NCBI GenBank assembly: GCA_017305635.1
Contig: JAFKKF010000006.1
Location: 682,001-746,000, forward strand
Length of the DNA: 64,000 bases
From: Hyphomicrobiales bacterium
GTDB taxonomy: Bacteria; Pseudomonadota; Alphaproteobacteria; Rhizobiales; Kaistiaceae
Reading direction: 5' to 3'
Below, piece after piece: positions 1 to 64,000 of the stretch (the first letter of the stretch is position 1; the number at the start of each line of letters is the position of its first letter). Both the position numbers and the translations under genes were made by a program. The notes beneath the pieces were generated by a model. That model ran no database searches, was not told the origin of the DNA, and saw nothing but the letters and a program-made list of their open reading frames with translations.

Positions 1-899
1 CGATCCTCGCCGACAAGGCGATCGTCGCGCTCCTGTCGCTGGCGGCGACGATCCCGATGATGGCCGGCCGCATCGACCTCACCGTCGGCTTCGGCATCGT
101 CATGTGGCACATCCTCGCCATCGGGCTGATCGTGAAGTTCGGCGTGCCCTGGCCGCTGGCGATCCTGATCGTGCTCGCGGCCGCGGCGCTGGTCGGCCTG
201 TTCAACGGCATCCTCGTCGAGGTGGCGCAGATCGATTCCTTCATCGCCACGCTCGGCACCGGCACGATCCTCTACGCGCTTGCGCTCTGGTTCACCGACG
301 GCCGGCAGATCATCGGGCCGCTGCCGCCGGCCTTCATCGCCCTGAACACGACGACCATACTCGGCATCCCGATCCCGGCGATCTACGTCGTGGTGCTCGC
401 CGTGATCCTCTGGATCATGAGCGACCGGCTGCCGATCGGGCGGCACGTCTATGCGATCGGCGCCAACGAGAAGGCGGCGGCGCTGAACGGCATCCCGGTC
501 CGCAGCTACGTCATCGGCGTCTTCATCGTCTCGGGACTGATCGCCGGCTTCGCCGGCTGCATCCTCGCGGCGAAGCTGCGCATCGGGCAGGCCAATGTCG
601 GCCTCGACTACCTGCTGCCGGCGCTGGTCGGCGCCTTCCTCGGCTCGACCACGATCAAGCCGGGCCGCGTCAATGTCTGGGGCACGATGTTCGGCGTGCT
701 GATCCTCGCCGTCGGCATTTCGGGCATCCAGCAGCTCGGCGGCGCCTTCTTCGTCGAGCCGCTCTTCAACGGAACGACGCTCGTCATCTCGATCGCGCTC
801 GCCGCCTTCGCGCAGCGGCGCCGTGCCATCGCCAAACCCAACCGGACAGTGGAGCCGGCCCAGCCCAGCGCCAGCGCCAATCCATTGCCTGGTAGGTAA
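1..899 (+). CDS. Rbs/Xyl-type sugar ABC transporter permease, 5' truncated by the window edge
   Basis: This is an inner-membrane permease of the BPD_transp_2 (RbsC/XylH) family, which forms the channel of a binding-protein-dependent sugar importer. The frame is open from base 3, so the start lies outside the window and 298 codons are visible. The early motif AGRIDLTVG matches the family signature (usually AGGIDLSVG), and long hydrophobic segments alternate with short loops. The C-terminal tail is polar. It lies about 100 bp upstream of a sugar-binding-protein gene on the same strand, so the two probably belong to one operon whose ATPase gene is upstream of the window. The family call is firm; the substrate is unknown. 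Confidence 0.9.
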   Translation, partial: ILADKAIVALLSLAATIPMMAGRIDLTVGFGIVMWHILAIGLIVKFGVPWPLAILIVLAAAALVGLFNGILVEVAQIDSFIATLGTGTILYALALWFTDGRQIIGPLPPAFIALNTTTILGIPIPAIYVVVLAVILWIMSDRLPIGRHVYAIGANEKAAALNGIPVRSYVIGVFIVSGLIAGFAGCILAAKLRIGQANVGLDYLLPALVGAFLGSTTIKPGRVNVWGTMFGVLILAVGISGIQQLGGAFFVEPLFNGTTLVISIALAAFAQRRRAIAKPNRTVEPAQPSASANPLPGR

Positions 900-1002
900 A
901 CCCCGGGGCGGCCGGGTGGGTGGCCGCCTGCAACGAACTGCCGGCAAAGCCGGCCTGGCGGGTCCGGAGATCCGCCGGAATCCCAAAACGGAGGAAAGAC
1001 CA

Positions 1003-2118
1003 ATGCGTAGACTGAACATGATGGCGGGAGCCCTGCTGGCTTCCGTCGCGATCGCCGGTCTGTCGACGGCGGCGCGCGCCGACGATCCGCTCGCGGCGGC
1101 CAAGGAATACATCGCCAAGGTCACCGCCCCGGTCTCCGAGTGGCAGGGCCCGACGACCGGTCCGAAGGCGCAGGGCAAGAAGCTCGTCGTCTATGTCTCG
1201 ACCGACCAGCGCAACGGCGGCGCCCAGGGCGTCGGCGACGGCGCGGCGGAAGCGGCCAAGGCGCTCGGCTGGGACTTCCGCGTGCTCGACGGGCAGGGCT
1301 CGGTCCCCGGCCGCACCTCGGCCATGACCCAGGCGATCGCGCTGAAGCCGGACGGCATCATCCTCGGCAGCCCCGACGCGGTCGAGCAGGCCCCGACCAT
1401 CGAGGCCGCCGTCGCCCAGGGCATCAAGGTGGTGGCGTGGCACTCGGGCCCGGCGCCGGGCAAGATCGAAGGCTCGCCGATCTTCACCAACATCACGACC
1501 GACCCGCAGGAAGTGGCCAAGGCGGCCGGCCTCTACGCCGTGGTCGATTCGGGCGGCAAGGCCAACGTCATCCTCTTCACCGATTCGATCTATTCGATCG
1601 CGACGGCGAAGACCAATGGCGAGAAGGCGGCCGTCGAGAGCGTCCCCGGCAACAAGGTGCTCTCGGTCGAGGATACGCCGATCGGCGACCTCTCCAACCG
1701 CATGGGCCAGCTGACCACGTCGCTTCTCTCCAAGTACGGCGACCAGTGGACCTATTCGATCGCGGTGAACGACCTCTACTTCGACTTCTCGGCGCCGGCG
1801 CTGACCTCGGCCGGCATCGACCCGGCCAAGGGCTATCCGCGCCAGATCTCGGCGGGTGACGGCTCGGTGCCTGCGTTCCAGCGCATCCGCGACGGGCAGT
1901 ACCAGATCGCCACCGTCGCCGAGCCGCTGAACCAGCAGGGCTGGCAGACGATCGACGAGCTGAACCGCGCCTTCGCCGGCGAGGAGCCGAGCGGCTTCGT
2001 CCAGCCTCCGCACCTGTTCACCAAGGACAACATCAACCAGGACGGCGGCGACAAGAACATCTTCGACCCGGGCAACGGGTATCGCGACCACTACAAGAAG
2101 ATCTGGGGCGTGCAGTAG
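1003..2118 (+). CDS. Periplasmic sugar-binding protein of an ABC importer
   Basis: This 371-residue protein has a classical signal peptide with a likely cleavage after ARA near residue 26. The mature part has the RbsB-like (Peripla_BP_4) pattern: a strand KLVVYVSTDQ, then IALKPDGIILGSPD and later hinge segments. It would deliver a sugar or polyol to the permease encoded just upstream. The ATG at 1003 was chosen because a good Shine-Dalgarno (GGAGG, 990-994) precedes it and the signal peptide begins there; the open frame extends further upstream without a signal sequence. A terminator-like hairpin follows. The ligand cannot be read from sequence. Confidence 0.88.
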   Translation: MRRLNMMAGALLASVAIAGLSTAARADDPLAAAKEYIAKVTAPVSEWQGPTTGPKAQGKKLVVYVSTDQRNGGAQGVGDGAAEAAKALGWDFRVLDGQGSVPGRTSAMTQAIALKPDGIILGSPDAVEQAPTIEAAVAQGIKVVAWHSGPAPGKIEGSPIFTNITTDPQEVAKAAGLYAVVDSGGKANVILFTDSIYSIATAKTNGEKAAVESVPGNKVLSVEDTPIGDLSNRMGQLTTSLLSKYGDQWTYSIAVNDLYFDFSAPALTSAGIDPAKGYPRQISAGDGSVPAFQRIRDGQYQIATVAEPLNQQGWQTIDELNRAFAGEEPSGFVQPPHLFTKDNINQDGGDKNIFDPGNGYRDHYKKIWGVQ

Positions 2119-2148
2119 TCCTGCCGCACCCGGCGTCACGATAGTCTC

Positions 2149-2168
2149 GGGCGGCGCACGCGCCGCCC
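2149..2168 (+). terminator. Hairpin after the sugar-binding-protein gene
   Basis: A perfect inverted repeat GGGCGGCG / CGCCGCCC with a four-base loop lies 30 bp after the stop codon of the binding-protein gene. It is followed by a weak pyrimidine tract (CCTTTCC). It could be a terminator or an mRNA 3'-end stabiliser; the poor T-run makes termination uncertain. Confidence 0.55.
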
Positions 2169-2341
2169 GCCTTTCCTGAAAGACCACGCCGCCGACCCGG
2201 TCGCCGGGCTCCGCGACGGCACCGAACCCGGACCAATCCTCTCGCTTCCAGCGAGGCCGGCCGCCGATGACGGCGCCCCGCCGAAGCCGAACCCCACGCG
2301 CTGACCCGTCCGCCACGACCGAACAAGGGAGTTTTACCGCC

Positions 2342-3589
2342 ATGGCCCTGCCAAAGCCCGAATACGCCACCAAGAACATGAAGCTCGTCGGATACAGCGA
2401 CCAGGACGGCCGCTGCGACGGCGTGCAGATCATGGTGCACCGGGGCTATGCCTATATCGGGCACATCTTCTCGAAGGGCTTCACGGTGGTCGACGTGCGC
2501 GACCCGAAGAAGCCGAAGGTGGTGAAGTACGTCGCGGCGCCCCACAACACCTGGACGCTGCACCTGCAGGCGCACGACGACCTCCTGCTCGTCGTCCACA
2601 ACAAGGACATGTTCGCCCAGCCCGAGATGGCGGACGAGAAGAACTACTACAAGGGCTCCGTCGACGGGCACGCGCATGACGACCATTCCAAGCGCGACTG
2701 GTCGGCGGGCCTGGCGGTCTACGACATCTCGAAGCCCGACGATCCGAAGCAGATCGGCTTCATGCCGGTCGAGGGCACCGGCCTCCACCGCATCTGGTAC
2801 GTCGGCGGGCGCTGGGCCTATGCCTCGGCGCTGCTCGACGGCTTTACCGACTACCAGTTCATCACGATCGACATGAAGGACCCTAAGAAGCCGGTGATGA
2901 CCGGGCGCTATGCGCTGCCCGGCATGAACGCGGCGGCGGGCGAGAAGCCGAACTGGCCGACCAAGAACGGCCGCTACGGGCTGCACCACCCGATCGTGCA
3001 GGACGACGTCGCCTATTGCTCCTGGCGCGACGCGTGCCTGGTGGTGCTCGACGTGAAGGACAAGGCGAATCCCAAGCTGCTCACCCACAAGATGTGGGCG
3101 CCGCCCTTCGGCGGCGGCACGCATAATGCCCTGCCGCTGAAGGAGAGGGGGCTGCTGATCGTCGTCGACGAGACGGTGCTCGACGACCAGGAGGACGGGT
3201 TCAAGCCGATCTGGGTGTTCGACAACCACGTCAAGTCGAACCCGATCTCGATCTCGACCTTCCCCGAACCGTCCGACAAGGACTATCTCCATGTCGGCGG
3301 GCATTTCGGGCCGCACAACGTCTACGAGAACCGGCCGGAAGGCTTCTACAGCGAGGAGATCATCTTCGCGACCTACCAGAATGCGGGCCTTCGCGTGTAC
3401 GACATCAAGGACCAGTTCCGGCCGAAGGAGATCGCGGCCTTCGTGCCGCCGCCGCCGGCCAAGTGGGTCGACCCGCGCCCGAACCGCCCGATCGTGCTGC
3501 ATTCGGCCGACGTCTTCGTCGACAAGAACGCGCTCTGCTACGTGACCGATTTCTCGGCGGGCCTCTATATCGTCGAATACAAGGGCTGA
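2342..3589 (+). CDS. LVIVD-repeat protein (beta-propeller-like)
   Basis: This 415-residue protein has recurring segments such as FTVVDVRDPKKPKVV, LAVYDISKPDDPKQIG, FITIDMKDPKKPVM, LVVLDVKDKANPKLL and LRVYDIKDQFRPKEI. They fit the LVIVD repeat, which builds a beta-propeller-like fold of unknown function. No signal peptide is seen, so it is probably cytoplasmic. The start at 2342 follows AGGGAG at a suitable spacing. The 223-bp gap before it contains a terminator-like hairpin, so it may have its own promoter. It lies beside sugar-transport genes, which might hint at a carbohydrate-related role, but no catalytic residue can be assigned. Confidence 0.75.
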   Translation: MALPKPEYATKNMKLVGYSDQDGRCDGVQIMVHRGYAYIGHIFSKGFTVVDVRDPKKPKVVKYVAAPHNTWTLHLQAHDDLLLVVHNKDMFAQPEMADEKNYYKGSVDGHAHDDHSKRDWSAGLAVYDISKPDDPKQIGFMPVEGTGLHRIWYVGGRWAYASALLDGFTDYQFITIDMKDPKKPVMTGRYALPGMNAAAGEKPNWPTKNGRYGLHHPIVQDDVAYCSWRDACLVVLDVKDKANPKLLTHKMWAPPFGGGTHNALPLKERGLLIVVDETVLDDQEDGFKPIWVFDNHVKSNPISISTFPEPSDKDYLHVGGHFGPHNVYENRPEGFYSEEIIFATYQNAGLRVYDIKDQFRPKEIAAFVPPPPAKWVDPRPNRPIVLHSADVFVDKNALCYVTDFSAGLYIVEYKG

Positions 3590-3675
3590 CGCTTCCGGAC
3601 CTCACGTCCGGGCGGGCGAAATTGGCGGGCGCGGCGGATCAGGCCGCGCCCGTTGAACTGGCAAGCGAGGCAGGC

Positions 3676-4863
3676 ATGGATCAAGCGAGCAACGGGGCGC
3701 CGGTGAAGATGTGGCGCGGGGTGCCGGTCCCGGTCCTGGCGCTGACCATGTGCGCCTTCTGCATCGGGACGGCGGAGTTCGTGGTGATGGGGCTCTTGCC
3801 CGACATCGCGCGCGACCTTTCCGTCTCGATCCCGCTCGCCGGGCAGCTGGTGACCGCCTATGCGATCGGCGTCGTCATCGGGGCGCCGATCTTCTCGCTG
3901 GCGACGGGCAGGATGCGGCGGAAGAACGTCATCCTCCTGATGGTCGGCATCTTCATCCTCGGCAACCTCCTGTCGGCGATCTCCCCGAGCTATTTCCTGC
4001 TCATGACCTCGCGGGTGATCGCCGCCTTCGCGCATGGCACGATGTTCGGCGTCGGCGCGATCGTGGCTGCGAGCATGGTGCCGCCCAACAAGCAGGCGAG
4101 CGCCATCGGGCTGATGTTCCTCGGGCTGACCCTCGCCAATATCCTCGGCGTGCCGCTCGGCACGCTGGTCGGGCAGGAATTCGGCTGGCGCGCGACCTTC
4201 GGCGTCATCACGGCGCTCGGGCTGATCGCGCTGGTGCCGGTATGGACGCTGGTGCCGGACATCTCGCTGCCGCCGTCGAAGGGCTTCGGCCACGAGCTCT
4301 CGGTGCTGCGGCGGCCATCGGTGCTGCTGCCGATCGCGACGACGGTCTTCGCCTCGGCGAGCATCTTCGCGCTCTTCACCTATATCGTGCCGATCCTGCA
4401 GGACGTGACCGGCTTCAGCCCACGCGACGTCACGCTGATCCTCTTCATGATCGGCGTCGGCCTGACGGTCGGCATCACGCTCGGCGGCAGGTTCTCCGAC
4501 CACGGCGCCATGCGGGCGATGATCACCATGCTGGCGGCGATCGCGATCCTGCAACTGCTCGTGCCGGTGGTCGTCGGGTCTGCGGTGCCGATGCTCGTCG
4601 TCATCTTCCTCTGGGCGATGGCCTCGTTCGGCACCGTGCCGGGCCTGCAGTCGCGGGTGGTCGACAAGGCGCGCGACGCGCCGAACCTTGCCTCGACGCT
4701 CAACATTGCCGGGTTCAACCTCGGCAATGCGCTCGGCGCCTTCCTCGGCGGCATGGTGATCGATCTCGGCTTCGGGCTGACGCGGGTGCCGTTCGCCGGC
4801 GTCCTGCTCGCGGCGATCGCGCTCCTCACGGCCATCGTCGGCGCGCGCAGCGACCGCGCCTGA
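3676..4863 (+). CDS. MFS transporter, AraJ/DHA1-like efflux protein
   Basis: This 395-residue protein has about 12 hydrophobic segments. Its first helix carries CIGTAEFVVMGLLPDIARDL, typical of the DHA1 drug/sugar exporters (AraJ, YdhP and chloramphenicol-efflux relatives). The loop after helix 2 (SLATGRMRRKN) is the expected cytoplasmic motif A region. It probably exports a small molecule by proton antiport across the inner membrane. The ATG at 3676 gives a short N-terminal tail before helix 1; an alternative ATG lies at 3709. The open frame upstream runs through the end of the previous gene and is not used. The substrate is unknown. Confidence 0.85.
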   Translation: MDQASNGAPVKMWRGVPVPVLALTMCAFCIGTAEFVVMGLLPDIARDLSVSIPLAGQLVTAYAIGVVIGAPIFSLATGRMRRKNVILLMVGIFILGNLLSAISPSYFLLMTSRVIAAFAHGTMFGVGAIVAASMVPPNKQASAIGLMFLGLTLANILGVPLGTLVGQEFGWRATFGVITALGLIALVPVWTLVPDISLPPSKGFGHELSVLRRPSVLLPIATTVFASASIFALFTYIVPILQDVTGFSPRDVTLILFMIGVGLTVGITLGGRFSDHGAMRAMITMLAAIAILQLLVPVVVGSAVPMLVVIFLWAMASFGTVPGLQSRVVDKARDAPNLASTLNIAGFNLGNALGAFLGGMVIDLGFGLTRVPFAGVLLAAIALLTAIVGARSDRA

Positions 4864-4933
4864 GGTTGCGGAAGCCCGCGGCAGGGCGCAATAGATGCCG
4901 CAGGATGCCTGATTTTTCCCCGCAAGGTGGTGC

Positions 4934-6130
4934 ATGATCGTGACCCCGTACAAGTACCAGCGCTTCCAGTGGGACGACGCCCTTCTCCTCGGCGAGCAGC
5001 TCAGCGACGAGGAGCGGCTGATCCGCGATACGGCGCGCGACTATGCCGAGGAGAAACTGGCGCCGCGCGTGCAGGAGGCCTACGAGCGCGAGGAGACCGA
5101 TCCCGGCATCTTCCGCGAGATGGGCGAGCTCGGCCTCCTCGGCGTGACCCTGCCGGAGGAATACGGCTGCGCCGCCGCGTCCTACGTCGCCTACGGGCTG
5201 GTGGCGCGCGAGGTGGAGCGGATCGATTCCGGCTTCCGCTCGATGATGAGCGTGCAATCGTCGCTGGTCATGTTCCCGATATACGAATACGGGAGCGAGG
5301 AGCAGCGGAAGAGATACCTGCCGAAGCTCGCGAGCGGCGAATGGATCGGCGCCTTCGGGCTGACCGAGCCGGGCGCCGGCTCCGATCCGGACGGGATGCT
5401 GACCCGGGCCGAGAAGATCGATGGCGGCTATCGCCTGACCGGCTCGAAGACCTGGATCTCGAACGCGCCGATCGCCGACGTCTTCGTCGTCTGGGCGAAA
5501 TCGGCGGCCGATGGCGGGGCGATCCGCGGCTTCATCCTCGAGAAGGGGATGAAGGGGCTGACCGCGCCGAAGATCCGGAACAAGCTGTCGCTCCGCGCCT
5601 CGGTCACCGGCGAGGTGGTGATGGACGGGGTCGAGGTGCCGGAGACGGCGCTGCTTCCGAACGTGTCGGGCCTGAAGGGGCCTTTCGGCTGTCTCAACCG
5701 GGCGCGCTACGGCATTGCGTGGGGGACGATGGGAGCGGCCGAGGCCTGCTTCCACGCGGCGCGGCAATATGTGCTCGACCGCAAGCAGTTCGGCCGGCCG
5801 CTGGCGGCGACGCAGCTGGTGCAGAAGAAGCTCGCCGACATGGAGACCGAGATCACCCTCGGCCTGCAGGCGGCGCTTCGCGTCGGGCGCCTCTTCGACG
5901 AGCACAAGCTCGCCCCGGAAATGATCTCGCTGATCAAGCGCAACAATTGCGGCAAGGCGCTCGACGTGGCGCGCGCCGCCCGCGACATGCTCGGCGGCAA
6001 CGGCATATCGGGCGAGTTCCCGGTCATCCGCCACATGATCAACCTCGAGACGGTGAACACCTACGAGGGGACGCACGACATCCACGCGCTGATCCTCGGC
6101 CGGGCGATCACCGGCATCGCGGCGTTCTGA
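4934..6130 (+). CDS. gcdH: Glutaryl-CoA dehydrogenase (acyl-CoA dehydrogenase family)
   Basis: This FAD enzyme would oxidise and decarboxylate glutaryl-CoA to crotonyl-CoA in lysine, tryptophan or glutarate catabolism. It is 398 residues, a normal family length. Diagnostic segments are [18 protein letters not shown], the FAD-binding [14 protein letters not shown] and the C-terminal [15 protein letters not shown], in which Glu378 aligns with the catalytic base of glutaryl-CoA dehydrogenases. It is followed one base later by a CaiB-type CoA-transferase, the partner expected to make glutaryl-CoA from glutarate. Assignment to GcdH rather than a generic acyl-CoA dehydrogenase rests on these motifs and the neighbour. 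Confidence 0.9.
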
Positions 6131-6131
6131 A

Positions 6132-7325
6132 ATGAGCGCCGCGACATCCGGGCCGCTCGCCGGGGTGAGGGTGCTGGAGCTCGCGCGCATCCTCGCGGGG
6201 CCGTGGGCCGGGCAATTGCTCGCCGACCTCGGCGCGACGGTCATCAAGGTCGAGCGGCCGGGCGCCGGCGACGACACGCGCGGCTGGGGGCCGCCCTTCG
6301 TGGCGGGGCCAGGACCGAAGACCGCCGCCTATTTCCATTCGACCAACCGGGGGAAGCACTCGGTCACCGCCGATTTCGAGCGCGCCGAGGACCGCGACCT
6401 GGTGCGGAAGCTCGCCGGCGAGGCCGACGCGGTGATCGAGAACTACAAGGTCGGCGGGCTGAAGAAATACGGGCTCGACTATCGGAGCCTCGCCGCTGTC
6501 AATCCGGGCATCGTCTATTGCTCGATCACCGGCTTCGGGCAGGACGGGCCCTATGCGGCGCGAGCGGGCTACGACTTCATCATCCAGGGGCTCGGCGGGC
6601 TGATGTCGCTGACCGGCGATCCCGGCGGCGAGCCGCAGAAGGTCGGCGTCGCCTTCGCCGACATCTTCACCGGGCTCTATGCGGCGAACGCCATCCAGGC
6701 GGCGCTGATCGCGCGTGGGCAAACGGGGCGCGGCAGCTTCATCGACATGGCGCTCCTCGACACGGAGGTCGCGGTGCTCGCCAACCAGGCGCTGAACTAC
6801 CTCGCCTCGGGCAAGGCGCCGACGCGGCTCGGCAATGCCCATCCGAACATCGTGCCCTACCAGGTGTTCCGGACGAAGGACCGCGACGTGATCGTCGCCT
6901 GCGGCAATGACGCGCAGTTCCGCCGGATCTGCGAGATCATCGGGCGGGCCGACCTCGCCGATGACGCGCGCTTCGCCTCCAATGCCGGGCGCGTGGCGGG
7001 CCGGGCCGAGCTGGTGCCCGTACTGGCGGCGGCCTTCGCGCGGATGGACTCCGCAACGCTTCTCGATGCCCTCGAGGATGCCGGGGTGCCGGCCGGGCCG
7101 ATCAATCCGCTCGACGCGGTATTCGACGATCCGCAGGTTACGCATCGCGGGATGCGGCGCGAGGCCGTGCGCGCCGACGGATCGCGGGTGCCGACGGTGC
7201 GCTCGCCGATCGTGATGGATGGACGGGCGGTGGTGTCGGAACGCGCGAGCCCGGCGCTCGGCGACGCGGACGATGCGGTACGCGCGGCGGTGAAGCGCGG
7301 CGGGAGCGGGTGGGACGCGACGTAG
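6132..7325 (+). CDS. Family III CoA-transferase (CaiB/BaiF), probable succinyl-CoA:glutarate CoA-transferase
   Basis: This 397-residue protein begins with GVRVLELARILAGPWAGQ and the segment ADLGATVIKVERPG, both hallmarks of class III CoA-transferases. Asp205 in GSFIDMALLD is placed like the catalytic aspartate of formyl-CoA transferase. The start lies one base after the gcdH stop, so the two are co-translated. Human SUGCT and bacterial equivalents activate glutarate with succinyl-CoA before GcdH acts, and the pairing suggests that role here. Other acyl acceptors are possible. Family assignment is firm; the substrate is inferred from context. Confidence 0.87.
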   Translation: MSAATSGPLAGVRVLELARILAGPWAGQLLADLGATVIKVERPGAGDDTRGWGPPFVAGPGPKTAAYFHSTNRGKHSVTADFERAEDRDLVRKLAGEADAVIENYKVGGLKKYGLDYRSLAAVNPGIVYCSITGFGQDGPYAARAGYDFIIQGLGGLMSLTGDPGGEPQKVGVAFADIFTGLYAANAIQAALIARGQTGRGSFIDMALLDTEVAVLANQALNYLASGKAPTRLGNAHPNIVPYQVFRTKDRDVIVACGNDAQFRRICEIIGRADLADDARFASNAGRVAGRAELVPVLAAAFARMDSATLLDALEDAGVPAGPINPLDAVFDDPQVTHRGMRREAVRADGSRVPTVRSPIVMDGRAVVSERASPALGDADDAVRAAVKRGGSGWDAT

Positions 7326-7424
7326 GGTCGCCGCCCGGGGTGCCCGGGGCCCTGGCGGGTTGAGAATTGCCTTGCCGGTGGGCATATACGGGATGGCGGC
7401 GGCCTCGCCGCCGAAGGAACGATC

Positions 7425-8150
7425 TTGTCCGACCGCAAGGACATCCACAATTCGGACGTGCCGGTCCTCTGCCGGAGCTGCGAGGCGCGGCACAAGGGCA
7501 TATGCGGGGCGCTCGAGCCGACGGAACTCACCGAACTCGCGCGCCACACCCATGTCTCGCGCTTCGAGACCGGCCGCGAGCTGATCGGCGAAGGCACGCC
7601 GGTCGAGACCTATGGCAACATGATGCGCGGCGTGGTGAAGCTCACCAAGGGCCTGGAGGACGGGCGGCGCCAGGTGGTCGGCCTGCAATTCGCGCCGGAT
7701 TTCGTCGGGCGGCTCTTCGCCGAGGAGAGCCAGGTGACGGCGGAGGCGGCCTCCGATGTCGATCTCTGCCGGGTGCCGAAGGCGGCGCTCGAAAAGCTGA
7801 TCGCGGACAATCCCGGGCTCGAGCGGCGGCTCCTCCTGCAGACGCTCCGCGAGCTGGACGAGGCGCGCGACTGGATGATGACCCTCGGCCAGAAGACGGC
7901 GGCCGAGAAGGTGGCGAGCTTCCTCCACCTGATCGCAACGCATATCGATCCGTCAGCGCGGGGCGAGGGCCGGGCGGCGGCCTTCGACCTGCCGCTGTCG
8001 CGCGCCGACATCGCCGATTTCCTCGGCCTCACCATCGAGACGGTGTCGCGGCAGATGACGCAGCTGCGGAAGGACCGGGTCATCGAGATCCAGAACTATC
8101 GCCATATCGTCGTTGCGGACCTGCGGCGCCTGTTGGCGCGGTGTGGGTAG
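7425..8150 (+). CDS. fnrL: FNR-type Crp-family oxygen-responsive regulator (FnrL/FnrN-like)
   Basis: This 241-residue regulator has an N-terminal cysteine cluster, Cys16-x2-Cys19-x7-Cys27, plus Cys115. Together these form the four ligands expected for an oxygen-labile 4Fe-4S cluster. A cyclic-nucleotide-binding-like beta-roll and dimerisation helix follow. The C-terminal helix-turn-helix carries ETVSR, the recognition-helix residues that read TTGAT half-sites in FNR. The start is TTG at 7425, preceded by AAGGAAC; no ATG fits. A perfect TTGAT-N4-ATCAA box lies 4 kb away between cydD and cydA, so the bd-oxidase module is a likely target. FnrL and FnrN are both used as names for this type. Confidence 0.9.
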   Translation: MSDRKDIHNSDVPVLCRSCEARHKGICGALEPTELTELARHTHVSRFETGRELIGEGTPVETYGNMMRGVVKLTKGLEDGRRQVVGLQFAPDFVGRLFAEESQVTAEAASDVDLCRVPKAALEKLIADNPGLERRLLLQTLRELDEARDWMMTLGQKTAAEKVASFLHLIATHIDPSARGEGRAAAFDLPLSRADIADFLGLTIETVSRQMTQLRKDRVIEIQNYRHIVVADLRRLLARCG

Positions 8151-8170
8151 GGACTGTCGCGCCCTTCACG

Positions 8171-8211
8171 CGCCCCCTCCACCGTATACGGGAGAGGATC
8201 ACCCGTCTCCC
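8171..8211. terminator. Palindromic element between convergent genes
   Basis: Between the convergent fnrL and hemerythrin genes lie a perfect palindrome CCGTATACGG (8182-8191) and an overlapping GGGAGA/TCTCCC inverted repeat (8190-8211). The sequence resembles the element at 15960-16001 (CCCCCTCCACC, then GGGAG and GGATC), also placed between convergent genes. It probably acts as a bidirectional terminator or dispersed intergenic repeat. Confidence 0.45.
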
Positions 8212-8645
8212 AGGCGCGCGAAGAGCGGCAGGAGGAGCTGGCGCTCGGCGGCGATGTGGCGGCGCTGGCCGTCGAAGAAGCCGCGCAGCATGTAGCCGAT
8301 GGCGTCGGTCGAAAGTCCCGGCCGGCCGGCTGCGAAATCGGCGAGGGCCTCCTCGACCTCCTCCGCGTAGCAGAGATCGGCATGATGCTCGGCCTTGAGG
8401 CGCGTGAGCGTCGTGGCGAGGTCCGGCATGTCGGGCAGGCGGCGCGTCAGATAGGGGAAGAGGAGGTCCTCCTCGCCGCGCAGGACCTCGGAAACCGTTG
8501 CCGGCACGCGGTGGGCGAGGGCGTCGCAGGTGCCGGAATCGACATTGTCGGGCAGGCCGTCGGCGAGCTTTTCGAGATCGGCGCAGAGGCGGGCGAGCTC
8601 GGCATGGCCGGCCTCGAAGGCTTCGAGCGGGCGCCCGATACTCAC
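8199..8645 (-). CDS. Hemerythrin HHE-domain protein
   Basis: This 148-residue all-helical protein carries spaced His/Glu residues of the HHE cation-binding domain. Examples are His14 in AFEAGHAEL, GEEDLLFPYL, LKAEHHADL and RRHIAAERQLLLPL. Such domains bind a di-iron centre and may sense or carry O2 or NO. It starts with GTG at 8645 and overlaps the cydC stop by four bases (GTGA), so it is translationally coupled to the cydDC exporter genes. This suggests a role tied to bd-oxidase biogenesis or to oxygen/NO handling. The domain call is good; the precise role is unknown. Confidence 0.82.
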   Translation of the reverse strand: MSIGRPLEAFEAGHAELARLCADLEKLADGLPDNVDSGTCDALAHRVPATVSEVLRGEEDLLFPYLTRRLPDMPDLATTLTRLKAEHHADLCYAEEVEEALADFAAGRPGLSTDAIGYMLRGFFDGQRRHIAAERQLLLPLFARLGDG

Positions 8646-10312
8646 GCCGTCTCCTCCATCAGCGCGAGGCGGCCGGCATCGAGGCGCCAGGCCTGGTCGA
8701 CGGCGCCGGCCGGCAGCGTCGCGTGGGTCACGAGAATCACGGTGCGGCCGGCGGTGGCGGCGCCGAGGTCGGCGAGGAAGGCTTGCTCGGTCTCGTGGTC
8801 GAGGCCGCCGGTCGGCTCGTCGAGGACGAGGATCGCGGCATCCGAGAGAAGCGCGCGGGCGAGGCAGAGACGCCGGCCTTCGCCGGTCGAGAGGGTACGT
8901 CCGCCCTCGCCGAGGAAGGCGTCAAGGCCGCCGGGGAGCGCACGAATGGCGTCGGCGATGCGGGCGCGCTCGAGCGCCTGCCAGAGCCCGGCATCGGTCG
9001 CGTCGGGCCGGCCGACGAGGAGGTTGGCGCGGACGGTATCCATGAAGACCGGTGCGTCCTGCGACAGAAGCGCGACGCGGGCATGGAGGTCGGCCTGGCG
9101 GACGGTGCGGAGGTCCGCGCCGGCGACCGTCACGACGCCCGCGGTCGGGTCGGCGAGGCGGAGGAGAAGCGCGACCAGGGTCGACTTGCCCGAGCCGCTC
9201 GCGCCGGTGACGGCGATGCGCCTGCCGGGGGCGACCTCGAGGCTGACGCCTTCGAGGACCGGCCGGCCGGCGGCATAGGCGAAGGAGACGTCGCGGAAGG
9301 CGACCTCGCTGCCCGTGGGGAGCGGCACCGGCATCGCGGGATCGGCGACGGCCGGCGGCATCGCTGCGATCGCGCGGAGCCGGTCGGCGGCGGCGAGGCC
9401 CATGCCGATGCGGGCGGTGCCGCGCACCAGCATGGCGGCAGCCTCGAAGCTGGCGGCGACGGCGAGGAGGAGGCCGACGAGCGTCGGTCCGCCGAGGCGC
9501 CCGGCATGGAGCGCGTCGAGTCCGAGGCAGAGAGTGACGACGAGGCAGAGGCCGGCAAGGCCCTGCGCGATGGTGGCGGCGGAGACGACCGTGTCGCCGA
9601 GATCGGTCCGCAGCCTGCCGAGGCGGCGGGCAGCCTCTGCGACGCTGGCAATGGCGCGGTCGCCGGCGCCGTTGACGACGAAATCGCGGTGACCGGCAAT
9701 GCCGTCGAGGGCGGCGGTGCGGAGCGCGGCGGAGGCCTCGATGGCATGGCGGCCGGAGGCGCCGAGGTGCCGCACGGCGATGATCGGAATGGCGAAGGCG
9801 GCGGCGGCGAGGAGCGGAACGTAGAGGAGGACGGCGACGGGCAGCCAGAGGGCGAGGAGGCCCGCGACGATCGAGCCGATGGCGAGGACGGCGACGGCAG
9901 GGGCGACGGCGACGAGGAAGAAGGAATCGAGGGCGTCGACGTCGGCGACGAGGCGGCTGACGAGGTCGCCGTGGCGGAGCCCCGCCGCGGAGAGCGGGGC
10001 GCGCGGGAAGAGGCGCTCGAAGAGCCAGGCGCGGAGGTCGGAAAGGAAGCGGAGCGTCGCCTGGTGGCCGGCGACACGCTCGCCGTAGCGCGCAAGGATG
10101 CGGATGAGCGAGAAGCCGCGCACCAGCGACGACGGCCCGAAGATGTTGAAGGCGACGCCCGCGGCGGAAAGCGCGGCGGCGGTGATGAACCAGCCCGACG
10201 TTCCGAGGAGCGCGGTGCCGGCGGCGAGCGTCAGGGTGGCGAGGAGGAGGGCGGTCAAGAAAGTCCGCCGGTGGGGGCGAAAGAGTGGCCGGAAGGAGAG
10301 GATGGCGTTCAT
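8642..10312 (-). CDS. cydC: Cysteine/glutathione exporter subunit CydC (ABC transporter)
   Basis: CydC and CydD form an inner-membrane ABC exporter of cysteine/glutathione needed to assemble cytochrome bd. This subunit has 556 residues: six N-terminal membrane helices, then an ATPase with Walker A GASGSGKSTL, signature LSTGEGRRLCLARALL and Walker B ILVLDEPTGGLD. The signature departs from LSGGQ (LSTGE), as is common in CydC. The start ATG at 10312 overlaps the cydD stop as ATGA. The open frame continues far upstream as an out-of-frame reading of cydD and is not coding there. Confidence 0.92.
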   Translation of the reverse strand: MNAILSFRPLFRPHRRTFLTALLLATLTLAAGTALLGTSGWFITAAALSAAGVAFNIFGPSSLVRGFSLIRILARYGERVAGHQATLRFLSDLRAWLFERLFPRAPLSAAGLRHGDLVSRLVADVDALDSFFLVAVAPAVAVLAIGSIVAGLLALWLPVAVLLYVPLLAAAAFAIPIIAVRHLGASGRHAIEASAALRTAALDGIAGHRDFVVNGAGDRAIASVAEAARRLGRLRTDLGDTVVSAATIAQGLAGLCLVVTLCLGLDALHAGRLGGPTLVGLLLAVAASFEAAAMLVRGTARIGMGLAAADRLRAIAAMPPAVADPAMPVPLPTGSEVAFRDVSFAYAAGRPVLEGVSLEVAPGRRIAVTGASGSGKSTLVALLLRLADPTAGVVTVAGADLRTVRQADLHARVALLSQDAPVFMDTVRANLLVGRPDATDAGLWQALERARIADAIRALPGGLDAFLGEGGRTLSTGEGRRLCLARALLSDAAILVLDEPTGGLDHETEQAFLADLGAATAGRTVILVTHATLPAGAVDQAWRLDAGRLALMEETA

Positions 10313-12090
10313 GCGATGACCCCGGAGCCGCGGGCCGGACGCGCGCCGCCGCGCGCGCCGAGAGGCGTCGGCAGGAGCCTGCCGCCGGCGAGGCGCAGGA
10401 CCTCGTCCATGCGGGCGGCGAGCGCGAGCGAATGGGTGGCGACGAGGAGCGTGCGGCCCTCGGCGAAGACGAGCAGCCCGTCGGCGACACGGGCCTCGGT
10501 GGCGGCGTCGAGATGCGCCGTCGGCTCGTCGAGAAGGATGAAACGCGGATCGCGCAGGTAGATGCGGGCGAGGGCGACGCGCTGGGCCTCGCCGCCGGAG
10601 AGGCCGAAGCCCTTCTCGCCGATCATGGTGGCGAGGCCATCCGGCAGGCCATCGGCGAAGAGGCCGACGCCGGCGGTTATCGCGGCGCGGGCGACGTCGG
10701 CGTCCGGGGCGTCGGGCCGGCCGAGACGGATATTGTCCGCGATCGAGCCGTGGAAGAGGCGCGGGCGCTGGGGCAGGAAGGCGAGATCGCGGCGGAGGGT
10801 CGCCTCGTCGATGACGGCGAGGCCGGCGCCGCCGAGGGTGATGGCGCCATCGGAGAGGCGGAGGCGGGCGAGCGCCTCGAGGAGCGTGGTCTTGCCGCCG
10901 CCCGAGCCGCCGAGAATGGCGATGGCGGCGCCCGCTGGCGCGGCGAGGTCGAGATGGTCGAGAACGGTTCGCCGACCGTCCGGCGTGCGCAGGGTGAGGC
11001 CGGCCACCAGGATGTCGCCGTTCGCGGGAGCCGCGCTGCCGGTCGCGGCGGTAGCCGGCGGGAGGAGGGCGTCGTCGCCGAACTGGCGGGCAATCTCGAT
11101 CATGGCGGCGCGGGCCGCGGCGCGGTCGTGATAGTGGGCGGCGAGCAGGCGGAGCGGGTTGTAGACCTCGGGCGCGAGCAGCAGCAGGAACAGGCCGGCG
11201 CCGTAGCCGAGGCCGGGATGGACGCCGACGAGGCCGAGGAAGGTGAGGCCGACATAGAGCGCGACGCCGGCGACGCCGAGGGCTGCGAAGAATTCGAGGA
11301 CGGCGGAGGAGAGGAAGGCGATGCGCAGCACCCGCATGGTGCGGATGCGGAGCTCCTCGCCGGCGGCGCGCATCGCCGCGGTCTCGGCCTCGGCACGGCC
11401 GAAGAGCTTCAGGGTGACGAGGCCGGAAAGGCGGTCGGCAAAGCGGCCACCGAGGCGCGACAGGGCTTCCGCCTGGCGCTCGGTGGCCGCCTGCGCTCCC
11501 CAGCCGACGAGAGCCATGAAGACGGGGATGAGGGGCGCGGTGACAAGGAAGAGAAGCGCGACCAGCCAGTCGACCGGGAGCGCCACCGCGGCGAAGGCGA
11601 TGGGGAGGAGCGCCGCCTGGATCATGGCCGGATAGAAGCGGGCGAAGAAACCCTCGACGGCATCGGCCTGCTCGACGAGGGCGGTGGAGAGCGCGCCGGA
11701 GGAGCGGGAATCCGCCCAGCTCGGCGGTGCGGCCATGAGACGGGCGAAGAGGGTCGAGCGGAGCCAGAGCTTGATGCGCTCGGCCGAGCGGATGCCGGCG
11801 CGCTCGCCGACGGCGCCGACGAGGAAGCGGGCAAGCATGGTGAGCGCAAGAAGGGCGAGGGCGGGGACGAGCGTCGCCGGCGGTTCTCCCGCGACGACGG
11901 CGCGCTCGAGGATGCCGGCGAGCTCCGCCGCCTGGGCGACGAGGAGGACGCCGGCGAGGAGCGGGGCAGCGAGGGCGAGCCAATAGGCCCGGCCGGCATG
12001 GCGGCGAAGCGCCGCCAGGGCCAGCGGGTCCGCCGCACTCCTCCCCGCGAGGGCGATGCCGGCATCGGGATCGTCGGTGGATTTCTCCAT
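10309..12090 (-). CDS. cydD: Cysteine/glutathione exporter subunit CydD (ABC transporter)
   Basis: This 593-residue partner of CydC has a short polar N-terminus, a six-helix transmembrane domain and a nucleotide-binding domain. Walker A is GGSGGGKTTLL, the signature LSGGEAQRVALAR and Walker B FILLDEPTAHLD. It is the first gene of a leftward cydD-cydC-hemerythrin operon divergent from cydAB. The perfect FNR box in the 109-bp divergent spacer is centred about 44 bp upstream of its start codon. Together with CydC it supplies thiol reductant to the periplasm for heme b/d insertion. Confidence 0.92.
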   Translation of the reverse strand: MEKSTDDPDAGIALAGRSAADPLALAALRRHAGRAYWLALAAPLLAGVLLVAQAAELAGILERAVVAGEPPATLVPALALLALTMLARFLVGAVGERAGIRSAERIKLWLRSTLFARLMAAPPSWADSRSSGALSTALVEQADAVEGFFARFYPAMIQAALLPIAFAAVALPVDWLVALLFLVTAPLIPVFMALVGWGAQAATERQAEALSRLGGRFADRLSGLVTLKLFGRAEAETAAMRAAGEELRIRTMRVLRIAFLSSAVLEFFAALGVAGVALYVGLTFLGLVGVHPGLGYGAGLFLLLLAPEVYNPLRLLAAHYHDRAAARAAMIEIARQFGDDALLPPATAATGSAAPANGDILVAGLTLRTPDGRRTVLDHLDLAAPAGAAIAILGGSGGGKTTLLEALARLRLSDGAITLGGAGLAVIDEATLRRDLAFLPQRPRLFHGSIADNIRLGRPDAPDADVARAAITAGVGLFADGLPDGLATMIGEKGFGLSGGEAQRVALARIYLRDPRFILLDEPTAHLDAATEARVADGLLVFAEGRTLLVATHSLALAARMDEVLRLAGGRLLPTPLGARGGARPARGSGVIA

Positions 12091-12127
12091 GGGAATGAAG
12101 CGATAGGCGCGCCGCGGGTCGTGATCC

Positions 12128-12141
12128 TTGATTTATATCAA
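12128..12141. promoter_or_regulatory. Perfect FNR/FixK box between cydD and cydA
   Basis: TTGAT-TTAT-ATCAA is an exact match to the FNR/FnrL/FixK consensus TTGAT-N4-ATCAA. It is the only conspicuous dyad in the spacer between divergent cydD and cydA, centred 44 bp and 65 bp from their respective start codons. It can therefore activate one or both arms under low oxygen. The likely regulator is the FNR protein encoded at 7425. Confidence 0.88.
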
Positions 12142-12199
12142 GGTAGGGTTGCTGCATCGCAGCTAAAGGATGTGCCGACGCATTCCTGAGGATGATCAG

Positions 12200-13774
12200 A
12201 TGACCCCCGTCGATCCCGTCGTCGTCGAACTGTCGCGGCTGCAATTCGCGGCGACGGCGATGTATCACTTCATATTCGTCCCCCTGACGCTTGGCCTCTC
12301 GGTCCTGATGGCGATCATGGAGACGGTCTACGTCATGACCGGCAGAGAGATCTGGCGGAAGATGACGCTGTTCTGGGGCACGCTCTTCGGCATCAACTTC
12401 GCCATGGGCGTGGCCACCGGCATCGTGATGGAGTTCCAGTTCGGCATGAACTGGAGCTACTACTCACATTATGTCGGCGACATATTCGGCGCGCCGCTCG
12501 CCATCGAAGGGCTGATGGCCTTCTTCCTCGAGGCGACGTTCATCGGCCTGTTCTTCTTCGGCTGGGACAGGCTCTCGAAGGTCGGCCATCTCGCCGTCAC
12601 CTGGCTGATGGCGCTCGGGGCCAATTTCTCGGCGCTCTGGATATTGATCGCCAATGGCTGGATGCAGAATCCGGTCGGCTCGCGGTTCAACCCGGACACG
12701 ATGCGCATGGAGATCACCGACTTCATGGCGGTGGTCTTCAATCCGGTGGCGCAGGCGAAGTTCGTGCACACGGTGAGCGCCGGCTATGTCTTCGGCTCGG
12801 TCTTCGTGCTCGGCGTCAGCGCGCTCTATCTCCTCCGGGGCAAGCATCGCGAGCTCGCCATCCGCTCGATGGTGGTGGCGGCGAGCTTCGGCCTCGCCTC
12901 GGCGCTGTCGGTGGTCGTCCTCGGCGACGAGAGCGGCTACCTCGCGACCGAGCACCAGAAGATGAAGCTCGCGGCGATGGAGAACATGCGGGAGACGGAG
13001 AAGGCGCCGGCCTCCTTCACGGTCTTCGCCATCCCGACCGGCTCGCATGGCGAGGAATTCGCCATCAAGATCCCGTGGGTGCTCGGCCTGATCTCGACGC
13101 GCTCCTTCACCACCGTGGTGCCGGGCATCGACGAACTCGTCGCCCATGCCGAGCTGCGCATCCGCAACGGGATGCAGGCGGCGAAGGCGCTCGCCGCGGT
13201 CCGCGCGAACCCGTCCGACGCGGCGGCGCGGCAGGCCTTCGATGCGAGCCAGCAGGACCTCGGCTACGCGCTCCTCCTGAAGAAGTACCGTCCGGACGTG
13301 GAGAACGCCACGGATGCGGAGGTCAAGCAGGCGGCGGGCGATACGGTGCCGGACGTGTGGACGCTCTTCTGGAGCTTCCACATCATGGCGGCGGCGGGCT
13401 TCTTCTTCATCGCCTATTTCGCCTACTGGTTCTGGCAGGCGAGCTTCCGCCGGCTGGACCGGCGGCGGTGGGCGCTGAAGCTCGCGGTGATCGTGATCCC
13501 ACTGCCCTGGATCGCCATCGAGCTCGGCTGGCTGGTCGCCGAGTTCGGGCGCCAGCCCTGGGTGGTGGAAGGCGTGCTGCCGACGTTCTACGCGGCTTCC
13601 GGGCTCAGCGTGCTCGACCTCGGCATCAGCCTCACCTTCTTCGTGGTCCTCTACACGGTGCTCGCCATCGTCATGTTCTGGCTGATGTGGCGGACGATCC
13701 AGCACGGACCGTCCGACAAGCTCGACCTCACGGCCGGCGAAGGCGACGTTTCCGCCGCCCCGGCCAAGGCATAG
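12200..13774 (+). CDS. cydA: Cytochrome bd ubiquinol oxidase subunit I
   Basis: CydA carries hemes b558, b595 and d and oxidises quinol while reducing O2 to water. The protein is 524 residues, close to the E. coli subunit. Visible features are His23 in TAMYHF (heme ligand position), His in [13 protein letters not shown], Met in SFHIMAAAG and the conserved [14 protein letters not shown] segment. The start at 12200 follows GAGGA at 12188-12192; the frame opens 30 bases earlier but lacks an equally placed ribosome site. It heads the cydA-cydB-cydX operon downstream of the FNR box. Confidence 0.95.
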
Positions 13775-13782
13775 GTGCCGCC

Positions 13783-14931
13783 ATGGATATCGTTCCCTTC
13801 GACTATGAAGTCCTCCGCCTGATCTGGTGGGCGCTGCTCGGCATCCTCCTCACCGGCTTCGCGGTGATGGGCGGAATGGACCTCGGCGTCGGCGCGCTGA
13901 TCCCGTTCGTCGCCAAGACCGACGACGAGCGGCGCGTCCTGGTCAACCTCGTCGGCCCGACGTGGGAGGGCAACCAGGTCTGGCTGATACTCGGCGGCGG
14001 CGCCATCTTCGCGGCGTGGCCGGCGATCTACGCGACGTCCTTCTCGGGCTTCTACATCGCCATGATCGCCATCCTGCTGGCGCTGATCCTGCGCCCGGTC
14101 GGCTTCAAGTTCCGCGGCAAGGTGGCGAACCGCACGTGGCGGTCGGTATGGGACTGGGGCCTGTTCATCGGCGGCGCGGTGCCGGCGCTGATCTTCGGCG
14201 TGGCGGTCGGCAACCTGCTCCTCGGCGCACCCTTCAGCTTCGACGATACGCTGCGCCCGGTCTATTCGGGCAACTTCTTCGGCCTGCTGACGCCCTTCGC
14301 GCTGCTTGCCGGCCTCGTCAGCCTCGCCATGCTGGTGACGCAGGGCGCGGTGATCATCGCCAAGCGCACGACCGGCGCGGTCGCCGAGCGGGCGCGGGTC
14401 ATCGGCCGGCTGTCGGCGCTCGCCACGATCGTCCTCTTCGTCCTCGGCGGACTTGCGATCGCGAGCCTCGTCGACGGCTACAGGATCACGAGCGTGGTCG
14501 ATCCGAACGGCCCATCCAACCCGATGGGCAAGTCGGTCGCCGTGGAGGCAGGGGCGTGGCTCGCGAACTATGCCGCCCATCCGGTCCTGTGGCTCGTCCC
14601 GGCGCTCGGCATCCTCGGGTCGCTGCTTGCGTTCATCGGCCTTTCCGGCCGGCGCGGCGTACTGGCGATCCTCGCCTCGAGCCTCGCCATCGTCGGCATC
14701 GTCGCGACGGCCGGCATCTCGATGTTCCCCTTCCTGATGCCGAGCTCGGCGGATCCGAAGGCGAGCCTCACGGTGTGGGACGCGTCATCCAGCCAGCTGA
14801 CGCTGTTCATCATGCTCGTCGCGACGCTCTTCTTCATGCCGATCGTGCTCGTCTACACCGCCTGGGTCTATCGCGTGATGCGCGGCCCGGTGACGGTGGC
14901 GAGCCTCGGCCGCAACCCCAACGCCTATTGA
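13783..14931 (+). CDS. cydB: Cytochrome bd ubiquinol oxidase subunit II
   Basis: CydB is the second large membrane subunit of the bd oxidase. The 382-residue protein has the family N-terminus [20 protein letters not shown], then [14 protein letters not shown] and [20 protein letters not shown], all strongly conserved in CydB. Hydrophobic helices run throughout. The ATG at 13783 is 8 bp after the cydA stop, and the next gene is the small subunit cydX. A much longer open frame upstream is an out-of-frame reading of cydA. Confidence 0.95.
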
Positions 14932-14941
14932 GGAAAGCATC

Positions 14942-15073
14942 ATGTGGTATTTTTCCTGGATCCTCGGCCTCGGCCTTGCAGTCTGCTTCGCGGTGCTCAA
15001 CGCCATGTGGCATGAGCTGCAGGCGGCCGACCTCGACCTGAAGGCCGCTCCCAACAAGGCGCGTCGCCCCTAG
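14942..15073 (+). CDS. cydX: Cytochrome bd small subunit CydX (43 residues)
   Basis: A 43-residue single-helix protein begins MWYFSWILGLGLAV, matching the CydX/YbgT family start (MWYFAWILG in E. coli). CydX stabilises the heme centres of the bd oxidase. It starts 10 bp after cydB behind GAGGAAAG. Its polar C-terminal tail is lysine/arginine rich (NKARRP). It is too short for most gene finders, but position and sequence make the call strong. Confidence 0.93.
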   Translation: MWYFSWILGLGLAVCFAVLNAMWHELQAADLDLKAAPNKARRP

Positions 15074-15116
15074 CGGCGCGTCCCCCATTTCCAGCATCGG
15101 GCAGAAGGCAGGTCCC

Positions 15117-15935
15117 ATGTACAAGTCCATCCTCGTCCAGTTCGACATCGACCGGCCGGCGACGCCGCTCGCCCGGGCGGCGGCGGGCCTCGCCCGGCGT
15201 TTCGACGCGCGGCTGATCGGCTTCAGCGCGGCCGCGGTGCCGCCGCCGATAGCGCTTCCCGAGGGCGTCGCCTATGACGGCTCGATCTGGCAGGTGGAGC
15301 AAAGCGAGATCGAGAAGCGGTTCGAGGCCCTGAAGGCCGAATTCGCGGCGGTGGTCGGCGGCGCGGGCAATGCCGAATGGCGCCATGCCGTCTCCGAGCC
15401 GACCCGCACGCTCGCGACCACGGCGCGGGTCGCCGACCTGATCGTGCTCGCGGCGCCGCATGGCGCGACCAACCGCGACATCTATCGCATGGTGGATACG
15501 GGCAGCCTCGTCCTGCAGGCGGGCCGGCCGGTGCTGGTGGTCGCCGACGGGGCGGAGGACATTCCGCTGAAACGGGTGGTGATCGCCTGGAAGGATACGC
15601 GCGAGGCGCGGCGCGCGGTCGCCGATGCGCTGCCGCTCCTGAAGCTCGCCGAAGGCGTTGTCATCGTCTCGGTCGACCGCGAACCCGACGACTGGCTGAA
15701 GGCGAGCGTCGCCGACGTGGCGGCGCTGCTCGCCACCCATGGCGTCAGGGCCGAGACCCGGGTGATCAAGGCGAAGGACGAGATCGGCGCGCTCGCCGAG
15801 TTCATGGCCGTGCCGAAGGCGGACGTGGTGGTCTCCGGCGCCTATGGCCACAGCCGCCTGCGCGAATGGGCCTTTGGCGGAGTGACGCGGTCGCTCCTCG
15901 ACGACGGATCGATCAGCCGGCTGATGTCGGGGTGA
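15117..15935 (+). CDS. Tandem universal stress protein (UspA family)
   Basis: This 272-residue cytoplasmic protein appears to contain two Usp domains. The first begins MYKSILVQFDIDRP and the second resumes near KRVVIAWKDTREARRAV. A C-terminal segment VVSGAYGHSRLREWAFGG fits the Usp nucleotide-binding G-x2-G-x(9)-G pattern. It follows cydX by 43 bp on the same strand, so it may be co-expressed with the bd oxidase under oxygen limitation, as stress proteins often are in FNR/FixK regulons. That link is inferred; no separate FNR box is visible in the short gap. Confidence 0.85.
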   Translation: MYKSILVQFDIDRPATPLARAAAGLARRFDARLIGFSAAAVPPPIALPEGVAYDGSIWQVEQSEIEKRFEALKAEFAAVVGGAGNAEWRHAVSEPTRTLATTARVADLIVLAAPHGATNRDIYRMVDTGSLVLQAGRPVLVVADGAEDIPLKRVVIAWKDTREARRAVADALPLLKLAEGVVIVSVDREPDDWLKASVADVAALLATHGVRAETRVIKAKDEIGALAEFMAVPKADVVVSGAYGHSRLREWAFGGVTRSLLDDGSISRLMSG

Positions 15936-15959
15936 GGGAGTCGCGATCGCACCCCCTCC

Positions 15960-16001
15960 ACCATGCTTCGCATGGTCCCCCTCCCCCATGAACGGGGGAG
16001 G
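15960..16001. repeat. Double-hairpin intergenic element
   Basis: Two consecutive inverted repeats fill the gap between the convergent usp and msrB genes: ACCATGC/GCATGGT with a 3-base loop, and CCTCCCCC/GGGGGAGG with a 6-base loop. A related, shorter element lies at 8171-8211, also between convergent genes. This fits a bidirectional terminator or dispersed palindromic repeat of the kind common in rhizobial genomes. Confidence 0.6.
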
Positions 16002-16002
16002 A

Positions 16003-16407
16003 TCAGGCTGCGGGCTCGAAGTCCAGCGCGACGCCGTTGATGCAGTAGCGGAGATGCGTGGGCGGCGGGCCGTCGTCGAAGACGTGGCCGAGGTGGCCAC
16101 CGCAATGGGCGCAGTGGACCTCGGTGCGCACCATGCCGTGGCTGCGGTCGGTGGTGGTCTCGACGGCGCCGGGGAGCGGCTCGTTGAAGCTCGGCCAGCC
16201 GGTGCCGCTCTCGAACTTGACCTTGGAGCGGAAAAGCGGCGTGCCGCAACCGGCGCAGGAGAAGGTGCCGGCGCGCTTCTCGACGAGGAGGGCGCAGCTT
16301 CCCGGACGCTCCGTGGCATGGCCGCGGAGCACTTCGTACTGCTCGGGCGTCAGGATCCGGCGCCATTCCGCGTCGCTGTGGGATACGGGATAGGTCTTCT
16401 GGTCCAT
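16003..16407 (-). CDS. msrB: Peptide-methionine (R)-S-oxide reductase
   Basis: MsrB repairs the R-sulfoxide of oxidised methionine in proteins. The 134-residue sequence has the two zinc CxxC motifs (CAGC and CAHC), the family block SGTGWPSFNEP and the catalytic cysteine in RYCINGVAL. It has no signal peptide, so it is cytoplasmic. It is a single-gene unit convergent with the stress-protein gene. The segment CALLVEKRAGTFSCAGC carries an extra cysteine near residue 38, but it is unclear whether this is the resolving residue. Confidence 0.94.
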   Translation of the reverse strand: MDQKTYPVSHSDAEWRRILTPEQYEVLRGHATERPGSCALLVEKRAGTFSCAGCGTPLFRSKVKFESGTGWPSFNEPLPGAVETTTDRSHGMVRTEVHCAHCGGHLGHVFDDGPPPTHLRYCINGVALDFEPAA

Positions 16408-16495
16408 GGCGCTGTTCCTTCCTGCTTCCGGCCGCTGCGGATTTCCCCGCGCCTATAGATAGTGCGTCGCGCGCATCGAAAAAAGCGCGGGACGA

Positions 16496-17566
16496 TCAGC
16501 CGGCCCCGGCGAGGGCGGCGAGCACGGCCTTGCCGAGGTCCCCGGTCGAGGCGGTGCCGCCGAGGTCGCGGGTCAGAACCTTGCCGGCCGCGGTGACCGA
16601 TTCGATGGCTTCCATGATGGCACTGGCGGCATCGGCCTCGCCGAGGTGGTCGAGCATCATCGAGGCCGACCAGATGGCGGCTACGGGGTTGGCGATGCCC
16701 TTGCCGGCAATGTCGGGGGCCGAGCCGTGCACCGGCTCGAACATGGAGGGGAAGGCGCGCTCGGGGTTGAGGTTGGCGGAGGCGGCGGTGCCGATGCCGC
16801 CGGCGCAGGCCGGGCCGAGGTCGGAGAGGATGTCGCCGAAGAGGTTGCTGCCGACGACGACGTCGAACCAGTCCGGATGGGCGACGAAGTGGGCGGCGAG
16901 GATGTCGATGTGGAACCTGTCGACGCGGATGCCGGGATAGTTCGCCTGCATGGCCGCCACGCGCTCGTCCCAGTAGGGCATGGTGTGGATGATGCCGTTG
17001 GACTTGGTGGCCGAGGTCAGGTGCTTCTTCGGGCGGCTCTTCGCGAGCTCGAAGGCGTAGCGCAGGATCCGGTCGACGCCGCGGCGGGTGAAGACGGATT
17101 CCTGGATCGCCATTTCCTGGTCGGTGCCCTGGTAGAGGCGGCCGCCGATCTCGGAATATTCGCCCTCGACGTTCTCGCGGACGACGATGAAATCGAGATC
17201 CTCGGGCCCGCGGCCGGCAAGCGGCGTCTTCATCCCCCGGAGCAGCTTCACCGGGCGGATGTTGGCATATTGGTCGAAGGCGCGGCGGATGGGGATGAGG
17301 AGGCCCCAGAGGGAGACATGGTCGGGCACCGCCGGGTCGCCCACGGCGCCGAGGAAGATGGCGTCGCTCTCACGAAGGGCGGCAAGGGCATCGGGCGGCA
17401 TCATGCGTCCGGTCTCGCGGTAGAAGGCGCAGCCCCAGGGCTGCGGCTGCCAGGCGACGGCGAAGCCGAAGCGGCGGCCGGTCGCCTCGACGATCGCCTG
17501 CGCCACCGGGATGACCTCGAGGCCGATGCCGTCGCCGGCAATGACCGCGATGCGATGCTGTCTCAT
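16496..17566 (-). CDS. Tartrate / D-malate-type dehydrogenase (isopropylmalate dehydrogenase family)
   Basis: This 356-residue NAD- and metal-dependent beta-decarboxylating dehydrogenase starts with RIAVIAGDGIGLEVIP. It contains DFIVVRENVEGEYSEIGG and the metal-site region GSNLFGDILSDLGPACAGG. These features place it in the tartrate dehydrogenase / D-malate dehydrogenase branch (TtuC/DmlA) rather than LeuB. It is the third gene of a minus-strand operon after the aldolase and FGGY kinase, 14 bp behind the kinase stop. It probably oxidises a 2-hydroxy acid in the same catabolic route. Tartrate versus malate specificity cannot be decided. Confidence 0.85.
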   Translation of the reverse strand: MRQHRIAVIAGDGIGLEVIPVAQAIVEATGRRFGFAVAWQPQPWGCAFYRETGRMMPPDALAALRESDAIFLGAVGDPAVPDHVSLWGLLIPIRRAFDQYANIRPVKLLRGMKTPLAGRGPEDLDFIVVRENVEGEYSEIGGRLYQGTDQEMAIQESVFTRRGVDRILRYAFELAKSRPKKHLTSATKSNGIIHTMPYWDERVAAMQANYPGIRVDRFHIDILAAHFVAHPDWFDVVVGSNLFGDILSDLGPACAGGIGTAASANLNPERAFPSMFEPVHGSAPDIAGKGIANPVAAIWSASMMLDHLGEADAASAIMEAIESVTAAGKVLTRDLGGTASTGDLGKAVLAALAGAG

Positions 17567-17580
17567 GGGGCTTTCCCTTC

Positions 17581-19089
17581 TTATTCTTCTTTCGCGGCGA
17601 GGACCGGCGCGATCCTCGCTATCAGGTCGGGCAGGGCGCGGAAAGCCTCGCGATAGACGCGGTCATAGGTCGGCGCGAGGGCGGAGGGCTCCCACGGCAC
17701 GATATCGCGGCGGACGGCATTGGCCGCGGCGGCATGGTCGGCATAGAGGCCGGCGCCGATGCCGGCGAGCAGCGCCGCGCCGAGGGAGGTCGCCTCGCGC
17801 ATGTCGGCGGCCTCCATGCGGCGGCCGGTGACGTCGGCCTTCAGCTGCATCCAGACGCGGCTGCGGGTGAGCGAGCCCTCGACGCGGACGGCGTCGATGG
17901 GGCGGTCGAGATGCCGCGCCAGCCAGTCGAGGTTGGTGCGGAGCGAATAGCCGACGGCCTCCACGAGGGCCTGGAGGATGTCGGCGCCGGTATGGGCGAG
18001 CGTCAGGCCGAGGATGGCGCCGGTGCGGGCGTCTTCGTTCCAGTCCGGCGCCAGGAGGCGGCCGAAGCTCGAATAGGCGAGGAGGCCGGAGAATTTCAGC
18101 GGCGCGGGAATTGCCGCATCGATATCCGCGGGCAGCGTGCCGCGGGCGACCTCACGGGCGTACCAGTCGGTCAGCGCGGTGGCATAGCCGACGCGGGCGG
18201 AGAGGACATATCGCCCCGGCACGACATCGGCCTGGCAGGAGATGACGCCGGGATCCTGGCGGGTCGCGGCGGCGAAGTCGGCGACCGGCATGATGATCGC
18301 CTCGGCCGAGCCGGTGGAGTCGACGGCCATGGTCTCGACGCCGCGCACGGCGAAGGCGGCGCAGAGCCGGTCATGGCCGCCGGCGACGACCGGCGTGCCT
18401 TGGGCGAGGCCGGTAAGCGCGGCGGCAGAGGCGGTCACGGCGCCGACGCGCGTGCCGGCGGGGACGGATTCGGGAAGGAGGGCGCGGTCGAGGCCGGCGA
18501 GGGCGAGCAGGTCGTCGGACCAGGCAAGGCGCGCCTGGTCGAAGAGGAGCGTGCGGGTGGCGAGGGAATGGTCGGTGGCGAAGGCGCCGGAGAGGCGCTG
18601 GAGGATGAGATCGCCGAGGCCGAGCCAGTGGCGGGTGCGAGCGAAGGCTTCGGGCTCGTGGCGGCGCATCCAGAGGAGGCGGTTGACGCTGTAGAAGGAA
18701 TCGAGCGGCTGGCCGGTGATGGCGAAGATGCGCTGCGGCCCGGCCGCCTCGCGCCACCAGGCGGCCTCCTCGCCGCCGCGCGAATCGAACCAGGCGAAGG
18801 CCGGGCGGACGGGGGCGCCGCTGGCATCGAGGGGCACGCCGGCCTCGCCGACCGAGGTGACGGCGACAGCCGCGACCTCGTATCCGGGGATGGTCTCGAC
18901 GAGGCCGAGGACGAGGCCGGCGACGGCGCGCCAGAGCGCATCGGTGTCATGCTCGGCACGGCCGCCGGGCAGACGGGTCGTAGAGGTCTCGCCGCGCCGG
19001 GCGGCGATGAGGCGCCCGTCGACACCGAAGGCCGTCACCTTGATCGAAGAGGTGCCGACGTCGATGGCGAGGAGGGCCGGGGCGGTCAT
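17581..19089 (-). CDS. FGGY-family carbohydrate kinase
   Basis: This 502-residue ATP-dependent sugar kinase begins ALLAIDVGTSSIKVTAFG, the FGGY phosphate-binding start. It contains AFAWFDSRGGEEAAWW, VVAGGHDRLCAAFA and the C-terminal ATP-site region RVEGSLTRSRVWMQLKADVTG. Length and two-domain layout are normal for the xylulokinase/gluconokinase family. The ATG at 19089 overlaps the aldolase stop as ATGA, so kinase and aldolase are coupled. It would phosphorylate the ketose or polyol that the aldolase later cleaves. The substrate is not recognisable. Confidence 0.88.
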   Translation of the reverse strand: MTAPALLAIDVGTSSIKVTAFGVDGRLIAARRGETSTTRLPGGRAEHDTDALWRAVAGLVLGLVETIPGYEVAAVAVTSVGEAGVPLDASGAPVRPAFAWFDSRGGEEAAWWREAAGPQRIFAITGQPLDSFYSVNRLLWMRRHEPEAFARTRHWLGLGDLILQRLSGAFATDHSLATRTLLFDQARLAWSDDLLALAGLDRALLPESVPAGTRVGAVTASAAALTGLAQGTPVVAGGHDRLCAAFAVRGVETMAVDSTGSAEAIIMPVADFAAATRQDPGVISCQADVVPGRYVLSARVGYATALTDWYAREVARGTLPADIDAAIPAPLKFSGLLAYSSFGRLLAPDWNEDARTGAILGLTLAHTGADILQALVEAVGYSLRTNLDWLARHLDRPIDAVRVEGSLTRSRVWMQLKADVTGRRMEAADMREATSLGAALLAGIGAGLYADHAAAANAVRRDIVPWEPSALAPTYDRVYREAFRALPDLIARIAPVLAAKEE

Positions 19090-19985
19090 CGGGGGTTGGC
19101 AGCACTCTTCGGGCCGGGGCGCACCGAGCGGTCGACGATGGCGACCAGCTCGTTCAGCCGGGCGACGGAATCGGTGCGGATCGCGGCGGCATAGTCCGAC
19201 TGGCGGATCGTGTCGGCCCAGATGGCGCGGCCGGCGAGGAAGCCGGAGGCGCCGTTCCGGCAGGCGATCGCGACGGCGTTGGCGAACTTCTCCGCCGGGA
19301 CGCCCTGGGAGAGGACGACCCAGGGGCAGGGAGAGATCGCCGATATCTGCCCGCAGACCTCGGCCATGGCGGCGTCGCTCTCCCTGCCCTGGAACGGCAC
19401 CTCGCATTTGTACAGGTCGGGCTTCGCGGCGGCGAGCTCGCGCGCGGCGTCGAGGATGAGCGATTCACGCGATGCGCCGTCGGTCGGACGGACGACCGCC
19501 TCGACGATGCCGATCAGGCCGGTCCGCCGGCTCATCTCCATGAAGCGGCGGGCGACGTCGAGATTGCGGAGGCGGGAGGCGTCATCCGGGCGCCAGATGA
19601 GAAGGAGCTTGAGCGCGACGGCGCCGGCCTTCCTCTCGGCCTCGGCGGAGACCGCCTCGTCGACATCGGTGCTCTCGACCGGCTGGCCGGCCACCTGGAT
19701 CAGGGCATCGGCCGCCATGATGCGCCCGCAGGCGGGCGCGACGCGGCCGGCGAGCTCGAAGGCGGGACGGGCGAAGATGCGGTCGAAGAGCATGGCCGAG
19801 GCGAGGGGCGCGAGGGTCGCCGCTACCGCCTCCTTGAAGCGCACGAGCGTGTCGTCGGGGATGGTACCGCCGCGCGCCTCGGCGAACATGCCGCGGAGCG
19901 ACTCGCGCTGGTCGATGGCGACCATGGCGAGAGCTCCCGACGGACGCGCGATCGGGGCGAGGGGTGAAGCGGCCTGACCATCCAT
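19086..19985 (-). CDS. Class I ketose-1-phosphate aldolase, YihT/LacD-like
   Basis: This 299-residue protein resembles E. coli YihT (sulfofructose-1-phosphate aldolase) along its length: PSGALAMVAIDQRESLRGMF, ADLYKxE-type PDLYKCEVPFQG with Lys193 in the Schiff-base position, VVLSQGVPAEKF and GASGFLAGRAIWA. It should cleave a phosphorylated ketose into dihydroxyacetone phosphate and an aldehyde. The ATG at 19985 follows AGAGGAAC and gives family length; upstream codons to 20087 are unlikely to be used. It heads a three-gene operon with the kinase and the tartrate-type dehydrogenase. No other sulfoglycolysis gene is nearby, so a sulfosugar substrate is not claimed. Confidence 0.8.
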   Translation of the reverse strand: MDGQAASPLAPIARPSGALAMVAIDQRESLRGMFAEARGGTIPDDTLVRFKEAVAATLAPLASAMLFDRIFARPAFELAGRVAPACGRIMAADALIQVAGQPVESTDVDEAVSAEAERKAGAVALKLLLIWRPDDASRLRNLDVARRFMEMSRRTGLIGIVEAVVRPTDGASRESLILDAARELAAAKPDLYKCEVPFQGRESDAAMAEVCGQISAISPCPWVVLSQGVPAEKFANAVAIACRNGASGFLAGRAIWADTIRQSDYAAAIRTDSVARLNELVAIVDRSVRPGPKSAANPR

Positions 19986-20162
19986 GCGACGTTCCTCTGC
20001 TGTCCCGGCCGGCCCTGGCTGGCCGTGCCGGGTGAATGATCGAGTCATAACAACAAAGATGTTTGATTTCCACCATTCTTGTGGCAAGACGTGCCGGGAT
20101 TTGTTTTCGCCGGTTCACGCCTGGCCGGAAACGGCGGGAATTTCCGGACGTCGGGAGGATGA

Positions 20163-20951
20163 ATGCCGATCGGAGGGGAAGCCCTTGCAGGGCGCGTCGC
20201 CCTGGTCACGGGAGCCGGAAGGGGCATAGGCGCGGCGGTCGCCATGCGCCTGGCGAGCGATGGGGCGAAGGTCGTCGTCGGCGATATCGACGCCGCCGCG
20301 GCCGGGACGGTCGCGGAGCGGATCGGGAAGGCGGGCGGCACCGCGGCCGCGATGCGCATGGACGTGGCCGATGCCGGCGACCGCGAGCGCGCGGTGGAGG
20401 CGGCGGCGAAGCTCGGCGGGCTGCACGTCCTCGTCAATGCCGCCGGCATCCTCATCGCGGAACTGCCGCAGGACGTGACGCCGGCGAGCTGGGCGAAGGT
20501 CTTCGCGGTCAATGTCGAGGGGCTGTTCTTCACGTGCCAGGCGGCGCTGCCCCTCATGCGCGGGCAGAAGCACGGGCGCATCATCAATTTCTCCTCGACC
20601 GGCGCCAAGCTCGGGACGGCGGCGCTGATCAGCTACAATGCCAGCAAGTCGGCGGTGCTCGCCATCACGCGCGGCTTCGCCACCCAGTTCGGGCGCGAGG
20701 GTATCACCGCGAATTCGGTGCTGCCGGGCATCATCGACACCTCGATGTGGGAAGTGATCAATGCCGAGGTCGGCCCGATGATCGGCTTCGCGCCGGGCAC
20801 GATGATGGAGGATCGCGTCGGCCGCATTCCGGTCGGCCGGGCCGGCGTGCCGGACGACGTGGCGGCGGTGGTCGCCTTCCTCGCCTCGGAGGGCGCTGCC
20901 TATGTCAACGGGCAGTCGATCAACGTCTGCGGCGGGTTGCTGATGAGCTGA
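20163..20951 (+). CDS. Short-chain dehydrogenase/reductase
   Basis: This 262-residue classical SDR has the cofactor motif TGAGRGIG, NAAG, a catalytic Ser in INFSSTGAK and the YNASK active-site motif. It oxidises or reduces a sugar, polyol or hydroxy acid with NAD(P)H. The start at 20163 follows GGGAGG. It is the first gene of a rightward run divergent from the aldolase-kinase operon across a 177-bp spacer, so both arms may serve one pathway. The substrate is unknown. Confidence 0.88.
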   Translation: MPIGGEALAGRVALVTGAGRGIGAAVAMRLASDGAKVVVGDIDAAAAGTVAERIGKAGGTAAAMRMDVADAGDRERAVEAAAKLGGLHVLVNAAGILIAELPQDVTPASWAKVFAVNVEGLFFTCQAALPLMRGQKHGRIINFSSTGAKLGTAALISYNASKSAVLAITRGFATQFGREGITANSVLPGIIDTSMWEVINAEVGPMIGFAPGTMMEDRVGRIPVGRAGVPDDVAAVVAFLASEGAAYVNGQSINVCGGLLMS

Positions 20952-20988
20952 CGGTCAACCAGTTGAACATATGGAGGAAATGGCAAGC

Positions 20989-21750
20989 ATGAGCGCGACT
21001 GGAAAATACAGCGCCGCGGACGTGGCGGCGATGATGGCGGGGTGCGAGGTGATCGATCTCGCGCCGGTGCTGACGCCCAACATGGTCAAGTGGCCCTCCC
21101 ATCCCGATCTCGCCATCATCGACGATGCGCGCACCCACGAGGCGGACGGCTATTTCCTCCAGACGCTGATCATCCCGGAGCATGTCGGCTGCCACGTCGA
21201 TGCGCCGTCGCATGCGCACCGGAACCTGATGCACAAGACGATCGAGAAGTTTCCGGCCGACTGCATCATGGGGCCGGCGAAGAAGGTCGACGTCAGCGAC
21301 CTCGACCTGCAGCCGGGCGACTCGCTGAGCCTCGCGCAATACGAAGCGGCGGCGAAGAAAGCGGGCGTCACCATCGAGAAGGGCGACATCGCGCTCGTCC
21401 AGTTCGGCTGGGACAAGAACCTGCCCGGCGGCAGCGCCGGCCGCGACCGCAGCTGGTGGGGCCGCAACAATCCCGGCATGACCGAGGATCTCTGCCGCTT
21501 CTTCTCCGAGCGCCAGGTGAAGGCGGTGGGCAGCGACACGGCCTCGGCCGACCTCGGCCAGAAGGACAATGTGATCGTGTCCGATTTCGGCCACCGCCTC
21601 TATTTCCTGCCGAAGGACATCCTCATCATCGAGGGGCTGCTCGACCTCGGCCGCGCCCCGGCCGAATTCTACTTCATCGCGCTGCCCCTGAAGATCAAGG
21701 GCGGCTCGGGCTCGCCCCTCCGGCCGGTCGGCGTGGTGGCGCGGCGCTGA
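20989..21750 (+). CDS. Cyclase-family metal-dependent hydrolase (kynurenine-formamidase-like fold)
   Basis: This 253-residue protein of the cyclase superfamily (Pfam Cyclase) has the metal-binding segment HVGCHVDAPSHAH, a variant of HxGTHxDxPxH, and a later IVQ/ALVQFGWD strand. Relatives hydrolyse amides, lactones or isatin. The ATG at 20989 has GGAGGA ten bases upstream, whereas the earlier in-frame ATGs at 20971 and 20980 would overlap or crowd that site. It follows the SDR gene by 37 bp and may hydrolyse a lactone formed by that enzyme; this is inference. Confidence 0.82.
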   Translation: MSATGKYSAADVAAMMAGCEVIDLAPVLTPNMVKWPSHPDLAIIDDARTHEADGYFLQTLIIPEHVGCHVDAPSHAHRNLMHKTIEKFPADCIMGPAKKVDVSDLDLQPGDSLSLAQYEAAAKKAGVTIEKGDIALVQFGWDKNLPGGSAGRDRSWWGRNNPGMTEDLCRFFSERQVKAVGSDTASADLGQKDNVIVSDFGHRLYFLPKDILIIEGLLDLGRAPAEFYFIALPLKIKGGSGSPLRPVGVVARR

Positions 21751-21754
21751 TCCG

Positions 21755-21847
21755 TTTGTAGGACAAATTAGCGTTTCCGAATTGCGGAGGCTTGGCTATG
21801 CTGGTATCCGGGTATCAACCGGAATGTGCGGATAGCACCATTCCGGT
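21755..21847. promoter_or_regulatory. Operator-like dyad and leader stem-loop upstream of the dehydrogenase-deoR-ABC operon
   Basis: The 130-bp gap holds the short dyad TTTGT-AGG-ACAAA (21755-21767). It also holds a near-perfect stem-loop at 21818-21847, with arms ACCGGAATGTGC and GCAC(C)ATTCCGGT and loop GGATA. The first could be a regulator site and the second a 5'-leader structure. No sigma-70 consensus is obvious. A DeoR-family regulator is encoded in the operon, so autoregulation here is plausible. Confidence 0.45.
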
Positions 21848-21880
21848 GGGGAGCGGCCGGAGAAGCCGCCGCGTCGGGGT

Positions 21881-22951
21881 GTGAACGTGGCCAAGGAGCG
21901 AACCGGCCTTGCCGGAATCTGGCACGGTCCAAAGGACCTGAGGGTCGAGCCGCAGAAGGTCGGCCCGGCCTTGCCGGGCCGCGCCATCGTGCGCATGCTC
22001 GCGAGCGGCGTCTGCGGCTCCGACGTCCATGCCGTCCATGGCGACTTCCGGCTGTGGACGCCGCCGGTCATCCTCGGCCACGAGGGCGTCGGTATCGTCG
22101 AGGACCTCGGCGAGGGCATCGCGCCGGCCAAGGTCGGGCAGCTCGTGGCGGTCAGCCCGAGCGTCTCGTGCGGCGTCTGCTATCACTGCCGCGAGGGCGA
22201 GGAACTGCTCTGCTCGCATCGCTCGGCCCATCTGGCGGCCTTTGCCGACTATGCCGACGTGCCGCTGGCGGCGCTCTATCCGCTGCCGGAAGGGGTCTCG
22301 TGGAAGGCGGGTATCTTCACCGAGCCGCTCTCCGCCGCGCTCCACGCCATCACCCTTGCCGACATCAAGCCGGGCGAGTGGGTGGGCGTGGTCGGCGGCG
22401 GTGCCATCGGGATGCTCCTCCTCCAGCTGGCGCACCAGCAGGGCGCCAACGTGCTTCTCTCCGAGCCCGAGCCGCAACGGCGCGGGATCGCCGCGAAGCT
22501 CGGCGCGGAAATGATCGTGGACCCGCGTGCCGAGGACCCGGCCAAGGCGGCTCTCGACGCCACCGGGGGCGTCGGGCTCGACCGCGTCATCGAGGCGGTC
22601 GGCCGTCCGCAGACCGTGCAGCAGGCGATGCAGATGGCGCGCCGTGGCGGCACGGTGGTGGTGATGGGCGTCGCCGACCAGACGGCGGAGATTCCCATTC
22701 GGCCCTACGATCTCTACCAGCGACAGCTGACGCTGAAGGGCTCGTTCATCCGCAACTTCGACTTCCAGCGCGCGGTGCGCCTCCTGCCGCGCCTCGAGCT
22801 CGAGAGCCTGGTGACGGCCGAGTTCGGGCTCGAGGACCTCAACGAGGCGATCGACACGGTGAAGGCCGGCAAGGGGCTGAAGACCGTGGTCGTCACCTCG
22901 GCACGCGCGGAGCGGGAACGCGCCGACGCGGCCGTGGCGGGCGCGCCATGA
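21881..22951 (+). CDS. Zinc-dependent alcohol/polyol dehydrogenase (MDR family)
   Basis: This medium-chain dehydrogenase has 356 residues. ASGVCGSDVHAVHGD carries a catalytic zinc cysteine, GHEGVGIVEDLGEG is the family signature, and four cysteines in CGVCYHCREGEELLC bind the structural zinc. The nucleotide-binding fold is GVVGGGAIGMLLLQLA. Relatives are sorbitol/xylitol and threonine dehydrogenases. The start is GTG at 21881, with a second in-frame GTG at 21887. It overlaps the next gene (deoR type) as ATGA. It probably oxidises the polyol brought in by the ABC system encoded downstream. Confidence 0.87.
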   Translation: MNVAKERTGLAGIWHGPKDLRVEPQKVGPALPGRAIVRMLASGVCGSDVHAVHGDFRLWTPPVILGHEGVGIVEDLGEGIAPAKVGQLVAVSPSVSCGVCYHCREGEELLCSHRSAHLAAFADYADVPLAALYPLPEGVSWKAGIFTEPLSAALHAITLADIKPGEWVGVVGGGAIGMLLLQLAHQQGANVLLSEPEPQRRGIAAKLGAEMIVDPRAEDPAKAALDATGGVGLDRVIEAVGRPQTVQQAMQMARRGGTVVVMGVADQTAEIPIRPYDLYQRQLTLKGSFIRNFDFQRAVRLLPRLELESLVTAEFGLEDLNEAIDTVKAGKGLKTVVVTSARAERERADAAVAGAP

Positions 22952-23799
22952 CGCCGGCGCTCCGCGTCGGCGATGACGGGATGGGCGTGGCGGCGGGCGA
23001 AAGCCGGCCGCAGCTCCGCTACAATTCCGCCCCCGAGCGACGCGAGCGCATCCTCGACCTCGTGAAGGGGGCCGGCTACTCGTCGGTCGCCGAGCTCGGC
23101 GAACGTTTCGCCGTGTCCGAGATGACCGTCCGGCGCGATCTCGGCAAGCTCGAGGAACAGGGCCTGGTGCGCGTGGTCCATGGCGGCGTCAGCGCGGTCA
23201 CCGACCTCGTCGCGCCGGTCGAATTCCAGTTCCGCAGCCACCAGCACATGGCGGCGAAGCGCGCCATCGGCGCCCATGCCGCAACCATGGTGGAGAGCGG
23301 CTCGGTCATTGCGCTCGACGCGGGCACGACGGTGCTCGAGCTGGCGCGGCGCCTGCCGGCAGGCCGGAACCTCACCGTCGTCACCCATTCGCTGCCGGCG
23401 ATGAACGCGGTGGCGCGGCGCGAGGGGACGCGGCTGGTCGGGCTCGCCGGCACCTACGAGCCCGAGCTCCAGGTCTTTGCCGGGCAGCTTGCGCTGGAGC
23501 CGCTGTCACAGCTCCACGTGCAGACGCTCTTCCTCGCCACCTCGTCGATCTCCGAGGGCGCCATGCGGGCGACCAACAGCCACGAGGTCGAGATGAAGCA
23601 GGCCCTTCTCAAGGTCGCCGACCGGGTGGTGCTGCTCGCCGATTCCTCCAAGTTCGAATATTCGGCGCTGATGATGGTGGCGCCGCTCGCCGCCGTCGCA
23701 ACGCTGGTCACCGACGAGGACATTTCCGCGGCGGGGCGGTACGCGGTGGAGCAGGCCGGCGTGGAACTGGTCACCGTGCCCTTCGAGGGAGGGAACTGA
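22948..23799 (+). CDS. DeoR-family transcriptional regulator
   Basis: This 283-residue regulator has an N-terminal DeoR helix-turn-helix, SVAELGERFAVSEMTVRRDLGKLEEQGLVR. It is followed by the sugar-phosphate-sensing domain with SVIALDAGTTVLELARRL. A polar tail of about 25 residues precedes the HTH. The start ATG overlaps the dehydrogenase stop (ATGA), and its stop overlaps the permease start (TGATG), so it lies inside the operon it probably controls. Such proteins usually repress until a phosphorylated sugar binds. The effector is unknown. Confidence 0.9.
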   Translation: MTPALRVGDDGMGVAAGESRPQLRYNSAPERRERILDLVKGAGYSSVAELGERFAVSEMTVRRDLGKLEEQGLVRVVHGGVSAVTDLVAPVEFQFRSHQHMAAKRAIGAHAATMVESGSVIALDAGTTVLELARRLPAGRNLTVVTHSLPAMNAVARREGTRLVGLAGTYEPELQVFAGQLALEPLSQLHVQTLFLATSSISEGAMRATNSHEVEMKQALLKVADRVVLLADSSKFEYSALMMVAPLAAVATLVTDEDISAAGRYAVEQAGVELVTVPFEGGN

Positions 23800-24788
23800 T
23801 GTCGGTGACGGCGACGGCCACTCCCTCGCTCTTCGCGTCGCTGCGCAACGCCATCGCGCAGCGGCCGGCGCTGAACCGTGCGCTGCCGGCGATCCTCAGC
23901 CTCGTCGTCCTGCTCGTCGTCGCCGGCGTCCTGATCCCGGCCTTCCTGCTCCCCGACCGGCTGCTCCTCCTCGGCCAGCAGGTGGCACCGCTGGCGCTGG
24001 TGGCGATCGGGCAGACGCTGGTCGTCCTCATCGGCGGCATCGACCTGTCGGTCGGTGCCGTGCTGACGCTCTCCCTCGTCCTCGGCGCCGGCATCGCGCG
24101 CGGGGCGGATTCCATGGTGCTGGTCGCGATCGTCGCCTGCCTCGGCGTCGGCGCGGCGATCGGCCTCGTCAACGGGCTTCTGATCACGCGGCTGAGGCTA
24201 CCGGCGCTGATCTCGACGCTCGCCACCGCGACCATGGTTAAGGGCGCCTCCTGGGTCTACACCAACGGCGCACCGAACGGCTCGATGCCGCCGAGCCTGC
24301 AATATGCGGCGAACGGCAAGATCGGCATCGTCCCGGTCGCCGACATCATCATCGCGCTGGTCTTCGCGGGTGTTCTCGTCCTGCTCACGCGCACGCTCTT
24401 CGGGCGGCGGCTCTACGCGGTCGGCGCCAATCCGCGCACGGCGGAACTGACGGGCATCCGCGTCGAGCGGATCACGGTGATCGCCTACGTGCTCTGCGGC
24501 ATGCTCGCCGCGGCGGCCGGCCTGCTGCTCGGCGGCTACATCGCCGTCGGCACGCTCGATGCGGGCGAGACCTATGTCCTCAATTCGCTGGCGGTGGTGC
24601 TGATCGGCGGCACCAGCCTCTCGGGGGGCGAGGGCGGCGTCTGGGGGACGATCATCGGCGTGGTGATCCTCGCCGTGCTGACCGCGCTGCTCATCCAGCT
24701 CTCGGTGCCGATCGCGCTCCGCTCGGTGCTCCTCGCGCTCATCGTGATCGTCGGCGCCATACTCCAGGGCAGGCGGATCACGACATGA
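23799..24788 (+). CDS. Rbs-type sugar ABC transporter permease (first of two)
   Basis: This 329-residue inner-membrane permease is of the RbsC/BPD_transp_2 family. The signature GGIDLSVGAVLTLSLVLG and the cytoplasmic coupling-loop region GRRLYAVGANPRTAELTGI are clear. About ten hydrophobic segments are present. It overlaps the deoR-type stop by one base and precedes the binding protein, ATPase and a second permease, so the transporter is a heterodimeric-permease type. Substrate is probably the sugar or polyol handled by the neighbouring dehydrogenases. Confidence 0.9.
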   Translation: MSVTATATPSLFASLRNAIAQRPALNRALPAILSLVVLLVVAGVLIPAFLLPDRLLLLGQQVAPLALVAIGQTLVVLIGGIDLSVGAVLTLSLVLGAGIARGADSMVLVAIVACLGVGAAIGLVNGLLITRLRLPALISTLATATMVKGASWVYTNGAPNGSMPPSLQYAANGKIGIVPVADIIIALVFAGVLVLLTRTLFGRRLYAVGANPRTAELTGIRVERITVIAYVLCGMLAAAAGLLLGGYIAVGTLDAGETYVLNSLAVVLIGGTSLSGGEGGVWGTIIGVVILAVLTALLIQLSVPIALRSVLLALIVIVGAILQGRRITT

Positions 24789-24868
24789 TATCCGTCGCCG
24801 GCAACGGCGGCGCGATGAAGGTGACTGAAACGAAGAACTGAAAACCAAAAGGGGAAGGAACTCACACC

Positions 24869-25903
24869 ATGAACAAGACGTCCCGTTGGATGATGGCCGG
24901 CATTGCCGCCACGGCGCTCGCCGTGTCCGCGATGGCCACCGGCGCCTCGGCTGCCGACAAGCAGCCGCCCTTCGTGATCGGCGTGTCGAACGACTCGGTC
25001 GCCAATCCGTTCCGCGTGCAGATGATCAACGAGATCCAGTACTACGCGAGCCAGCATCCCGAGCTGATCAAGGAGCTCATCGTCCTCAATGCCGGCGAGG
25101 ACACCAACAAGCAGATCTCGGACGTGCAGGACCTGATCTCGCGCGGCGTCGACGGCATCGTGCTGTCGCCGCATTCGAACACCGCCTTCGCCGGGGTGCT
25201 GAAGGACGCGAAGGAATACGGCATCCCGGTCGCCACCTATAACAACAACATCACCGATGGCGCCGACCTGCTCGTGGCCCAGGTGAACCCGCCCTTCAGG
25301 CAGTGGTCGGTCGAGACCACCGACTGGCTCGCCAAGGCGATGAACGGCAAGGGCAACGTCATCGCGCTTCGCGGCATCGCCGGCACGCCGGTCGATGGCG
25401 ACGAGTGGGACGGCGCCCAGGAAGTGCTCGCCAAGTATCCGGACATCAAGGTCATCTGCACCGAATATGCCAACTGGGACTACGGTGCGGCGAAGACGGC
25501 GGTGCAGAACTGCCTCGCCAACCATCCGGAAGTGAACGGCATCCTCTCGGTCGGCGACTCGATGACCTGGGCGGCCGGCGAAGTGCTCGCGGCGCAGGGC
25601 TACGACATCGGCACGATCCCGATGATCGGCATCGGCGGCGGCAACGGCCCGATGAAGTGGTTGGCCAAGAACCCGAATGTCAAATTCTACATCATCGGCG
25701 ACCACACCGACGTCGCCGTGTTCGGCACGATCAACGTGATCAACGCGCTGACCGGCAAGGCGGGCGAGAAGGTCGAGATCCCGACCAAGGCGATCACCGC
25801 CGACACGCTGAAGGACTTCGTCCAGCCTGACCTGCCGGACAACGTCTGGCTCGTCGGCACGCAGCTGCCGGCAGAGGAACTGAAGAAGCAGGCGACCCGC
25901 TAA
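24869..25903 (+). CDS. Periplasmic sugar-binding protein of ABC importer
   Basis: This 344-residue RbsB-like protein has a signal peptide ending near GASA (about residue 28) and a mature start ADKQPPFVIGVSNDSVANPFR. Typical hinge and ligand-pocket segments are DLISRGVDGIVLSPHSN, GIPVATYNNNITDG, NGILSVGDSMTWAAGE and MIGIGGGNGP. It sits between the first permease and the ATPase gene, behind GGGGAAGGA. It is the recognition component for the transporter at 23799-28519. The ligand is unknown. Confidence 0.9.
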   Translation: MNKTSRWMMAGIAATALAVSAMATGASAADKQPPFVIGVSNDSVANPFRVQMINEIQYYASQHPELIKELIVLNAGEDTNKQISDVQDLISRGVDGIVLSPHSNTAFAGVLKDAKEYGIPVATYNNNITDGADLLVAQVNPPFRQWSVETTDWLAKAMNGKGNVIALRGIAGTPVDGDEWDGAQEVLAKYPDIKVICTEYANWDYGAAKTAVQNCLANHPEVNGILSVGDSMTWAAGEVLAAQGYDIGTIPMIGIGGGNGPMKWLAKNPNVKFYIIGDHTDVAVFGTINVINALTGKAGEKVEIPTKAITADTLKDFVQPDLPDNVWLVGTQLPAEELKKQATR

Positions 25904-25934
25904 GGGCCGGCTGAACGAGCTCCCAGGACGGACT

Positions 25935-27572
25935 ATGAGCAGCACCCTGACCAGCAATCTCGATCCGGCCGCCAGCGTGGACGCGTCCACGCCCGGCGGT
26001 ACGGGGCTGGCCGGCGGTGCTGCGACGTCCGCCGCGACGGGCGACGCCGCTCAAACGGGCGGCGTCGCCCTTCTTGAACTGAAGAACCTGACCAAGCAGT
26101 TCGGGGCGACGGTCGCGCTCCGCGACATCAACCTGACGCTCGATGCCGGCCGTTTTCACGCGCTTCTCGGCGAGAACGGCGCGGGCAAATCGACCATCAT
26201 CAAGATCCTCGCCGGCATCTACCGCCCGACGCGCGGCGAGGTGCTGTGGGAGGGCAGCCGCGTCGATCATCCGACGCCGGCGCTCTTACGCTCGCTCGGA
26301 CTCCACATCGTCCACCAGGATTCGTCCGTGCTGCCCGGCCTGACCGTGGCGCAGAATTTCGCCCTCGGCCAGGAGCCGGTGGGCGGGCTCGGATTCATCC
26401 GCCGGCGCGCGGTGCGCGCCGAGCTCGCCGAGCGGGGAAAACGCTTCGGCGTCGAGTTCGATCCGGCGATGCCGGCCGAGCGCCTGTCGATCGGCGACCG
26501 CAAGATCCTCGAGATCCTGAAGGTGCTCGATCGCCGGCAGAAGCTTCTCGTCCTCGACGAGCCGACCGCCTCCTTCACCACCGAGGAGACGCGCCGGCTG
26601 CTCGCCATCCTGACCGAGCTGAAGGCGGAGGGAACCGCGATCCTCTACGTCACCCATCGCCTCGAGGAGATCGAGGGAATGGTCGACCGGGTGATGGTGC
26701 TCCGCGATGGCGCCAAGGTCGGCGAGCTCACCCATGCCGAAGCACGGCAGGAGCGGGTGGTGTCGCTGATGGTCGGGCGCGAGCTCGGCCAGATGTATCC
26801 GCATCCCGCCTCGCCGCCGGGCGGCGTGCTCTTCTCGACGCGGGGCATCGGCCGGGCGTCCGCCTATGAGGACGTCACCCTCGACGTGCGGCAGAACGAG
26901 ATCGTCGCGCTGGTTGGGCTCGCCGGGCATGGCAGCTTCGAGGTGGCGCGCGCCATTGCCGGACTGATGCCGCCGGAGAAGGGCGAGATGGCGATGGAGG
27001 GGCGCGCGGTGAAGCTCGCGACACTCCGCGCCGCGCTCCGCCAAGGCATCGGCTTCCTCGCCGAGGACCGCGCCGACACGATCCTCCGCGTCCGCACGGT
27101 GCGCGAGAACCTCGCGCTCGGCGCGCTCGAAATGTGGTCGCGCATGGGCTTCGTCGATCGCGCCCGCGAGGCGGACGAGGCGAACAAGCTGATCAAGGCG
27201 CTGGCGGTGCGCACCGCCTCGCCGACCGCGCTCGCCGAGTCGCTTTCGGGCGGCAACCAGCAGAAGCTGGCGCTCGGACGCTGGCTGGCGGCGGAGCGGA
27301 AGCTCCTCGTCCTCCTCGACCCGACGGCCGGCGTCGACGTCGGCGCGCGCGCCGAGATCTACAAGCACCTCCGCAATTTCGCCGATGGCGGGCGCGGCGT
27401 CGTGGTGGCGACCAGCGACCTTGCCGAGGCCCTCGGCCTCGCCGACCGGGTAATCGCCTTCTACCGCGGGCGGCAGGTCGCGACCTTCACGCGCGAGGAC
27501 CGGAACGAGGAAGAGGTGCTCGCCGCGATCACCGGTCAGACGATTGCCGCACATGGGGGAACTTCGGCATGA
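25935..27572 (+). CDS. Sugar ABC transporter ATPase with two nucleotide-binding domains
   Basis: This 545-residue RbsA/MglA-type protein has two fused ATPase domains. An Ala/Thr-rich N-terminal tail of about 45 residues precedes domain 1, which has Walker A GENGAGKSTI, a degenerate signature LSIGDRKIL and Walker B LVLDEPTAS. Domain 2 has no canonical Walker A, as usual in this family. It has the signature LSGGNQQKLALGRW and a Walker B reading VLLDPTAGVD, which lacks the usual Glu after Asp. It overlaps the following permease as ATGA. It powers the importer of this operon. Confidence 0.9.
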   Translation: MSSTLTSNLDPAASVDASTPGGTGLAGGAATSAATGDAAQTGGVALLELKNLTKQFGATVALRDINLTLDAGRFHALLGENGAGKSTIIKILAGIYRPTRGEVLWEGSRVDHPTPALLRSLGLHIVHQDSSVLPGLTVAQNFALGQEPVGGLGFIRRRAVRAELAERGKRFGVEFDPAMPAERLSIGDRKILEILKVLDRRQKLLVLDEPTASFTTEETRRLLAILTELKAEGTAILYVTHRLEEIEGMVDRVMVLRDGAKVGELTHAEARQERVVSLMVGRELGQMYPHPASPPGGVLFSTRGIGRASAYEDVTLDVRQNEIVALVGLAGHGSFEVARAIAGLMPPEKGEMAMEGRAVKLATLRAALRQGIGFLAEDRADTILRVRTVRENLALGALEMWSRMGFVDRAREADEANKLIKALAVRTASPTALAESLSGGNQQKLALGRWLAAERKLLVLLDPTAGVDVGARAEIYKHLRNFADGGRGVVVATSDLAEALGLADRVIAFYRGRQVATFTREDRNEEEVLAAITGQTIAAHGGTSA

Positions 27573-28519
27573 CGTTCAGCAGGCGCACGGTCGGCCCGAT
27601 CGTCCTCGTCGTGGTCGGCGTGCTGCTCGCCTGGTTCCTCGTGCCGCGCTTCGGGACGAGGATCAATATCGGCTATTTCCTCCTGCAGTCGGTGCCGCTG
27701 CTGCTCACCGCCGTCGGCCAGACGCTGGTCATCATCACCGCGGGCATCGACCTCTCGGTCGGCGCCATGGTGGCGCTGTCGGGCATCATCGCGGCGCTGC
27801 TCATGGACCCATCCGGGCCGGGAAGCGTGCCGCTCGCGCTCGCCGGCTGCCTCGGGGCGGCGCTCGCCGTCGGCCTCACCAACGGGCTCCTGGTCGTGCG
27901 CTACAACCTGCCGCCGTTCCTGGCGACGCTCGGCATGACCTTCTTCCTCGCCGGCCTCAACCTCTACCTGATGCCGGTCCCAGGCGGGAAGATCGCCGAA
28001 TCCTTCCAGGACGCGGCGGCGACGCGCTGGGGCTACGTGCCGGCGACAGTGGTGGTGACGCTCATCTTCCTCGCGCTCATCGCCGTCTTCATCGACCGCT
28101 CGCGCTTCGGCCTCCGGCTGCGGGCCGTCGGCTGGAACGAGAAGTCGGCGCGGCTCGCCGGCGTGTCGCCGGGCAAGGTGAAGATCGCCGCCTATATCTG
28201 CTCGGCGCTGCTCGCCATGCTCGCCGGCCTGTTCATCGCCTCGCGCACGGGCAGCGGCGATCCGCTGGTCGGCAATACCTACCAGCTCTCCTCGATCAGC
28301 GCGGCGGTGCTCGGCGGGATCGACCTCTTCGGCGGGCGCGGCACGATCTGGGGTGCCATTGCCGGCGCGCTGGTGCTCGCCATGATCGGCAACGTGCTCA
28401 ACCTCCTCGGCGTGGTCGCCTACTGGCAGTGGATCGTGCAGGGGCTGGTCCTCCTCGTCGCCGTCGCGCTCTATGCGGTGCAGTTCGGCCGCAAGCGGCA
28501 GCAGGCCCGCCTCGCCTGA
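27569..28519 (+). CDS. Rbs-type sugar ABC transporter permease (second of two)
   Basis: This 316-residue BPD_transp_2 permease has the signature TAGIDLSVGAMVALSGIIAA and the loop GLRLRAVGWNEKSARLAGV. The ATG at 27569 overlaps the ATPase stop (ATGA). It completes the permease pair of the importer that starts at 23799. The following gene, a citrate-lyase-like protein, begins 73 bp later and could be the last member of the operon. Confidence 0.9.
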   Translation: MTFSRRTVGPIVLVVVGVLLAWFLVPRFGTRINIGYFLLQSVPLLLTAVGQTLVIITAGIDLSVGAMVALSGIIAALLMDPSGPGSVPLALAGCLGAALAVGLTNGLLVVRYNLPPFLATLGMTFFLAGLNLYLMPVPGGKIAESFQDAAATRWGYVPATVVVTLIFLALIAVFIDRSRFGLRLRAVGWNEKSARLAGVSPGKVKIAAYICSALLAMLAGLFIASRTGSGDPLVGNTYQLSSISAAVLGGIDLFGGRGTIWGAIAGALVLAMIGNVLNLLGVVAYWQWIVQGLVLLVAVALYAVQFGRKRQQARLA

Positions 28520-28592
28520 GGCGAACCGGCCTTGGCCGGAGCGGAGAGCCCCTGATAGGCTCGCCGGCGGGGATTCCTTTTCCGGGGACGCG

Positions 28593-29480
28593 ATGAAGGC
28601 GCCGGTGCTGCTTCGAAGCATGCTGTTCGCGCCGGCGCACGAGGCGCGGAAGGTCGCGCGGCTGGCGACCTCGGGCGCCGATGCCGTGGTGCTCGACCTC
28701 GAGGACGCGGTCGCGACGGAGCGGAAGGCGGAGGCGCGCGACGCGGCGCGCGGGGCATTGCCAACGCTGGGCGGCCTCTTCCGCGTGGTGCGCGTGAACG
28801 GGCTCGCCAGCGGGCTGACGGCAGACGATCTCGCGGCGGTGGTCTGCGATGCCCTCGACGCGATCGTCCTGCCGAAGGCCGAGACGGAGGCGGACCTCGC
28901 CCGGCTCGAGGCGCTGATCGTGAAGGCGGAAGCGGCCAATGGGGTGCCGACCGGCTCGGTCGGCGTGATCGCGCTGGTCGAGAGCGCGGCCGGGATCGCG
29001 CAGGCCGGCGGGATAGCACGGGCCGGCGGGAGGCTCATCGGCATGGCGTTCGGCTCGGCAGACCTTGGCACCGATCTCGGCCTGCCGAGGCTGCGCGGCG
29101 ACCTCACCCCGGCGCTCGCCTATGGCCGGGCGAAGCTCGTCTATGACGCGCGGGGAGCGGGATTGCCCTGTCCGGTGGACGGGCCGTTCCTCGACATCCG
29201 CGACGGGGCCGCCTTCGAGGCGGATTGCCGGGTCTCGGCGGCGCTCGGCTTCCGCGGGCGCATCTGCATCCATCCGGACCAGGTCGCGATCGCCAATCGC
29301 GCCTATGCGCCGGACGAGGCGGAGGTCGCCCTGGCGCGGCGGGTCGTCGCCGCCTTTGCCGAGGCGGGCGCGTCCGGAAGCGCGGCCATCGCGGTCGAGG
29401 GAATTTTCGTCGATGCGCCGGTGGCCCGGAAAGCGGCGGAGATCGTCGCGCTCGCGGACGCCATCGCCGCGAAAGGGTGA
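28593..29480 (+). CDS. HpcH/HpaI (CitE-like) aldolase/lyase
   Basis: This 295-residue TIM-barrel protein begins LRSMLFAPAHEARKVARLA. It has GADAVVLDLEDAVATERKAEAR, typical of CitE and malyl-CoA lyase relatives, and later GMAFGSADLGTDLG. Members cleave C-C bonds of CoA-activated or free hydroxy acids with Mg2+. The ATG at 28593 was chosen because it starts at the conserved N-terminus; the open frame upstream has no support. It follows the sugar transporter and may act on a product of that pathway. No CoA partner enzyme is adjacent. Confidence 0.82.
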   Translation: MKAPVLLRSMLFAPAHEARKVARLATSGADAVVLDLEDAVATERKAEARDAARGALPTLGGLFRVVRVNGLASGLTADDLAAVVCDALDAIVLPKAETEADLARLEALIVKAEAANGVPTGSVGVIALVESAAGIAQAGGIARAGGRLIGMAFGSADLGTDLGLPRLRGDLTPALAYGRAKLVYDARGAGLPCPVDGPFLDIRDGAAFEADCRVSAALGFRGRICIHPDQVAIANRAYAPDEAEVALARRVVAAFAEAGASGSAAIAVEGIFVDAPVARKAAEIVALADAIAAKG

Positions 29481-29578
29481 GAGCCGCCGACTGGTCCGGT
29501 CGCAGTCGGTGCGAGTGGCCCTTTCTGGCGGCGTCGGAGGACGCGTAGCTAGTCGAGAGGCTTCTGACGGAGGGCGCC

Positions 29579-30736
29579 ATGCGCGCGGCAATCATCGGTT
29601 CGGGCTATATCGCGCGGGTCCATGCGCGACTGATCGGCGAACTCGGCGGCGAGGTGGTGGCGGTGGTCGGTCGCACGCTCGGCGCGGCGCAGGCCTTCGG
29701 CATCGGGCGGGCCCATGACAATGTCGAGGCGATGCTGAGGGCCGAGAAGCCCGACGTGGTCCATGTCTGCTCGCCGAACACGTTCCATGCCGAGCAGTCG
29801 ATCGCCGCCTTCAGGGCGGGCGCGCATGTGCTCTGCGAGAAGCCCATGGCGACGAGCGGCGATGATTGCCGCCGCATGATCGATGCCGCCGACCAGGCAG
29901 GAAGGGTCGGCGCCATCGCCTATTGCTATCGCGGCTATCCGCTGGTGCGCGAGCTCAGGCGGCTGGTGCGGACGGGCGATTTCGGCGAGCTCTGGCGCGT
30001 GACCGGGCTCTACCTCTCGCAGGATGTCTTCGATCCGGAGAAATACGTCTGGCACTTCACGCCCGGCCTCTGCGGGCCGTCCTACGCGCTGTTCGATTTC
30101 GGCGTGCACTGGCTCGACCTCGTCCAGTACATTTCCGGCCGGCCGATCGAGGAGATATTCGCGCGCTTCCATACGCGGCGGCGCGAGCGCACCTGGCGCG
30201 GCGGCACGGGGCAGGGACCGATGCCGCCCGGCCATCCCGACAGCACCGGCGGCGTCGCCGTGGATTTCGGGCTCGAGGACCAGGCCGACATCGTCGTCGG
30301 CTTCGGCGGTGGCGCCTCGGGCGGGGCGACGATCATGGGCCTGTCGCCGGGCAATCCCAACCACATCGCGGTGTCGATGGATGGCGAGAAGGGCGGCTTC
30401 GACTGGCTGCAGGAGCAGCCGAACTCCTACGTCGAGCGCCGGCTCGGCCGGAAGATCGTGCGCGACAAGGATCCGGACCGGCTGCAGCCGGCCGACCGCT
30501 GGACGTCGAGCGTGCCGGGGGGACATCCGGAGGGCTATCTCGATGCCTTCCGCAACGTGATCGCCGAATCCTGGCGCGGTATGAAGGGCGAGACGAAGGA
30601 CTTCCCGACCTTCGGTGCGGGACTGTGCGGCATCGAGATCGTCGAGGCGGCGGTGAAGAGCGCCAATGCTGGAAGCACCGCGGCTGTCACGGACTCGGGC
30701 CCGTCCTTCGACGAGGCCTTTCCGTTCACGGCGTGA
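29579..30736 (+). CDS. Gfo/Idh/MocA-family oxidoreductase
   Basis: This 385-residue NAD(P)-dependent dehydrogenase has an N-terminal Rossmann start RAAIIGSGYIARVHARL and the motif GAHVLCEKPMATS, whose EKP lysine is part of the active site. DFGVHWLDLVQYISG carries the catalytic histidine. Family members oxidise inositols, sugars or their amino derivatives. The next gene on the same strand encodes a DegT-type aminotransferase, so the ketone produced here may be its substrate (or the reverse in catabolism). The substrate is unknown. Confidence 0.88.
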   Translation: MRAAIIGSGYIARVHARLIGELGGEVVAVVGRTLGAAQAFGIGRAHDNVEAMLRAEKPDVVHVCSPNTFHAEQSIAAFRAGAHVLCEKPMATSGDDCRRMIDAADQAGRVGAIAYCYRGYPLVRELRRLVRTGDFGELWRVTGLYLSQDVFDPEKYVWHFTPGLCGPSYALFDFGVHWLDLVQYISGRPIEEIFARFHTRRRERTWRGGTGQGPMPPGHPDSTGGVAVDFGLEDQADIVVGFGGGASGGATIMGLSPGNPNHIAVSMDGEKGGFDWLQEQPNSYVERRLGRKIVRDKDPDRLQPADRWTSSVPGGHPEGYLDAFRNVIAESWRGMKGETKDFPTFGAGLCGIEIVEAAVKSANAGSTAAVTDSGPSFDEAFPFTA

Positions 30737-30828
30737 GGCAAGTGGTTCCGGAGAACGGGCGAGGTCTGGCTCTTTCGAAGGGGCCGAAACTTGCCTAGCG
30801 TCGGCAAGCCAAGGAACCGGAGGGCGGC

Positions 30829-32079
30829 ATGTATATCGTCGGGGAAGAGGAAATCGCGGCGCTCGCCAACGTCATCCGGGAGGGCCGCCTCTTCCGCTAC
30901 GGCGTCGGCAATGAATGCGACCGCTTCGAGAGCCGCTATGCGGCGCATCTCGGCGTCGGTCATTTCGCGCTGACGGTGAGCGGCACCTACGCGCTGTCGG
31001 CGGCGATGATCGCCCTCGGCCTCGGGCCGGGCGACGAGGTGCTGATCCCGGCGCATACCTACATGGCGACCGCCACCGCGGTGCTGACGACCGGCGCCAT
31101 CCCGGTCATCGTCGACGTGGACGAGAGCATCACCATCGATCCCGCCGCGATCGAGAACGCCATCGGCCCGCGTACCAGGGCCGTGGTCCCCGTCCATATG
31201 TGGGGCGCCGCCTGCAACATGGACGCGATCATGGACATCGCACGACGGCACGAGCTCTGGGTGATCGAGGATTCCTGCCAGGGCGTCGGCGGCGGCTACG
31301 AGGGGAAGAAGTTCGGCTCGATCGGGCATATCGGCGCCTTCTCGTTCAACTACTACAAGAACATGACCTCGGGCGAAGGCGGCGGCGTTTCGACCTCCGA
31401 CGAGCGGCTCGCCAAGCGCGCGCGCTGCGCCATCGACCCGTGCCACTTCTACTGGACCGGCCGCGAGGACGGCGACGAGGCCGACAAGCCGTTTGCCGGC
31501 AATGGCGGGCGGGCGTCGGAGCTGATGGGGGCGATGCTCAACGTGCAGCTCGACCGCATCGACGGCATCGTCGCGGCGATGCGGGCGGAGAAGAAGCAGG
31601 TCATCGAGGGGACGAAGAAGCTCTCCAACCTCGGCCTCAAGCTCTCGCCCATGAACAGTCCTGACCACGACTGCGCGGCGCATCTCATGTACCTGATGCC
31701 CTCGGCGGAAGAGGCGAAGCGCTTCACGCGGATCTTCCCCTCGGTGATCGCCGGCAAGACGGGCCGCCACACCTATACGGAATGGGACCAGGTGCTGATG
31801 GGGATGGGCGCGGCGCATCCGGCGATGAACCCATACAACCACCCGGACAATGCCGCCTGCCGGCGGACCTATTCCAAGGACATGTGCGCGCGGTCGCTGG
31901 AGATCCTCAACCGCACCGTGATGGTGCCGATGCATCCGAAGCATTCGCAGGCGGAGATCGACGCGATCATCCACAATATCGAGGTGGCGAGCCGTGCCGT
32001 GCTGGCCGGCGACGAGGACGGCAGCATCAAGCCGACGAGCGCCCTCGACGCGCAGAAGTTCGACATGAGCGCGACCTGA
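30829..32079 (+). CDS. DegT/DnrJ/EryC1/StrS-family PLP aminotransferase
   Basis: This 416-residue fold-type I aminotransferase resembles those acting on keto-sugars and keto-cyclitols. TVSGTYALSAAMIALGLGPGDEVLIPAHTYMATATAV is the family substrate/PLP block. VIEDSCQGVG carries the Asp that holds the PLP ring nitrogen, and the internal aldimine lysine is in NYYKNMTSGEGGG. It follows the Gfo/Idh dehydrogenase by 92 bp and precedes a MocR-type regulator. It may add or remove an amino group on a ketose or inosose. Direction and substrate are not decided. Confidence 0.88.
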   Translation: MYIVGEEEIAALANVIREGRLFRYGVGNECDRFESRYAAHLGVGHFALTVSGTYALSAAMIALGLGPGDEVLIPAHTYMATATAVLTTGAIPVIVDVDESITIDPAAIENAIGPRTRAVVPVHMWGAACNMDAIMDIARRHELWVIEDSCQGVGGGYEGKKFGSIGHIGAFSFNYYKNMTSGEGGGVSTSDERLAKRARCAIDPCHFYWTGREDGDEADKPFAGNGGRASELMGAMLNVQLDRIDGIVAAMRAEKKQVIEGTKKLSNLGLKLSPMNSPDHDCAAHLMYLMPSAEEAKRFTRIFPSVIAGKTGRHTYTEWDQVLMGMGAAHPAMNPYNHPDNAACRRTYSKDMCARSLEILNRTVMVPMHPKHSQAEIDAIIHNIEVASRAVLAGDEDGSIKPTSALDAQKFDMSAT

Positions 32080-32183
32080 GGCGACCGAACGGCGCGGAAA
32101 CACACTTCATTTTCCGGCCGGGTTGACCGCCCACCAGTCCCCTGTAAGGTTCTCGCTCAGGGCGACCCCGGGGTACCACTTCG

Positions 32184-33659
32184 ATGGCGCGTGCATGCCG
32201 CCTGCCGCTCGACATGGTCAGCCTCGACCGGCGCGCGGCGACGCCTCTCCATCGGCAGCTCTACGAGAGCCTGCGCGCCCATATCCTCGACGGGAAGCTG
32301 CCTTCCGGCACGCGCCTGCCGGCGACGCGCGAGCTTGCCAACGACCTCGGCGTCAGCCGCAACACGGTGATCGCCGCCTATGACGCGCTGCTGGCGGAGG
32401 GCTATCTCGATTCGGTCGCCGGCTCGGGCACGCGGGTGGCGCCGTTGCCCTCGCGGCCGGTGCGGACGAGCGCCGGCGAGGACCGCCTGCCGCCGCTTTC
32501 CGCACGCGGCGAGCTCATGGCGACGCAGGCGCGCGACCGCACGACCGCCGGCCTCCATGCCTTCCGTCCGGGACTGCCGGAGATCGAGACGTTTCCGTTT
32601 TCGACCTGGGCGCGGCTGGTGGCGGCGAGCATGCGCCACGCCCACGAGGACCTGTTCGGTTATCACCTCATCGCCGGCCATCCGCGGCTGCGGCGCGCGC
32701 TCGCCGAATACCTGGTCGTCTCGCGCGGCGTGCGCTGCACGCCCGAGCAGGTGATCGTGCTCCCCGGCGCGCAGGCGGCGCTCGACCTGATCGGGCGCAT
32801 GTTCATGGATCCCGGCGACCATTTCTGGATGGAGGATCCGGGCTATCTCGGCGCGCATACGGCCTTCATCGCCGCCGGCGGCAGGCCGGTGCCGCTTTCC
32901 GTCGGACCCGACGGCTGGCACCTCGAAGGGGCGCGCCCCTCGCCGCGGCTCATCTTCGTGACGCCGTCCTGCCAATGGCCGCGCGCCCTCGTCATGCCGA
33001 TGGAAGCCCGGCTCCGCCTCCTCAAGATCGCCGAGGCGCACGATGCCTGGATCATCGAGGACGACTATGACAGCGAGTACCGCTTCCGCGGCCATCCGAT
33101 CCCGGCGATGCAGGGCTTCGACAAGAGCGGGCGGGTGATCTATCTCGGCACGCTGTCGAAGACGATGTTCCCGTCCATGCGCATCGCCTACCTGGTGATA
33201 CCGGAGAAGCTGCTGCACGGGTTCAAGACGGCGCTCAGCATTACCGGGCAGTATCCGCCGCTCCTCCTCCAGGTGGCGCTCGCCGATTTCATCTCGCAGG
33301 GCTTCTTCGCCACCCACCTGCGGCGGATGCGGCGGCTCTATGCGCGGCGGCAGCGCGAGTTCCTCGCGCTTTCCGAGGCCCGCCTCGGCCGCTGGATCAC
33401 GGCGCAGCCATCGGATACCGGCATGCAGGTGAGCGCGCGCTTCAAGCAGCCCATGGACGACGGCGTGGTGCTGGCGGCGGCACGCCGCCACGGCATCGAC
33501 TTCGTGCGCATGTCGACGCAGTACCGCCATGCGACGCCCGAACACGGCATGCTGCTCGGCTATGCCGGCGTCGGGCAGGACGAGATGCGGCAGGGCGTCG
33601 AGAGCCTGCGGGCGGCCTTCGTCGAGCTCGAGCAGGGCGCGGCGCGCCGGCAGGCGTGA
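32184..33659 (+). CDS. MocR/PdxR-type GntR regulator with aminotransferase-like domain
   Basis: This 491-residue chimera has an N-terminal GntR winged helix (ATPLHRQLYESLRAHILDGKLPSGTRLPATRELANDLGVSRNTVIAAYDAL). It is joined to a fold-type I aminotransferase domain with the PLP lysine in GTLSKTMFPSMRIAYL and the Asp/Tyr segment IIEDDYDSEYR. MocR proteins sense PLP or an amino compound and control nearby genes. An alternative start is the ATG at 32214. Its position after the dehydrogenase-aminotransferase pair suggests it regulates them, although it is transcribed in the same direction. Confidence 0.87.
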   Translation: MARACRLPLDMVSLDRRAATPLHRQLYESLRAHILDGKLPSGTRLPATRELANDLGVSRNTVIAAYDALLAEGYLDSVAGSGTRVAPLPSRPVRTSAGEDRLPPLSARGELMATQARDRTTAGLHAFRPGLPEIETFPFSTWARLVAASMRHAHEDLFGYHLIAGHPRLRRALAEYLVVSRGVRCTPEQVIVLPGAQAALDLIGRMFMDPGDHFWMEDPGYLGAHTAFIAAGGRPVPLSVGPDGWHLEGARPSPRLIFVTPSCQWPRALVMPMEARLRLLKIAEAHDAWIIEDDYDSEYRFRGHPIPAMQGFDKSGRVIYLGTLSKTMFPSMRIAYLVIPEKLLHGFKTALSITGQYPPLLLQVALADFISQGFFATHLRRMRRLYARRQREFLALSEARLGRWITAQPSDTGMQVSARFKQPMDDGVVLAAARRHGIDFVRMSTQYRHATPEHGMLLGYAGVGQDEMRQGVESLRAAFVELEQGAARRQA

Positions 33660-33755
33660 CGTAGCCGATTTCCCATCCGCGGCGGCCTGTCGGGCATTTC
33701 GTGCGCGATCCATGCGCGCATGGTGCGTGCCTGGCGGCCAGCGGATCGCGCGAAA

Positions 33756-35786
33756 CTAGGAGGCGGGTACGGCCGCCAGGGGTGCTGGCGTTTCGAGCGG
33801 ATAGAAGCAGGCGGTCGCGCGCCCGCCGGCATCGCGGACGAGGGGCGGAACGAACTCGGCGCAGCGTTCGGTGGCGCGGAAGCAGCGCGTGCGGAAGCGG
33901 CAGCCCGAGGGCGGCGCGAGCGGGGAAGGCGGCTCGCCGGCGAGGATCACCGGCTTGCCATCGGCCTTGTCGAGCTCGGGGACCGCGCTCAGCAGCGCCG
34001 CCGTGTAGGGATGGCGCGGCCGCGCGCAGACCTCCGCCGCCGGGCCATGCTCGACCACCTGGCCGAGGAACATCACCGCGACGTGGCTGCAGAAATGCCG
34101 GATGACGCGCAGGTCGTGGCTGATGAAGATCATCGAGAAGCCGATCTCGCGCCGGAGATCGGTGAAGAGGTTGATGATCTGCGCCTGGATGGAGACGTCG
34201 AGGGAGGCGATCGGCTCGTCGGCAACGACGAGCGCGGGGCGGAGCGCGATGGCCCGCGCAATGGAGATGCGCTGGCGCTGCCCGCCCGAGAACTCGTGAG
34301 GAAGGCGCTTGCGGTGGCGCGGCGACATGCCGACCATGTCGAGGACGGCGTCGATGCGCCGATCGATCTCGACGGCGGGCAGGCGGAAGGCGCGCAGCGG
34401 CTCGGCGATGATGTCCTCGATGCGCGCGCGGGGGTTGAGCGCGGCATAGGGGTTCTGGAAGATCGGCTGGATGTGCCGGCGCACGGCGCGGAGGCTCCTG
34501 CCCGCGATGCCCGTGATGTCCTCGCCCATGAACTGGATGCTGCCGGAATCGGTATCCACCAAGCGGAGGATGCAGCGCGCCAGCGTGGACTTGCCGCAGC
34601 CGGTCTCGCCGGCGATGCCGAGCGTGTCGCCGCGCGCCAGCGTCACCGACACGCCATCCAGCGCATGCACCTCGCGGCGCCGCCCGAACGGCAAGGCCGC
34701 CGGGAGGCGGAAATGCCGGACGAGATCGCTGACGCGCAGGATCGGCTCTGCCGCCGTCGCGGACACATCCGATGGCGCGGCGGTAGCCGCGACCGGCCCG
34801 GTCCCGACCGGCGGCACGGCATCCGCGTGCCAGCAGGCGACGGCACGCCCTTCGGAATCCGCCACCAGCGGCGGGTCTTCGACGCGGCAGCGCTCGCTCG
34901 CCAGCGGGCAGCGCGGATGGAAGGGGCAGCCGCTCGGCAACGCGCCGAAATCGGGCGGCTCCCCGCCGATCGTCTGAAGCCGCGCGTTCGCGGCGGCATT
35001 GGCGGCCGGCATGGCGGCGATCAGCGCGCGGCTATAGGGGTGGCGCGGGCGGTCGAGGATGGCGCGCACCGGGCCCTGTTCGACGATGCGCCCGGCATAC
35101 ATGACGGCGACGCGGTCGCAGATGCGGCTGACGACTGCGAGGTCGTGGCTGATGAAGATCATCGCCGCGCCGGTCTCGCGGTTGAGCCGGCCGAGCAGGT
35201 CGAGGACCTGCGCCTGCACGGTGACGTCGAGGGCGGTGGTCGGCTCGTCGGCGATCACCAGCTCGGGCGAATTGACCAGCGCGGTGGCGATCATCGCCCG
35301 CTGCAGCATGCCGCCGGAGAACTCGTTGGGATAGGCGCGGGCGCGCGCCGCCGGATCGGGGATCGAGACCTGGCGGAAGATGTCCTCGACGCGGGCGCGC
35401 GCCGTGCGGCGATCGGCCTTGCCGTGCAGGAGCAGCGGCTCGGCGACCTGCGCGCCGACGCGCTTCAGCGGATTGAACGAGGTCATCGGGTTCTGGAAGA
35501 TCATGCCGATGCCGAGACCGCGTATCTCGGCGAGCCGGCGCGGGCCGGCGCGGGTGAGTTCCTCGCCATGGAAGCGGATGCTGCCGCCGGCGAAGGAGGC
35601 GCCGGGCGGCAGCAAAGCCGGTATGGCGAGGGCCGTCATGCTCTTGCCGGAGCCCGATTCGCCGACGATGCCGAGCACCTCGCCGGCGGACACGCGGAGC
35701 CCGAGCCCGCGCACGATCGGGCGCGAGCCGGTGTCGGTGGCGACCGAAATCCTGAGGTCTTCGATCTCGAGGAGGGGGGCGCTCAT
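33756..35786 (-). CDS. Dipeptide/oligopeptide ABC transporter ATPase, DppD-DppF fusion
   Basis: This 676-residue protein joins the two ATPases that are usually separate. The first half has Walker A GESGSGKSM, signature EFSGGMLQRAMIATAL and Walker B LVIADEPTTALD. The second half has GETGCGKSTLA, EFSGGQRQRISIARAI and LVVADEPIASLD. Each half ends with the oligopeptide-type C-terminal cysteine region (CPFHPRCPLASERC; CRFRTRCFRATERC). The start at 35786 overlaps the DppC-type stop (ATGA). It is the last gene of the leftward dpp-like operon and energises peptide or nickel/peptide uptake. Confidence 0.92.
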   Translation of the reverse strand: MSAPLLEIEDLRISVATDTGSRPIVRGLGLRVSAGEVLGIVGESGSGKSMTALAIPALLPPGASFAGGSIRFHGEELTRAGPRRLAEIRGLGIGMIFQNPMTSFNPLKRVGAQVAEPLLLHGKADRRTARARVEDIFRQVSIPDPAARARAYPNEFSGGMLQRAMIATALVNSPELVIADEPTTALDVTVQAQVLDLLGRLNRETGAAMIFISHDLAVVSRICDRVAVMYAGRIVEQGPVRAILDRPRHPYSRALIAAMPAANAAANARLQTIGGEPPDFGALPSGCPFHPRCPLASERCRVEDPPLVADSEGRAVACWHADAVPPVGTGPVAATAAPSDVSATAAEPILRVSDLVRHFRLPAALPFGRRREVHALDGVSVTLARGDTLGIAGETGCGKSTLARCILRLVDTDSGSIQFMGEDITGIAGRSLRAVRRHIQPIFQNPYAALNPRARIEDIIAEPLRAFRLPAVEIDRRIDAVLDMVGMSPRHRKRLPHEFSGGQRQRISIARAIALRPALVVADEPIASLDVSIQAQIINLFTDLRREIGFSMIFISHDLRVIRHFCSHVAVMFLGQVVEHGPAAEVCARPRHPYTAALLSAVPELDKADGKPVILAGEPPSPLAPPSGCRFRTRCFRATERCAEFVPPLVRDAGGRATACFYPLETPAPLAAVPAS

Positions 35787-36667
35787 CGACGCCGCCGCAT
35801 CAGCGGGTCCATCCAGTCGCGGATGCCGTCGCCGATCATGTTGAAGGCGATGACGAGGGTCAGCACGGCGAGCGCCGGGCAGGTCGCCACCCACCATTGG
35901 TCCATCACCTGCGCGCCTTCCGCGATCATCGCGCCCCATTCGGGCGCCGGCGGCCGGGCGCCGAGGCCGAGGAAGCTGAGCATGGCGAAGTTGAGGATGG
36001 CGCGGCCGATGTCGACCGCCGCCATCACCATCAGGGTGGGCAGCGCGTTAGGCAGGATGACGCGGACGAGGATGCCGGCCGGGTGACGGCCGGAGGTGCG
36101 CGAGGCGGCGACGAAATCGAGCGATTTCAATTCGAGCACCAGCCCGCGCGTCACGCGCGCATATTGCGGCCACCAGGCCGCGGCGAGCGCGATGACGCCG
36201 TTGCCGAGGCCCGCGCCGAGCGCCGCCGCCACCGCCATGGCGAGAATGATGATCGGAAAGGCGAGCACCATGTCGGTGACGCGCATGAGCACCTCGTCGA
36301 GCCAGCGCGGCCCGAAGCCGGCGATCGCGCCGATGAGGGTGCCGATCAGCGAGCCGGCGGCGACGACGGCGAGCGCGGCAGCGAGCGTCGAGCGTCCCCC
36401 ATAGAGGACGCGGGTGAACACGTCGCGGCCGAGCTGGTCGGTGCCGAAGAGGTGCTCGAGGCTCGGCGCGTTCAGGCGCACCTTCATCGCCGGCTGGAGC
36501 GGATTGAAGGGCGAGAAGATATTGGCGCCGGCGATCAGGACGACCCAGACGAGGATGACGACGAGGCTGACGGCGACCGCCGGGTGGCGACGGCAGAGGG
36601 CGAGCAGGTCGCCCGCCGCGCGCGAGAGCGGACGGTGCCCGGCCTCCAGGGTTCGCTCGAGACTCAT
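35783..36667 (-). CDS. dppC: Dipeptide ABC transporter permease, DppC-like
   Basis: This 294-residue inner-membrane permease has the DppC pattern: a cytoplasmic N-terminus, one early helix, a periplasmic loop with LEHLFGTDQLGRDVFTRVLYG, and then the coupling segment FVAASRTSGRHPAGILVRVILPNALP. It starts 5 bp after the DppB-type stop. The FGTDxLGRD motif is highly specific for this family. It pairs with the DppB-type permease to make the channel. Confidence 0.92.
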   Translation of the reverse strand: MSLERTLEAGHRPLSRAAGDLLALCRRHPAVAVSLVVILVWVVLIAGANIFSPFNPLQPAMKVRLNAPSLEHLFGTDQLGRDVFTRVLYGGRSTLAAALAVVAAGSLIGTLIGAIAGFGPRWLDEVLMRVTDMVLAFPIIILAMAVAAALGAGLGNGVIALAAAWWPQYARVTRGLVLELKSLDFVAASRTSGRHPAGILVRVILPNALPTLMVMAAVDIGRAILNFAMLSFLGLGARPPAPEWGAMIAEGAQVMDQWWVATCPALAVLTLVIAFNMIGDGIRDWMDPLMRRRR

Positions 36668-36672
36668 ACGCG

Positions 36673-37692
36673 TCAGCTCATCGCGGCGCGAATGCGCGGG
36701 TCGATCAGCGCATAGGCGAGATCGACCGCGAGGTTCACGATCGTATAGGAGATGGCGACGACGAGGGTGACGCCCATGACCGCCGGGAAGTCGGCGTGCG
36801 AGGCGGCGCTGTAGGCATAGCGACCGATGCCCGGCCAGCCGAAGATGGTCTCCGTCATCACCGAGCCGGCGAGCAGGTCGCCGAAGGCGAGGCCCATCAC
36901 GGTGATGACCGGCAGGATGGCATTCTCCACGGCGTGATGCACCAGCACGTAGGGCTCGCGGGCGCCCTTGCTGCGCGCCGTCCTGAGGAAATCCTGGCCG
37001 AGCACCGCCAGCATGCTGGCGCGCGTGACGCGCGTGATCAGGCCGATGCTCCAGGTGGCGAGCACGAAGGCGGGGAGCGCCAGATGGTAGAGTGCATTGG
37101 CGACCAGCCCGAAATCGCCGGCGATCAGCCCGTCGATGGTGTAGAGGCCGGTCACCGTCGGCGGCGGCGCCAGGCCGGAATCGAGGCGGCCCTGTCCAGG
37201 GACGAGGTGGAGGTGGAAGTAGAAGATGTTGATCGCCACCAAAGCCAGCCAGAAGATCGGCATGGAGACGCCGATCGTGGTGACCGTGCGTACCAGCCCG
37301 TCGAAGGGGCCGCCGCGGAAACGCGCGGCGAGGACGCCGAGCGGCAGCGAGATCAGGATCGAGATGATGATCGCGACGGTGGCGAGCTCGATGGTCGCGG
37401 GCAGGTAGTCGGCGAGGTCGGCCGCGACCGGCCGGTGGGTATAGATCGAATCGCCGAAATCGCCGCGAACGAGGTTGCGCAGATAGGTCAGGTACTGGAC
37501 GGGCAGGGGCTCATCCAGGCCCCATTTGGCGCGATAGACCGCGACGATCTCGGGATGCTCCGCCGCCTGCTCGCCGATGGTGGCGGCGACGGGGTCGGTG
37601 GGGATCGATCGCGTGACGGCGAAGGTGATCAGCGTGATCCCGATCAGGGTCGGGATGAGGAGCAACAACCGCCGGAAGGTGAAAGTCCACAT
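36673..37692 (-). CDS. dppB: Dipeptide ABC transporter permease, DppB-like
   Basis: This 339-residue permease starts with the family block LLLLIPTLIGITLITFAVTR. It has KWGLDEPLPVQYLTYLRNLVRGDFG and the coupling loop DFLRTARSKGAREPYVLVHHAVENAILP, all typical of DppB/OppB. It follows the binding-protein gene after an 83-bp gap that holds a strong stem-loop, which may lower permease expression relative to the binding protein. Confidence 0.92.
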   Translation of the reverse strand: MWTFTFRRLLLLIPTLIGITLITFAVTRSIPTDPVAATIGEQAAEHPEIVAVYRAKWGLDEPLPVQYLTYLRNLVRGDFGDSIYTHRPVAADLADYLPATIELATVAIIISILISLPLGVLAARFRGGPFDGLVRTVTTIGVSMPIFWLALVAINIFYFHLHLVPGQGRLDSGLAPPPTVTGLYTIDGLIAGDFGLVANALYHLALPAFVLATWSIGLITRVTRASMLAVLGQDFLRTARSKGAREPYVLVHHAVENAILPVITVMGLAFGDLLAGSVMTETIFGWPGIGRYAYSAASHADFPAVMGVTLVVAISYTIVNLAVDLAYALIDPRIRAAMS

Positions 37693-37728
37693 TGGTCGCT
37701 GGGGCGCCTTCGCTCTGCGGTAGATCGG

Positions 37729-37766
37729 GACCGGGGCGGCGCCCGGAGAAAGGCGCCGCCCCGGTC
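37729..37766 (-). terminator. 15-bp stem-loop between binding-protein and dppB genes
   Basis: A perfect 15-bp inverted repeat (arms GACCGGGGCGGCGCC and GGCGCCGCCCCGGTC, 8-base loop) lies 10 bp after the stop of the peptide-binding-protein gene. It has no T-run, so it more likely stabilises the upstream mRNA or attenuates transcription into dppB than ends it completely. This is a common device for making binding protein in excess. Confidence 0.65.
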
Positions 37767-37775
37767 ATCCCGGTA

Positions 37776-39431
37776 TCAGGTGAATTCTATGCCGGCGAGA
37801 TCGAAGTACCAGACCGGGTTGAGCGGCAGGGACGCGATCGCGTCGCTGCGCACGCCGAGCTGGTAGTTGGTCTCGAACAGGAAGGCATAGGGACCGAACT
37901 CGTTGATCAGGCTCTGCGCCTCCCGGGTCAGCGCATATTGCGCATCGAGGGCGAGCGTCTGCTTGGCCTTGCTGACGAGGTCGGCGATCTTCTGCGCCTC
38001 GGCCGAATCCGTCGGGTTCCACTGGTGCCGCTTGCCGCCGGCGGCGCCGCCGGGAGCGAAGATCGGCAGGTAGTCGGTCCAGCCGACATAGTCGGACGAC
38101 CACCAGTGGAAGACCGCTTCCTGCTGGCCGCCGCGATACTCGGTCAGCATCTGCGAGAAGAGCTGCGGATTGAGGTTGACGGTGATGCCGATGCGGGAAA
38201 GGTCGGCGGCGACCTTCTGCGCCACGATCGGCGCCGGCACCGTGGTGTAGGAGCCGTCGGAGGCGAAGGAGGCGTTCATCGTGAAGCCGTCCGGCTGGCC
38301 GCCGGCGACCAGCGCCGCCTTGGCGCGATCGAGGTCTTCCTTCATCCCCTGGTCCGCCGGCAGCGCGCCGCCGAGGCTCGGGGGCACCATCGAGCCGGTC
38401 GGGCCGCCGCCGCCGAGATAGATGTCGGCAAGGCCGGCATAGTCGATCCCGTACTTGATCGCATCCCAGATCTTGGGGTTGCGCAGGGCCGGGTTCTTCT
38501 GCGTGCTCCAGCCGAAATAGGCCGGGGCGAGCGCCGGGATCTGGTAGACCTTGACCTTGGCTTCGCCGCCTAGGCCGGAGGCGATGTCGGGCGACAGGTT
38601 GACCGCGATATGGGCGTCGCCCGCCAGCAGCATCGAGCGCTGGATGTTGGGATCGTCGACGAACTTGACGATGACGCTCTCGACCGGCGCCGGCACGCCC
38701 CAGAAATTGGGATTGCGCTTCAGCACCAGCTCGGAGCCGCGCGTCCAGCGGTCGAGAATGAAGGGACCGCTGCCGACCGAGTTGGCGTCGAGCCACGGGC
38801 CGGCGGTGTCGGTGGTGCTGGCATCCTTCGCGTCGGTGCCGCCATGGGCCTTGATCGCCGAGGCCTGCGCCACGTTGAGCGAGGGCGTGGTCAGGATCTG
38901 CAGGAAATCGACGTTGATCTCGCCGAGGGTGACCTTGACCTGGTTGGGGCCGCTCTTCTCGATCGACTTCACGCCGTCGAGGAGCCAGGAGCCGGGGCCC
39001 TTGAGGTTGATGAAGCGGTTGAAGGAGAACAGCAGGTCGTCGGCGGTGGCCGTGCTGCCGTCCGAGAACTTAACCTTGGGATTGAGGTCGAAGACGTAGG
39101 TGAGGCCGTCGTCGCTGACGTCCCAGGTGCTGGCATAGTCGGCCGCGATCGCATCGAGCGCCGAGCCGCGCAGCGTCACCAGCTGGCTGTAGAGCGCCTT
39201 GCCGAAGATGAACCACTCGGCCTCGTAGGCATTGTTGGGATCGAGCGTGCGCAGCGAGCCGGTCTTCATCACCACGACCAGCGGCTTGCCGCCAAGCGGC
39301 TCGGCGGCGCGCGCGGCGCGGGTCATCGACAGGAGGGGCGGGAAAACCGCGAGCGCAATGGCGCTGGCGGTGAAGGTCCTCCGCGAGATGCCGCGCGACA
39401 GCAGCCGGTTGGTCTTGTCGTCTTCCGTCAT
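37776..39431 (-). CDS. Peptide-binding protein of ABC transporter, Tat-exported (SBP family 5)
   Basis: This 551-residue extracytoplasmic binding protein of the DppA/OppA family has an N-terminus SRGISRRTFTASAIALAVFP, a clear twin-arginine signal (SRRTFT) with cleavage near ARA. It is therefore folded before export. The mature protein has the family features LDPNNAYEAEW, TYVFDLNPKVKFSDGS and NVAQASAIKAHGGT. It is the first transporter gene of the leftward operon. Ligands could be peptides or other oligomers; the neighbouring M29 aminopeptidase supports peptides. Confidence 0.9.
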   Translation of the reverse strand: MTEDDKTNRLLSRGISRRTFTASAIALAVFPPLLSMTRAARAAEPLGGKPLVVVMKTGSLRTLDPNNAYEAEWFIFGKALYSQLVTLRGSALDAIAADYASTWDVSDDGLTYVFDLNPKVKFSDGSTATADDLLFSFNRFINLKGPGSWLLDGVKSIEKSGPNQVKVTLGEINVDFLQILTTPSLNVAQASAIKAHGGTDAKDASTTDTAGPWLDANSVGSGPFILDRWTRGSELVLKRNPNFWGVPAPVESVIVKFVDDPNIQRSMLLAGDAHIAVNLSPDIASGLGGEAKVKVYQIPALAPAYFGWSTQKNPALRNPKIWDAIKYGIDYAGLADIYLGGGGPTGSMVPPSLGGALPADQGMKEDLDRAKAALVAGGQPDGFTMNASFASDGSYTTVPAPIVAQKVAADLSRIGITVNLNPQLFSQMLTEYRGGQQEAVFHWWSSDYVGWTDYLPIFAPGGAAGGKRHQWNPTDSAEAQKIADLVSKAKQTLALDAQYALTREAQSLINEFGPYAFLFETNYQLGVRSDAIASLPLNPVWYFDLAGIEFT

Positions 39432-39517
39432 GATCAGATGCTCCCCTTCTGGTTTGTCTCGAAAATCGATCGGCCGGAAATCGGTCGGCCGGTGCGGCAG
39501 CGGGCGTGCCCGATGCG

Positions 39518-40180
39518 CTAGAGGACGCCGTACTTGCGATAGACCTCGCCGAGCGAGAGCCCGCGTTCGAGCTCACTGCGGGTGACGTTCTCGCTGTGGA
39601 TCTTCTCGAGCGCCGCGGCGACGACCTTCTCGGCGATGGCGCCGGGAATGATCACGATCCCGTCGACATCGCCGAACACGACGTCGCCGCTCGATACCGG
39701 CACGCCGCCGCAGGCAATCGGCACGTCGCGGGCCATCATCTTGCCGCGGCCCCTGGAATCGAGCGGCGCGATGCCGCCGTGGAACACCGGAAAGTTCATC
39801 TCGCGGATGCGGCGCACGTCGCGGACCAGTCCGTCGGTGACGCAGCCGACGCCGCCGCGCTTCTGGGCGGCGGTGGAGAGCAGCTCGCCCCAGGGCGCGA
39901 TGCGCTCGGTGGGGCCGCCGCAGCCGAGCACGGCCACGTCGCCCGGCTGGAGGTCGTCGACCAGCTCGATCTCGACCTCGTAGGGATTCTCGCCGTCGGC
40001 CACGGAATAGCTGTTCATGTAGAGCCCGGTGCGGGCGCGGCCGAACAGGTTCTGCGCATCGTCGAGCGGGCGCACGAAAGGACGCAGCGCCTGATCGCGA
40101 TAGCCGAAGCTGTCGAGCACGTCGCTCAGCACGGCGGTGTAGAGCTCGTCCTTGTGGCGGGAGAAATCCATTGCGCTCAT
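39518..40180 (-). CDS. RraA-like protein (HMG/CHA-type aldolase fold)
   Basis: This 220-residue protein of the RraA / 4-hydroxy-4-methyl-2-oxoglutarate aldolase family has GCGGPTERIAPWGELLSTAAQ and the metal/substrate motif GCVTDGLVRDVRRIREMNFPVF. Members are either oxaloacetate/HMG aldolases or RNase E inhibitors; the Asp-Gly-x3-Arg-Asp arrangement supports an enzyme. The ATG at 40180 was chosen because the upstream codons lie in the divergent operator region. It sits between the IclR gene and the peptide transporter and is probably the first gene of that operon. Confidence 0.82.
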   Translation of the reverse strand: MSAMDFSRHKDELYTAVLSDVLDSFGYRDQALRPFVRPLDDAQNLFGRARTGLYMNSYSVADGENPYEVEIELVDDLQPGDVAVLGCGGPTERIAPWGELLSTAAQKRGGVGCVTDGLVRDVRRIREMNFPVFHGGIAPLDSRGRGKMMARDVPIACGGVPVSSGDVVFGDVDGIVIIPGAIAEKVVAAALEKIHSENVTRSELERGLSLGEVYRKYGVL

Positions 40181-40190
40181 CGAACCCGGG

Positions 40191-40249
40191 TTGACGTGAA
40201 GAAACGATAGGATGCGACCTAGAACATGCGCTATCGTGTTTCGCGTCAA
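40191..40249. promoter_or_regulatory. Long dyad between divergent rraA-like and iclR genes
   Basis: The spacer contains nested inverted repeats: TTGACG (40191-40196) pairs with CGTCAA (40244-40249), and AAACGATAG (40202-40210) pairs with CTATCGTGTTT (from 40231) with a small offset. It lies between the divergent rraA-like and IclR genes, where an autoregulating IclR protein would bind. The TTGACG arms could also serve as -35 elements for either direction, but no good -10 was found. Confidence 0.55.
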
Positions 40250-40304
40250 GAATTATCTGTTTCGCTGGGCGGAATGGAAACGAAGGAAGCAAAGGGGCGG
40301 CGCG

Positions 40305-41141
40305 ATGACGGATCCGGATGGCGACGAACGGCGGGGTGGCGACGGCGGCAGCAACATCGTCAAGCCGGTCGCCAAGGCGCTGAAGGTGCTGGTCGCCATC
40401 TGCACCGAGCGCCAGCCGCCCGGGCTGAACGACCTGATCGCGCTCACGGGCCTGCCGAAGACGACGGTGTTCCGCTATGTCGCGACGCTGCGCGCCGCCG
40501 GGCTGATCGATGCCTCGGCGGGCGGCGACCGCTACCATCCGAGCCTCGGGCTGTGGCTGCTCGGGCAGGGGACGGGCGTGCACGAGATGCTGCGCAGCCT
40601 CTGCCTGCCGGTGATGCTGTCGCTGCAGAAGGAGTTCAACGAGACCGTCAACCTCGGCACGCTGCGGGGGCGGCAGGTGGTCTATATCGAGATCGTCGAG
40701 AGCGAACGGTCGCTGCGCATGCAGGCGCGCCCCGGCGCGCTCGACCCGATCCATTCCACGGCGCTTGGCAAGGCGCTGCTCTCATCCATGCCCGAGGAGC
40801 GGTGGTCGAGCTATCTCAACCACCGGCTGGAGCGCTTCACGGAACGCACGATCACCGACAAGGCGAGGCTGCACGAGCAGTTGCGCGAGGCACGCCGGTT
40901 CGGCGCGGCCTATGACCGTGGCGAGAACGAGGAGGGGGCGCTCTGCGTCGCCGTCCCGCTGATCGCGCGGAACGGATCGCCGGTCGCGGCGCTGAGCATA
41001 TCGGCGCCGGCGCACCGCTTCGAGGACAAGGCGGGTGCGGCGATCGCGGCGCTGAAGAAAGGCGCTGCCGAAATCGAGGCCGGGCTCAGGGACAGGGTCA
41101 GCCTCGCCGGGGCCAGTTTGGAGCGCGCCTCCGAAGGATGA
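40305..41141 (+). CDS. IclR-family transcriptional regulator
   Basis: This 278-residue regulator has an N-terminal winged helix (IVKPVAKALKVLVAI ... LTGLPKTTVFRYVATLRAAGL). Its C-terminal IclR ligand domain has PIHSTALGKALLSSMPEE and AYDRGENEEGALCVAVPL. The ATG at 40305 is preceded by AGGGGCGG; the frame opens at 40212 but those codons overlap the operator dyad. It is divergent from the RraA/peptide-transport operon and upstream of an M29 peptidase gene, so it probably controls the whole peptide-use module. The effector is unknown. Confidence 0.9.
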   Translation: MTDPDGDERRGGDGGSNIVKPVAKALKVLVAICTERQPPGLNDLIALTGLPKTTVFRYVATLRAAGLIDASAGGDRYHPSLGLWLLGQGTGVHEMLRSLCLPVMLSLQKEFNETVNLGTLRGRQVVYIEIVESERSLRMQARPGALDPIHSTALGKALLSSMPEERWSSYLNHRLERFTERTITDKARLHEQLREARRFGAAYDRGENEEGALCVAVPLIARNGSPVAALSISAPAHRFEDKAGAAIAALKKGAAEIEAGLRDRVSLAGASLERASEG

Positions 41142-41221
41142 GGCCGGGCGCGCGGGCGCTGGCCTTCCTCCCGCGCGAACGGCTTGGCGAGCGGGCTCGT
41201 CAGCGATGCGCGCATGTCCAT

Positions 41222-41250
41222 TTGACCGTCCAACGAACAGAAAATATTCA
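41222..41250 (+). promoter_or_regulatory. Sigma-70-type promoter for the M29 aminopeptidase gene
   Basis: TTGACC (41222-41227) and TATTCA (41245-41250) are separated by 17 bp, close to the housekeeping consensus. They lie about 50 bp upstream of the start at 41301. The spacing and the locally A/T-rich run (GAAAATATTCA) in very GC-rich DNA support a real promoter. Confidence 0.6.
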
Positions 41251-41300
41251 TGGGGCGCGCCATGCCCTCTGAACGCATCCCCTAGAGAGAAGAGCCCATC

Positions 41301-42371
41301 ATGGCCGACCAGCGCTGGAACGACGTCGCCGACATCCTTGTCAATTACTCGACGCGCGTGCGGCCGGGCGAGAAGGTGCTCATCACCATGATGGAGGTGG
41401 AGACCTTCGCGCTCGCCCGCGCCGTGCATGCGGCGGCGGTGAAGGCCGGGGGGCTGCCCCATGTCGAGTTCCAGTCCATGTTCCTCGAAGGCGACCTGAT
41501 GCGACTCGGCAGCGAGGCGCAGATCGACTGGGTCCCCGAGATGCAGACGCGCGGCCTCGAATGGGCCGACGTGTATGTCGGCCTGCGCGGTGCCCGCAAT
41601 CCGCATGAATGGGCCTCCATCCCGGTCGAGAAGGTCGCTGCCCACAAGCGCGCCATGGGCAAGGTCTCGGCGCTCCGCACCCGGTCGACGCGCTGGGTGC
41701 TCTCGCGCATCCCGAGCGAGGCGCTCGCCCAGGAAGCCGGCATGTCGCGCGACGAGATGATGGAGTTCTACTTCGCCGCGGTCATCCGCGACTGGCAGGC
41801 GGAGGCAAAGCGCTACAACGAGATCCGCGACGTCTTCCAAGCCGCGACCGAGGTGCGTATCGAGGGCAGGGGCACCAACATTTCCTTCTCCACCGCCGGC
41901 CGGCTCTACGTCGCCGCCGACGGGCGCATCAACATGCCCGACGGCGAGATCTTCACCGCGCCGGTCGATGACAGCGTCGAGGGCGTCATCACCTTCGATT
42001 TTCCCGGCGTCTATGGCGGGCTGAAGGTCCCCGACATCCGCCTGGAATTCGAGAAGGGGCGGATCGTGCGCGCCTCGGCCTCGGCCAATGACGATCTCCT
42101 GCAGAAGCTGATCACCATGGACGAGGGGGCGAACCGCGTCGGCGAGTTCGGCGTCGGCACCAATTTCGGCATCGACCGGTTCTGCAGCGACATCCTCTAT
42201 GACGAGAAGATCGGCGGTACTGTGCATCTCGCCCTCGGCCGCGCCTACACGGAATGCGGCGGCGTCAACCAGTCGGCGCTGCACTGGGACATCATCAAGG
42301 ACCTGAGGCCGGGCGGCCGCGTCACCCTCGACGGGCGACCGGCCCTCGTTGACGGCAAGTTCACGTTCTGA
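41301..42371 (+). CDS. M29-family aminopeptidase
   Basis: This 356-residue cytoplasmic metallo-aminopeptidase belongs to the thermophilic aminopeptidase (M29) family. The C-terminal half shows the metal-binding residues in order: Glu in MPDGEIFTAPVDDSVEG, Glu in RVGEFGVGTN, His in TVHLALGRAY and the final HWD in SALHWDII. The N-terminal half has the family start of about 130 residues with RPGEKVLI. It would trim peptides imported by the adjacent transporter. It has its own promoter-like sequence downstream of the IclR gene. Confidence 0.9.
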   Translation: MADQRWNDVADILVNYSTRVRPGEKVLITMMEVETFALARAVHAAAVKAGGLPHVEFQSMFLEGDLMRLGSEAQIDWVPEMQTRGLEWADVYVGLRGARNPHEWASIPVEKVAAHKRAMGKVSALRTRSTRWVLSRIPSEALAQEAGMSRDEMMEFYFAAVIRDWQAEAKRYNEIRDVFQAATEVRIEGRGTNISFSTAGRLYVAADGRINMPDGEIFTAPVDDSVEGVITFDFPGVYGGLKVPDIRLEFEKGRIVRASASANDDLLQKLITMDEGANRVGEFGVGTNFGIDRFCSDILYDEKIGGTVHLALGRAYTECGGVNQSALHWDIIKDLRPGGRVTLDGRPALVDGKFTF

Positions 42372-42413
42372 AGGCGTCCGGCCCGCCTTTGTCGGCCGAA
42401 CCCCGGCCGGAGA

Positions 42414-43370
42414 CTAGCGGCGCAGTCTCAGTCGCGACTGGAACAGCACGACCGCCAGCACGATGACGCCGAGCACGCCCTGGTAGATCGAGGGCGCGAC
42501 GCCGGCAATGGTGAGGGCGCTGGTGATGCTGGCAAGGCACAGCACGCCGACGAGGACCCCGGGGATCGATCCGGACCCGCCATACATGTGGACGCCGCCG
42601 AGGATCGTCGCGGCGAAGCTGAGGAGCAGGTAGTCGGCCCCTTCGCCCGGCGTCGCGCTGAGGTTCTGGTAGAGGTAGATGATCGCTGCCATCGCGCAGA
42701 GGAAGGCGGACAGCCCGTAGCTGAGGAGCTTCGTCTTCATCACCGGCACGCCGGCGATCCTCGCCGCCGCCTCGTTGGAGCCGATGGCGTAGATGTAGCG
42801 GCCCCACTTGCTGCGGTGGAGGAGCAGGCTCGTGCCGATGAAGCCGGCGACCAGCACGAGGATCGGGAAGGCATTCTGGCCGAGAGGCAGGAACGCGAAG
42901 AGCGGGGCGATCGCGTCGTTGTATTCGGAGACCGTGATCGGCTGGCCGGCGGCGAGGATCCACGACATCGAGTCGGCGACTGAAAGCATGCCGAGGGTGA
43001 CGATGAAGGGCGGGATCTTCGTTCGCGAGACGAGAAGGCCGCTGACGAGGCCGGCGAGGACCGCCGTCATCACCGCGGCGATGGTTCCCCCGACCATGCC
43101 GAGGTCGGTGCGGAAGAAGACGATCGCCGAGATCGACATGGCGACGAGCGAGCCGACCGAGAGGTCGAAGCCGCCCCCGACCACGACCAATGCCTGGCCG
43201 AAGGAGACGAGCCCGGCGGCGCTGGCGCTGGCTATGACGAGGACGAGGTTCGACGGCCGCAGGAAGACGCCGCGCGAGATGACGGTGGCGACGGCGACGA
43301 CGACGATGAGCAGGAAGAGCTGGTTGTAGCGCTGCAGGCCCGCGGCGGCCCTAGTCATGGCGAGTTGCAT
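42414..43370 (-). CDS. Rbs-type sugar ABC transporter permease
   Basis: This 318-residue BPD_transp_2 permease has the signature GGGFDLSVGSLVAMSISAI and the coupling loop WGRYIYAIGSNEAAARIAGV. The ATG at 43370 has GGAG about ten bases upstream and overlaps the end of the preceding permease gene by 20 bases; a TTG at 43385 is less likely. It is the last gene of the leftward sugar-acid operon. The LSVG motif reads FDLSVG rather than IDLSVG. Confidence 0.88.
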   Translation of the reverse strand: MQLAMTRAAAGLQRYNQLFLLIVVVAVATVISRGVFLRPSNLVLVIASASAAGLVSFGQALVVVGGGFDLSVGSLVAMSISAIVFFRTDLGMVGGTIAAVMTAVLAGLVSGLLVSRTKIPPFIVTLGMLSVADSMSWILAAGQPITVSEYNDAIAPLFAFLPLGQNAFPILVLVAGFIGTSLLLHRSKWGRYIYAIGSNEAAARIAGVPVMKTKLLSYGLSAFLCAMAAIIYLYQNLSATPGEGADYLLLSFAATILGGVHMYGGSGSIPGVLVGVLCLASITSALTIAGVAPSIYQGVLGVIVLAVVLFQSRLRLRR

Positions 43371-44280
43371 AATAAACCGCTCCAACGAGAATGCAGCCCT
43401 GGATGATCCCCTGGATGTAGGGGGAGACTGCGAAGGCGGTGACGACGCCGTAGAGGACGATCAGGATCACGGCCCCAAGGATCGCCTTGAGGAGGTTGCC
43501 GCGGCCGCCGGTGAGCGCGATGCCGCCGAGCACGGCGGCGGTGATCGCCTTGAACTCGTAGCCCTTGCCGACGGCGGGCATGCCGGAGCGGACGTAGGAG
43601 GCCATGAGCAGGCCGGCTATCCCGTAGAGGATACCGGCGACGCCATAGACGGCGATGCGAATCCGCGAGACCGGAATGGCCGAATAATAGGCGGCACCTT
43701 CGTCGCCGCCGACGGCATAGACGTAGCGGCCGATGGAGAAGTTCGAACGCACGAAGAGGGCGACGACTCCGATCACGAGCAGCCCGACGAAGAAGAGCGG
43801 CACCACCTCGAAGATGCTGCCGAGCGCGATGTTCTGGAACGCCTGTTCCTGGATCGGGATGAGGCGGCCGCTGCTGATCGAGCCGGCGAGTCCGCCGACC
43901 ACCCACATCATGCCGATGGTGGCGACGATCGGCGGGATGCGACCCTTCTCGATGAGGAGGCCGTTGGCAAGGCCGAGCAGACCGCAGGCAAGGAGCGGCA
44001 GCAGGACCGCTGCGGCCATGCCGTAGTCCGGGAGGAGGAAGGCGGACAGCGTGCCCGCGAGGCCCATCATGGCGCCGACCGAGATGTCGACGCCGCGCAC
44101 GATCAGGACCAGCGCCTCGCCGAGCGTCGCGATGCCGAGCACGGCGGAGAGCTCCAGGATCGCGAAGAGGTTGTCGAGATTGTAGAACGTGCTGGCGCGG
44201 AAGATCGCCGCGACGAGGAGGAGGGCGCCGAGGATGACGACGACGTCCAACTCCTTCAGCAGCGATTTCACGCGGTCCAT
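43351..44280 (-). CDS. Rbs-type sugar ABC transporter permease
   Basis: This 309-residue BPD_transp_2 permease has the signature RGVDISVGAMMGLAGTL and the loop IGRYVYAVGGDEGAAYYSAI. It follows the ATPase gene by 33 bp and overlaps the next permease gene. The two permeases form the channel of the importer encoded at 42414-47180. Its stop is TAG at 43351-43353. Confidence 0.88.
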   Translation of the reverse strand: MDRVKSLLKELDVVVILGALLLVAAIFRASTFYNLDNLFAILELSAVLGIATLGEALVLIVRGVDISVGAMMGLAGTLSAFLLPDYGMAAAVLLPLLACGLLGLANGLLIEKGRIPPIVATIGMMWVVGGLAGSISSGRLIPIQEQAFQNIALGSIFEVVPLFFVGLLVIGVVALFVRSNFSIGRYVYAVGGDEGAAYYSAIPVSRIRIAVYGVAGILYGIAGLLMASYVRSGMPAVGKGYEFKAITAAVLGGIALTGGRGNLLKAILGAVILIVLYGVVTAFAVSPYIQGIIQGCILVGAVYYATRHD

Positions 44281-44313
44281 GGTGGCTCCTTCCGCTCTCG
44301 CGATGTCGCGCGG

Positions 44314-45858
44314 CTAGTGCGCCGCCGCGGACGGACCAGTCGCCCCGGCGGAGGGACCCGGCGTCTCGACGTCGTACTGGTAGTAGCGAACGATCTCGTG
44401 CGGATTGATCGCGTCGCCGGTCAGCGTCGCGACGATCCGCCGGTTGACGATGACGAGGAGGGTGGTGACGAGGCCGATCAGTTCGGCGAACTCGGTGCTG
44501 ATCACGACCACGCCGTGCCCGCGGTCGGCCATGGCGCGGATCGCCTCGTTGATGTCGTCCTTCGCGCCGATGTCGATGCCCTTGTAAGGCTCGTCGAGGA
44601 GAAGGAGGTGATAGCCGTCCTCGAGCCAGCGGGAGACGACGACCTTCTGCTGGTTGCCGCCGCTAAGGTCGCCGGCCTGGCTGTCGATCGAGGCCATCTT
44701 CGTCTTGATCTGGGTGGCCTTGCGGGTGGCTTCGGCGCGGAGCGCCTTCCGGTCGAGGAAGAACCCACGCTGGAAGCTCAGCTTCGGCAGGGAGATGTTC
44801 TCCTCTATGCTCCGGTTGAGAAGCAGGCCCTCGGTGAAGCGGTCCTCGGGCACGAAAGCGACGCCGCGGTCGAGCATACGGCGCGCGTTGCGCGCCCCGA
44901 TCGTCTCTCCGGCATGGGTCACCGTGCCGCGCGTGGCGGGCATCAGCCCGAAGATCGTGCGCAGCAGCTCCGATTTGCCTGCGCCTTCCGGACCGGTGAT
45001 GCCGAGAATCTCGCCCTCGCGGACGCGCAGCGCGAAGGATGCCCTGTCGGCGGTCCAGGAGAGGTTCTCGACGTCGAGAAGCGTCCTGCGGCCGGTGAAA
45101 TCCGCCACGGCGGCGTCGCGCGGGGCCCGGCGCATCTCGTGGCCGACGACGGCGACGGCGAGCTGCTCGGCGGTCGTGTTGCGGGCGTCGAGGGTCTCGA
45201 CCAGGGCGCCGTTGCGGAGGACGGATATCTCGTCGCTCAGACCGACCACGTCGTCGAGCAGATGCGAGATGTAGATGATGGTGACCTTCTGCTCGCGCAG
45301 CCGGCGCAGAACCGAATGAAGGAGAACCGTCTCCTTCTTGTCGAGGGAGACGCCGCCTTCGTCGACGATGAGCAGGTCGCATTCCTGGACGAGGGCCTTG
45401 GAGATGGCGACGATCTGCTTGTGGGCGGGCGAAAGCTCGCTCACCAGGCGGCGGGTATCGATGTCGATGCCGAGCTCGCGGAGCACCGTGCGTGCCTTGC
45501 GGCGCATCTCGCCTTTCCGGAGGATGCGGAACTGGCCGCGGATCTCGTTGCCGAGGAAGATGTTCTCCTCGACGGTCATGGAGGGAACCAGGTCGCCCCA
45601 CTGGTGGACGATGCCGATGCCCGCACTGCGCGCCGCCGCGGGCGTCAGATGGGGGACCTCGCTGCCATTCAGCCGGACGCTGCCAGCGCTCGGGCGGATG
45701 TCGCCGGCGATGATCTTGGAGAGGGTCGATTTGCCGGCGCCGTTCTCGCCGACGAGGCCGCGAATCTGCCCGGCAGGGATGGCGATGCTGACGTCCTGAA
45801 GCGCGACCGTGTTGCCGTAGCGCTTCGACACGTTCTCGAGCTCGATCCGGTAGTTCAC
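44314..45858 (-). CDS. Sugar ABC transporter ATPase with two nucleotide-binding domains
   Basis: This 514-residue RbsA-type double ATPase has, in domain 1, Walker A GENGAGKSTLSK, a degenerate signature region LSPAHKQIV and an unusual Walker B LLIVDEGGVSLD, where family members have DEPT. Domain 2 has the signature LSGGNQQKVVVSRW and Walker B LLLLDEPYKGIDIGAK. One strong and one weakened site is common in this family. It lies between the binding-protein and permease genes and energises uptake of a sugar or sugar acid. Confidence 0.89.
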   Translation of the reverse strand: MNYRIELENVSKRYGNTVALQDVSIAIPAGQIRGLVGENGAGKSTLSKIIAGDIRPSAGSVRLNGSEVPHLTPAAARSAGIGIVHQWGDLVPSMTVEENIFLGNEIRGQFRILRKGEMRRKARTVLRELGIDIDTRRLVSELSPAHKQIVAISKALVQECDLLIVDEGGVSLDKKETVLLHSVLRRLREQKVTIIYISHLLDDVVGLSDEISVLRNGALVETLDARNTTAEQLAVAVVGHEMRRAPRDAAVADFTGRRTLLDVENLSWTADRASFALRVREGEILGITGPEGAGKSELLRTIFGLMPATRGTVTHAGETIGARNARRMLDRGVAFVPEDRFTEGLLLNRSIEENISLPKLSFQRGFFLDRKALRAEATRKATQIKTKMASIDSQAGDLSGGNQQKVVVSRWLEDGYHLLLLDEPYKGIDIGAKDDINEAIRAMADRGHGVVVISTEFAELIGLVTTLLVIVNRRIVATLTGDAINPHEIVRYYQYDVETPGPSAGATGPSAAAH

Positions 45859-45904
45859 GCTGGGTGGCCTCCCGGCCCTGGCGGAAATGTGGCGTCAGGC
45901 TGGC

Positions 45905-45935
45905 TCCCGGCGGCCAGGGAGACCTGCCGCCGGGA
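45905..45935 (-). terminator. Stem-loop between binding-protein and ATPase genes
   Basis: An inverted repeat with 9-bp arms (CCCGGCGGC / GCCGCCGGG, one further T-A pair, loop of 11) lies just after the sugar-binding-protein gene and before the ATPase gene on the minus strand. A second GC-rich near-palindrome (GGGCGCGGTCCGCGCCC) lies closer to the stop. Like the stem-loop at 37729 it may protect the binding-protein mRNA or attenuate downstream expression. Confidence 0.5.
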
Positions 45936-45980
45936 AGCCGACTTGCGGGCGCGCGGTGACCGCGGGCGCGGTCCGCGCCC

Positions 45981-47180
45981 CTACTTCGTGTTTTGCAGGT
46001 CGTAGAGGTCCTTCGGAACCTCGCCCGACTTCGAATAGGCCATGACGTCGTCGTAGCCGGTCACCTTGGAGGCGTCGAAGTGCAACTCCTCGTAGTTGCC
46101 GGTCTCCGGCGGGATGAGCGGCAGCTTGTTCTCGTTGGTGAAGGCGATCTGCTTGGTCAGGATCTCCTTGACCTGATCGCCCGACACGGCGAGCTGGGTC
46201 GGGACGTTCGGGTTCGGCCAGGTGCGCAGGCTGAGGAACTGGATGCCCTTCTGGTCGAGGTCGCCGTTCAGGTACTGGATCGCTTCGGGGATGGCGAAGG
46301 CGCCGTAATAGGGCGGGCACTCGGTCGACATCATGGCCTTGCCGTCGAGAACGTACTGGATGAAGGCGACGTCGCCGTCCTTCGAGGCGATGCGGCCATC
46401 GAGCAGCGACTCGCGGCCGGCGGCCTTGATGGCCTGGATGGCGCCGAGGCCCTCGGCGTCCGCGTAGGTGAAGATGACGTCCATCTCGTCGTCGCTGAAG
46501 CGCTGCAGGAAGCCCTGCATCACGCGGCGGCCGCCGTCGTTCGACCACTTGCCTTCCTCGGTCGAGAGGATCTTGACGTCCGGGTAGTGCTTCAGCACCT
46601 CGCGGATGCCGACCCACATGTCCGTGTTGGGCGAGGAGCCGAGTTCGCCCTGGATCTCGACGATGTTGCCCTTGTAGGCGCCATGCTTCTGCTTGAGGTG
46701 CTCGAGCGCGTAATAGGCCATCGTCATGCCGCTGATGGCATAGTTCTGCGTGATGTTGAGGACGTACGTGCCGGTGGGCGGCTTCCGCTCCAGCGAGCGG
46801 TCGATGACCATGAGCGGCACGTTGGCCTTGGTCGCCATGTCGATGACCGGATCGAGGGGCACCGACTGGTTGGGCGAGAGGATGAGCATGTCCGGCTTCT
46901 GGGCGAGCAGGGTCTGGGCGTCCTGCAACTGCTTCGCCGAGTCGCCGGCGCTGTTCGTCCAGACGTAGTCCACGCCCGGTCCCACGTCCTTGAACTTCTT
47001 GCCCCACTGCTCCATCGAATTGACGAAGGCAGCACGCCAGGAATTGTTCATGTCGCCATTCGAGAAGGCGATCAGGTAGTGCTTCTTCGGCGTCGGCTGC
47101 GGCGCATCTTCGGCGAGCACCGGCCCGCCCAGCATGCCGAGCACGACGGCGGCTGCGGTCAGGATATGTCTGGTCTTCAT
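45981..47180 (-). CDS. Periplasmic sugar-binding protein of ABC importer
   Basis: This 399-residue RbsB-like protein has a signal peptide of about 23 residues ending VLAED. Mature segments KHYLIAFSNGDMNNSWRAAFV, LLAQKPDMLILSPNQ and VIFTYADAEGLGAIQAIK are typical of sugar-binding proteins. The ATG at 47180 follows GGGAGGAAG. It is the first transporter gene of the leftward operon after the SDR and dehydratase genes. The ligand is probably the sugar or sugar acid used by those enzymes. Confidence 0.9.
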   Translation of the reverse strand: MKTRHILTAAAVVLGMLGGPVLAEDAPQPTPKKHYLIAFSNGDMNNSWRAAFVNSMEQWGKKFKDVGPGVDYVWTNSAGDSAKQLQDAQTLLAQKPDMLILSPNQSVPLDPVIDMATKANVPLMVIDRSLERKPPTGTYVLNITQNYAISGMTMAYYALEHLKQKHGAYKGNIVEIQGELGSSPNTDMWVGIREVLKHYPDVKILSTEEGKWSNDGGRRVMQGFLQRFSDDEMDVIFTYADAEGLGAIQAIKAAGRESLLDGRIASKDGDVAFIQYVLDGKAMMSTECPPYYGAFAIPEAIQYLNGDLDQKGIQFLSLRTWPNPNVPTQLAVSGDQVKEILTKQIAFTNENKLPLIPPETGNYEELHFDASKVTGYDDVMAYSKSGEVPKDLYDLQNTK

Positions 47181-47236
47181 CGTCTTCCTCCCATGTGAAA
47201 CGGTTTGTCGGCTCGGCCGACGGGCAGAAGGCGGCT

Positions 47237-48013
47237 TCACGTCATGATGAAGCCGCCGGTCACGTTGATGGCCTGGCCGGTCATGGCACTGGCGGCAGGG
47301 CTCGCGAGGAACAGCATCACGTCGGCGACCTCCCGCGGCTCGACGAAGCGGCCCATCGGCGTTGCTTCCCATTCGCGGCGGACGTCGGCGAGAGACTTGC
47401 CCTCGATCTCGGCGTGGCGGCGCATGACATCCTCGATCCGGTCGCCTTCGATGGGTCCGGGGCAGACGGCGTTGATGCGGATACCGTGGCGGGCGTTCTC
47501 GAGCGCGAGCGTCTGGGTGAGGCCGAGGAGCGCCCATTTCGAGGCGACGTAGTCGGCGCGGTAGGGAAGGCCGCGGCGGGCGACATTGGATGCGGTGGTG
47601 ACGATGGCGCCGGCCCCCGCCGCGATCATCGGCGGCAGCGCGGCGCGGGTGACGAGCATGGTGCCGGTCAGGTTGATGTCGAGCGTCTCGCGCCAATGGG
47701 CGAGCGGCATGTCCTTGACGAGTGCGTAGTGGCCGTTGAACCCGGCATTGTTGATGAGCACGTCGATGCCGCCGAGGAAGGCGGTTGCGCCGGCGACGGC
47801 ATCGGCGACGGCAGCCTCGTCGCGCACGTCGCAACGGAATGACCGGCAGCGACGGCCCTCGGCCTTCACCGCGGCCTCGGTCGCCGCGGCGGGCTGGAAG
47901 TCGAGGATCGCTATGTCCGCGCCCTCGCGGGCGAAGGACTGGGCAATGATGCGACCGAGCCCGGCCGCGGCACCGGTCACGATCACCCGCTTGTCGTCGA
48001 AGCGTGGCATCAT
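47237..48013 (-). CDS. Short-chain dehydrogenase/reductase
   Basis: This 258-residue classical SDR has TGAAAGLG (cofactor), NNAG, a serine in TTASNVARRG, YVASK and PGPIEGDRI. It follows the dehydratase gene by 7 bp on the minus strand and is followed by the transporter genes. In comparable sugar-acid operons such an enzyme oxidises the imported aldose or reduces a 2-keto-3-deoxy acid. The substrate is inferred only from this context. Confidence 0.88.
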   Translation of the reverse strand: MMPRFDDKRVIVTGAAAGLGRIIAQSFAREGADIAILDFQPAAATEAAVKAEGRRCRSFRCDVRDEAAVADAVAGATAFLGGIDVLINNAGFNGHYALVKDMPLAHWRETLDINLTGTMLVTRAALPPMIAAGAGAIVTTASNVARRGLPYRADYVASKWALLGLTQTLALENARHGIRINAVCPGPIEGDRIEDVMRRHAEIEGKSLADVRREWEATPMGRFVEPREVADVMLFLASPAASAMTGQAINVTGGFIMT

Positions 48014-48020
48014 GCGCCTC

Positions 48021-49190
48021 CTATCGGCTGGCGAAGCGGGTGAGGGCGGATTCGCGGACGGTCACGCCAAGGCCGGGGCCATCCGGCACCGGCAGGCGTC
48101 CGTCGACGAGGGTGATCTGCTCTTCGAGCAGGTCGTCGCGGAGCGGATTGTGCTTGCGGTCGAACTCGATGACCGGCTCATTCAGGAGCGGCACCGGGTT
48201 GGCGGTGTGGGGGCTCGGCGGAATCGCGGCTATGGCCTGCAGCGCGGTTGCGACGGCGATGCCGGATCCCCAGACATGGGGCACGACCATGACCCCGTAC
48301 GCGCCGGCGAGTGCGAGGATCTGGATGAAGGCAGTGAAGCCGCCGCAGACGGCGAGGTCCGGCTGGGCGATGTCGACGCAACCGCCGCCAATGAGATCGC
48401 GGAAACCGTAGCGGGTGAACTCGCACTCGCCGCCGGCGACGGGGATCGGGTTTTCCCGCCGGACGCGGCGATAGCCATCGCGATCCTCGGGCACGACCGG
48501 CTCCTCGAAGAAGTGCACGTCGAGGGGCTCCATCAGCCGGCCCATGCGGATCGCCGAGGCGGCGGAATAGGCATGATTGGCGTCGACCAGAAGACCGATG
48601 TTGGGGCCGATTGCCTCGCGGATCACGGCGAGACGCTTCACGTCGGTCCTGAGGTCGAGGAGGCCGACCTTGACCTTGAGGAACTGGAAGCCGGCGTCGC
48701 GGTAGCCGGAGGCCTCGCGCTCGAGATCCCTCAGAACGGCCGGCAGGTCGTTGAACGCCTCGGGGTAGTAGCAACCGGTGGCGTAGGCCTTGATGCTGTC
48801 GCGGAAGCGCCCGCCGAGGAGCTTCCAGACCGGCAGGCCGACGGCCTTGCCGGCAATGTCCCAGAGCGCGATGTCGAGCGCCGAGAGCGCCTCGACATAG
48901 GTGCCCTTCTGGCCGAAATCGCGGGAGAAATTGTAGAGCTCGTCCCAGATGCGCACCGGCTCGGTGGGGTCGCGGCCGATGAGCTTCGGGCCGAGCACGT
49001 GGTCGATGCAGGCGGCGACCGGCTCCGGCGGGCCGTACTGGCCACCCTCTCCCCAGCCGACGAGGCCGGTGTCGGTCTCGATGCGGACGAGATAGCTGTT
49101 GCGCTCGGGAAAGCGGGCTTGGGACGAATAGAAGACCTTGTCGCCGAGCGGCACGCGCAGGATGTGAGACCGGATCGAACGGATCTTCAT
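48021..49190 (-). CDS. Mandelate racemase/enolase-superfamily sugar-acid dehydratase
   Basis: This 389-residue (beta/alpha)7-barrel enzyme has the KxK motif in FLKVKVGL. Metal ligands are in LVDANHAYS, HFFEEPVVPED and AGGECEFTRYGF, and a C-terminal His lies in VPHVWGSG, as in the mandelate-racemase subgroup whose members dehydrate aldonic acids. It would convert an aldonate to a 2-keto-3-deoxy acid. It is the first gene of the leftward catabolic operon, preceded by an operator-like palindrome shared with the adjacent GntR gene. Galactonate, arabinonate or another acid are all possible. Confidence 0.87.
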   Translation of the reverse strand: MKIRSIRSHILRVPLGDKVFYSSQARFPERNSYLVRIETDTGLVGWGEGGQYGPPEPVAACIDHVLGPKLIGRDPTEPVRIWDELYNFSRDFGQKGTYVEALSALDIALWDIAGKAVGLPVWKLLGGRFRDSIKAYATGCYYPEAFNDLPAVLRDLEREASGYRDAGFQFLKVKVGLLDLRTDVKRLAVIREAIGPNIGLLVDANHAYSAASAIRMGRLMEPLDVHFFEEPVVPEDRDGYRRVRRENPIPVAGGECEFTRYGFRDLIGGGCVDIAQPDLAVCGGFTAFIQILALAGAYGVMVVPHVWGSGIAVATALQAIAAIPPSPHTANPVPLLNEPVIEFDRKHNPLRDDLLEEQITLVDGRLPVPDGPGLGVTVRESALTRFASR

Positions 49191-49324
49191 GCCGCGCAGC
49201 CCGCGAACCCGGCCGGCAGCGCCTGCGACACGTCTCCCAGGATGCCGCCGGCGGGGCAGTCGCGGCGGTCCCGCGGCAATTCCGGCCCTGAGGAAGATTC
49301 GCGTCCCATGCCTGCCTCATATTT

Positions 49325-49366
49325 CTTGTCGACAATCTGATATTTCAGATTTCACGAGACGACAAG
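49325..49366. promoter_or_regulatory. Nested palindromes upstream of the sugar-acid operon (probable GntR operator)
   Basis: Three overlapping dyads occur in an A/T-richer patch: TTGTCGACAA (49326-49335), AATCTGA-TATT-TCAGATT (49334-49351) and CTTGTCG...CGACAAG (49325-49366). The core CTGATATTTCAG (49337-49348) matches 11 of 12 bases of a palindrome upstream of the GntR gene at 50259. The site is about 150 bp upstream of the dehydratase start and is a strong candidate operator. Confidence 0.7.
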
Positions 49367-49493
49367 AGGGCAGATCGCCGACCTGTGAACGGAATCGGTG
49401 GAGAGCTGAGCCGAGGGGCTGGCCGGAGAAGGGATGGGCGCGGCGAATTCGGCCGGGCGCTGCGCGCCCGAGCCGCTCGTCGTCTTCCCCGGC

Positions 49494-50201
49494 TCAGGCC
49501 TTCGGCCGTGCCGTGTCCCGGAGGAAAGCCTGGATGCGCTCCGAGGTATTGTTGAGGTGGGCTTGCATCGCCTCCGCGGCGCGCTCCGCGTCGCCGGCGC
49601 AGACTGCCTCGCAGATGGCGATGTGCTCGGGCAGCGTCGTCATGAAGGGCTCGTCGAGCTTCAGGATGATGGTGCGCTGGCACCACTTCACCAGGTCGCG
49701 CATGCCCTCCATCATCTTCTGCAGGCGTGGATTGTCGCAATACTGGACGGCCAAGGTATGGATCAGGAGATCGACCTGGGGGAGCAGGCGGGCGCGCTTC
49801 CTGCCCGCGGGGGCGTCGCCGGCGCTGCGGTAGAGCGCGAGAGCGCGGTCGGCCTCGGCCCTGGGGATGCGCGGCGTGGCGAGGCGGACCGCTGTCGTCT
49901 CGAGCGAGGTGCGCACGTCGAAGATGTCCTTGACCTCCTTCGCGCTGAGCTCGGTGACGAACACGCCCCGGCGTGGAAGGACCTTCAGGAACCCCAGTGC
50001 CTCGAGCTGCCTCGCCGCATCGCGCACGGGCGTGACGCTGACGTCCCACTTGGTCGCGTAGTAGCCAAGGTCTACGCGTTGTCCGGGCACGAGCTTGCCG
50101 GAAAGAATCTGGTCGCTGAGTGCGTCGGTGACCCGGCGCGAAAGGGTCTCCTGCGCCAGCCCGTCGAATGATTGATCGGCGGCCGATCTACTGTTCGCCA
50201 T
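49494..50201 (-). CDS. GntR-family (FCD/FadR-type) transcriptional regulator
   Basis: This 235-residue regulator has an N-terminal winged helix (RVTDALSDQILSGKLVPGQRVDLGYYATKWDVSVTPVRDAARQLEALGFL). Its all-helical FCD ligand domain has metal-site histidines in LLIHTLA and TLPEHIAICEAV. The ATG at 50201 was preferred; a TTG at 50231 is also open and neither has a strong ribosome site. It lies upstream of the sugar-acid operon in the same direction. A palindrome like the one in that operon's promoter lies 58 bp before its start, indicating autoregulation. Confidence 0.88.
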   Translation of the reverse strand: MANSRSAADQSFDGLAQETLSRRVTDALSDQILSGKLVPGQRVDLGYYATKWDVSVTPVRDAARQLEALGFLKVLPRRGVFVTELSAKEVKDIFDVRTSLETTAVRLATPRIPRAEADRALALYRSAGDAPAGRKRARLLPQVDLLIHTLAVQYCDNPRLQKMMEGMRDLVKWCQRTIILKLDEPFMTTLPEHIAICEAVCAGDAERAAEAMQAHLNNTSERIQAFLRDTARPKA

Positions 50202-50258
50202 GCAGCACCAAGCCCGAAGGGGAGATTCCAAGCTTTCGGGAGCGACGCGGAGCCGCTC

Positions 50259-50270
50259 CTGAAATTTCAG
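50259..50270. promoter_or_regulatory. Second copy of the putative GntR operator, upstream of the gntR gene
   Basis: CTGAAATTTCAG is a perfect 12-bp palindrome differing at one position from CTGATATTTCAG at 49337-49348. It lies just upstream of the minus-strand GntR gene. Two near-identical palindromes in front of the regulator and of its neighbouring operon are what an autoregulated local repressor would leave. Confidence 0.65.
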
Positions 50271-52031
<1,761 letters not shown>

Positions 52032-52093
52032 GATGGCCAACGCCGCGGTGGCAGGCCGTCAGCACCGTTTCGGGACGCGATCCGGCGGAGGCC

Positions 52094-52339
52094 TTGGTAG
52101 GGCCAGGCGGGTCAGTCGTAGGGGCTCAGCCCGCCGCCCGCCCCACCGAAGGGGAGGCTCCGGACGCGGGCCTCCCCGATCTTCCCGGGGTCCCCTGGAT
52201 CCGCAAACGCCGGCGCCAATGCGCCTGGCCCCTCTGGGGCAACGGCCCGACGCCGATCTCCGAGAAGCGCTGCTGCGGCGAGCGTGTCGCCGGCACCGGC
52301 CCCTACTGCTCCGCCCATCGCCGGACAGCACGGCCGTGA
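52094..52339 (+). CDS. GcrA C-terminal-domain-like small protein (start uncertain)
   Basis: An 81-residue open frame ends with QCAWPLWG, then EKRCCGERVAG and GPYCSAHRRTA. This reproduces the C-x-W-P ... C-G ... Y-C-x2-H pattern of the C-terminal zinc domain of the alphaproteobacterial cell-cycle regulator GcrA, the part that contacts sigma-70. The N-terminal DNA-binding helix-turn-helix of GcrA is absent. The only start in reach is TTG at 52094 with a crowded GGAGG, so the gene may be truncated at the element boundary. The stop overlaps the next gene (GTGA). The domain call rests on the motif and no other support. Confidence 0.5.
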   Translation: MVGPGGSVVGAQPAARPTEGEAPDAGLPDLPGVPWIRKRRRQCAWPLWGNGPTPISEKRCCGERVAGTGPYCSAHRRTARP

Positions 52340-52989
52340 GCGGGGCTCGGCCGTCCCGGGCGGGGATGCGGAACGAGGCCTTCCTCGCCGGCCTGCCGCT
52401 CTACGGCTTTGACCTGATCATGGCGGACCCGCCGACGCGCTTCGCCACCCGCTCGGCGAAAGGCGACGAGAAGTCGCCGCAGGGGCAGTATCGCACCATG
52501 AAGATCGACGAGATCGCGATGCTGCCCATCGCGACGCTCGCCGCCCCCGACTGCGTGCTGTTCCTGTGGTGGACCTGGCCGCTCTTTCTCGCCAACGAGC
52601 ACACCCCGAAATGCGGCTTCGCCTATGGCGACCCGATCTACTCGCCGGTCGGCTACGTGCTCGGCGCCTGGGGGTTCCGCTACTACACCGGCGGGGCTTG
52701 GCTGAAGCGCACCCGCCGCGGAAAGGTGAGCTTCGGCACGGGCTACGGCCCGCGCAACGCCTGCGACCCCTTCATCATCGCCACCAAGGGCCGGCCGCTC
52801 AACACGCACGCCGAGCGCAATCTGATCGACGGCCTCGCGCGCGAACACAGCCGCAAGCCCGAAGAGGCCTACGCCTGGTGCGAGCGCTACCTGCCCGGCG
52901 CGCGCCGGCTCGACCTCTTCAGCCGCTACGACCGGCCCGGCTGGATCTCGGTGGGCGACGAGGCCGGCAAGTTCAACGGGGAGGGGTGA
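52336..52989 (+). CDS. MT-A70-family DNA N6-adenine methyltransferase (phage type)
   Basis: This 217-residue protein is similar to phage MT-A70 methyltransferases: YGFDLIMADPPTRFATRSAKG, LPIATLAAPDCVLFLWWTWP, KRTRRGKVSFGTGYGPRNACDPFIIATKG and RLDLFSRYDRPGW. They methylate adenine in phage or host DNA. The catalytic tetrapeptide reads DPPT instead of the usual DPPW, and the fourth residue normally stacks on the flipped base, so activity is uncertain. A GTG start at 52336 overlaps the previous stop; an ATG at 52366 is an alternative. Translational coupling favours GTG. Confidence 0.85.
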   Translation: MSGARPSRAGMRNEAFLAGLPLYGFDLIMADPPTRFATRSAKGDEKSPQGQYRTMKIDEIAMLPIATLAAPDCVLFLWWTWPLFLANEHTPKCGFAYGDPIYSPVGYVLGAWGFRYYTGGAWLKRTRRGKVSFGTGYGPRNACDPFIIATKGRPLNTHAERNLIDGLAREHSRKPEEAYAWCERYLPGARRLDLFSRYDRPGWISVGDEAGKFNGEG

Positions 52990-52993
52990 CGCC

Positions 52994-53203
52994 ATGGGGA
53001 AGGGGGGCGCTCATTCGGCGATGGCGCGGAAGGCCCGCATGGTGCGGCGGGCAACCGGCATGGCGCGCAACGAGCTGCGCCAGGAGCGCCAGACCGGCAT
53101 CCGCTTCTCCTGCAGCACCGGAGCGACCTCACCTCCGGTGAAGGGTCTGTCGCCGGAGCTCGCCGCGGCGATCGCCGACTTCCAGCGCCAGAGGCGGCCA
53201 TGA
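52994..53203 (+). CDS. Small basic phage-type protein, function unknown
   Basis: This 69-residue, strongly basic protein has an Arg-rich N-terminal half (ARKARMVRRATGMARNELRQ) and a C-terminal segment LSPELAAAIADFQRQRRP. It starts 5 bp after the methyltransferase stop, and its stop overlaps an ATG at 53200 (ATGA). An internal ATG at 53021 could be the true start. No family is recognised; small basic proteins of this kind are common in phage early operons and may bind nucleic acid. Confidence 0.5.
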   Translation: MGKGGAHSAMARKARMVRRATGMARNELRQERQTGIRFSCSTGATSPPVKGLSPELAAAIADFQRQRRP

Positions 53204-53212
53204 ACCGGGAGG

Positions 53213-53662
53213 TTGCTGGCGCTGCAGCAGGAAGGCAGCCTGATCGAGTACGCCGGCAAGGCAGGCAAGGACGTCGCCGGCGGGCACGCCCGCGCCATGA
53301 TCGACGGCCTCGCCAACGGGCTTCTCCGCCTCGAGGGCGCCGAGGCCTGCGCCCCCTACTTCTTCGCCTTGTCCGACCGCGTCTGCGGGGGCGTCAAGGC
53401 GCTGACCGTCCTTCCCGTGCCAGCCGCCGAGCCCGCAGCCATCGATCCTGCGGCGATTGGCGCGTCGGCCCTTATCGGCGAGGCAGCCGAACGGGACGCG
53501 AAGGATGCCGCGCCTGGCGAGCCAACGGAGGAGGCCGGGGCGCCAGCCGCCGCGCCGCCCGCGTCGCCGCGGTCGTGGCGTCCGGTCCTCGCCATCCTCT
53601 TCATCGTCCTCTCCATCGCCCTGGTCTGGCGGGCCGGCTTCGAGGCGGGGAGGTTCTGGTGA
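53213..53662 (+). CDS. Small membrane-anchored protein, possibly frameshifted at its start
   Basis: This 149-residue frame has an N-terminal helical segment (LALQQEGSLIEYAGKAGKDVAGGHARAMIDGLANGLLRLEG), a Pro/Ala/Glu-rich linker, and a C-terminal membrane helix (WRPVLAILFIVLSIALVWRAGF). It is therefore probably anchored by its tail. Its only start is a TTG at 53213 right behind GGGAGG. The ATG at 53200 that overlaps the previous stop is in another frame and would join this one by removing one G. A single-base error or frameshift is therefore possible. The stop overlaps the next gene as GTGA. Function is unknown. Confidence 0.5.
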   Translation: MLALQQEGSLIEYAGKAGKDVAGGHARAMIDGLANGLLRLEGAEACAPYFFALSDRVCGGVKALTVLPVPAAEPAAIDPAAIGASALIGEAAERDAKDAAPGEPTEEAGAPAAAPPASPRSWRPVLAILFIVLSIALVWRAGFEAGRFW

Positions 53663-53886
53663 GCCGGCACCTGCGCAAGCACGTCCGCCTCATCCTCGCC
53701 GAGGCGCAGCGTGCCGCGCGCGCCCATGGCTGCAGCGTGACGCTGGTCCCGGGGCACCATCACCAGAAGCTCGTCATCGACAACGGCCGCGGCACGCGGC
53801 GGGTGAAACCGATCTGCAGCAGCGACGGGGCCATGCGCTGGCAGATCCACGACGTCAGGAAGCTGGTCCAGGAAATCGCATCATGA
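53659..53886 (+). CDS. Small phage protein with HicA-like beta-hairpin pattern
   Basis: This 75-residue protein starts with GTG overlapping the previous stop and ends overlapping the next ATG. It has a helix (RHLRKHVRLILAEAQRAARAHG) followed by strands SVTLVPGHHHQKLVIDNG and TRRVKPICSSDG and a final helix (IHDVRKLVQEIAS). The arrangement recalls the double-stranded-RNA-binding fold of HicA toxins. The histidine cluster is placed differently, no HicB partner is nearby, and a toxin call is not justified. It probably binds nucleic acid; this is inference. Confidence 0.55.
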   Translation: MSRHLRKHVRLILAEAQRAARAHGCSVTLVPGHHHQKLVIDNGRGTRRVKPICSSDGAMRWQIHDVRKLVQEIAS

Positions 53887-54794
53887 AAAGTCCGCGCGGC
53901 CCGAAGTTGTCGGTCACGCCCGGCGACATCGCCACCGACCAGAGGCTCAATGCTTTCCAGTTGCGCGTGATCCTGTTCCTCGGCCGCCACACCGACCGCG
54001 ACGGCTGGTGCCGGCGGCGCCAGCGCTTCGTCGCCCAGGGCCTCGGCGTCAGCGTCCGCCACGTCAGCCGGACGATCTCGATCCTCCGCGAGCTCGGCTA
54101 TCTCGAGGTCCATGCCACCGAGGCGGACCACGGCGGCACCGGGGCATCCTGGTACCGCCTCGTCAGCCCGGCTGACCAGGGCGAACTCTTCGCGGAGAAG
54201 GAGGGGGACCCCCCGACAAGAATGTCCTACCCCCCCGACAAAAATGTCGTGGGGGGTACGACTCCCAGGGAGTCGTGGGGGGTACGACTCTCAGGGAGTC
54301 GTACCATAGAACGTGTTTCTCTGAACGATGGCTCACGGAGTGAGCCTCTTTGGAGCGGCGACGAGCGCCGCTCCGCCAAAGACGGCGACCACCGCCGTCC
54401 TCCGCCACGGAAGAAACCGGTCCCGGGCCAAGGCGAGCTTCTGAAGCCGACCCTCGCCGATGGCCGCATGCACGCGCCGACGCCGCGCGGGACGCGCCTG
54501 CCCGAGAACTGGGAGCCGTCCGAGCTCGACCGCGCCTTCGCCGAGCAGCAGGGCGTGCCGCCGCCCGAGATCGCGCGCCAGGCGGTGCGCTTCGTCAACC
54601 ACTGGCGATCGAAGGCCGGCCGCGAGGCGCTCGGCGCCGACTGGTCGGCCAAGTGGCGGAACTGGATCCTGAAATTCGTCGAGCTCGAGGAGGCACGACA
54701 TGCACGGAAACCTGCCAGCCGGGTCGAAAACCTCGCCGCCGCCTTCGGCGACCTTGCGGGCCGTCCTCGGCGCCGGCCGCCTGGTGACGGATAG
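53883..54794 (+). CDS. Phage replication-initiator-like protein (winged helix plus DnaT/O-like C-terminus)
   Basis: This 303-residue protein has three parts. Residues about 1-100 form a MarR/GntR-like winged helix (LNAFQLRVILFLGRHTDRDGWCRRRQRFVAQGLGVSVRHVSRTISILRELGYLEV). A low-complexity linker follows, encoded by tandem hairpin repeats. A C-terminal domain has LPENWEPSELDRAFAEQQGV, RFVNHWRSKAG and DWSAKWRNWILKFVEL, the pattern found in phage replication proteins and DnaT. The layout resembles lambda O, in which the origin lies inside the gene. The ATG at 53883 overlaps the upstream stop. It probably starts DNA replication of the element. Confidence 0.7.
   Translation: MKSPRGPKLSVTPGDIATDQRLNAFQLRVILFLGRHTDRDGWCRRRQRFVAQGLGVSVRHVSRTISILRELGYLEVHATEADHGGTGASWYRLVSPADQGELFAEKEGDPPTRMSYPPDKNVVGGTTPRESWGVRLSGSRTIERVSLNDGSRSEPLWSGDERRSAKDGDHRRPPPRKKPVPGQGELLKPTLADGRMHAPTPRGTRLPENWEPSELDRAFAEQQGVPPPEIARQAVRFVNHWRSKAGREALGADWSAKWRNWILKFVELEEARHARKPASRVENLAAAFGDLAGRPRRRPPGDG
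54209..54302. repeat. Two pairs of tandem hairpin repeats inside the replication gene (iteron-like)
   Basis: First pair: two adjacent 22-bp copies (54209-54230, 54231-54252) beginning CCCCCCGACAA and each holding a GACA...TGTC dyad. Second pair: two adjacent 26-bp copies (54251-54276, 54277-54302) beginning GGGGGGTACGACTC and each holding the palindrome ACGACTC(C/T)CAGGGAGTCGT; they differ by one base. Neither period is a multiple of three, so the repetition is selected at the DNA or RNA level rather than as peptide repeats. The position between the two protein domains is where lambdoid origins carry iterons. Confidence 0.75.
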
Positions 54795-55428
54795 CGGGCA
54801 AACGCTCTTTCGGGCAGGGCAGGGGCTGACCCCGGAGGAGCGCAGCCTCCTCGAGTGGGAGCGGAACGAGATCGACGACTGGCTGTCGCCGATCGCCGCC
54901 GACGAGATCGGGCCCTGCGTCCTGCCACTGCTCGCCACCATGGCAACCGACGATGCCGGCGAGCTCGCCAGGGCGCGGGCGGCGGGCTACCTCGCCGCGC
55001 TCGAGGACCTGCCGCGCAGGGCCGTCGGTGAGGCCTGCCGGCGGGTGCTGCGCGGAGAAGCCGGCGCCGACGTCAGCCCGGTCTTCGCGCCGACGCCCGC
55101 GCAGCTCGCGCGCCTCGCCCAGGCGATCGCCGCTCCGCTCCATGGCGACCGGCGCCAACTCGCGCTCCTGCTCGCCGCCGGCGAGGAAATGCTGCCGCCG
55201 CCGCGTGAGCAGCGCGAGGCGATCGTGGCGCAGCTCTGGGGCTTCGCCGAGCGGGGCCGTCATGCGCAGGCGGCGGCCGACGTCGCGATCGCCACAATGC
55301 CGGGCGATCGCGGCAGGGCAGCTCTCGAGCGCGAGGTCCGCATCGCCACCGGCCTCGAGGGGCGCAATTTCCCGCCGGCGCCGAGCAGCGCGGTCGTTGC
55401 CCTCGAACCCAAGCCGGAGACGCCGTGA
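54700..55428 (+). CDS. Phage-type protein of unknown function
   Basis: This 242-residue, mostly helical, Ala/Arg/Glu-rich protein overlaps the end of the replication gene by 95 bp in another frame and is followed by TGATG coupling to the next gene. Segments include EERSLLEWERNEIDDWLSPI, AGELARARAAGYLAALEDLP and REQREAIVAQLWGFAERGRHAQAAADVAIA. In several phages the gene after the initiator loads the helicase or regulates replication. That role is suggested only by position. No catalytic motif is visible. Confidence 0.6.
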   Translation: MHGNLPAGSKTSPPPSATLRAVLGAGRLVTDSGQTLFRAGQGLTPEERSLLEWERNEIDDWLSPIAADEIGPCVLPLLATMATDDAGELARARAAGYLAALEDLPRRAVGEACRRVLRGEAGADVSPVFAPTPAQLARLAQAIAAPLHGDRRQLALLLAAGEEMLPPPREQREAIVAQLWGFAERGRHAQAAADVAIATMPGDRGRAALEREVRIATGLEGRNFPPAPSSAVVALEPKPETP

Positions 55429-55673
55429 TGGCGGCCCACCCGAATGCCGCTGTTCAGGACGTCGCGGAGCAGGTCGCCGATCACATGTCGGCCATCCTCG
55501 CATTCTTCAAGCCCGGCGCGCGGATCACCGTCCTGGTCCGGACGCCAGGCATGCCGACGGTGGATTTCGTGCTCACCAGCGACGATCTGCCGGAAGCGAT
55601 CGCCGCGCTCACCCGTCGCCGAGAGGGTGACGATACGGTGCGAGGTGATGTCCTGTCGGGCGCGTCGCGATGA
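55428..55673 (+). CDS. Small phage protein of unknown function
   Basis: This 81-residue protein has an amphipathic N-terminal helix (AVQDVAEQVADHMSAILAFF) and a beta-rich centre (ARITVLVRTPGMPTVDFVLTSD). It starts by TGATG overlap with the upstream gene, and its stop overlaps the next ATG. A GTG three bases earlier (55425) could also serve. No family is recognised. Confidence 0.6.
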   Translation: MAAHPNAAVQDVAEQVADHMSAILAFFKPGARITVLVRTPGMPTVDFVLTSDDLPEAIAALTRRREGDDTVRGDVLSGASR

Positions 55674-56179
55674 GCGGGCAGATGAGGCCGCCGCGGTTCT
55701 GTCTGCGCGACGCCGAGCGGGCGCATGACGAATGGGGCGCAAACTGCGGACCCGGCGCCCTGGCCGCGATCATGGACATGACGCTGGATCAGGTTCGCCC
55801 GCACATGGGCGACTTTGAGGGGAAGCGCTATACGAATCCGGCGCTGATGTTCGAAGCTCTTCGCAGCATCGGTCGCGCATGGCGCAAGACCGCCCCGGCA
55901 TGGCCTGACTATGGGCTCGCCCGCATTCAGTGGGAGGGGCCCTGGACGCTGCCGGGCGTCCCGTTCCGGGCGCGGTATCGTTTCTCCCATTGGGTGGGCG
56001 CGCAGTCTGTTGCCGGGTCGATCGGCATCTTTGACATCAACGCCATCAGCAACGGCACCGGCTGGGTATCGCTCGCAGATTGGCGAGACATCGTCGTGCC
56101 CTGGCTCCTGGAGGAATGCGTCCCTCGCGCCGACGGCGGTTGGCACATCACCCACGCCATTGAGGTGGAACGGCCATGA
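55670..56179 (+). CDS. Phage protein with C39-like (papain-fold) Cys/His/Asp arrangement
   Basis: This 169-residue protein shows EWGANCGPGALAAIMDMTLDQV near the N-terminus, resembling the active-site NCGPxAL motif of C39-like cysteine peptidases. It is followed by YRFSHWVGAQ (candidate His) and GSIGIFDINAI (candidate Asp). The three residues appear in the order Cys, His, Asp expected for papain-fold enzymes. It starts by ATGA overlap. It could be a peptidase, a deamidase or an inactive relative; the motif is suggestive and no experiment is implied. Confidence 0.58.
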   Translation: MSGQMRPPRFCLRDAERAHDEWGANCGPGALAAIMDMTLDQVRPHMGDFEGKRYTNPALMFEALRSIGRAWRKTAPAWPDYGLARIQWEGPWTLPGVPFRARYRFSHWVGAQSVAGSIGIFDINAISNGTGWVSLADWRDIVVPWLLEECVPRADGGWHITHAIEVERP

Positions 56180-56862
56180 GCGCGAAGGTGAATAGGGCCT
56201 GGGCAGCGGCAAAGGGTGGCGTAGTCGACGCACGCACCGTCGGGCCGACCAGGATCGCGGCCATCGTCAACGCGCTCCACTTGCTCGACGGATATGCGGT
56301 GGTGAGCGCGGCCGCCGGTGACGCCCACATCGAGGGTCTGTGGAATCGGCGTGGTGACGCAGATCTCCACGTAGTCGAGATCCGCATGGACGTCGTGGAT
56401 CATGCCGCGGTTGCGGAAGGTGTGCCTGCGCCGATCGAGGAACAGGCGGGCCTGCGGCGGGCGCTGAGGATCCTGCGCGCGGCCCGCGACGAGGGCGAGC
56501 CTTACGACTACCGATGGGAGATTTATCTCGAAGCCTGCTCGCGAATCTCGGTCATGATCGGCGCGAACGCTTCGACAGACCCACCGGCCGCTCCCTTCCC
56601 CGCTGACCTGACGCCGGATCTCGCGGAAGTGCTCGGGAAGCCGAACTTCTGGTGCGGCCCGATAGCCAGCGCCTTCCGCGTCGCCGGTGAAGCCGAGATA
56701 CCGCACAAGGCCGAGGCCGAACAGGCCTTCGTCCTGCACTGGCTGACGACGCTCGTCCTGCAACACGGCGCCAGCTGGCGAAAGATTGCGAACGACAAGA
56801 TCGAGGACCTTGCTCAGGCGTGTCGGGCCGCTCCGCCTTCAGACCACGTAGGGGCGAAATGA
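56176..56862 (+). CDS. Phage-type protein of unknown function
   Basis: This 228-residue protein is the last gene of the first rightward phage operon and starts by ATGA overlap. The N-terminal part has ARTVGPTRIAAIVNALHLLDGYAVVSAA, and the C-terminal half has LAEVLGKPNFWCGPIASAFRVAGEAEIP and LHWLTTLVLQHGASWRKIAND. The C-terminal block looks like a compact helical domain found in phage early proteins. No function can be assigned. A strong terminator-like hairpin follows about 170 bp downstream. Confidence 0.6.
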   Translation: MSAKVNRAWAAAKGGVVDARTVGPTRIAAIVNALHLLDGYAVVSAAAGDAHIEGLWNRRGDADLHVVEIRMDVVDHAAVAEGVPAPIEEQAGLRRALRILRAARDEGEPYDYRWEIYLEACSRISVMIGANASTDPPAAPFPADLTPDLAEVLGKPNFWCGPIASAFRVAGEAEIPHKAEAEQAFVLHWLTTLVLQHGASWRKIANDKIEDLAQACRAAPPSDHVGAK

Positions 56863-57033
56863 GCCGTCCTTCGCGAGGCGGACCGGCTTGACCTTTTCGG
56901 GCTTCGGCATGGCCGGTCTATATGGCGCCGGCATCGGCGAATCCGAGGCCCGGAACTAGGCGACGGATGGCGCCGTTGGGATTGCGCCGTCTCGCACCCT
57001 TCGCCCCCCGGCGATCGCGAGACGCGCCTTTGG

Positions 57034-57063
57034 GCGGGAGGCCTCGGACACTTGGCCTCCCGC
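57034..57063 (+). terminator. Terminator after the first phage operon
   Basis: A perfect 10-bp inverted repeat (GCGGGAGGCC / GGCCTCCCGC, loop of 10) is followed by TCTTTGTGCCTT. It separates the operon ending at 56862 from the promoter at 57106 and fits an intrinsic terminator with a short T-rich tail. Confidence 0.65.
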
Positions 57064-57105
57064 TCTTTGTGCCTTCGTCCCAAAGCCGCCGCTAGGCCTA
57101 GCGGC

Positions 57106-57138
57106 TTGACTCTCTAGGAATATGTTCTCTATCTGTTC
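57106..57138 (+). promoter_or_regulatory. Promoter with overlapping LexA-type (SOS) box, probably leaderless
   Basis: TTGACT (57106-57111) and CTATCT (57129-57134) are spaced by 17 bp. GTTC-N7-GTTC (57124-57138), the LexA recognition form of alphaproteobacteria, covers the -10 region. The next start codon, ATG at 57141, lies 6 bases after the -10, so transcription would begin at or next to it. No Shine-Dalgarno is present in between. The promoter seems LexA-repressed and the transcript leaderless. Confidence 0.65.
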
Positions 57139-57140
57139 GC

Positions 57141-57440
57141 ATGACGCCGCAGCTCGCTTACGGCCCGGCGGATCGAGACCGTGTCACGCTCCGTCAGGTC
57201 ATCGAACTGCGCCTCGTCATAGTGCTGGCGTGCCGGAACTGCGGGCACGTCTCGCAATTCGACGCCATCGGCCTGGTCGAGCAGGTCGGTGCCGAAGGCA
57301 CCCTCGGGACCATCCGGAAGCGGGCACGCTGCTGGGTCTGCAAGCACCGGGACGCCGAGGTTCTGATGAAAGTGCCCTCGCCGAGGGCGAGGGAAGTGTG
57401 GTGGCCGCGGCCGCCCTGGGGGTGGCACGAGAAGCGATGA
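57141..57440 (+). CDS. Small zinc-ribbon phage protein
   Basis: This 99-residue protein has two cysteine pairs, LACRNCGH and ARCWVCKH, separated by about 38 residues, forming a likely zinc ribbon. The short N-terminal part RVTLRQVIELRLVIVLA is hydrophobic but too short for a clear membrane segment. The C-terminal tail is Arg/Trp/Pro rich. It is the first gene behind the SOS-type promoter and has no ribosome site, so leaderless translation is likely. Zinc-ribbon proteins of this size are frequent in prophages; the partner is unknown. Confidence 0.62.
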   Translation: MTPQLAYGPADRDRVTLRQVIELRLVIVLACRNCGHVSQFDAIGLVEQVGAEGTLGTIRKRARCWVCKHRDAEVLMKVPSPRAREVWWPRPPWGWHEKR

Positions 57441-57453
57441 TGAGGAGGAACCG

Positions 57454-57696
57454 ATGAGGGAGACCATTCACGTCGTGCAGGCCTTCCGCCGCGCCGACAG
57501 CGGCGAGCTCGTCGCCGACCAGCCGGAGGCAGCAAAGGACGCGGCCCACGCCCGCGAGCGCGCACTGAGGCTGAAAGACCGCCGCGTCGGGGTCATCGCC
57601 TTCTCGAGGACCGGCGACATGAGCATCGGCGAATACGAGGACGCCGTCGTCCTCGCCCGCTTCGGCACGATCCCCGAAGACGAGGAGGTCGATTGA
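57454..57696 (+). CDS. Small phage protein of unknown function
   Basis: This 80-residue protein begins RETIHVVQAFRRADSGELVA and has RRVGVIAFSRTGDMSIGEYEDAVVLARFG, an alpha/beta pattern. It starts behind GAGGAGGAA, and its stop overlaps the next ATG (TGATG). It has no recognised family. Similar short proteins occur in phage accessory clusters. Confidence 0.58.
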   Translation: MRETIHVVQAFRRADSGELVADQPEAAKDAAHARERALRLKDRRVGVIAFSRTGDMSIGEYEDAVVLARFGTIPEDEEVD

Positions 57697-58058
57697 TGTC
57701 GTCGCGGCACAAAGGCGAACCGTCGAAATTCGCGATCAACCGCGACTGGCCGCACCAGGTCGAGATCATCGCCACGCTGGTCCAGGCCGACTACGAGGCG
57801 ATGCATGCCTTCGCCCCCGAGCCGGTGATGGCACGCAGGGGCGGAACGTCGAGCTATCAACGCGGCTTCGACTTCCTTCGCTTCGCGTTTTCCGATCCGG
57901 AGGTGGCGGACGCCTTCCAGTTGCGCTTCGGCGGACGACGGGTGACGGTGAAGCTGGTCAAGAACCGGCAGGTCGACGACTGGGGTCCGCTTGGCGCGCT
58001 CGCCACGCCGCCGGTAGGGGGAAAGAGCAATGGTTTCGGGCTACGACAAGCATCCTGA
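57696..58058 (+). CDS. Small phage protein of unknown function
   Basis: This 120-residue protein has an N-terminal FAINRDWPHQVEIIATLVQADYEAMHAFA and a middle segment GFDFLRFAFSDPEVADAFQLRFGGRRVTVK. It overlaps the nuclease gene downstream by 29 bp. The block around FLRFAFSDPEVADAFQLRFGG resembles a common short prophage protein seen beside DNA-metabolism genes, but no biochemical role is known to me. Confidence 0.6.
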   Translation: MSSRHKGEPSKFAINRDWPHQVEIIATLVQADYEAMHAFAPEPVMARRGGTSSYQRGFDFLRFAFSDPEVADAFQLRFGGRRVTVKLVKNRQVDDWGPLGALATPPVGGKSNGFGLRQAS

Positions 58059-58545
58059 TCCGTCCGACTGGCGGGACTGGCTCGAGTGGCTGTTCGTCGT
58101 GGTCGTGCTCGGCGGGATGGTCTCCTGCACCGTGCTGACCCGCGCCAAGTCCGAGCCGGTCGCCTTCTCGCTGATCCGTGTCGATGACGGCGACACCATC
58201 CACCTGCGGGGCGACCCGCAGGGCATCCGCCTGGTCGGCTTCAATGCGCCGGAGAGCACGCAGCTGCGCGCGAAGTGCGAAGCCGAGCTTCGCATGGGCA
58301 AGATCGCCAAGGCTCGCCTGAAGCAGATCCTCGAGCGCGCCAGCATGATCGACCTGCAGCCGGTGGCCTGCGCATGCAGGCCCGGCACCGAAGGCACCAA
58401 CCGGTGCAATTTCGGGCGGCGCTGTGCCTACCTGGCGGCCGACAGCGTCGACGTCGGTGCGATCCTGATCAAGGACGGGTTGGCCGAGATCTACCGTTGC
58501 GGAAAGACCCGGTGCCCGCCGGTGCCCCGTCCGTGGTGCCGATAG
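58030..58545 (+). CDS. Membrane-anchored SNase-like (thermonuclease) protein
   Basis: This 171-residue protein has one N-terminal membrane helix (WLEWLFVVVVLGGMVSCTVLT) followed by a staphylococcal-nuclease fold. SLIRVDDGDTIHLRGDPQGIRLVGFNAPES carries the calcium-site Asp and catalytic Arg/Glu pair, and a later GRRCAYLAADSVDVGAILIKDGLAEIY holds the second catalytic-region Arg. Several cysteines (ACACRPGTEGTNRC, CGKTRC) suggest disulfides on the periplasmic side. It probably degrades DNA or RNA in the periplasm. Its start lies inside the preceding gene. Confidence 0.78.
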   Translation: MVSGYDKHPDPSDWRDWLEWLFVVVVLGGMVSCTVLTRAKSEPVAFSLIRVDDGDTIHLRGDPQGIRLVGFNAPESTQLRAKCEAELRMGKIAKARLKQILERASMIDLQPVACACRPGTEGTNRCNFGRRCAYLAADSVDVGAILIKDGLAEIYRCGKTRCPPVPRPWCR

Positions 58546-58643
58546 CCTCGCCGTTACACTTTATCCACAGCTATAGATTGCAACAACGCGCCGATGCGCG
58601 GCAAGCGTGGTACGCTAGCTGCTCCTGTCAGGGGGGGTGGAAA

Positions 58644-59453
58644 ATGAACCGTGCGGCGCATTGGGCTGCTTGCGGCCTGCTTTCAATCTCGACTGCTGGA
58701 TGCCTATCCCTTCCGCAACGACCAACCCAAGCTCTCACTCCAACGTTGATCACCAGAACGGTCTTGGATGTTAAGCGACAGGTTCAAATCTACCAGGACT
58801 ACGTCGGATACCTGGTCGCCCATCCCTCCGAAGATCGCGATAAGCAGGAAGCCGCTAACAGGGGATTCTGGTGCGGGAAAGGGTCGATCGACTTCGAGAT
58901 CTCATCGATCAAGTTCGATCTCACTGCTACTACGAGCACGACTGCCACCGCTTCGGCCGGCGCCACCCTACCGATAGTGGGGGCGGGCGTGCCGGGCTCA
59001 ATTGCACCCAGCGGGCAGCTATCTCACGCGGCGACGAATAAGCAGCAGCTGGTCTTCACGGTGTTTCCGGTCGCTCACACAGCGGTACTCTCGTGGCCCA
59101 TAGACATTTCCAAGGCCCAGATCGCCGTTGCGCTGATCGGTCTTCGGAAGGCGCTCATCGATGCCGCGACTTACTCTAACGCCGCCTGCATGGCGGACTA
59201 CAACATCCAGAAACGCGAGCCAACTGACCAAACTTTCGTGATGGCCATAGAAGTATCCGACGGTGGACAAGCCGGGTTCAACGTCACGCTCGGCGTGGTC
59301 AAAGCGGGTCTGACTGGCGAGGCGAAGTCCGTGAGCGGGAATACCATCACAGTCGCCTTCCGTCAGATTGGCGTCACCAAGACCACGCTGCCGGGCGGAG
59401 GTATTGGCATTCGATATCCCGATCCCGGACTCTTCCAGCAGACGCCGAATTGA
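58644..59453 (+). CDS. Putative lipoprotein of lower GC content, possibly trypco2-like
   Basis: This 269-residue protein has a signal ending in a lipobox-like STAGC (Cys20), so it may be lipidated. The mature part has DFEISSIKFDLTATTSTTAT, QLVFTVFPVAHTAVLSWPID and AFRQIGVTKTTLPGGGIGI. The segment DFEISSIKFDLT recalls trypsin-co-occurring domain 2 (trypco2) proteins, but the match is by eye. The codons are clearly less GC-rich than neighbours, and it sits where the rightward and leftward phage operons meet, like a recently acquired moron gene. A Shine-Dalgarno GGGGTGG precedes the ATG. Confidence 0.6.
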   Translation: MNRAAHWAACGLLSISTAGCLSLPQRPTQALTPTLITRTVLDVKRQVQIYQDYVGYLVAHPSEDRDKQEAANRGFWCGKGSIDFEISSIKFDLTATTSTTATASAGATLPIVGAGVPGSIAPSGQLSHAATNKQQLVFTVFPVAHTAVLSWPIDISKAQIAVALIGLRKALIDAATYSNAACMADYNIQKREPTDQTFVMAIEVSDGGQAGFNVTLGVVKAGLTGEAKSVSGNTITVAFRQIGVTKTTLPGGGIGIRYPDPGLFQQTPN

Positions 59454-59462
59454 ACGAGAGAC

Positions 59463-59765
59463 CTAAAGAGGAAGCTCGGTCCAGTAGCAGCTCGAAAAGG
59501 CATCGGCGCGCGCATCCGCCTCGGTGGGCACGTTGGAAACCTGGTAGGGCGGGAGGAGCGGCGGGAAGACGGTAAGGCAGACAAGCGGCGCCGCTCCGGC
59601 GGGTGGGGGAAACACCCGGGTGACCATTGCCGCGTAGGGTCCTTCGTTCACCCCGGCCGTCCAGCGGGTCGCGTCCTGAGTGAAGAACTGCACGTTATCG
59701 CCCGGGACGGGGGTGAAAGGTGCCCCTCGTTCTGCGCCTCCCGCAAAATCATCATCGACGAACAA
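59463..59765 (-). CDS. Small phage protein of unknown function
   Basis: This 100-residue protein contains PVPGDNVQFFTQDATRWTAG, NEGPYAAMVTRVFPPPAGAAPLVCLTVFPPL and AFSSCYWTEL, a pattern of short phage proteins. The TTG at 59765 is the only start and has AAGGA eight bases upstream. It is the last gene of the leftward phage operon, converging with the lipoprotein gene. Function is unknown. Confidence 0.52.
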   Translation of the reverse strand: MFVDDDFAGGAERGAPFTPVPGDNVQFFTQDATRWTAGVNEGPYAAMVTRVFPPPAGAAPLVCLTVFPPLLPPYQVSNVPTEADARADAFSSCYWTELPL

Positions 59766-59865
59766 CGACGGAATCCTTCCCAGCCATGGCCAGGGCGGAA
59801 TCCTAGCGTCGGACGGCGGGCCGGGCGTTGGACATGATCAACTCGCCGGCGCGGCGGTCGCAATC

Positions 59866-60066
59866 CTACTCGCTGGTTCGCTGGACCAGCCGATCAATGA
59901 TGCCGCGGAAAACCTCTGGATCATGGTTGCCGACGGCGAGCGCCTGCTGGATGAGTTCGTCGCGAAGAGGACCGGGGATCATTGACCACTTGAGCACAAC
60001 GGCGGTTCCAAGTCGGAGCAGTGCAGCGTCCTCGGCAATCCCGACACCGAATATCCGTTGGACCAT
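59866..60066 (-). CDS. Small helical phage protein
   Basis: This 66-residue protein is predicted to be almost entirely helical (EDAALLRLGTAVVLKWSMIPGPLRDELIQQALAVGNHDPEVFRGIIDRLVQ). It starts with ATG behind GGAG. Comparable small proteins are found next to prophage genes in rhizobia. No function is known. Confidence 0.55.
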   Translation of the reverse strand: MVQRIFGVGIAEDAALLRLGTAVVLKWSMIPGPLRDELIQQALAVGNHDPEVFRGIIDRLVQRTSE

Positions 60067-60166
60067 CTCGAGCTCCGCGCTGTCGACGCAGAAAAAGGGA
60101 AATGGTGCAGCATTGTTCCCAAGTGGCCTCTGCGCAACGGCGACTGTCTAGGGGGAAGGGCCTACG

Positions 60167-61027
60167 TCAGACGGCGGCGGCGCGGGCGTTCGAGATGATG
60201 AGCTCGCCGGCGCGGCGGACGCGCTCGGCGCCTCCGGCTGTATAGGTCACCATCGCCGGCTCCTGCCGAAATCCTGCAAAGATCGACCGGATGTGTTGCG
60301 TGTCGCTGATCGTCAGGAGGAAGTTGCCCTTCAGCCGCCTGAGATGTTCGACGAGCTCGGCATGCTGCGCGGCGTCGAAGACGTCGCGGCCGTAGTAGTA
60401 CTCGGAGCCGCTGTACGGCGGATCGAGGTAGAAGAGCGCACCCGGACGGTCCCAGCGCGCGAGGAATTCCTGCCAGGGCAGGCACTCGATCCAGACGCCG
60501 GCGAGGCGCTCGTGCGCGGCCGCGAGGATCGGCTCCAGCTTGCCGATGTCGAAGCGGGCACCCGCGGTCATGCTGGCCCCGAAGCTCCTCGAGACGACCT
60601 TGCCGCCAAAGGACAGCCGCTGGACGTATAGGAACCGCGCCGCCCGCTGCAGGTCGGTGAGGCGGTCCGGATCCTGGGCGTTGAGCCGGGCGAACTCGTC
60701 GCGGCTCGAGAGCTGCCAGCGCAGCATGTCGAGGAAGGCCTGGTAGTGGTTCTGGAGGACGCGGAAGAGGGTGGCGACGTCCCGGCTGACGTCATTGAGG
60801 ACCTCGACCTTGGGGGCGAGGCGGCGGCGGAAGAAGACGCCGGCCATGCCGGCGAAGACCTCGCCGTAGAGAAGATGTGGGGTTTTCTCGATTCGGGCCG
60901 CGAGCTCGCCGGCGAGCTGTTTCTTGCCGCCGATGTAAGGAGCGACCGGCTTGGCCGCCGCGACGGGATGGAGGGCAAACGAATCCTTGCCCTGTGGCTG
61001 CAAAGGCCGCGGATTGGCTTCAGGCAT
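60167..61027 (-). CDS. D12-class DNA adenine methylase (Dam-like)
   Basis: This 286-residue S-adenosylmethionine-dependent methyltransferase has the D12-class motifs APYIGGKKQLAGELA (cofactor site), EVFAGMAGVFFRR and the catalytic FYLDPPYSGSEYYYG. The internal segment LYVQRLSFGGKVVSRSFG is also typical of phage Dam proteins. Phages use these to protect DNA from restriction or to time replication. The ATG at 61027 gives the usual length; the open frame extends to 61168 without a conserved sequence. It is the second adenine methyltransferase in this element. Confidence 0.9.
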   Translation of the reverse strand: MPEANPRPLQPQGKDSFALHPVAAAKPVAPYIGGKKQLAGELAARIEKTPHLLYGEVFAGMAGVFFRRRLAPKVEVLNDVSRDVATLFRVLQNHYQAFLDMLRWQLSSRDEFARLNAQDPDRLTDLQRAARFLYVQRLSFGGKVVSRSFGASMTAGARFDIGKLEPILAAAHERLAGVWIECLPWQEFLARWDRPGALFYLDPPYSGSEYYYGRDVFDAAQHAELVEHLRRLKGNFLLTISDTQHIRSIFAGFRQEPAMVTYTAGGAERVRRAGELIISNARAAAV

Positions 61028-61141
61028 TTTTTCTCTCGGGGAAGGCACGCTGCCGCCCGCTCCGGACCGGAGCACGAGCGGCGGGGCGGCGTTATCCGAG
61101 TGGTCGTCGGGCGGGGTCGAGGCTGCAATCTGGGCCCCGCT

Positions 61142-61185
61142 GCCGGGCTGAAACCCGGCCCCCGCCACGCGGATCCGCGGCGGGG
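61142..61185 (-). terminator. Two hairpins between leftward phage genes
   Basis: GCCGGG/CCCGGC (61142-61159) is followed by a larger stem with arms starting CCCCGCC and ending GGCGGGG (61160-61185, with a small bulge). They lie between the 84-residue gene and the methylase gene. They could be a terminator or an attenuator, but no T-run is seen. Confidence 0.4.
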
Positions 61186-61197
61186 AGGTTCTGGCGG

Positions 61198-61452
61198 CTA
61201 CCCGTCGACGGCGATCCGCTTCACGCTGATCACGACGTCGGCCGACGTTGAGCTCGAGCGGGCATCGGCGACATGGCCATGGGCGGTCACCATGATGACA
61301 CCGCTGTCGCCCGCGTCCTCCGGCAGCCGGTCGACGGCGTCCTGCACCAGGTCGACGACGGCCCGCGGCACTTGCGGATGCCGCCGTTGCGCGTCGGCGA
61401 GCTGGCGGGCGGCGTGCTTGGTGCGGGCATTGAAGGAAAAGGAAAAGCTCAT
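61198..61452 (-). CDS. Small phage protein of unknown function
   Basis: This 84-residue protein begins SFSFSFNARTKHAARQLADA and has VPRAVVDLVQDAVDRLPED and VIMVTAHGHVAD. A start overlap (ATGA) links it to the upstream 86-residue gene. Proteins with this SFSFSF start occur beside single-strand annealing or Gam genes in prophages; I do not recognise a function. Confidence 0.6.
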   Translation of the reverse strand: MSFSFSFNARTKHAARQLADAQRRHPQVPRAVVDLVQDAVDRLPEDAGDSGVIMVTAHGHVADARSSSTSADVVISVKRIAVDG

Positions 61453-61709
61453 GTTTCGGCTCCTTCCGGGGGAATGACGTAGTGCTTCAGGCCGGCGACG
61501 AGCACCGGCGGGGAACTGGTCGGGCTCCAGACCGAGAGCCAGACGCAGCCCGTGCGCGCTACCTCGGCGCGCTCCTCCGGCGTCAATTCCCAGCACGAGA
61601 CGATCATGCCGTCGGCGCGGCGGACAGGAAGGCTGCGCACCTCGTCCTCCTCGCCCGTCGGCGCGACTAGGCGGAGGTTGGCTTCGTCGAAGTCGATGGG
61701 GTCGGCCAT
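61449..61709 (-). CDS. Small phage protein of unknown function
   Basis: This 86-residue, partly acidic protein has DFDEANLRLVAPTGEEDEVR, RRADGMIVSCWELTPEERAEVARTG and VLVAGLKHYVIPPE. Its start overlaps the stop of the upstream gene (TGATG) and its stop overlaps the next start. Length and tight packing fit a phage early operon. No domain is recognised. Confidence 0.58.
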   Translation of the reverse strand: MADPIDFDEANLRLVAPTGEEDEVRSLPVRRADGMIVSCWELTPEERAEVARTGCVWLSVWSPTSSPPVLVAGLKHYVIPPEGAET

Positions 61710-61978
61710 CAGGCTACCCTTCGCTCGCCGCCGGCGATCGACATCACCTCGCCACGCACTTCCTCTTCGAACGGAATGAGCCGGTAGATCATGGTCCCGA
61801 GGTCTGAGAGCCGGCGGAGCCGTTCGTTCTCCTCGCGGAGCTTGCGCTCGAGGAAGGCGGTCGGGCCCGACTCGTTGATGACGCTCCGGAGCAGCGCGGC
61901 CCGCTCGGCGCCGAACTGGACGGCGACGAAGAGGTCGTCGGCGAGCTCCGCGAAATTGGCGGCGGGGAGGATCCTCAA
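61709..61978 (-). CDS. Small coiled-coil phage protein
   Basis: This 89-residue helical protein has AANFAELADDLFVAVQFGAERAALLRSV and a heptad-like ERKLREENERLRRLSDLGTMIYRL. The start is TTG at 61978, overlapping the Gam stop (TTGA); no ATG is available. It may act with the Gam-like protein, but that rests on position alone. Confidence 0.55.
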   Translation of the reverse strand: MRILPAANFAELADDLFVAVQFGAERAALLRSVINESGPTAFLERKLREENERLRRLSDLGTMIYRLIPFEEEVRGEVMSIAGGERRVA

Positions 61979-62520
61979 GCCGCGCTTGCTCCCTCGGCCG
62001 GCGGCCGGTCGGCGAGCGCGGCCGCGACCGGCTTGATCGTGAAGCTTTCGCCCGGCGGCACGAAGGCGAGCCCCTTCAGGCGGGCGAGCCTCTTTCGCTC
62101 GGCCTCGGTCGCCGCAAGGATGCCCTGCGTGCTGATCGACCGGGTCACCTTGATGAAGCGGCCGAGGCGCATCTTCGTCAGCGCCGCCAGCAGCTTGTCG
62201 ACCATGGAGTCGTCGACCTGCAGCTTCTCCTTGCCGAGGCGCCAGGACACTTCCCCGGTGGCGAAGGTGACGGTCTTGGTCTTCCCCTCGGACGTCAGCC
62301 GCGGACGGTTGGCGGCGCAATAGGCCGCCACCTTGGCCTCGAGCTCGGCCCGCTCGCCCTGAAGCGGCGTGGCGGAGTCCTCGGCGATCTTGGTGGCAGC
62401 GGAGACCGCCGCGGATTTCTTCGCCTCGATCGCGGCGAGGTCGCGGTCGATCTCGCCCATGCGGCCGATCGCGGCCGCGCAGGCATCGTCGTCAGGGAGG
62501 ACGGGGAGGGCGTCAGTCAT
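61975..62520 (-). CDS. gam: Host-nuclease inhibitor Gam (Mu-like)
   Basis: This 181-residue protein is similar to the Mu Gam family, which binds DNA ends and blocks host exonucleases, and is related to Ku. It has a coiled N-terminal helix (MGEIDRDLAAIEAKKSAAVSAAT), the conserved TVTFATGEVSWRLGKEKLQV and a C-terminal GLAFVPPGESFTIKPVAA. It is the first intact gene of the leftward operon. MuA, MuB and repressor genes, its usual neighbours, are not in the window. Confidence 0.88.
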   Translation of the reverse strand: MTDALPVLPDDDACAAAIGRMGEIDRDLAAIEAKKSAAVSAATKIAEDSATPLQGERAELEAKVAAYCAANRPRLTSEGKTKTVTFATGEVSWRLGKEKLQVDDSMVDKLLAALTKMRLGRFIKVTRSISTQGILAATEAERKRLARLKGLAFVPPGESFTIKPVAAALADRPPAEGASAA

Positions 62521-62699
62521 GGCTTCCGATCAGGTCGAGGCCGCGAGGCCCTGCGCGCCAAGGATACGCCGCCTCGGCTGGGGCGGGCGTTGAAGTCTCG
62601 TCGCGCTCAGCCGATCTCGGGCCGAGATTTGAACTGGACGGGCGGGTACTCGCCTCTTACTCTTGGTTGCATACCGCAACGGAAGCCGGGGGGCTGCCC
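62521..62699. other. Element boundary region
   Basis: Immediately upstream of gam, the minus strand reads the last dozen codons of another gene (ending RILGAQGLAAST, stop near 62530), which then merges into unrelated sequence. A palindrome ATCTCGG-G-CCGAGAT lies at 62614-62628. The rest shows no gene. It probably marks where the phage-like region was truncated or joined to the polysaccharide locus. Confidence 0.4.
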
Positions 62700-63320
62700 G
62701 TGTATTGTGTATTCGGCGCCGGAGGACATGCGCGAGACTTGCTCGGCCAGTTGGCCGAGCTGGCTCCGAACGCCGTGGCTGTACTGGTGGACGAGATCGC
62801 GCCGGACCGCGAACTTTGCGGGGTCCCCGTGGTATCGCTTGACGAAGCGCTTGCCGCCCACCGAAATCTCCCTTGGCTGATCGCTCTCGGCGATCCTCAA
62901 TCACGCTCGCTGGCCGCCGCCAAGTTGCGGGAGAGAGGGGCAACTTTTGGGCGCTTCCTCAGCAAGCGTGCCTATCTAGCGTCCGACGCCAGGATCGCTG
63001 ACGGAGCGCAGGTCTTCGCCGGCAGTTCCGTATCTTCCAACTCTGAGGTCGGCTTCGGCGTGATCCTCAACTTCAATTGCTCGGTGTCGCACGACTCTCA
63101 CCTCGGCGAATTCGTCACTCTCTCACCCGGCTGCACGATTGCAGGCCGGGTGAGGATGGGCGCCCGAACATTCATAGGAGCCGGCGCTACCATCGCCCCA
63201 CGCCGGCTCGGTCAATCGCTGACTATTGGGCCTGACGCGATCATCGGCGCGGGAGCGCTGGTCATCAATGATGTGCCGCAGGGTGCGCGATTCGCCGGGG
63301 TGCCAGCCAGACCAATGTGA
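62700..63320 (+). CDS. PglD/NeuD-family sugar O/N-acyltransferase
   Basis: This 206-residue protein has an N-terminal Rossmann-like part (VYCVFGAGGHARDLLGQLAE) and a left-handed beta-helix of hexapeptide repeats (ASDARIADGAQVFAGSSVSS, VILNFNCSVSHDSHLGEFVTLSPGCTIAGRVRMG). Such enzymes acetylate amino sugars or sialic-acid-like sugars of surface glycans. The GTG at 62700 starts the conserved sequence; a TTG at 62667 would add 11 residues. His in SVSHDSHLG fits the catalytic position. Its stop is 7 bp before the aminotransferase gene, so they form an operon. GC content is lower than in the host genes. Confidence 0.85.
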   Translation: MYCVFGAGGHARDLLGQLAELAPNAVAVLVDEIAPDRELCGVPVVSLDEALAAHRNLPWLIALGDPQSRSLAAAKLRERGATFGRFLSKRAYLASDARIADGAQVFAGSSVSSNSEVGFGVILNFNCSVSHDSHLGEFVTLSPGCTIAGRVRMGARTFIGAGATIAPRRLGQSLTIGPDAIIGAGALVINDVPQGARFAGVPARPM

Positions 63321-63327
63321 GAAGTGA

Positions 63328-64000
63328 ATGCTGTTCGTAGCCCGCCCCATTGCGCCAGACCTTGAAACACTTTCCCGGTACCTGAAGGGCTGCATCGAGC
63401 AGCGCCGGTTTACGAATGGTGGCCCGCTTGAAGCGACGCTAGAGCTGCGCCTTCGTGAACTCCTCTCCGCGAGGCACCTGTGCCTTGTCACCAACGGAAC
63501 CGTAGCAATTACCCTGGCCCTTACGGCGCTTGGCATTCGCGGGCAGGTGATTACCACCCCCTTCACGTTCTCCGCCACCACGCATGCCATCATTCATGCG
63601 GGAGCGGAGGAAGTGTTCGTCGACGTTGATCCCGTGACGTTGACGATTGATCCGAAACTGATTGAAGCCGCGATCACCCCCGAAACAGAGGCCATCGTAG
63701 GCGTCCATGTCTATGGCATTCCATGTGCGGTTGACGAGATCAGCGCCATTGCGAAGAAGCATGGATTGGCCGTGATCTACGATGGCGCTCACGCATTCAA
63801 CATGACCTATCGTGGCACGCCGATCGGCCGCTTTGGCGATGCCACAACTTACAGCTTCCACGCGACAAAGCTCTTCCACACCGCTGAAGGAGGAGCCATC
63901 GAAGCCAACAGTTCCGATCTCGCCGAACGCCTCCGGCTGCTGCGGAACTTTGGTATCGAATCTGAAGACGTGATCACCGCATGTGGAACCAACGCCAAGA
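63328..64000 (+). CDS. DegT/DnrJ/EryC1-family sugar aminotransferase, 3' truncated by window end
   Basis: The visible 224 codons encode the N-terminal part of a PLP-dependent keto-sugar aminotransferase: FTNGGPLEATLELRLRELL, CLVTNGTVAITLALTALGI, TTPFTFSATTHAII, VIYDGAHAFN with the PLP-contacting Asp, and SFHATKLFHTAEGGA with the internal aldimine lysine. Such enzymes make the amino sugar that a PglD-type acyltransferase then acetylates, and that enzyme is encoded just upstream. The gene continues beyond the window. Lower GC is consistent with a surface-polysaccharide island. Confidence 0.9.
   Translation, partial: MLFVARPIAPDLETLSRYLKGCIEQRRFTNGGPLEATLELRLRELLSARHLCLVTNGTVAITLALTALGIRGQVITTPFTFSATTHAIIHAGAEEVFVDVDPVTLTIDPKLIEAAITPETEAIVGVHVYGIPCAVDEISAIAKKHGLAVIYDGAHAFNMTYRGTPIGRFGDATTYSFHATKLFHTAEGGAIEANSSDLAERLRLLRNFGIESEDVITACGTNAK

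Follow-up and report, generated by a model that had tools for sequence, protein, structure and literature searches.

A short open reading frame (ORF) with the zinc pattern of the GcrA sigma-interaction domain (SID) adjoins an MT-A70 adenine methyltransferase gene in a 64,000-nucleotide stretch of a Hyphomicrobiales genome (the window). This arrangement raises the question of whether a mobile element makes a SID-only regulator together with its own methylase or whether the pair is a remnant of something larger. An earlier sequence-only reading of the locus favored the former and proposed a new type of phage control system. In GcrA, DNA-binding residues 1–45 are followed by a linker and by the SID (residues 108–173), which binds sigma domain 2 (PMC7403470). 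The 4.43 Mb host genome (G000) encodes one full-length GcrA and contains a strong match to a CcrM-type N6/N4 methylase.

The ORF carries a predicted GcrA sigma-interaction domain

The plus-strand frame at 52094–52339, which opens with a TTG, contains the elements C-A-W-P, C-C-G and Y-C-S-A-H (its translation reads ...LPDLPGVPWIRKRRRQCAWPLWGNGPTPISEKRCCGERVAGTGPYCSAHRRTARP up to the stop codon). The SID proper (LPDLPGVPWI...CAWP...CCG...YCSAH), as delimited by alignment, model and a weakly positive coding score, occupies 52169–52336. It follows the conserved C-x-W/F-P, C-G/A, Y-C-x2-H pattern and retains every invariant column of our SID alignment (A2). The ORF is not a whole GcrA protein in the sense of PF07750, that is, HTH plus SID above the curated cut-off: the Pfam GcrA profile scores it below threshold (E = 0.0049, 17.7 bits for a cut-off of 26.9) and aligns only at profile positions 108–145, in the SID part, and the NCBIfam score is likewise under its cut-off. 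A second search, of the six-frame translation of the window, used a SID profile that we derived from phage and host sequences other than those of the window. This profile retrieved the ORF with E = 8.9e-11, whereas the next candidate in the window reached 0.29 and the best match in the reversed window 0.93.

An AlphaFold model computed from a 24-sequence alignment has 42 of 80 residues at pLDDT ≥90, with block means of 87–95 from residue ~31 onward. The top three Foldseek matches to this model are all chains of Caulobacter crescentus GcrA (5yix_B, 7ye1_G and 7ye2_G), and the best-listed, 5yix_B, has a TMt (by target length) of 0.76, a probability of 1.00 and an E value of 0.048. Profile and model thus agree with the domain call of the sequence-only reading, which had proposed such a structural comparison, and they identify in the ORF a genuine GcrA SID that is predicted to be complete as a domain. 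The window ORF shares this sequence pattern and fold with host GcrA (PDB 5yix, 7ye1 and 7ye2) but, as was also recognized earlier, has no DNA-binding part. The N-terminal DNA-binding domain, the linker and the host 'GDP' stretch are all absent, and the AYQP tail conserved in host SIDs is replaced by ARP-stop. The nearest viral relative of the window SID, on contig L225 (42% identity), is also SID-only and also starts with TTG.

Coding signal and start sites of the two genes

TTG 52094 is the earliest usable start in the SID frame, and a GGAGG lies merely two bases from it. The codon-usage score drops to noise directly after the stop of the upstream aldo/keto reductase gene (52031), falls below zero in all frames across about 52046–52130 and is weakly positive in the SID frame only from about 52142 to 52322; codons 1–25 of the ORF score −12.9 bits. 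Downstream of TTG 52094, the SID frame offers no ATG, GTG or TTG before the domain begins, nor any at the signal onset near 52142, and we found no promoter-like site in 51900–52500. With no start codon at the onset of the coding signal, the SID ORF is not confirmed as a gene with its own start.

The methylase gene (52366–52989, plus strand; PHROG 359) is real: its product matches PF05063 with E = 2e-23 and 83.4 bits (cut-off 23.9) and is ~50–55% identical to enzymes of viral contigs L002–L008. The GTGA overlap described earlier is formally present, as GTG 52336 could serve as the start. However, the coding signal in the methylase frame becomes strongly positive from about 52358, and the enzymes of relatives begin 22–26 residues ahead of their DPPW motif, which fits ATG 52366. 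Because both observations agree, ATG 52366 is the more likely start. At the catalytic motif [D/N]PP[W/Y/F] the window enzyme has DPPT; the last position is W in 42 members of an alignment of 45 sequences, one of which is the window copy itself (L082). The enzyme is otherwise well conserved, with 3 of 55 near-invariant positions changed (the median among relatives is 1). Judged from this motif, the methylase may be impaired.

The pair lies at the edge of a prophage that looks defective

The mobile-element setting proposed earlier was right. The pair lies at the left boundary of a prophage of ~44 kb, which extends past the window and runs from ~52032 to a tRNA-Ser(CGA) gene at C20:778,012–778,101, with the integrase adjoining this other end. 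The order from the left is early genes, a D12 methylase and Gam (minus strand), a sugar/glycosyl block, endolysin, tail, head, terminase (minus strand), arsenic-type genes and integrase. Within the window, the pair is followed by small early ORFs (52994–53886, plus strand), the last of which (53659–53886) has syntenic homologues in the prophages of genomes G015 and G009. Further on lie genes for a replication-initiation or primosomal protein (53883–54794, plus strand; PHROGs 3992 and 1408), a nuclease of the staphylococcal-nuclease fold (58030–58545, plus strand; PF00565), a D12-class adenine methyltransferase that is kept in syntenic prophages (60167–61168, minus strand; PF02086) and a Mu Gam-like protein that is syntenic in relatives (61975–62520, minus strand; PF07352). 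Two blocks resemble cargo. Acyltransferase, DegT aminotransferase and glycosyltransferase genes between the early and late regions (window 62667–64000 and L194:4668–9431) are possibly surface-sugar cargo, and aquaporin-type, low-molecular-weight phosphatase/ArsC-type, DUF6428 and ArsR-type genes between the late region and the integrase (C20:~774,400–776,550; L366:16933–19045) look like arsenic-resistance cargo.

The last host gene ahead of the prophage edge encodes the aldo/keto reductase (51045–52031, plus strand), whose product has NCBIfam oxidoreductase matches and, within this bacterial family, homologues at 69% identity. We searched the junction stretch that follows (52032–52140) for repeats, tRNA ends and coding signal. 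Neither the left edge nor the rest of the genome has a copy of the 3′ end of the tRNA-Ser gene, and an exact-repeat search found no att-like or other direct repeat pairing the two prophage edges; the left end therefore looks broken rather than a clean attL. Homologues of the aldo/keto reductase in genomes G013 and G026 sit in other neighborhoods, and this comparison yielded no empty site. Nucleotide relatives of the element's left part were not notable and were confined to the D12 part.

Elsewhere in the element, a single 725-residue ORF (L366:11594–13771, minus strand; C20:769,093–771,270) matches TerL over residues 19–485 and portal protein over residues 502–709; because one ORF matches both, it points to an internal deletion that fused the two genes. 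No HTH_3 repressor was found within C20:734,000–778,000. With an integrase present, a second att site and an HTH_3 repressor missing, and TerL fused to portal, the prophage looks defective.

L185 is a syntenic prophage of genome G015, from a different genus within this bacterial family. Its genes run GcrA, MT-A70, orfC, D12 (minus strand), Gam (minus strand), in the order seen in the window. Its GcrA has 207 residues, contains HTH plus SID and scores 53 bits, above the Pfam cut-off. The two loci differ in the methylase, which in L185 has a longer ORF located about 1.1 kb downstream, and in that a GapR-like gene stands directly upstream of the L185 GcrA gene, whereas in the window the aldo/keto reductase takes the place of this gene and of the HTH half. 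On the basis of the L185 arrangement and the coding signal, we read the SID ORF as a 5′-truncated remnant. We found no orthologue close enough for a dN/dS estimate.

The early region of L185 has further features. The GapR-like DNA-binding protein (L185:5065–5325; PF10073, 119.8 bits) overlaps the GcrA homologue (5322–5945), and two host cell-cycle or chromosome regulators adjoin there. NMT1-like (PF16868) solute-binding-type proteins with an N-terminal hydrophobic stretch are encoded among the phage early genes of both L185 (10008–10892) and L225 (1650–2528), in the latter directly upstream of the SID-only gene.

GcrA-type genes adjoin MT-A70 genes in other phages

The earlier reading had called for a survey of prophages for the same gene pair. 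Scans for MT-A70 relatives in viral and bacterial contigs yielded 213 distinct loci, 23 of which have a GcrA-type (SID) gene within the fetched flanks, always on the same strand. A D12-anchored control found a SID gene in 0 of 27 distinct loci, a contrast that is suggestive only, given that early genes cluster anyway; because both are early genes, the nearness of SID and MT-A70 genes is weak evidence of a link. A DnaB-based control scan found only itself, and conservation was too low for the SID alignment to serve as a viral scan query. Among the 23 loci, six besides the window have a direct stop/start overlap or TGATG-type junction between the two genes, with the GcrA-type gene first in L107 and L256 and the MT-A70 gene first in L238, L242, L251 and L252. 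In 50 whole viral records sampled by MT-A70 only, a SID is clearly present in six (E ≤ 2.8e-12, leaving aside two weaker matches at E ~ 2e-4), and in none of these does it overlap the methylase gene.

SID-only genes without an HTH occur in three other viral lineages (L225, L226 and L251/L252). Like the window ORF, they encode a SID without HTH in an early region, and those of L251/L252 are also coupled to MT-A70. Unlike it, they have clean starts, stop/start overlaps and undisturbed operons: the L225 gene starts with TTG, that of L226 has ATGA junctions on both sides and those of L251/L252 follow MT-A70 through ATGA. Other phage proteins (L107, L116, L228 and L256) carry one or several HTH units before the SID, and the version with several units is an architecture absent from host GcrA. 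Both genes occur intact and next to each other in related viruses, and a functional GcrA-type/MT-A70 pair is plausible.

Phage GcrA homologues as such are known, from phage phiCbK (gp222; PMC3556154) and Agrobacterium phage Atu_ph08 (gp5; PMC6630229), which, like the window, have a GcrA-family gene on an alphaproteobacterial phage. The published account places the phiCbK homologue in the Pfam GcrA family (PMC3556154), whereas the window copy is below the cut-off, SID-only and at a broken prophage edge, and for neither homologue is a pairing with an MT-A70 gene described. Sinorhizobium phages encode CcrM-like (GANTC) methylases (PMC5537653) that, like the window enzyme, are phage adenine methylases encoded near replication genes and are thought to mimic host epigenetic control, but they have an NPPY/F/W motif in place of DPPT. 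In the literature searched, which covered few subscription journals, we found no description of a phage GcrA/MT-A70 pairing.

Discussion

We consider it probable (roughly 70%) that a phage GcrA-like gene survives here only as its 3′ part, the SID ORF, with its 5′ half lost, and that the pair is vestigial. The 5′ half would have gone when the left prophage end was deleted or rearranged as far as the aldo/keto reductase gene of the host. Intact relatives may work like GcrA, in that the HTH half would locate (methylated) promoter DNA and the SID would bind sigma-70 domain 2 and so recruit host RNA polymerase to chosen promoters, and the m6A methylase encoded by the phage MT-A70 gene in the same early region may mark those promoter sites. 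The window copy would have lost its targeting half, has no good translation start and adjoins a methylase with DPPT for DPPW, and for these reasons the pair is most likely vestigial; we infer both that the ancestor had an HTH and that function was lost. The sequence-only reading had itself named a truncated remnant without a start as the outcome that would count against it, and this largely describes what we found. Its picture, in which a regulator was built from the SID alone and coupled to a methylase of the same element, is unsupported for the window copy, given the broken edge of a defective prophage and the unconvincing start. The methylase has also lost the aromatic residue of the DPPW motif.

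The relic reading has to accommodate the complete SID of the window, which could still belong to a short real gene, the otherwise well-conserved methylase and the intact SID-only genes of other phages, among them the nearest viral relative with its TTG start. The complete SID with its high-confidence model, the clean starts or overlaps of the stand-alone genes in the three other lineages and the GcrA-type/MT-A70 overlaps in L107, L256, L238 and L242 would favor an intact SID-only protein that is made with the methylase. Such a protein would bind sigma-70 domain 2 with no targeting to DNA and adjust host RNA polymerase in favor of phage promoters, and the methylase would mark the DNA. We regard this as rather unlikely for the window, where no start codon stands at the onset of the coding signal, the signal upstream is non-coding, the GGAGG is only two bases from TTG 52094, and the edge position, the prophage defects and the DPPT motif all argue for decay. 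A broader proposal, in which alphaproteobacterial phages carry a 'private GcrA/methylase' two-gene module (a GcrA-type sigma-70 cofactor, sometimes SID only, translationally coupled to MT-A70) and the window pair would be a SID-only example that still works, appears distinctly doubtful.

The same arguments on expression and decay weigh against a dominant-negative role, in which the SID would compete for sigma-70 with the GcrA of the host and so upset cell-cycle control by GcrA and CcrM. The full-length host GcrA, the CcrM-type match and the SID fold match speak for this role, but the ARP-stop stands where the host-type tail would be, and we consider this reading highly improbable. A spurious ORF in GC-rich DNA, which could be argued from the sub-threshold Pfam and NCBIfam scores and the weak codon signal, is scarcely credible: the E value of 8.9e-11 from the independent profile, against a background of 0.3–0.9, refutes it, and the fold match also speaks against it.

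Read as a probable relic, the window locus matters little in itself, and its value is as a pointer. The suggestion of a new phage control system is unsupported for the window copy, but it gains from the intact SID-only genes and overlapping GcrA/MT-A70 pairs of other alphaproteobacterial phages. Phage GcrA homologues are usually mentioned singly; here they accompany about one in nine of the MT-A70 loci, at times overlapping the methylase gene, and several lack the DNA-binding half. If the intact pairs cooperate, phages would steer host RNA polymerase through a methylation mark that they write themselves, and the SID-only forms would test whether binding to sigma-70 domain 2 alone suffices.
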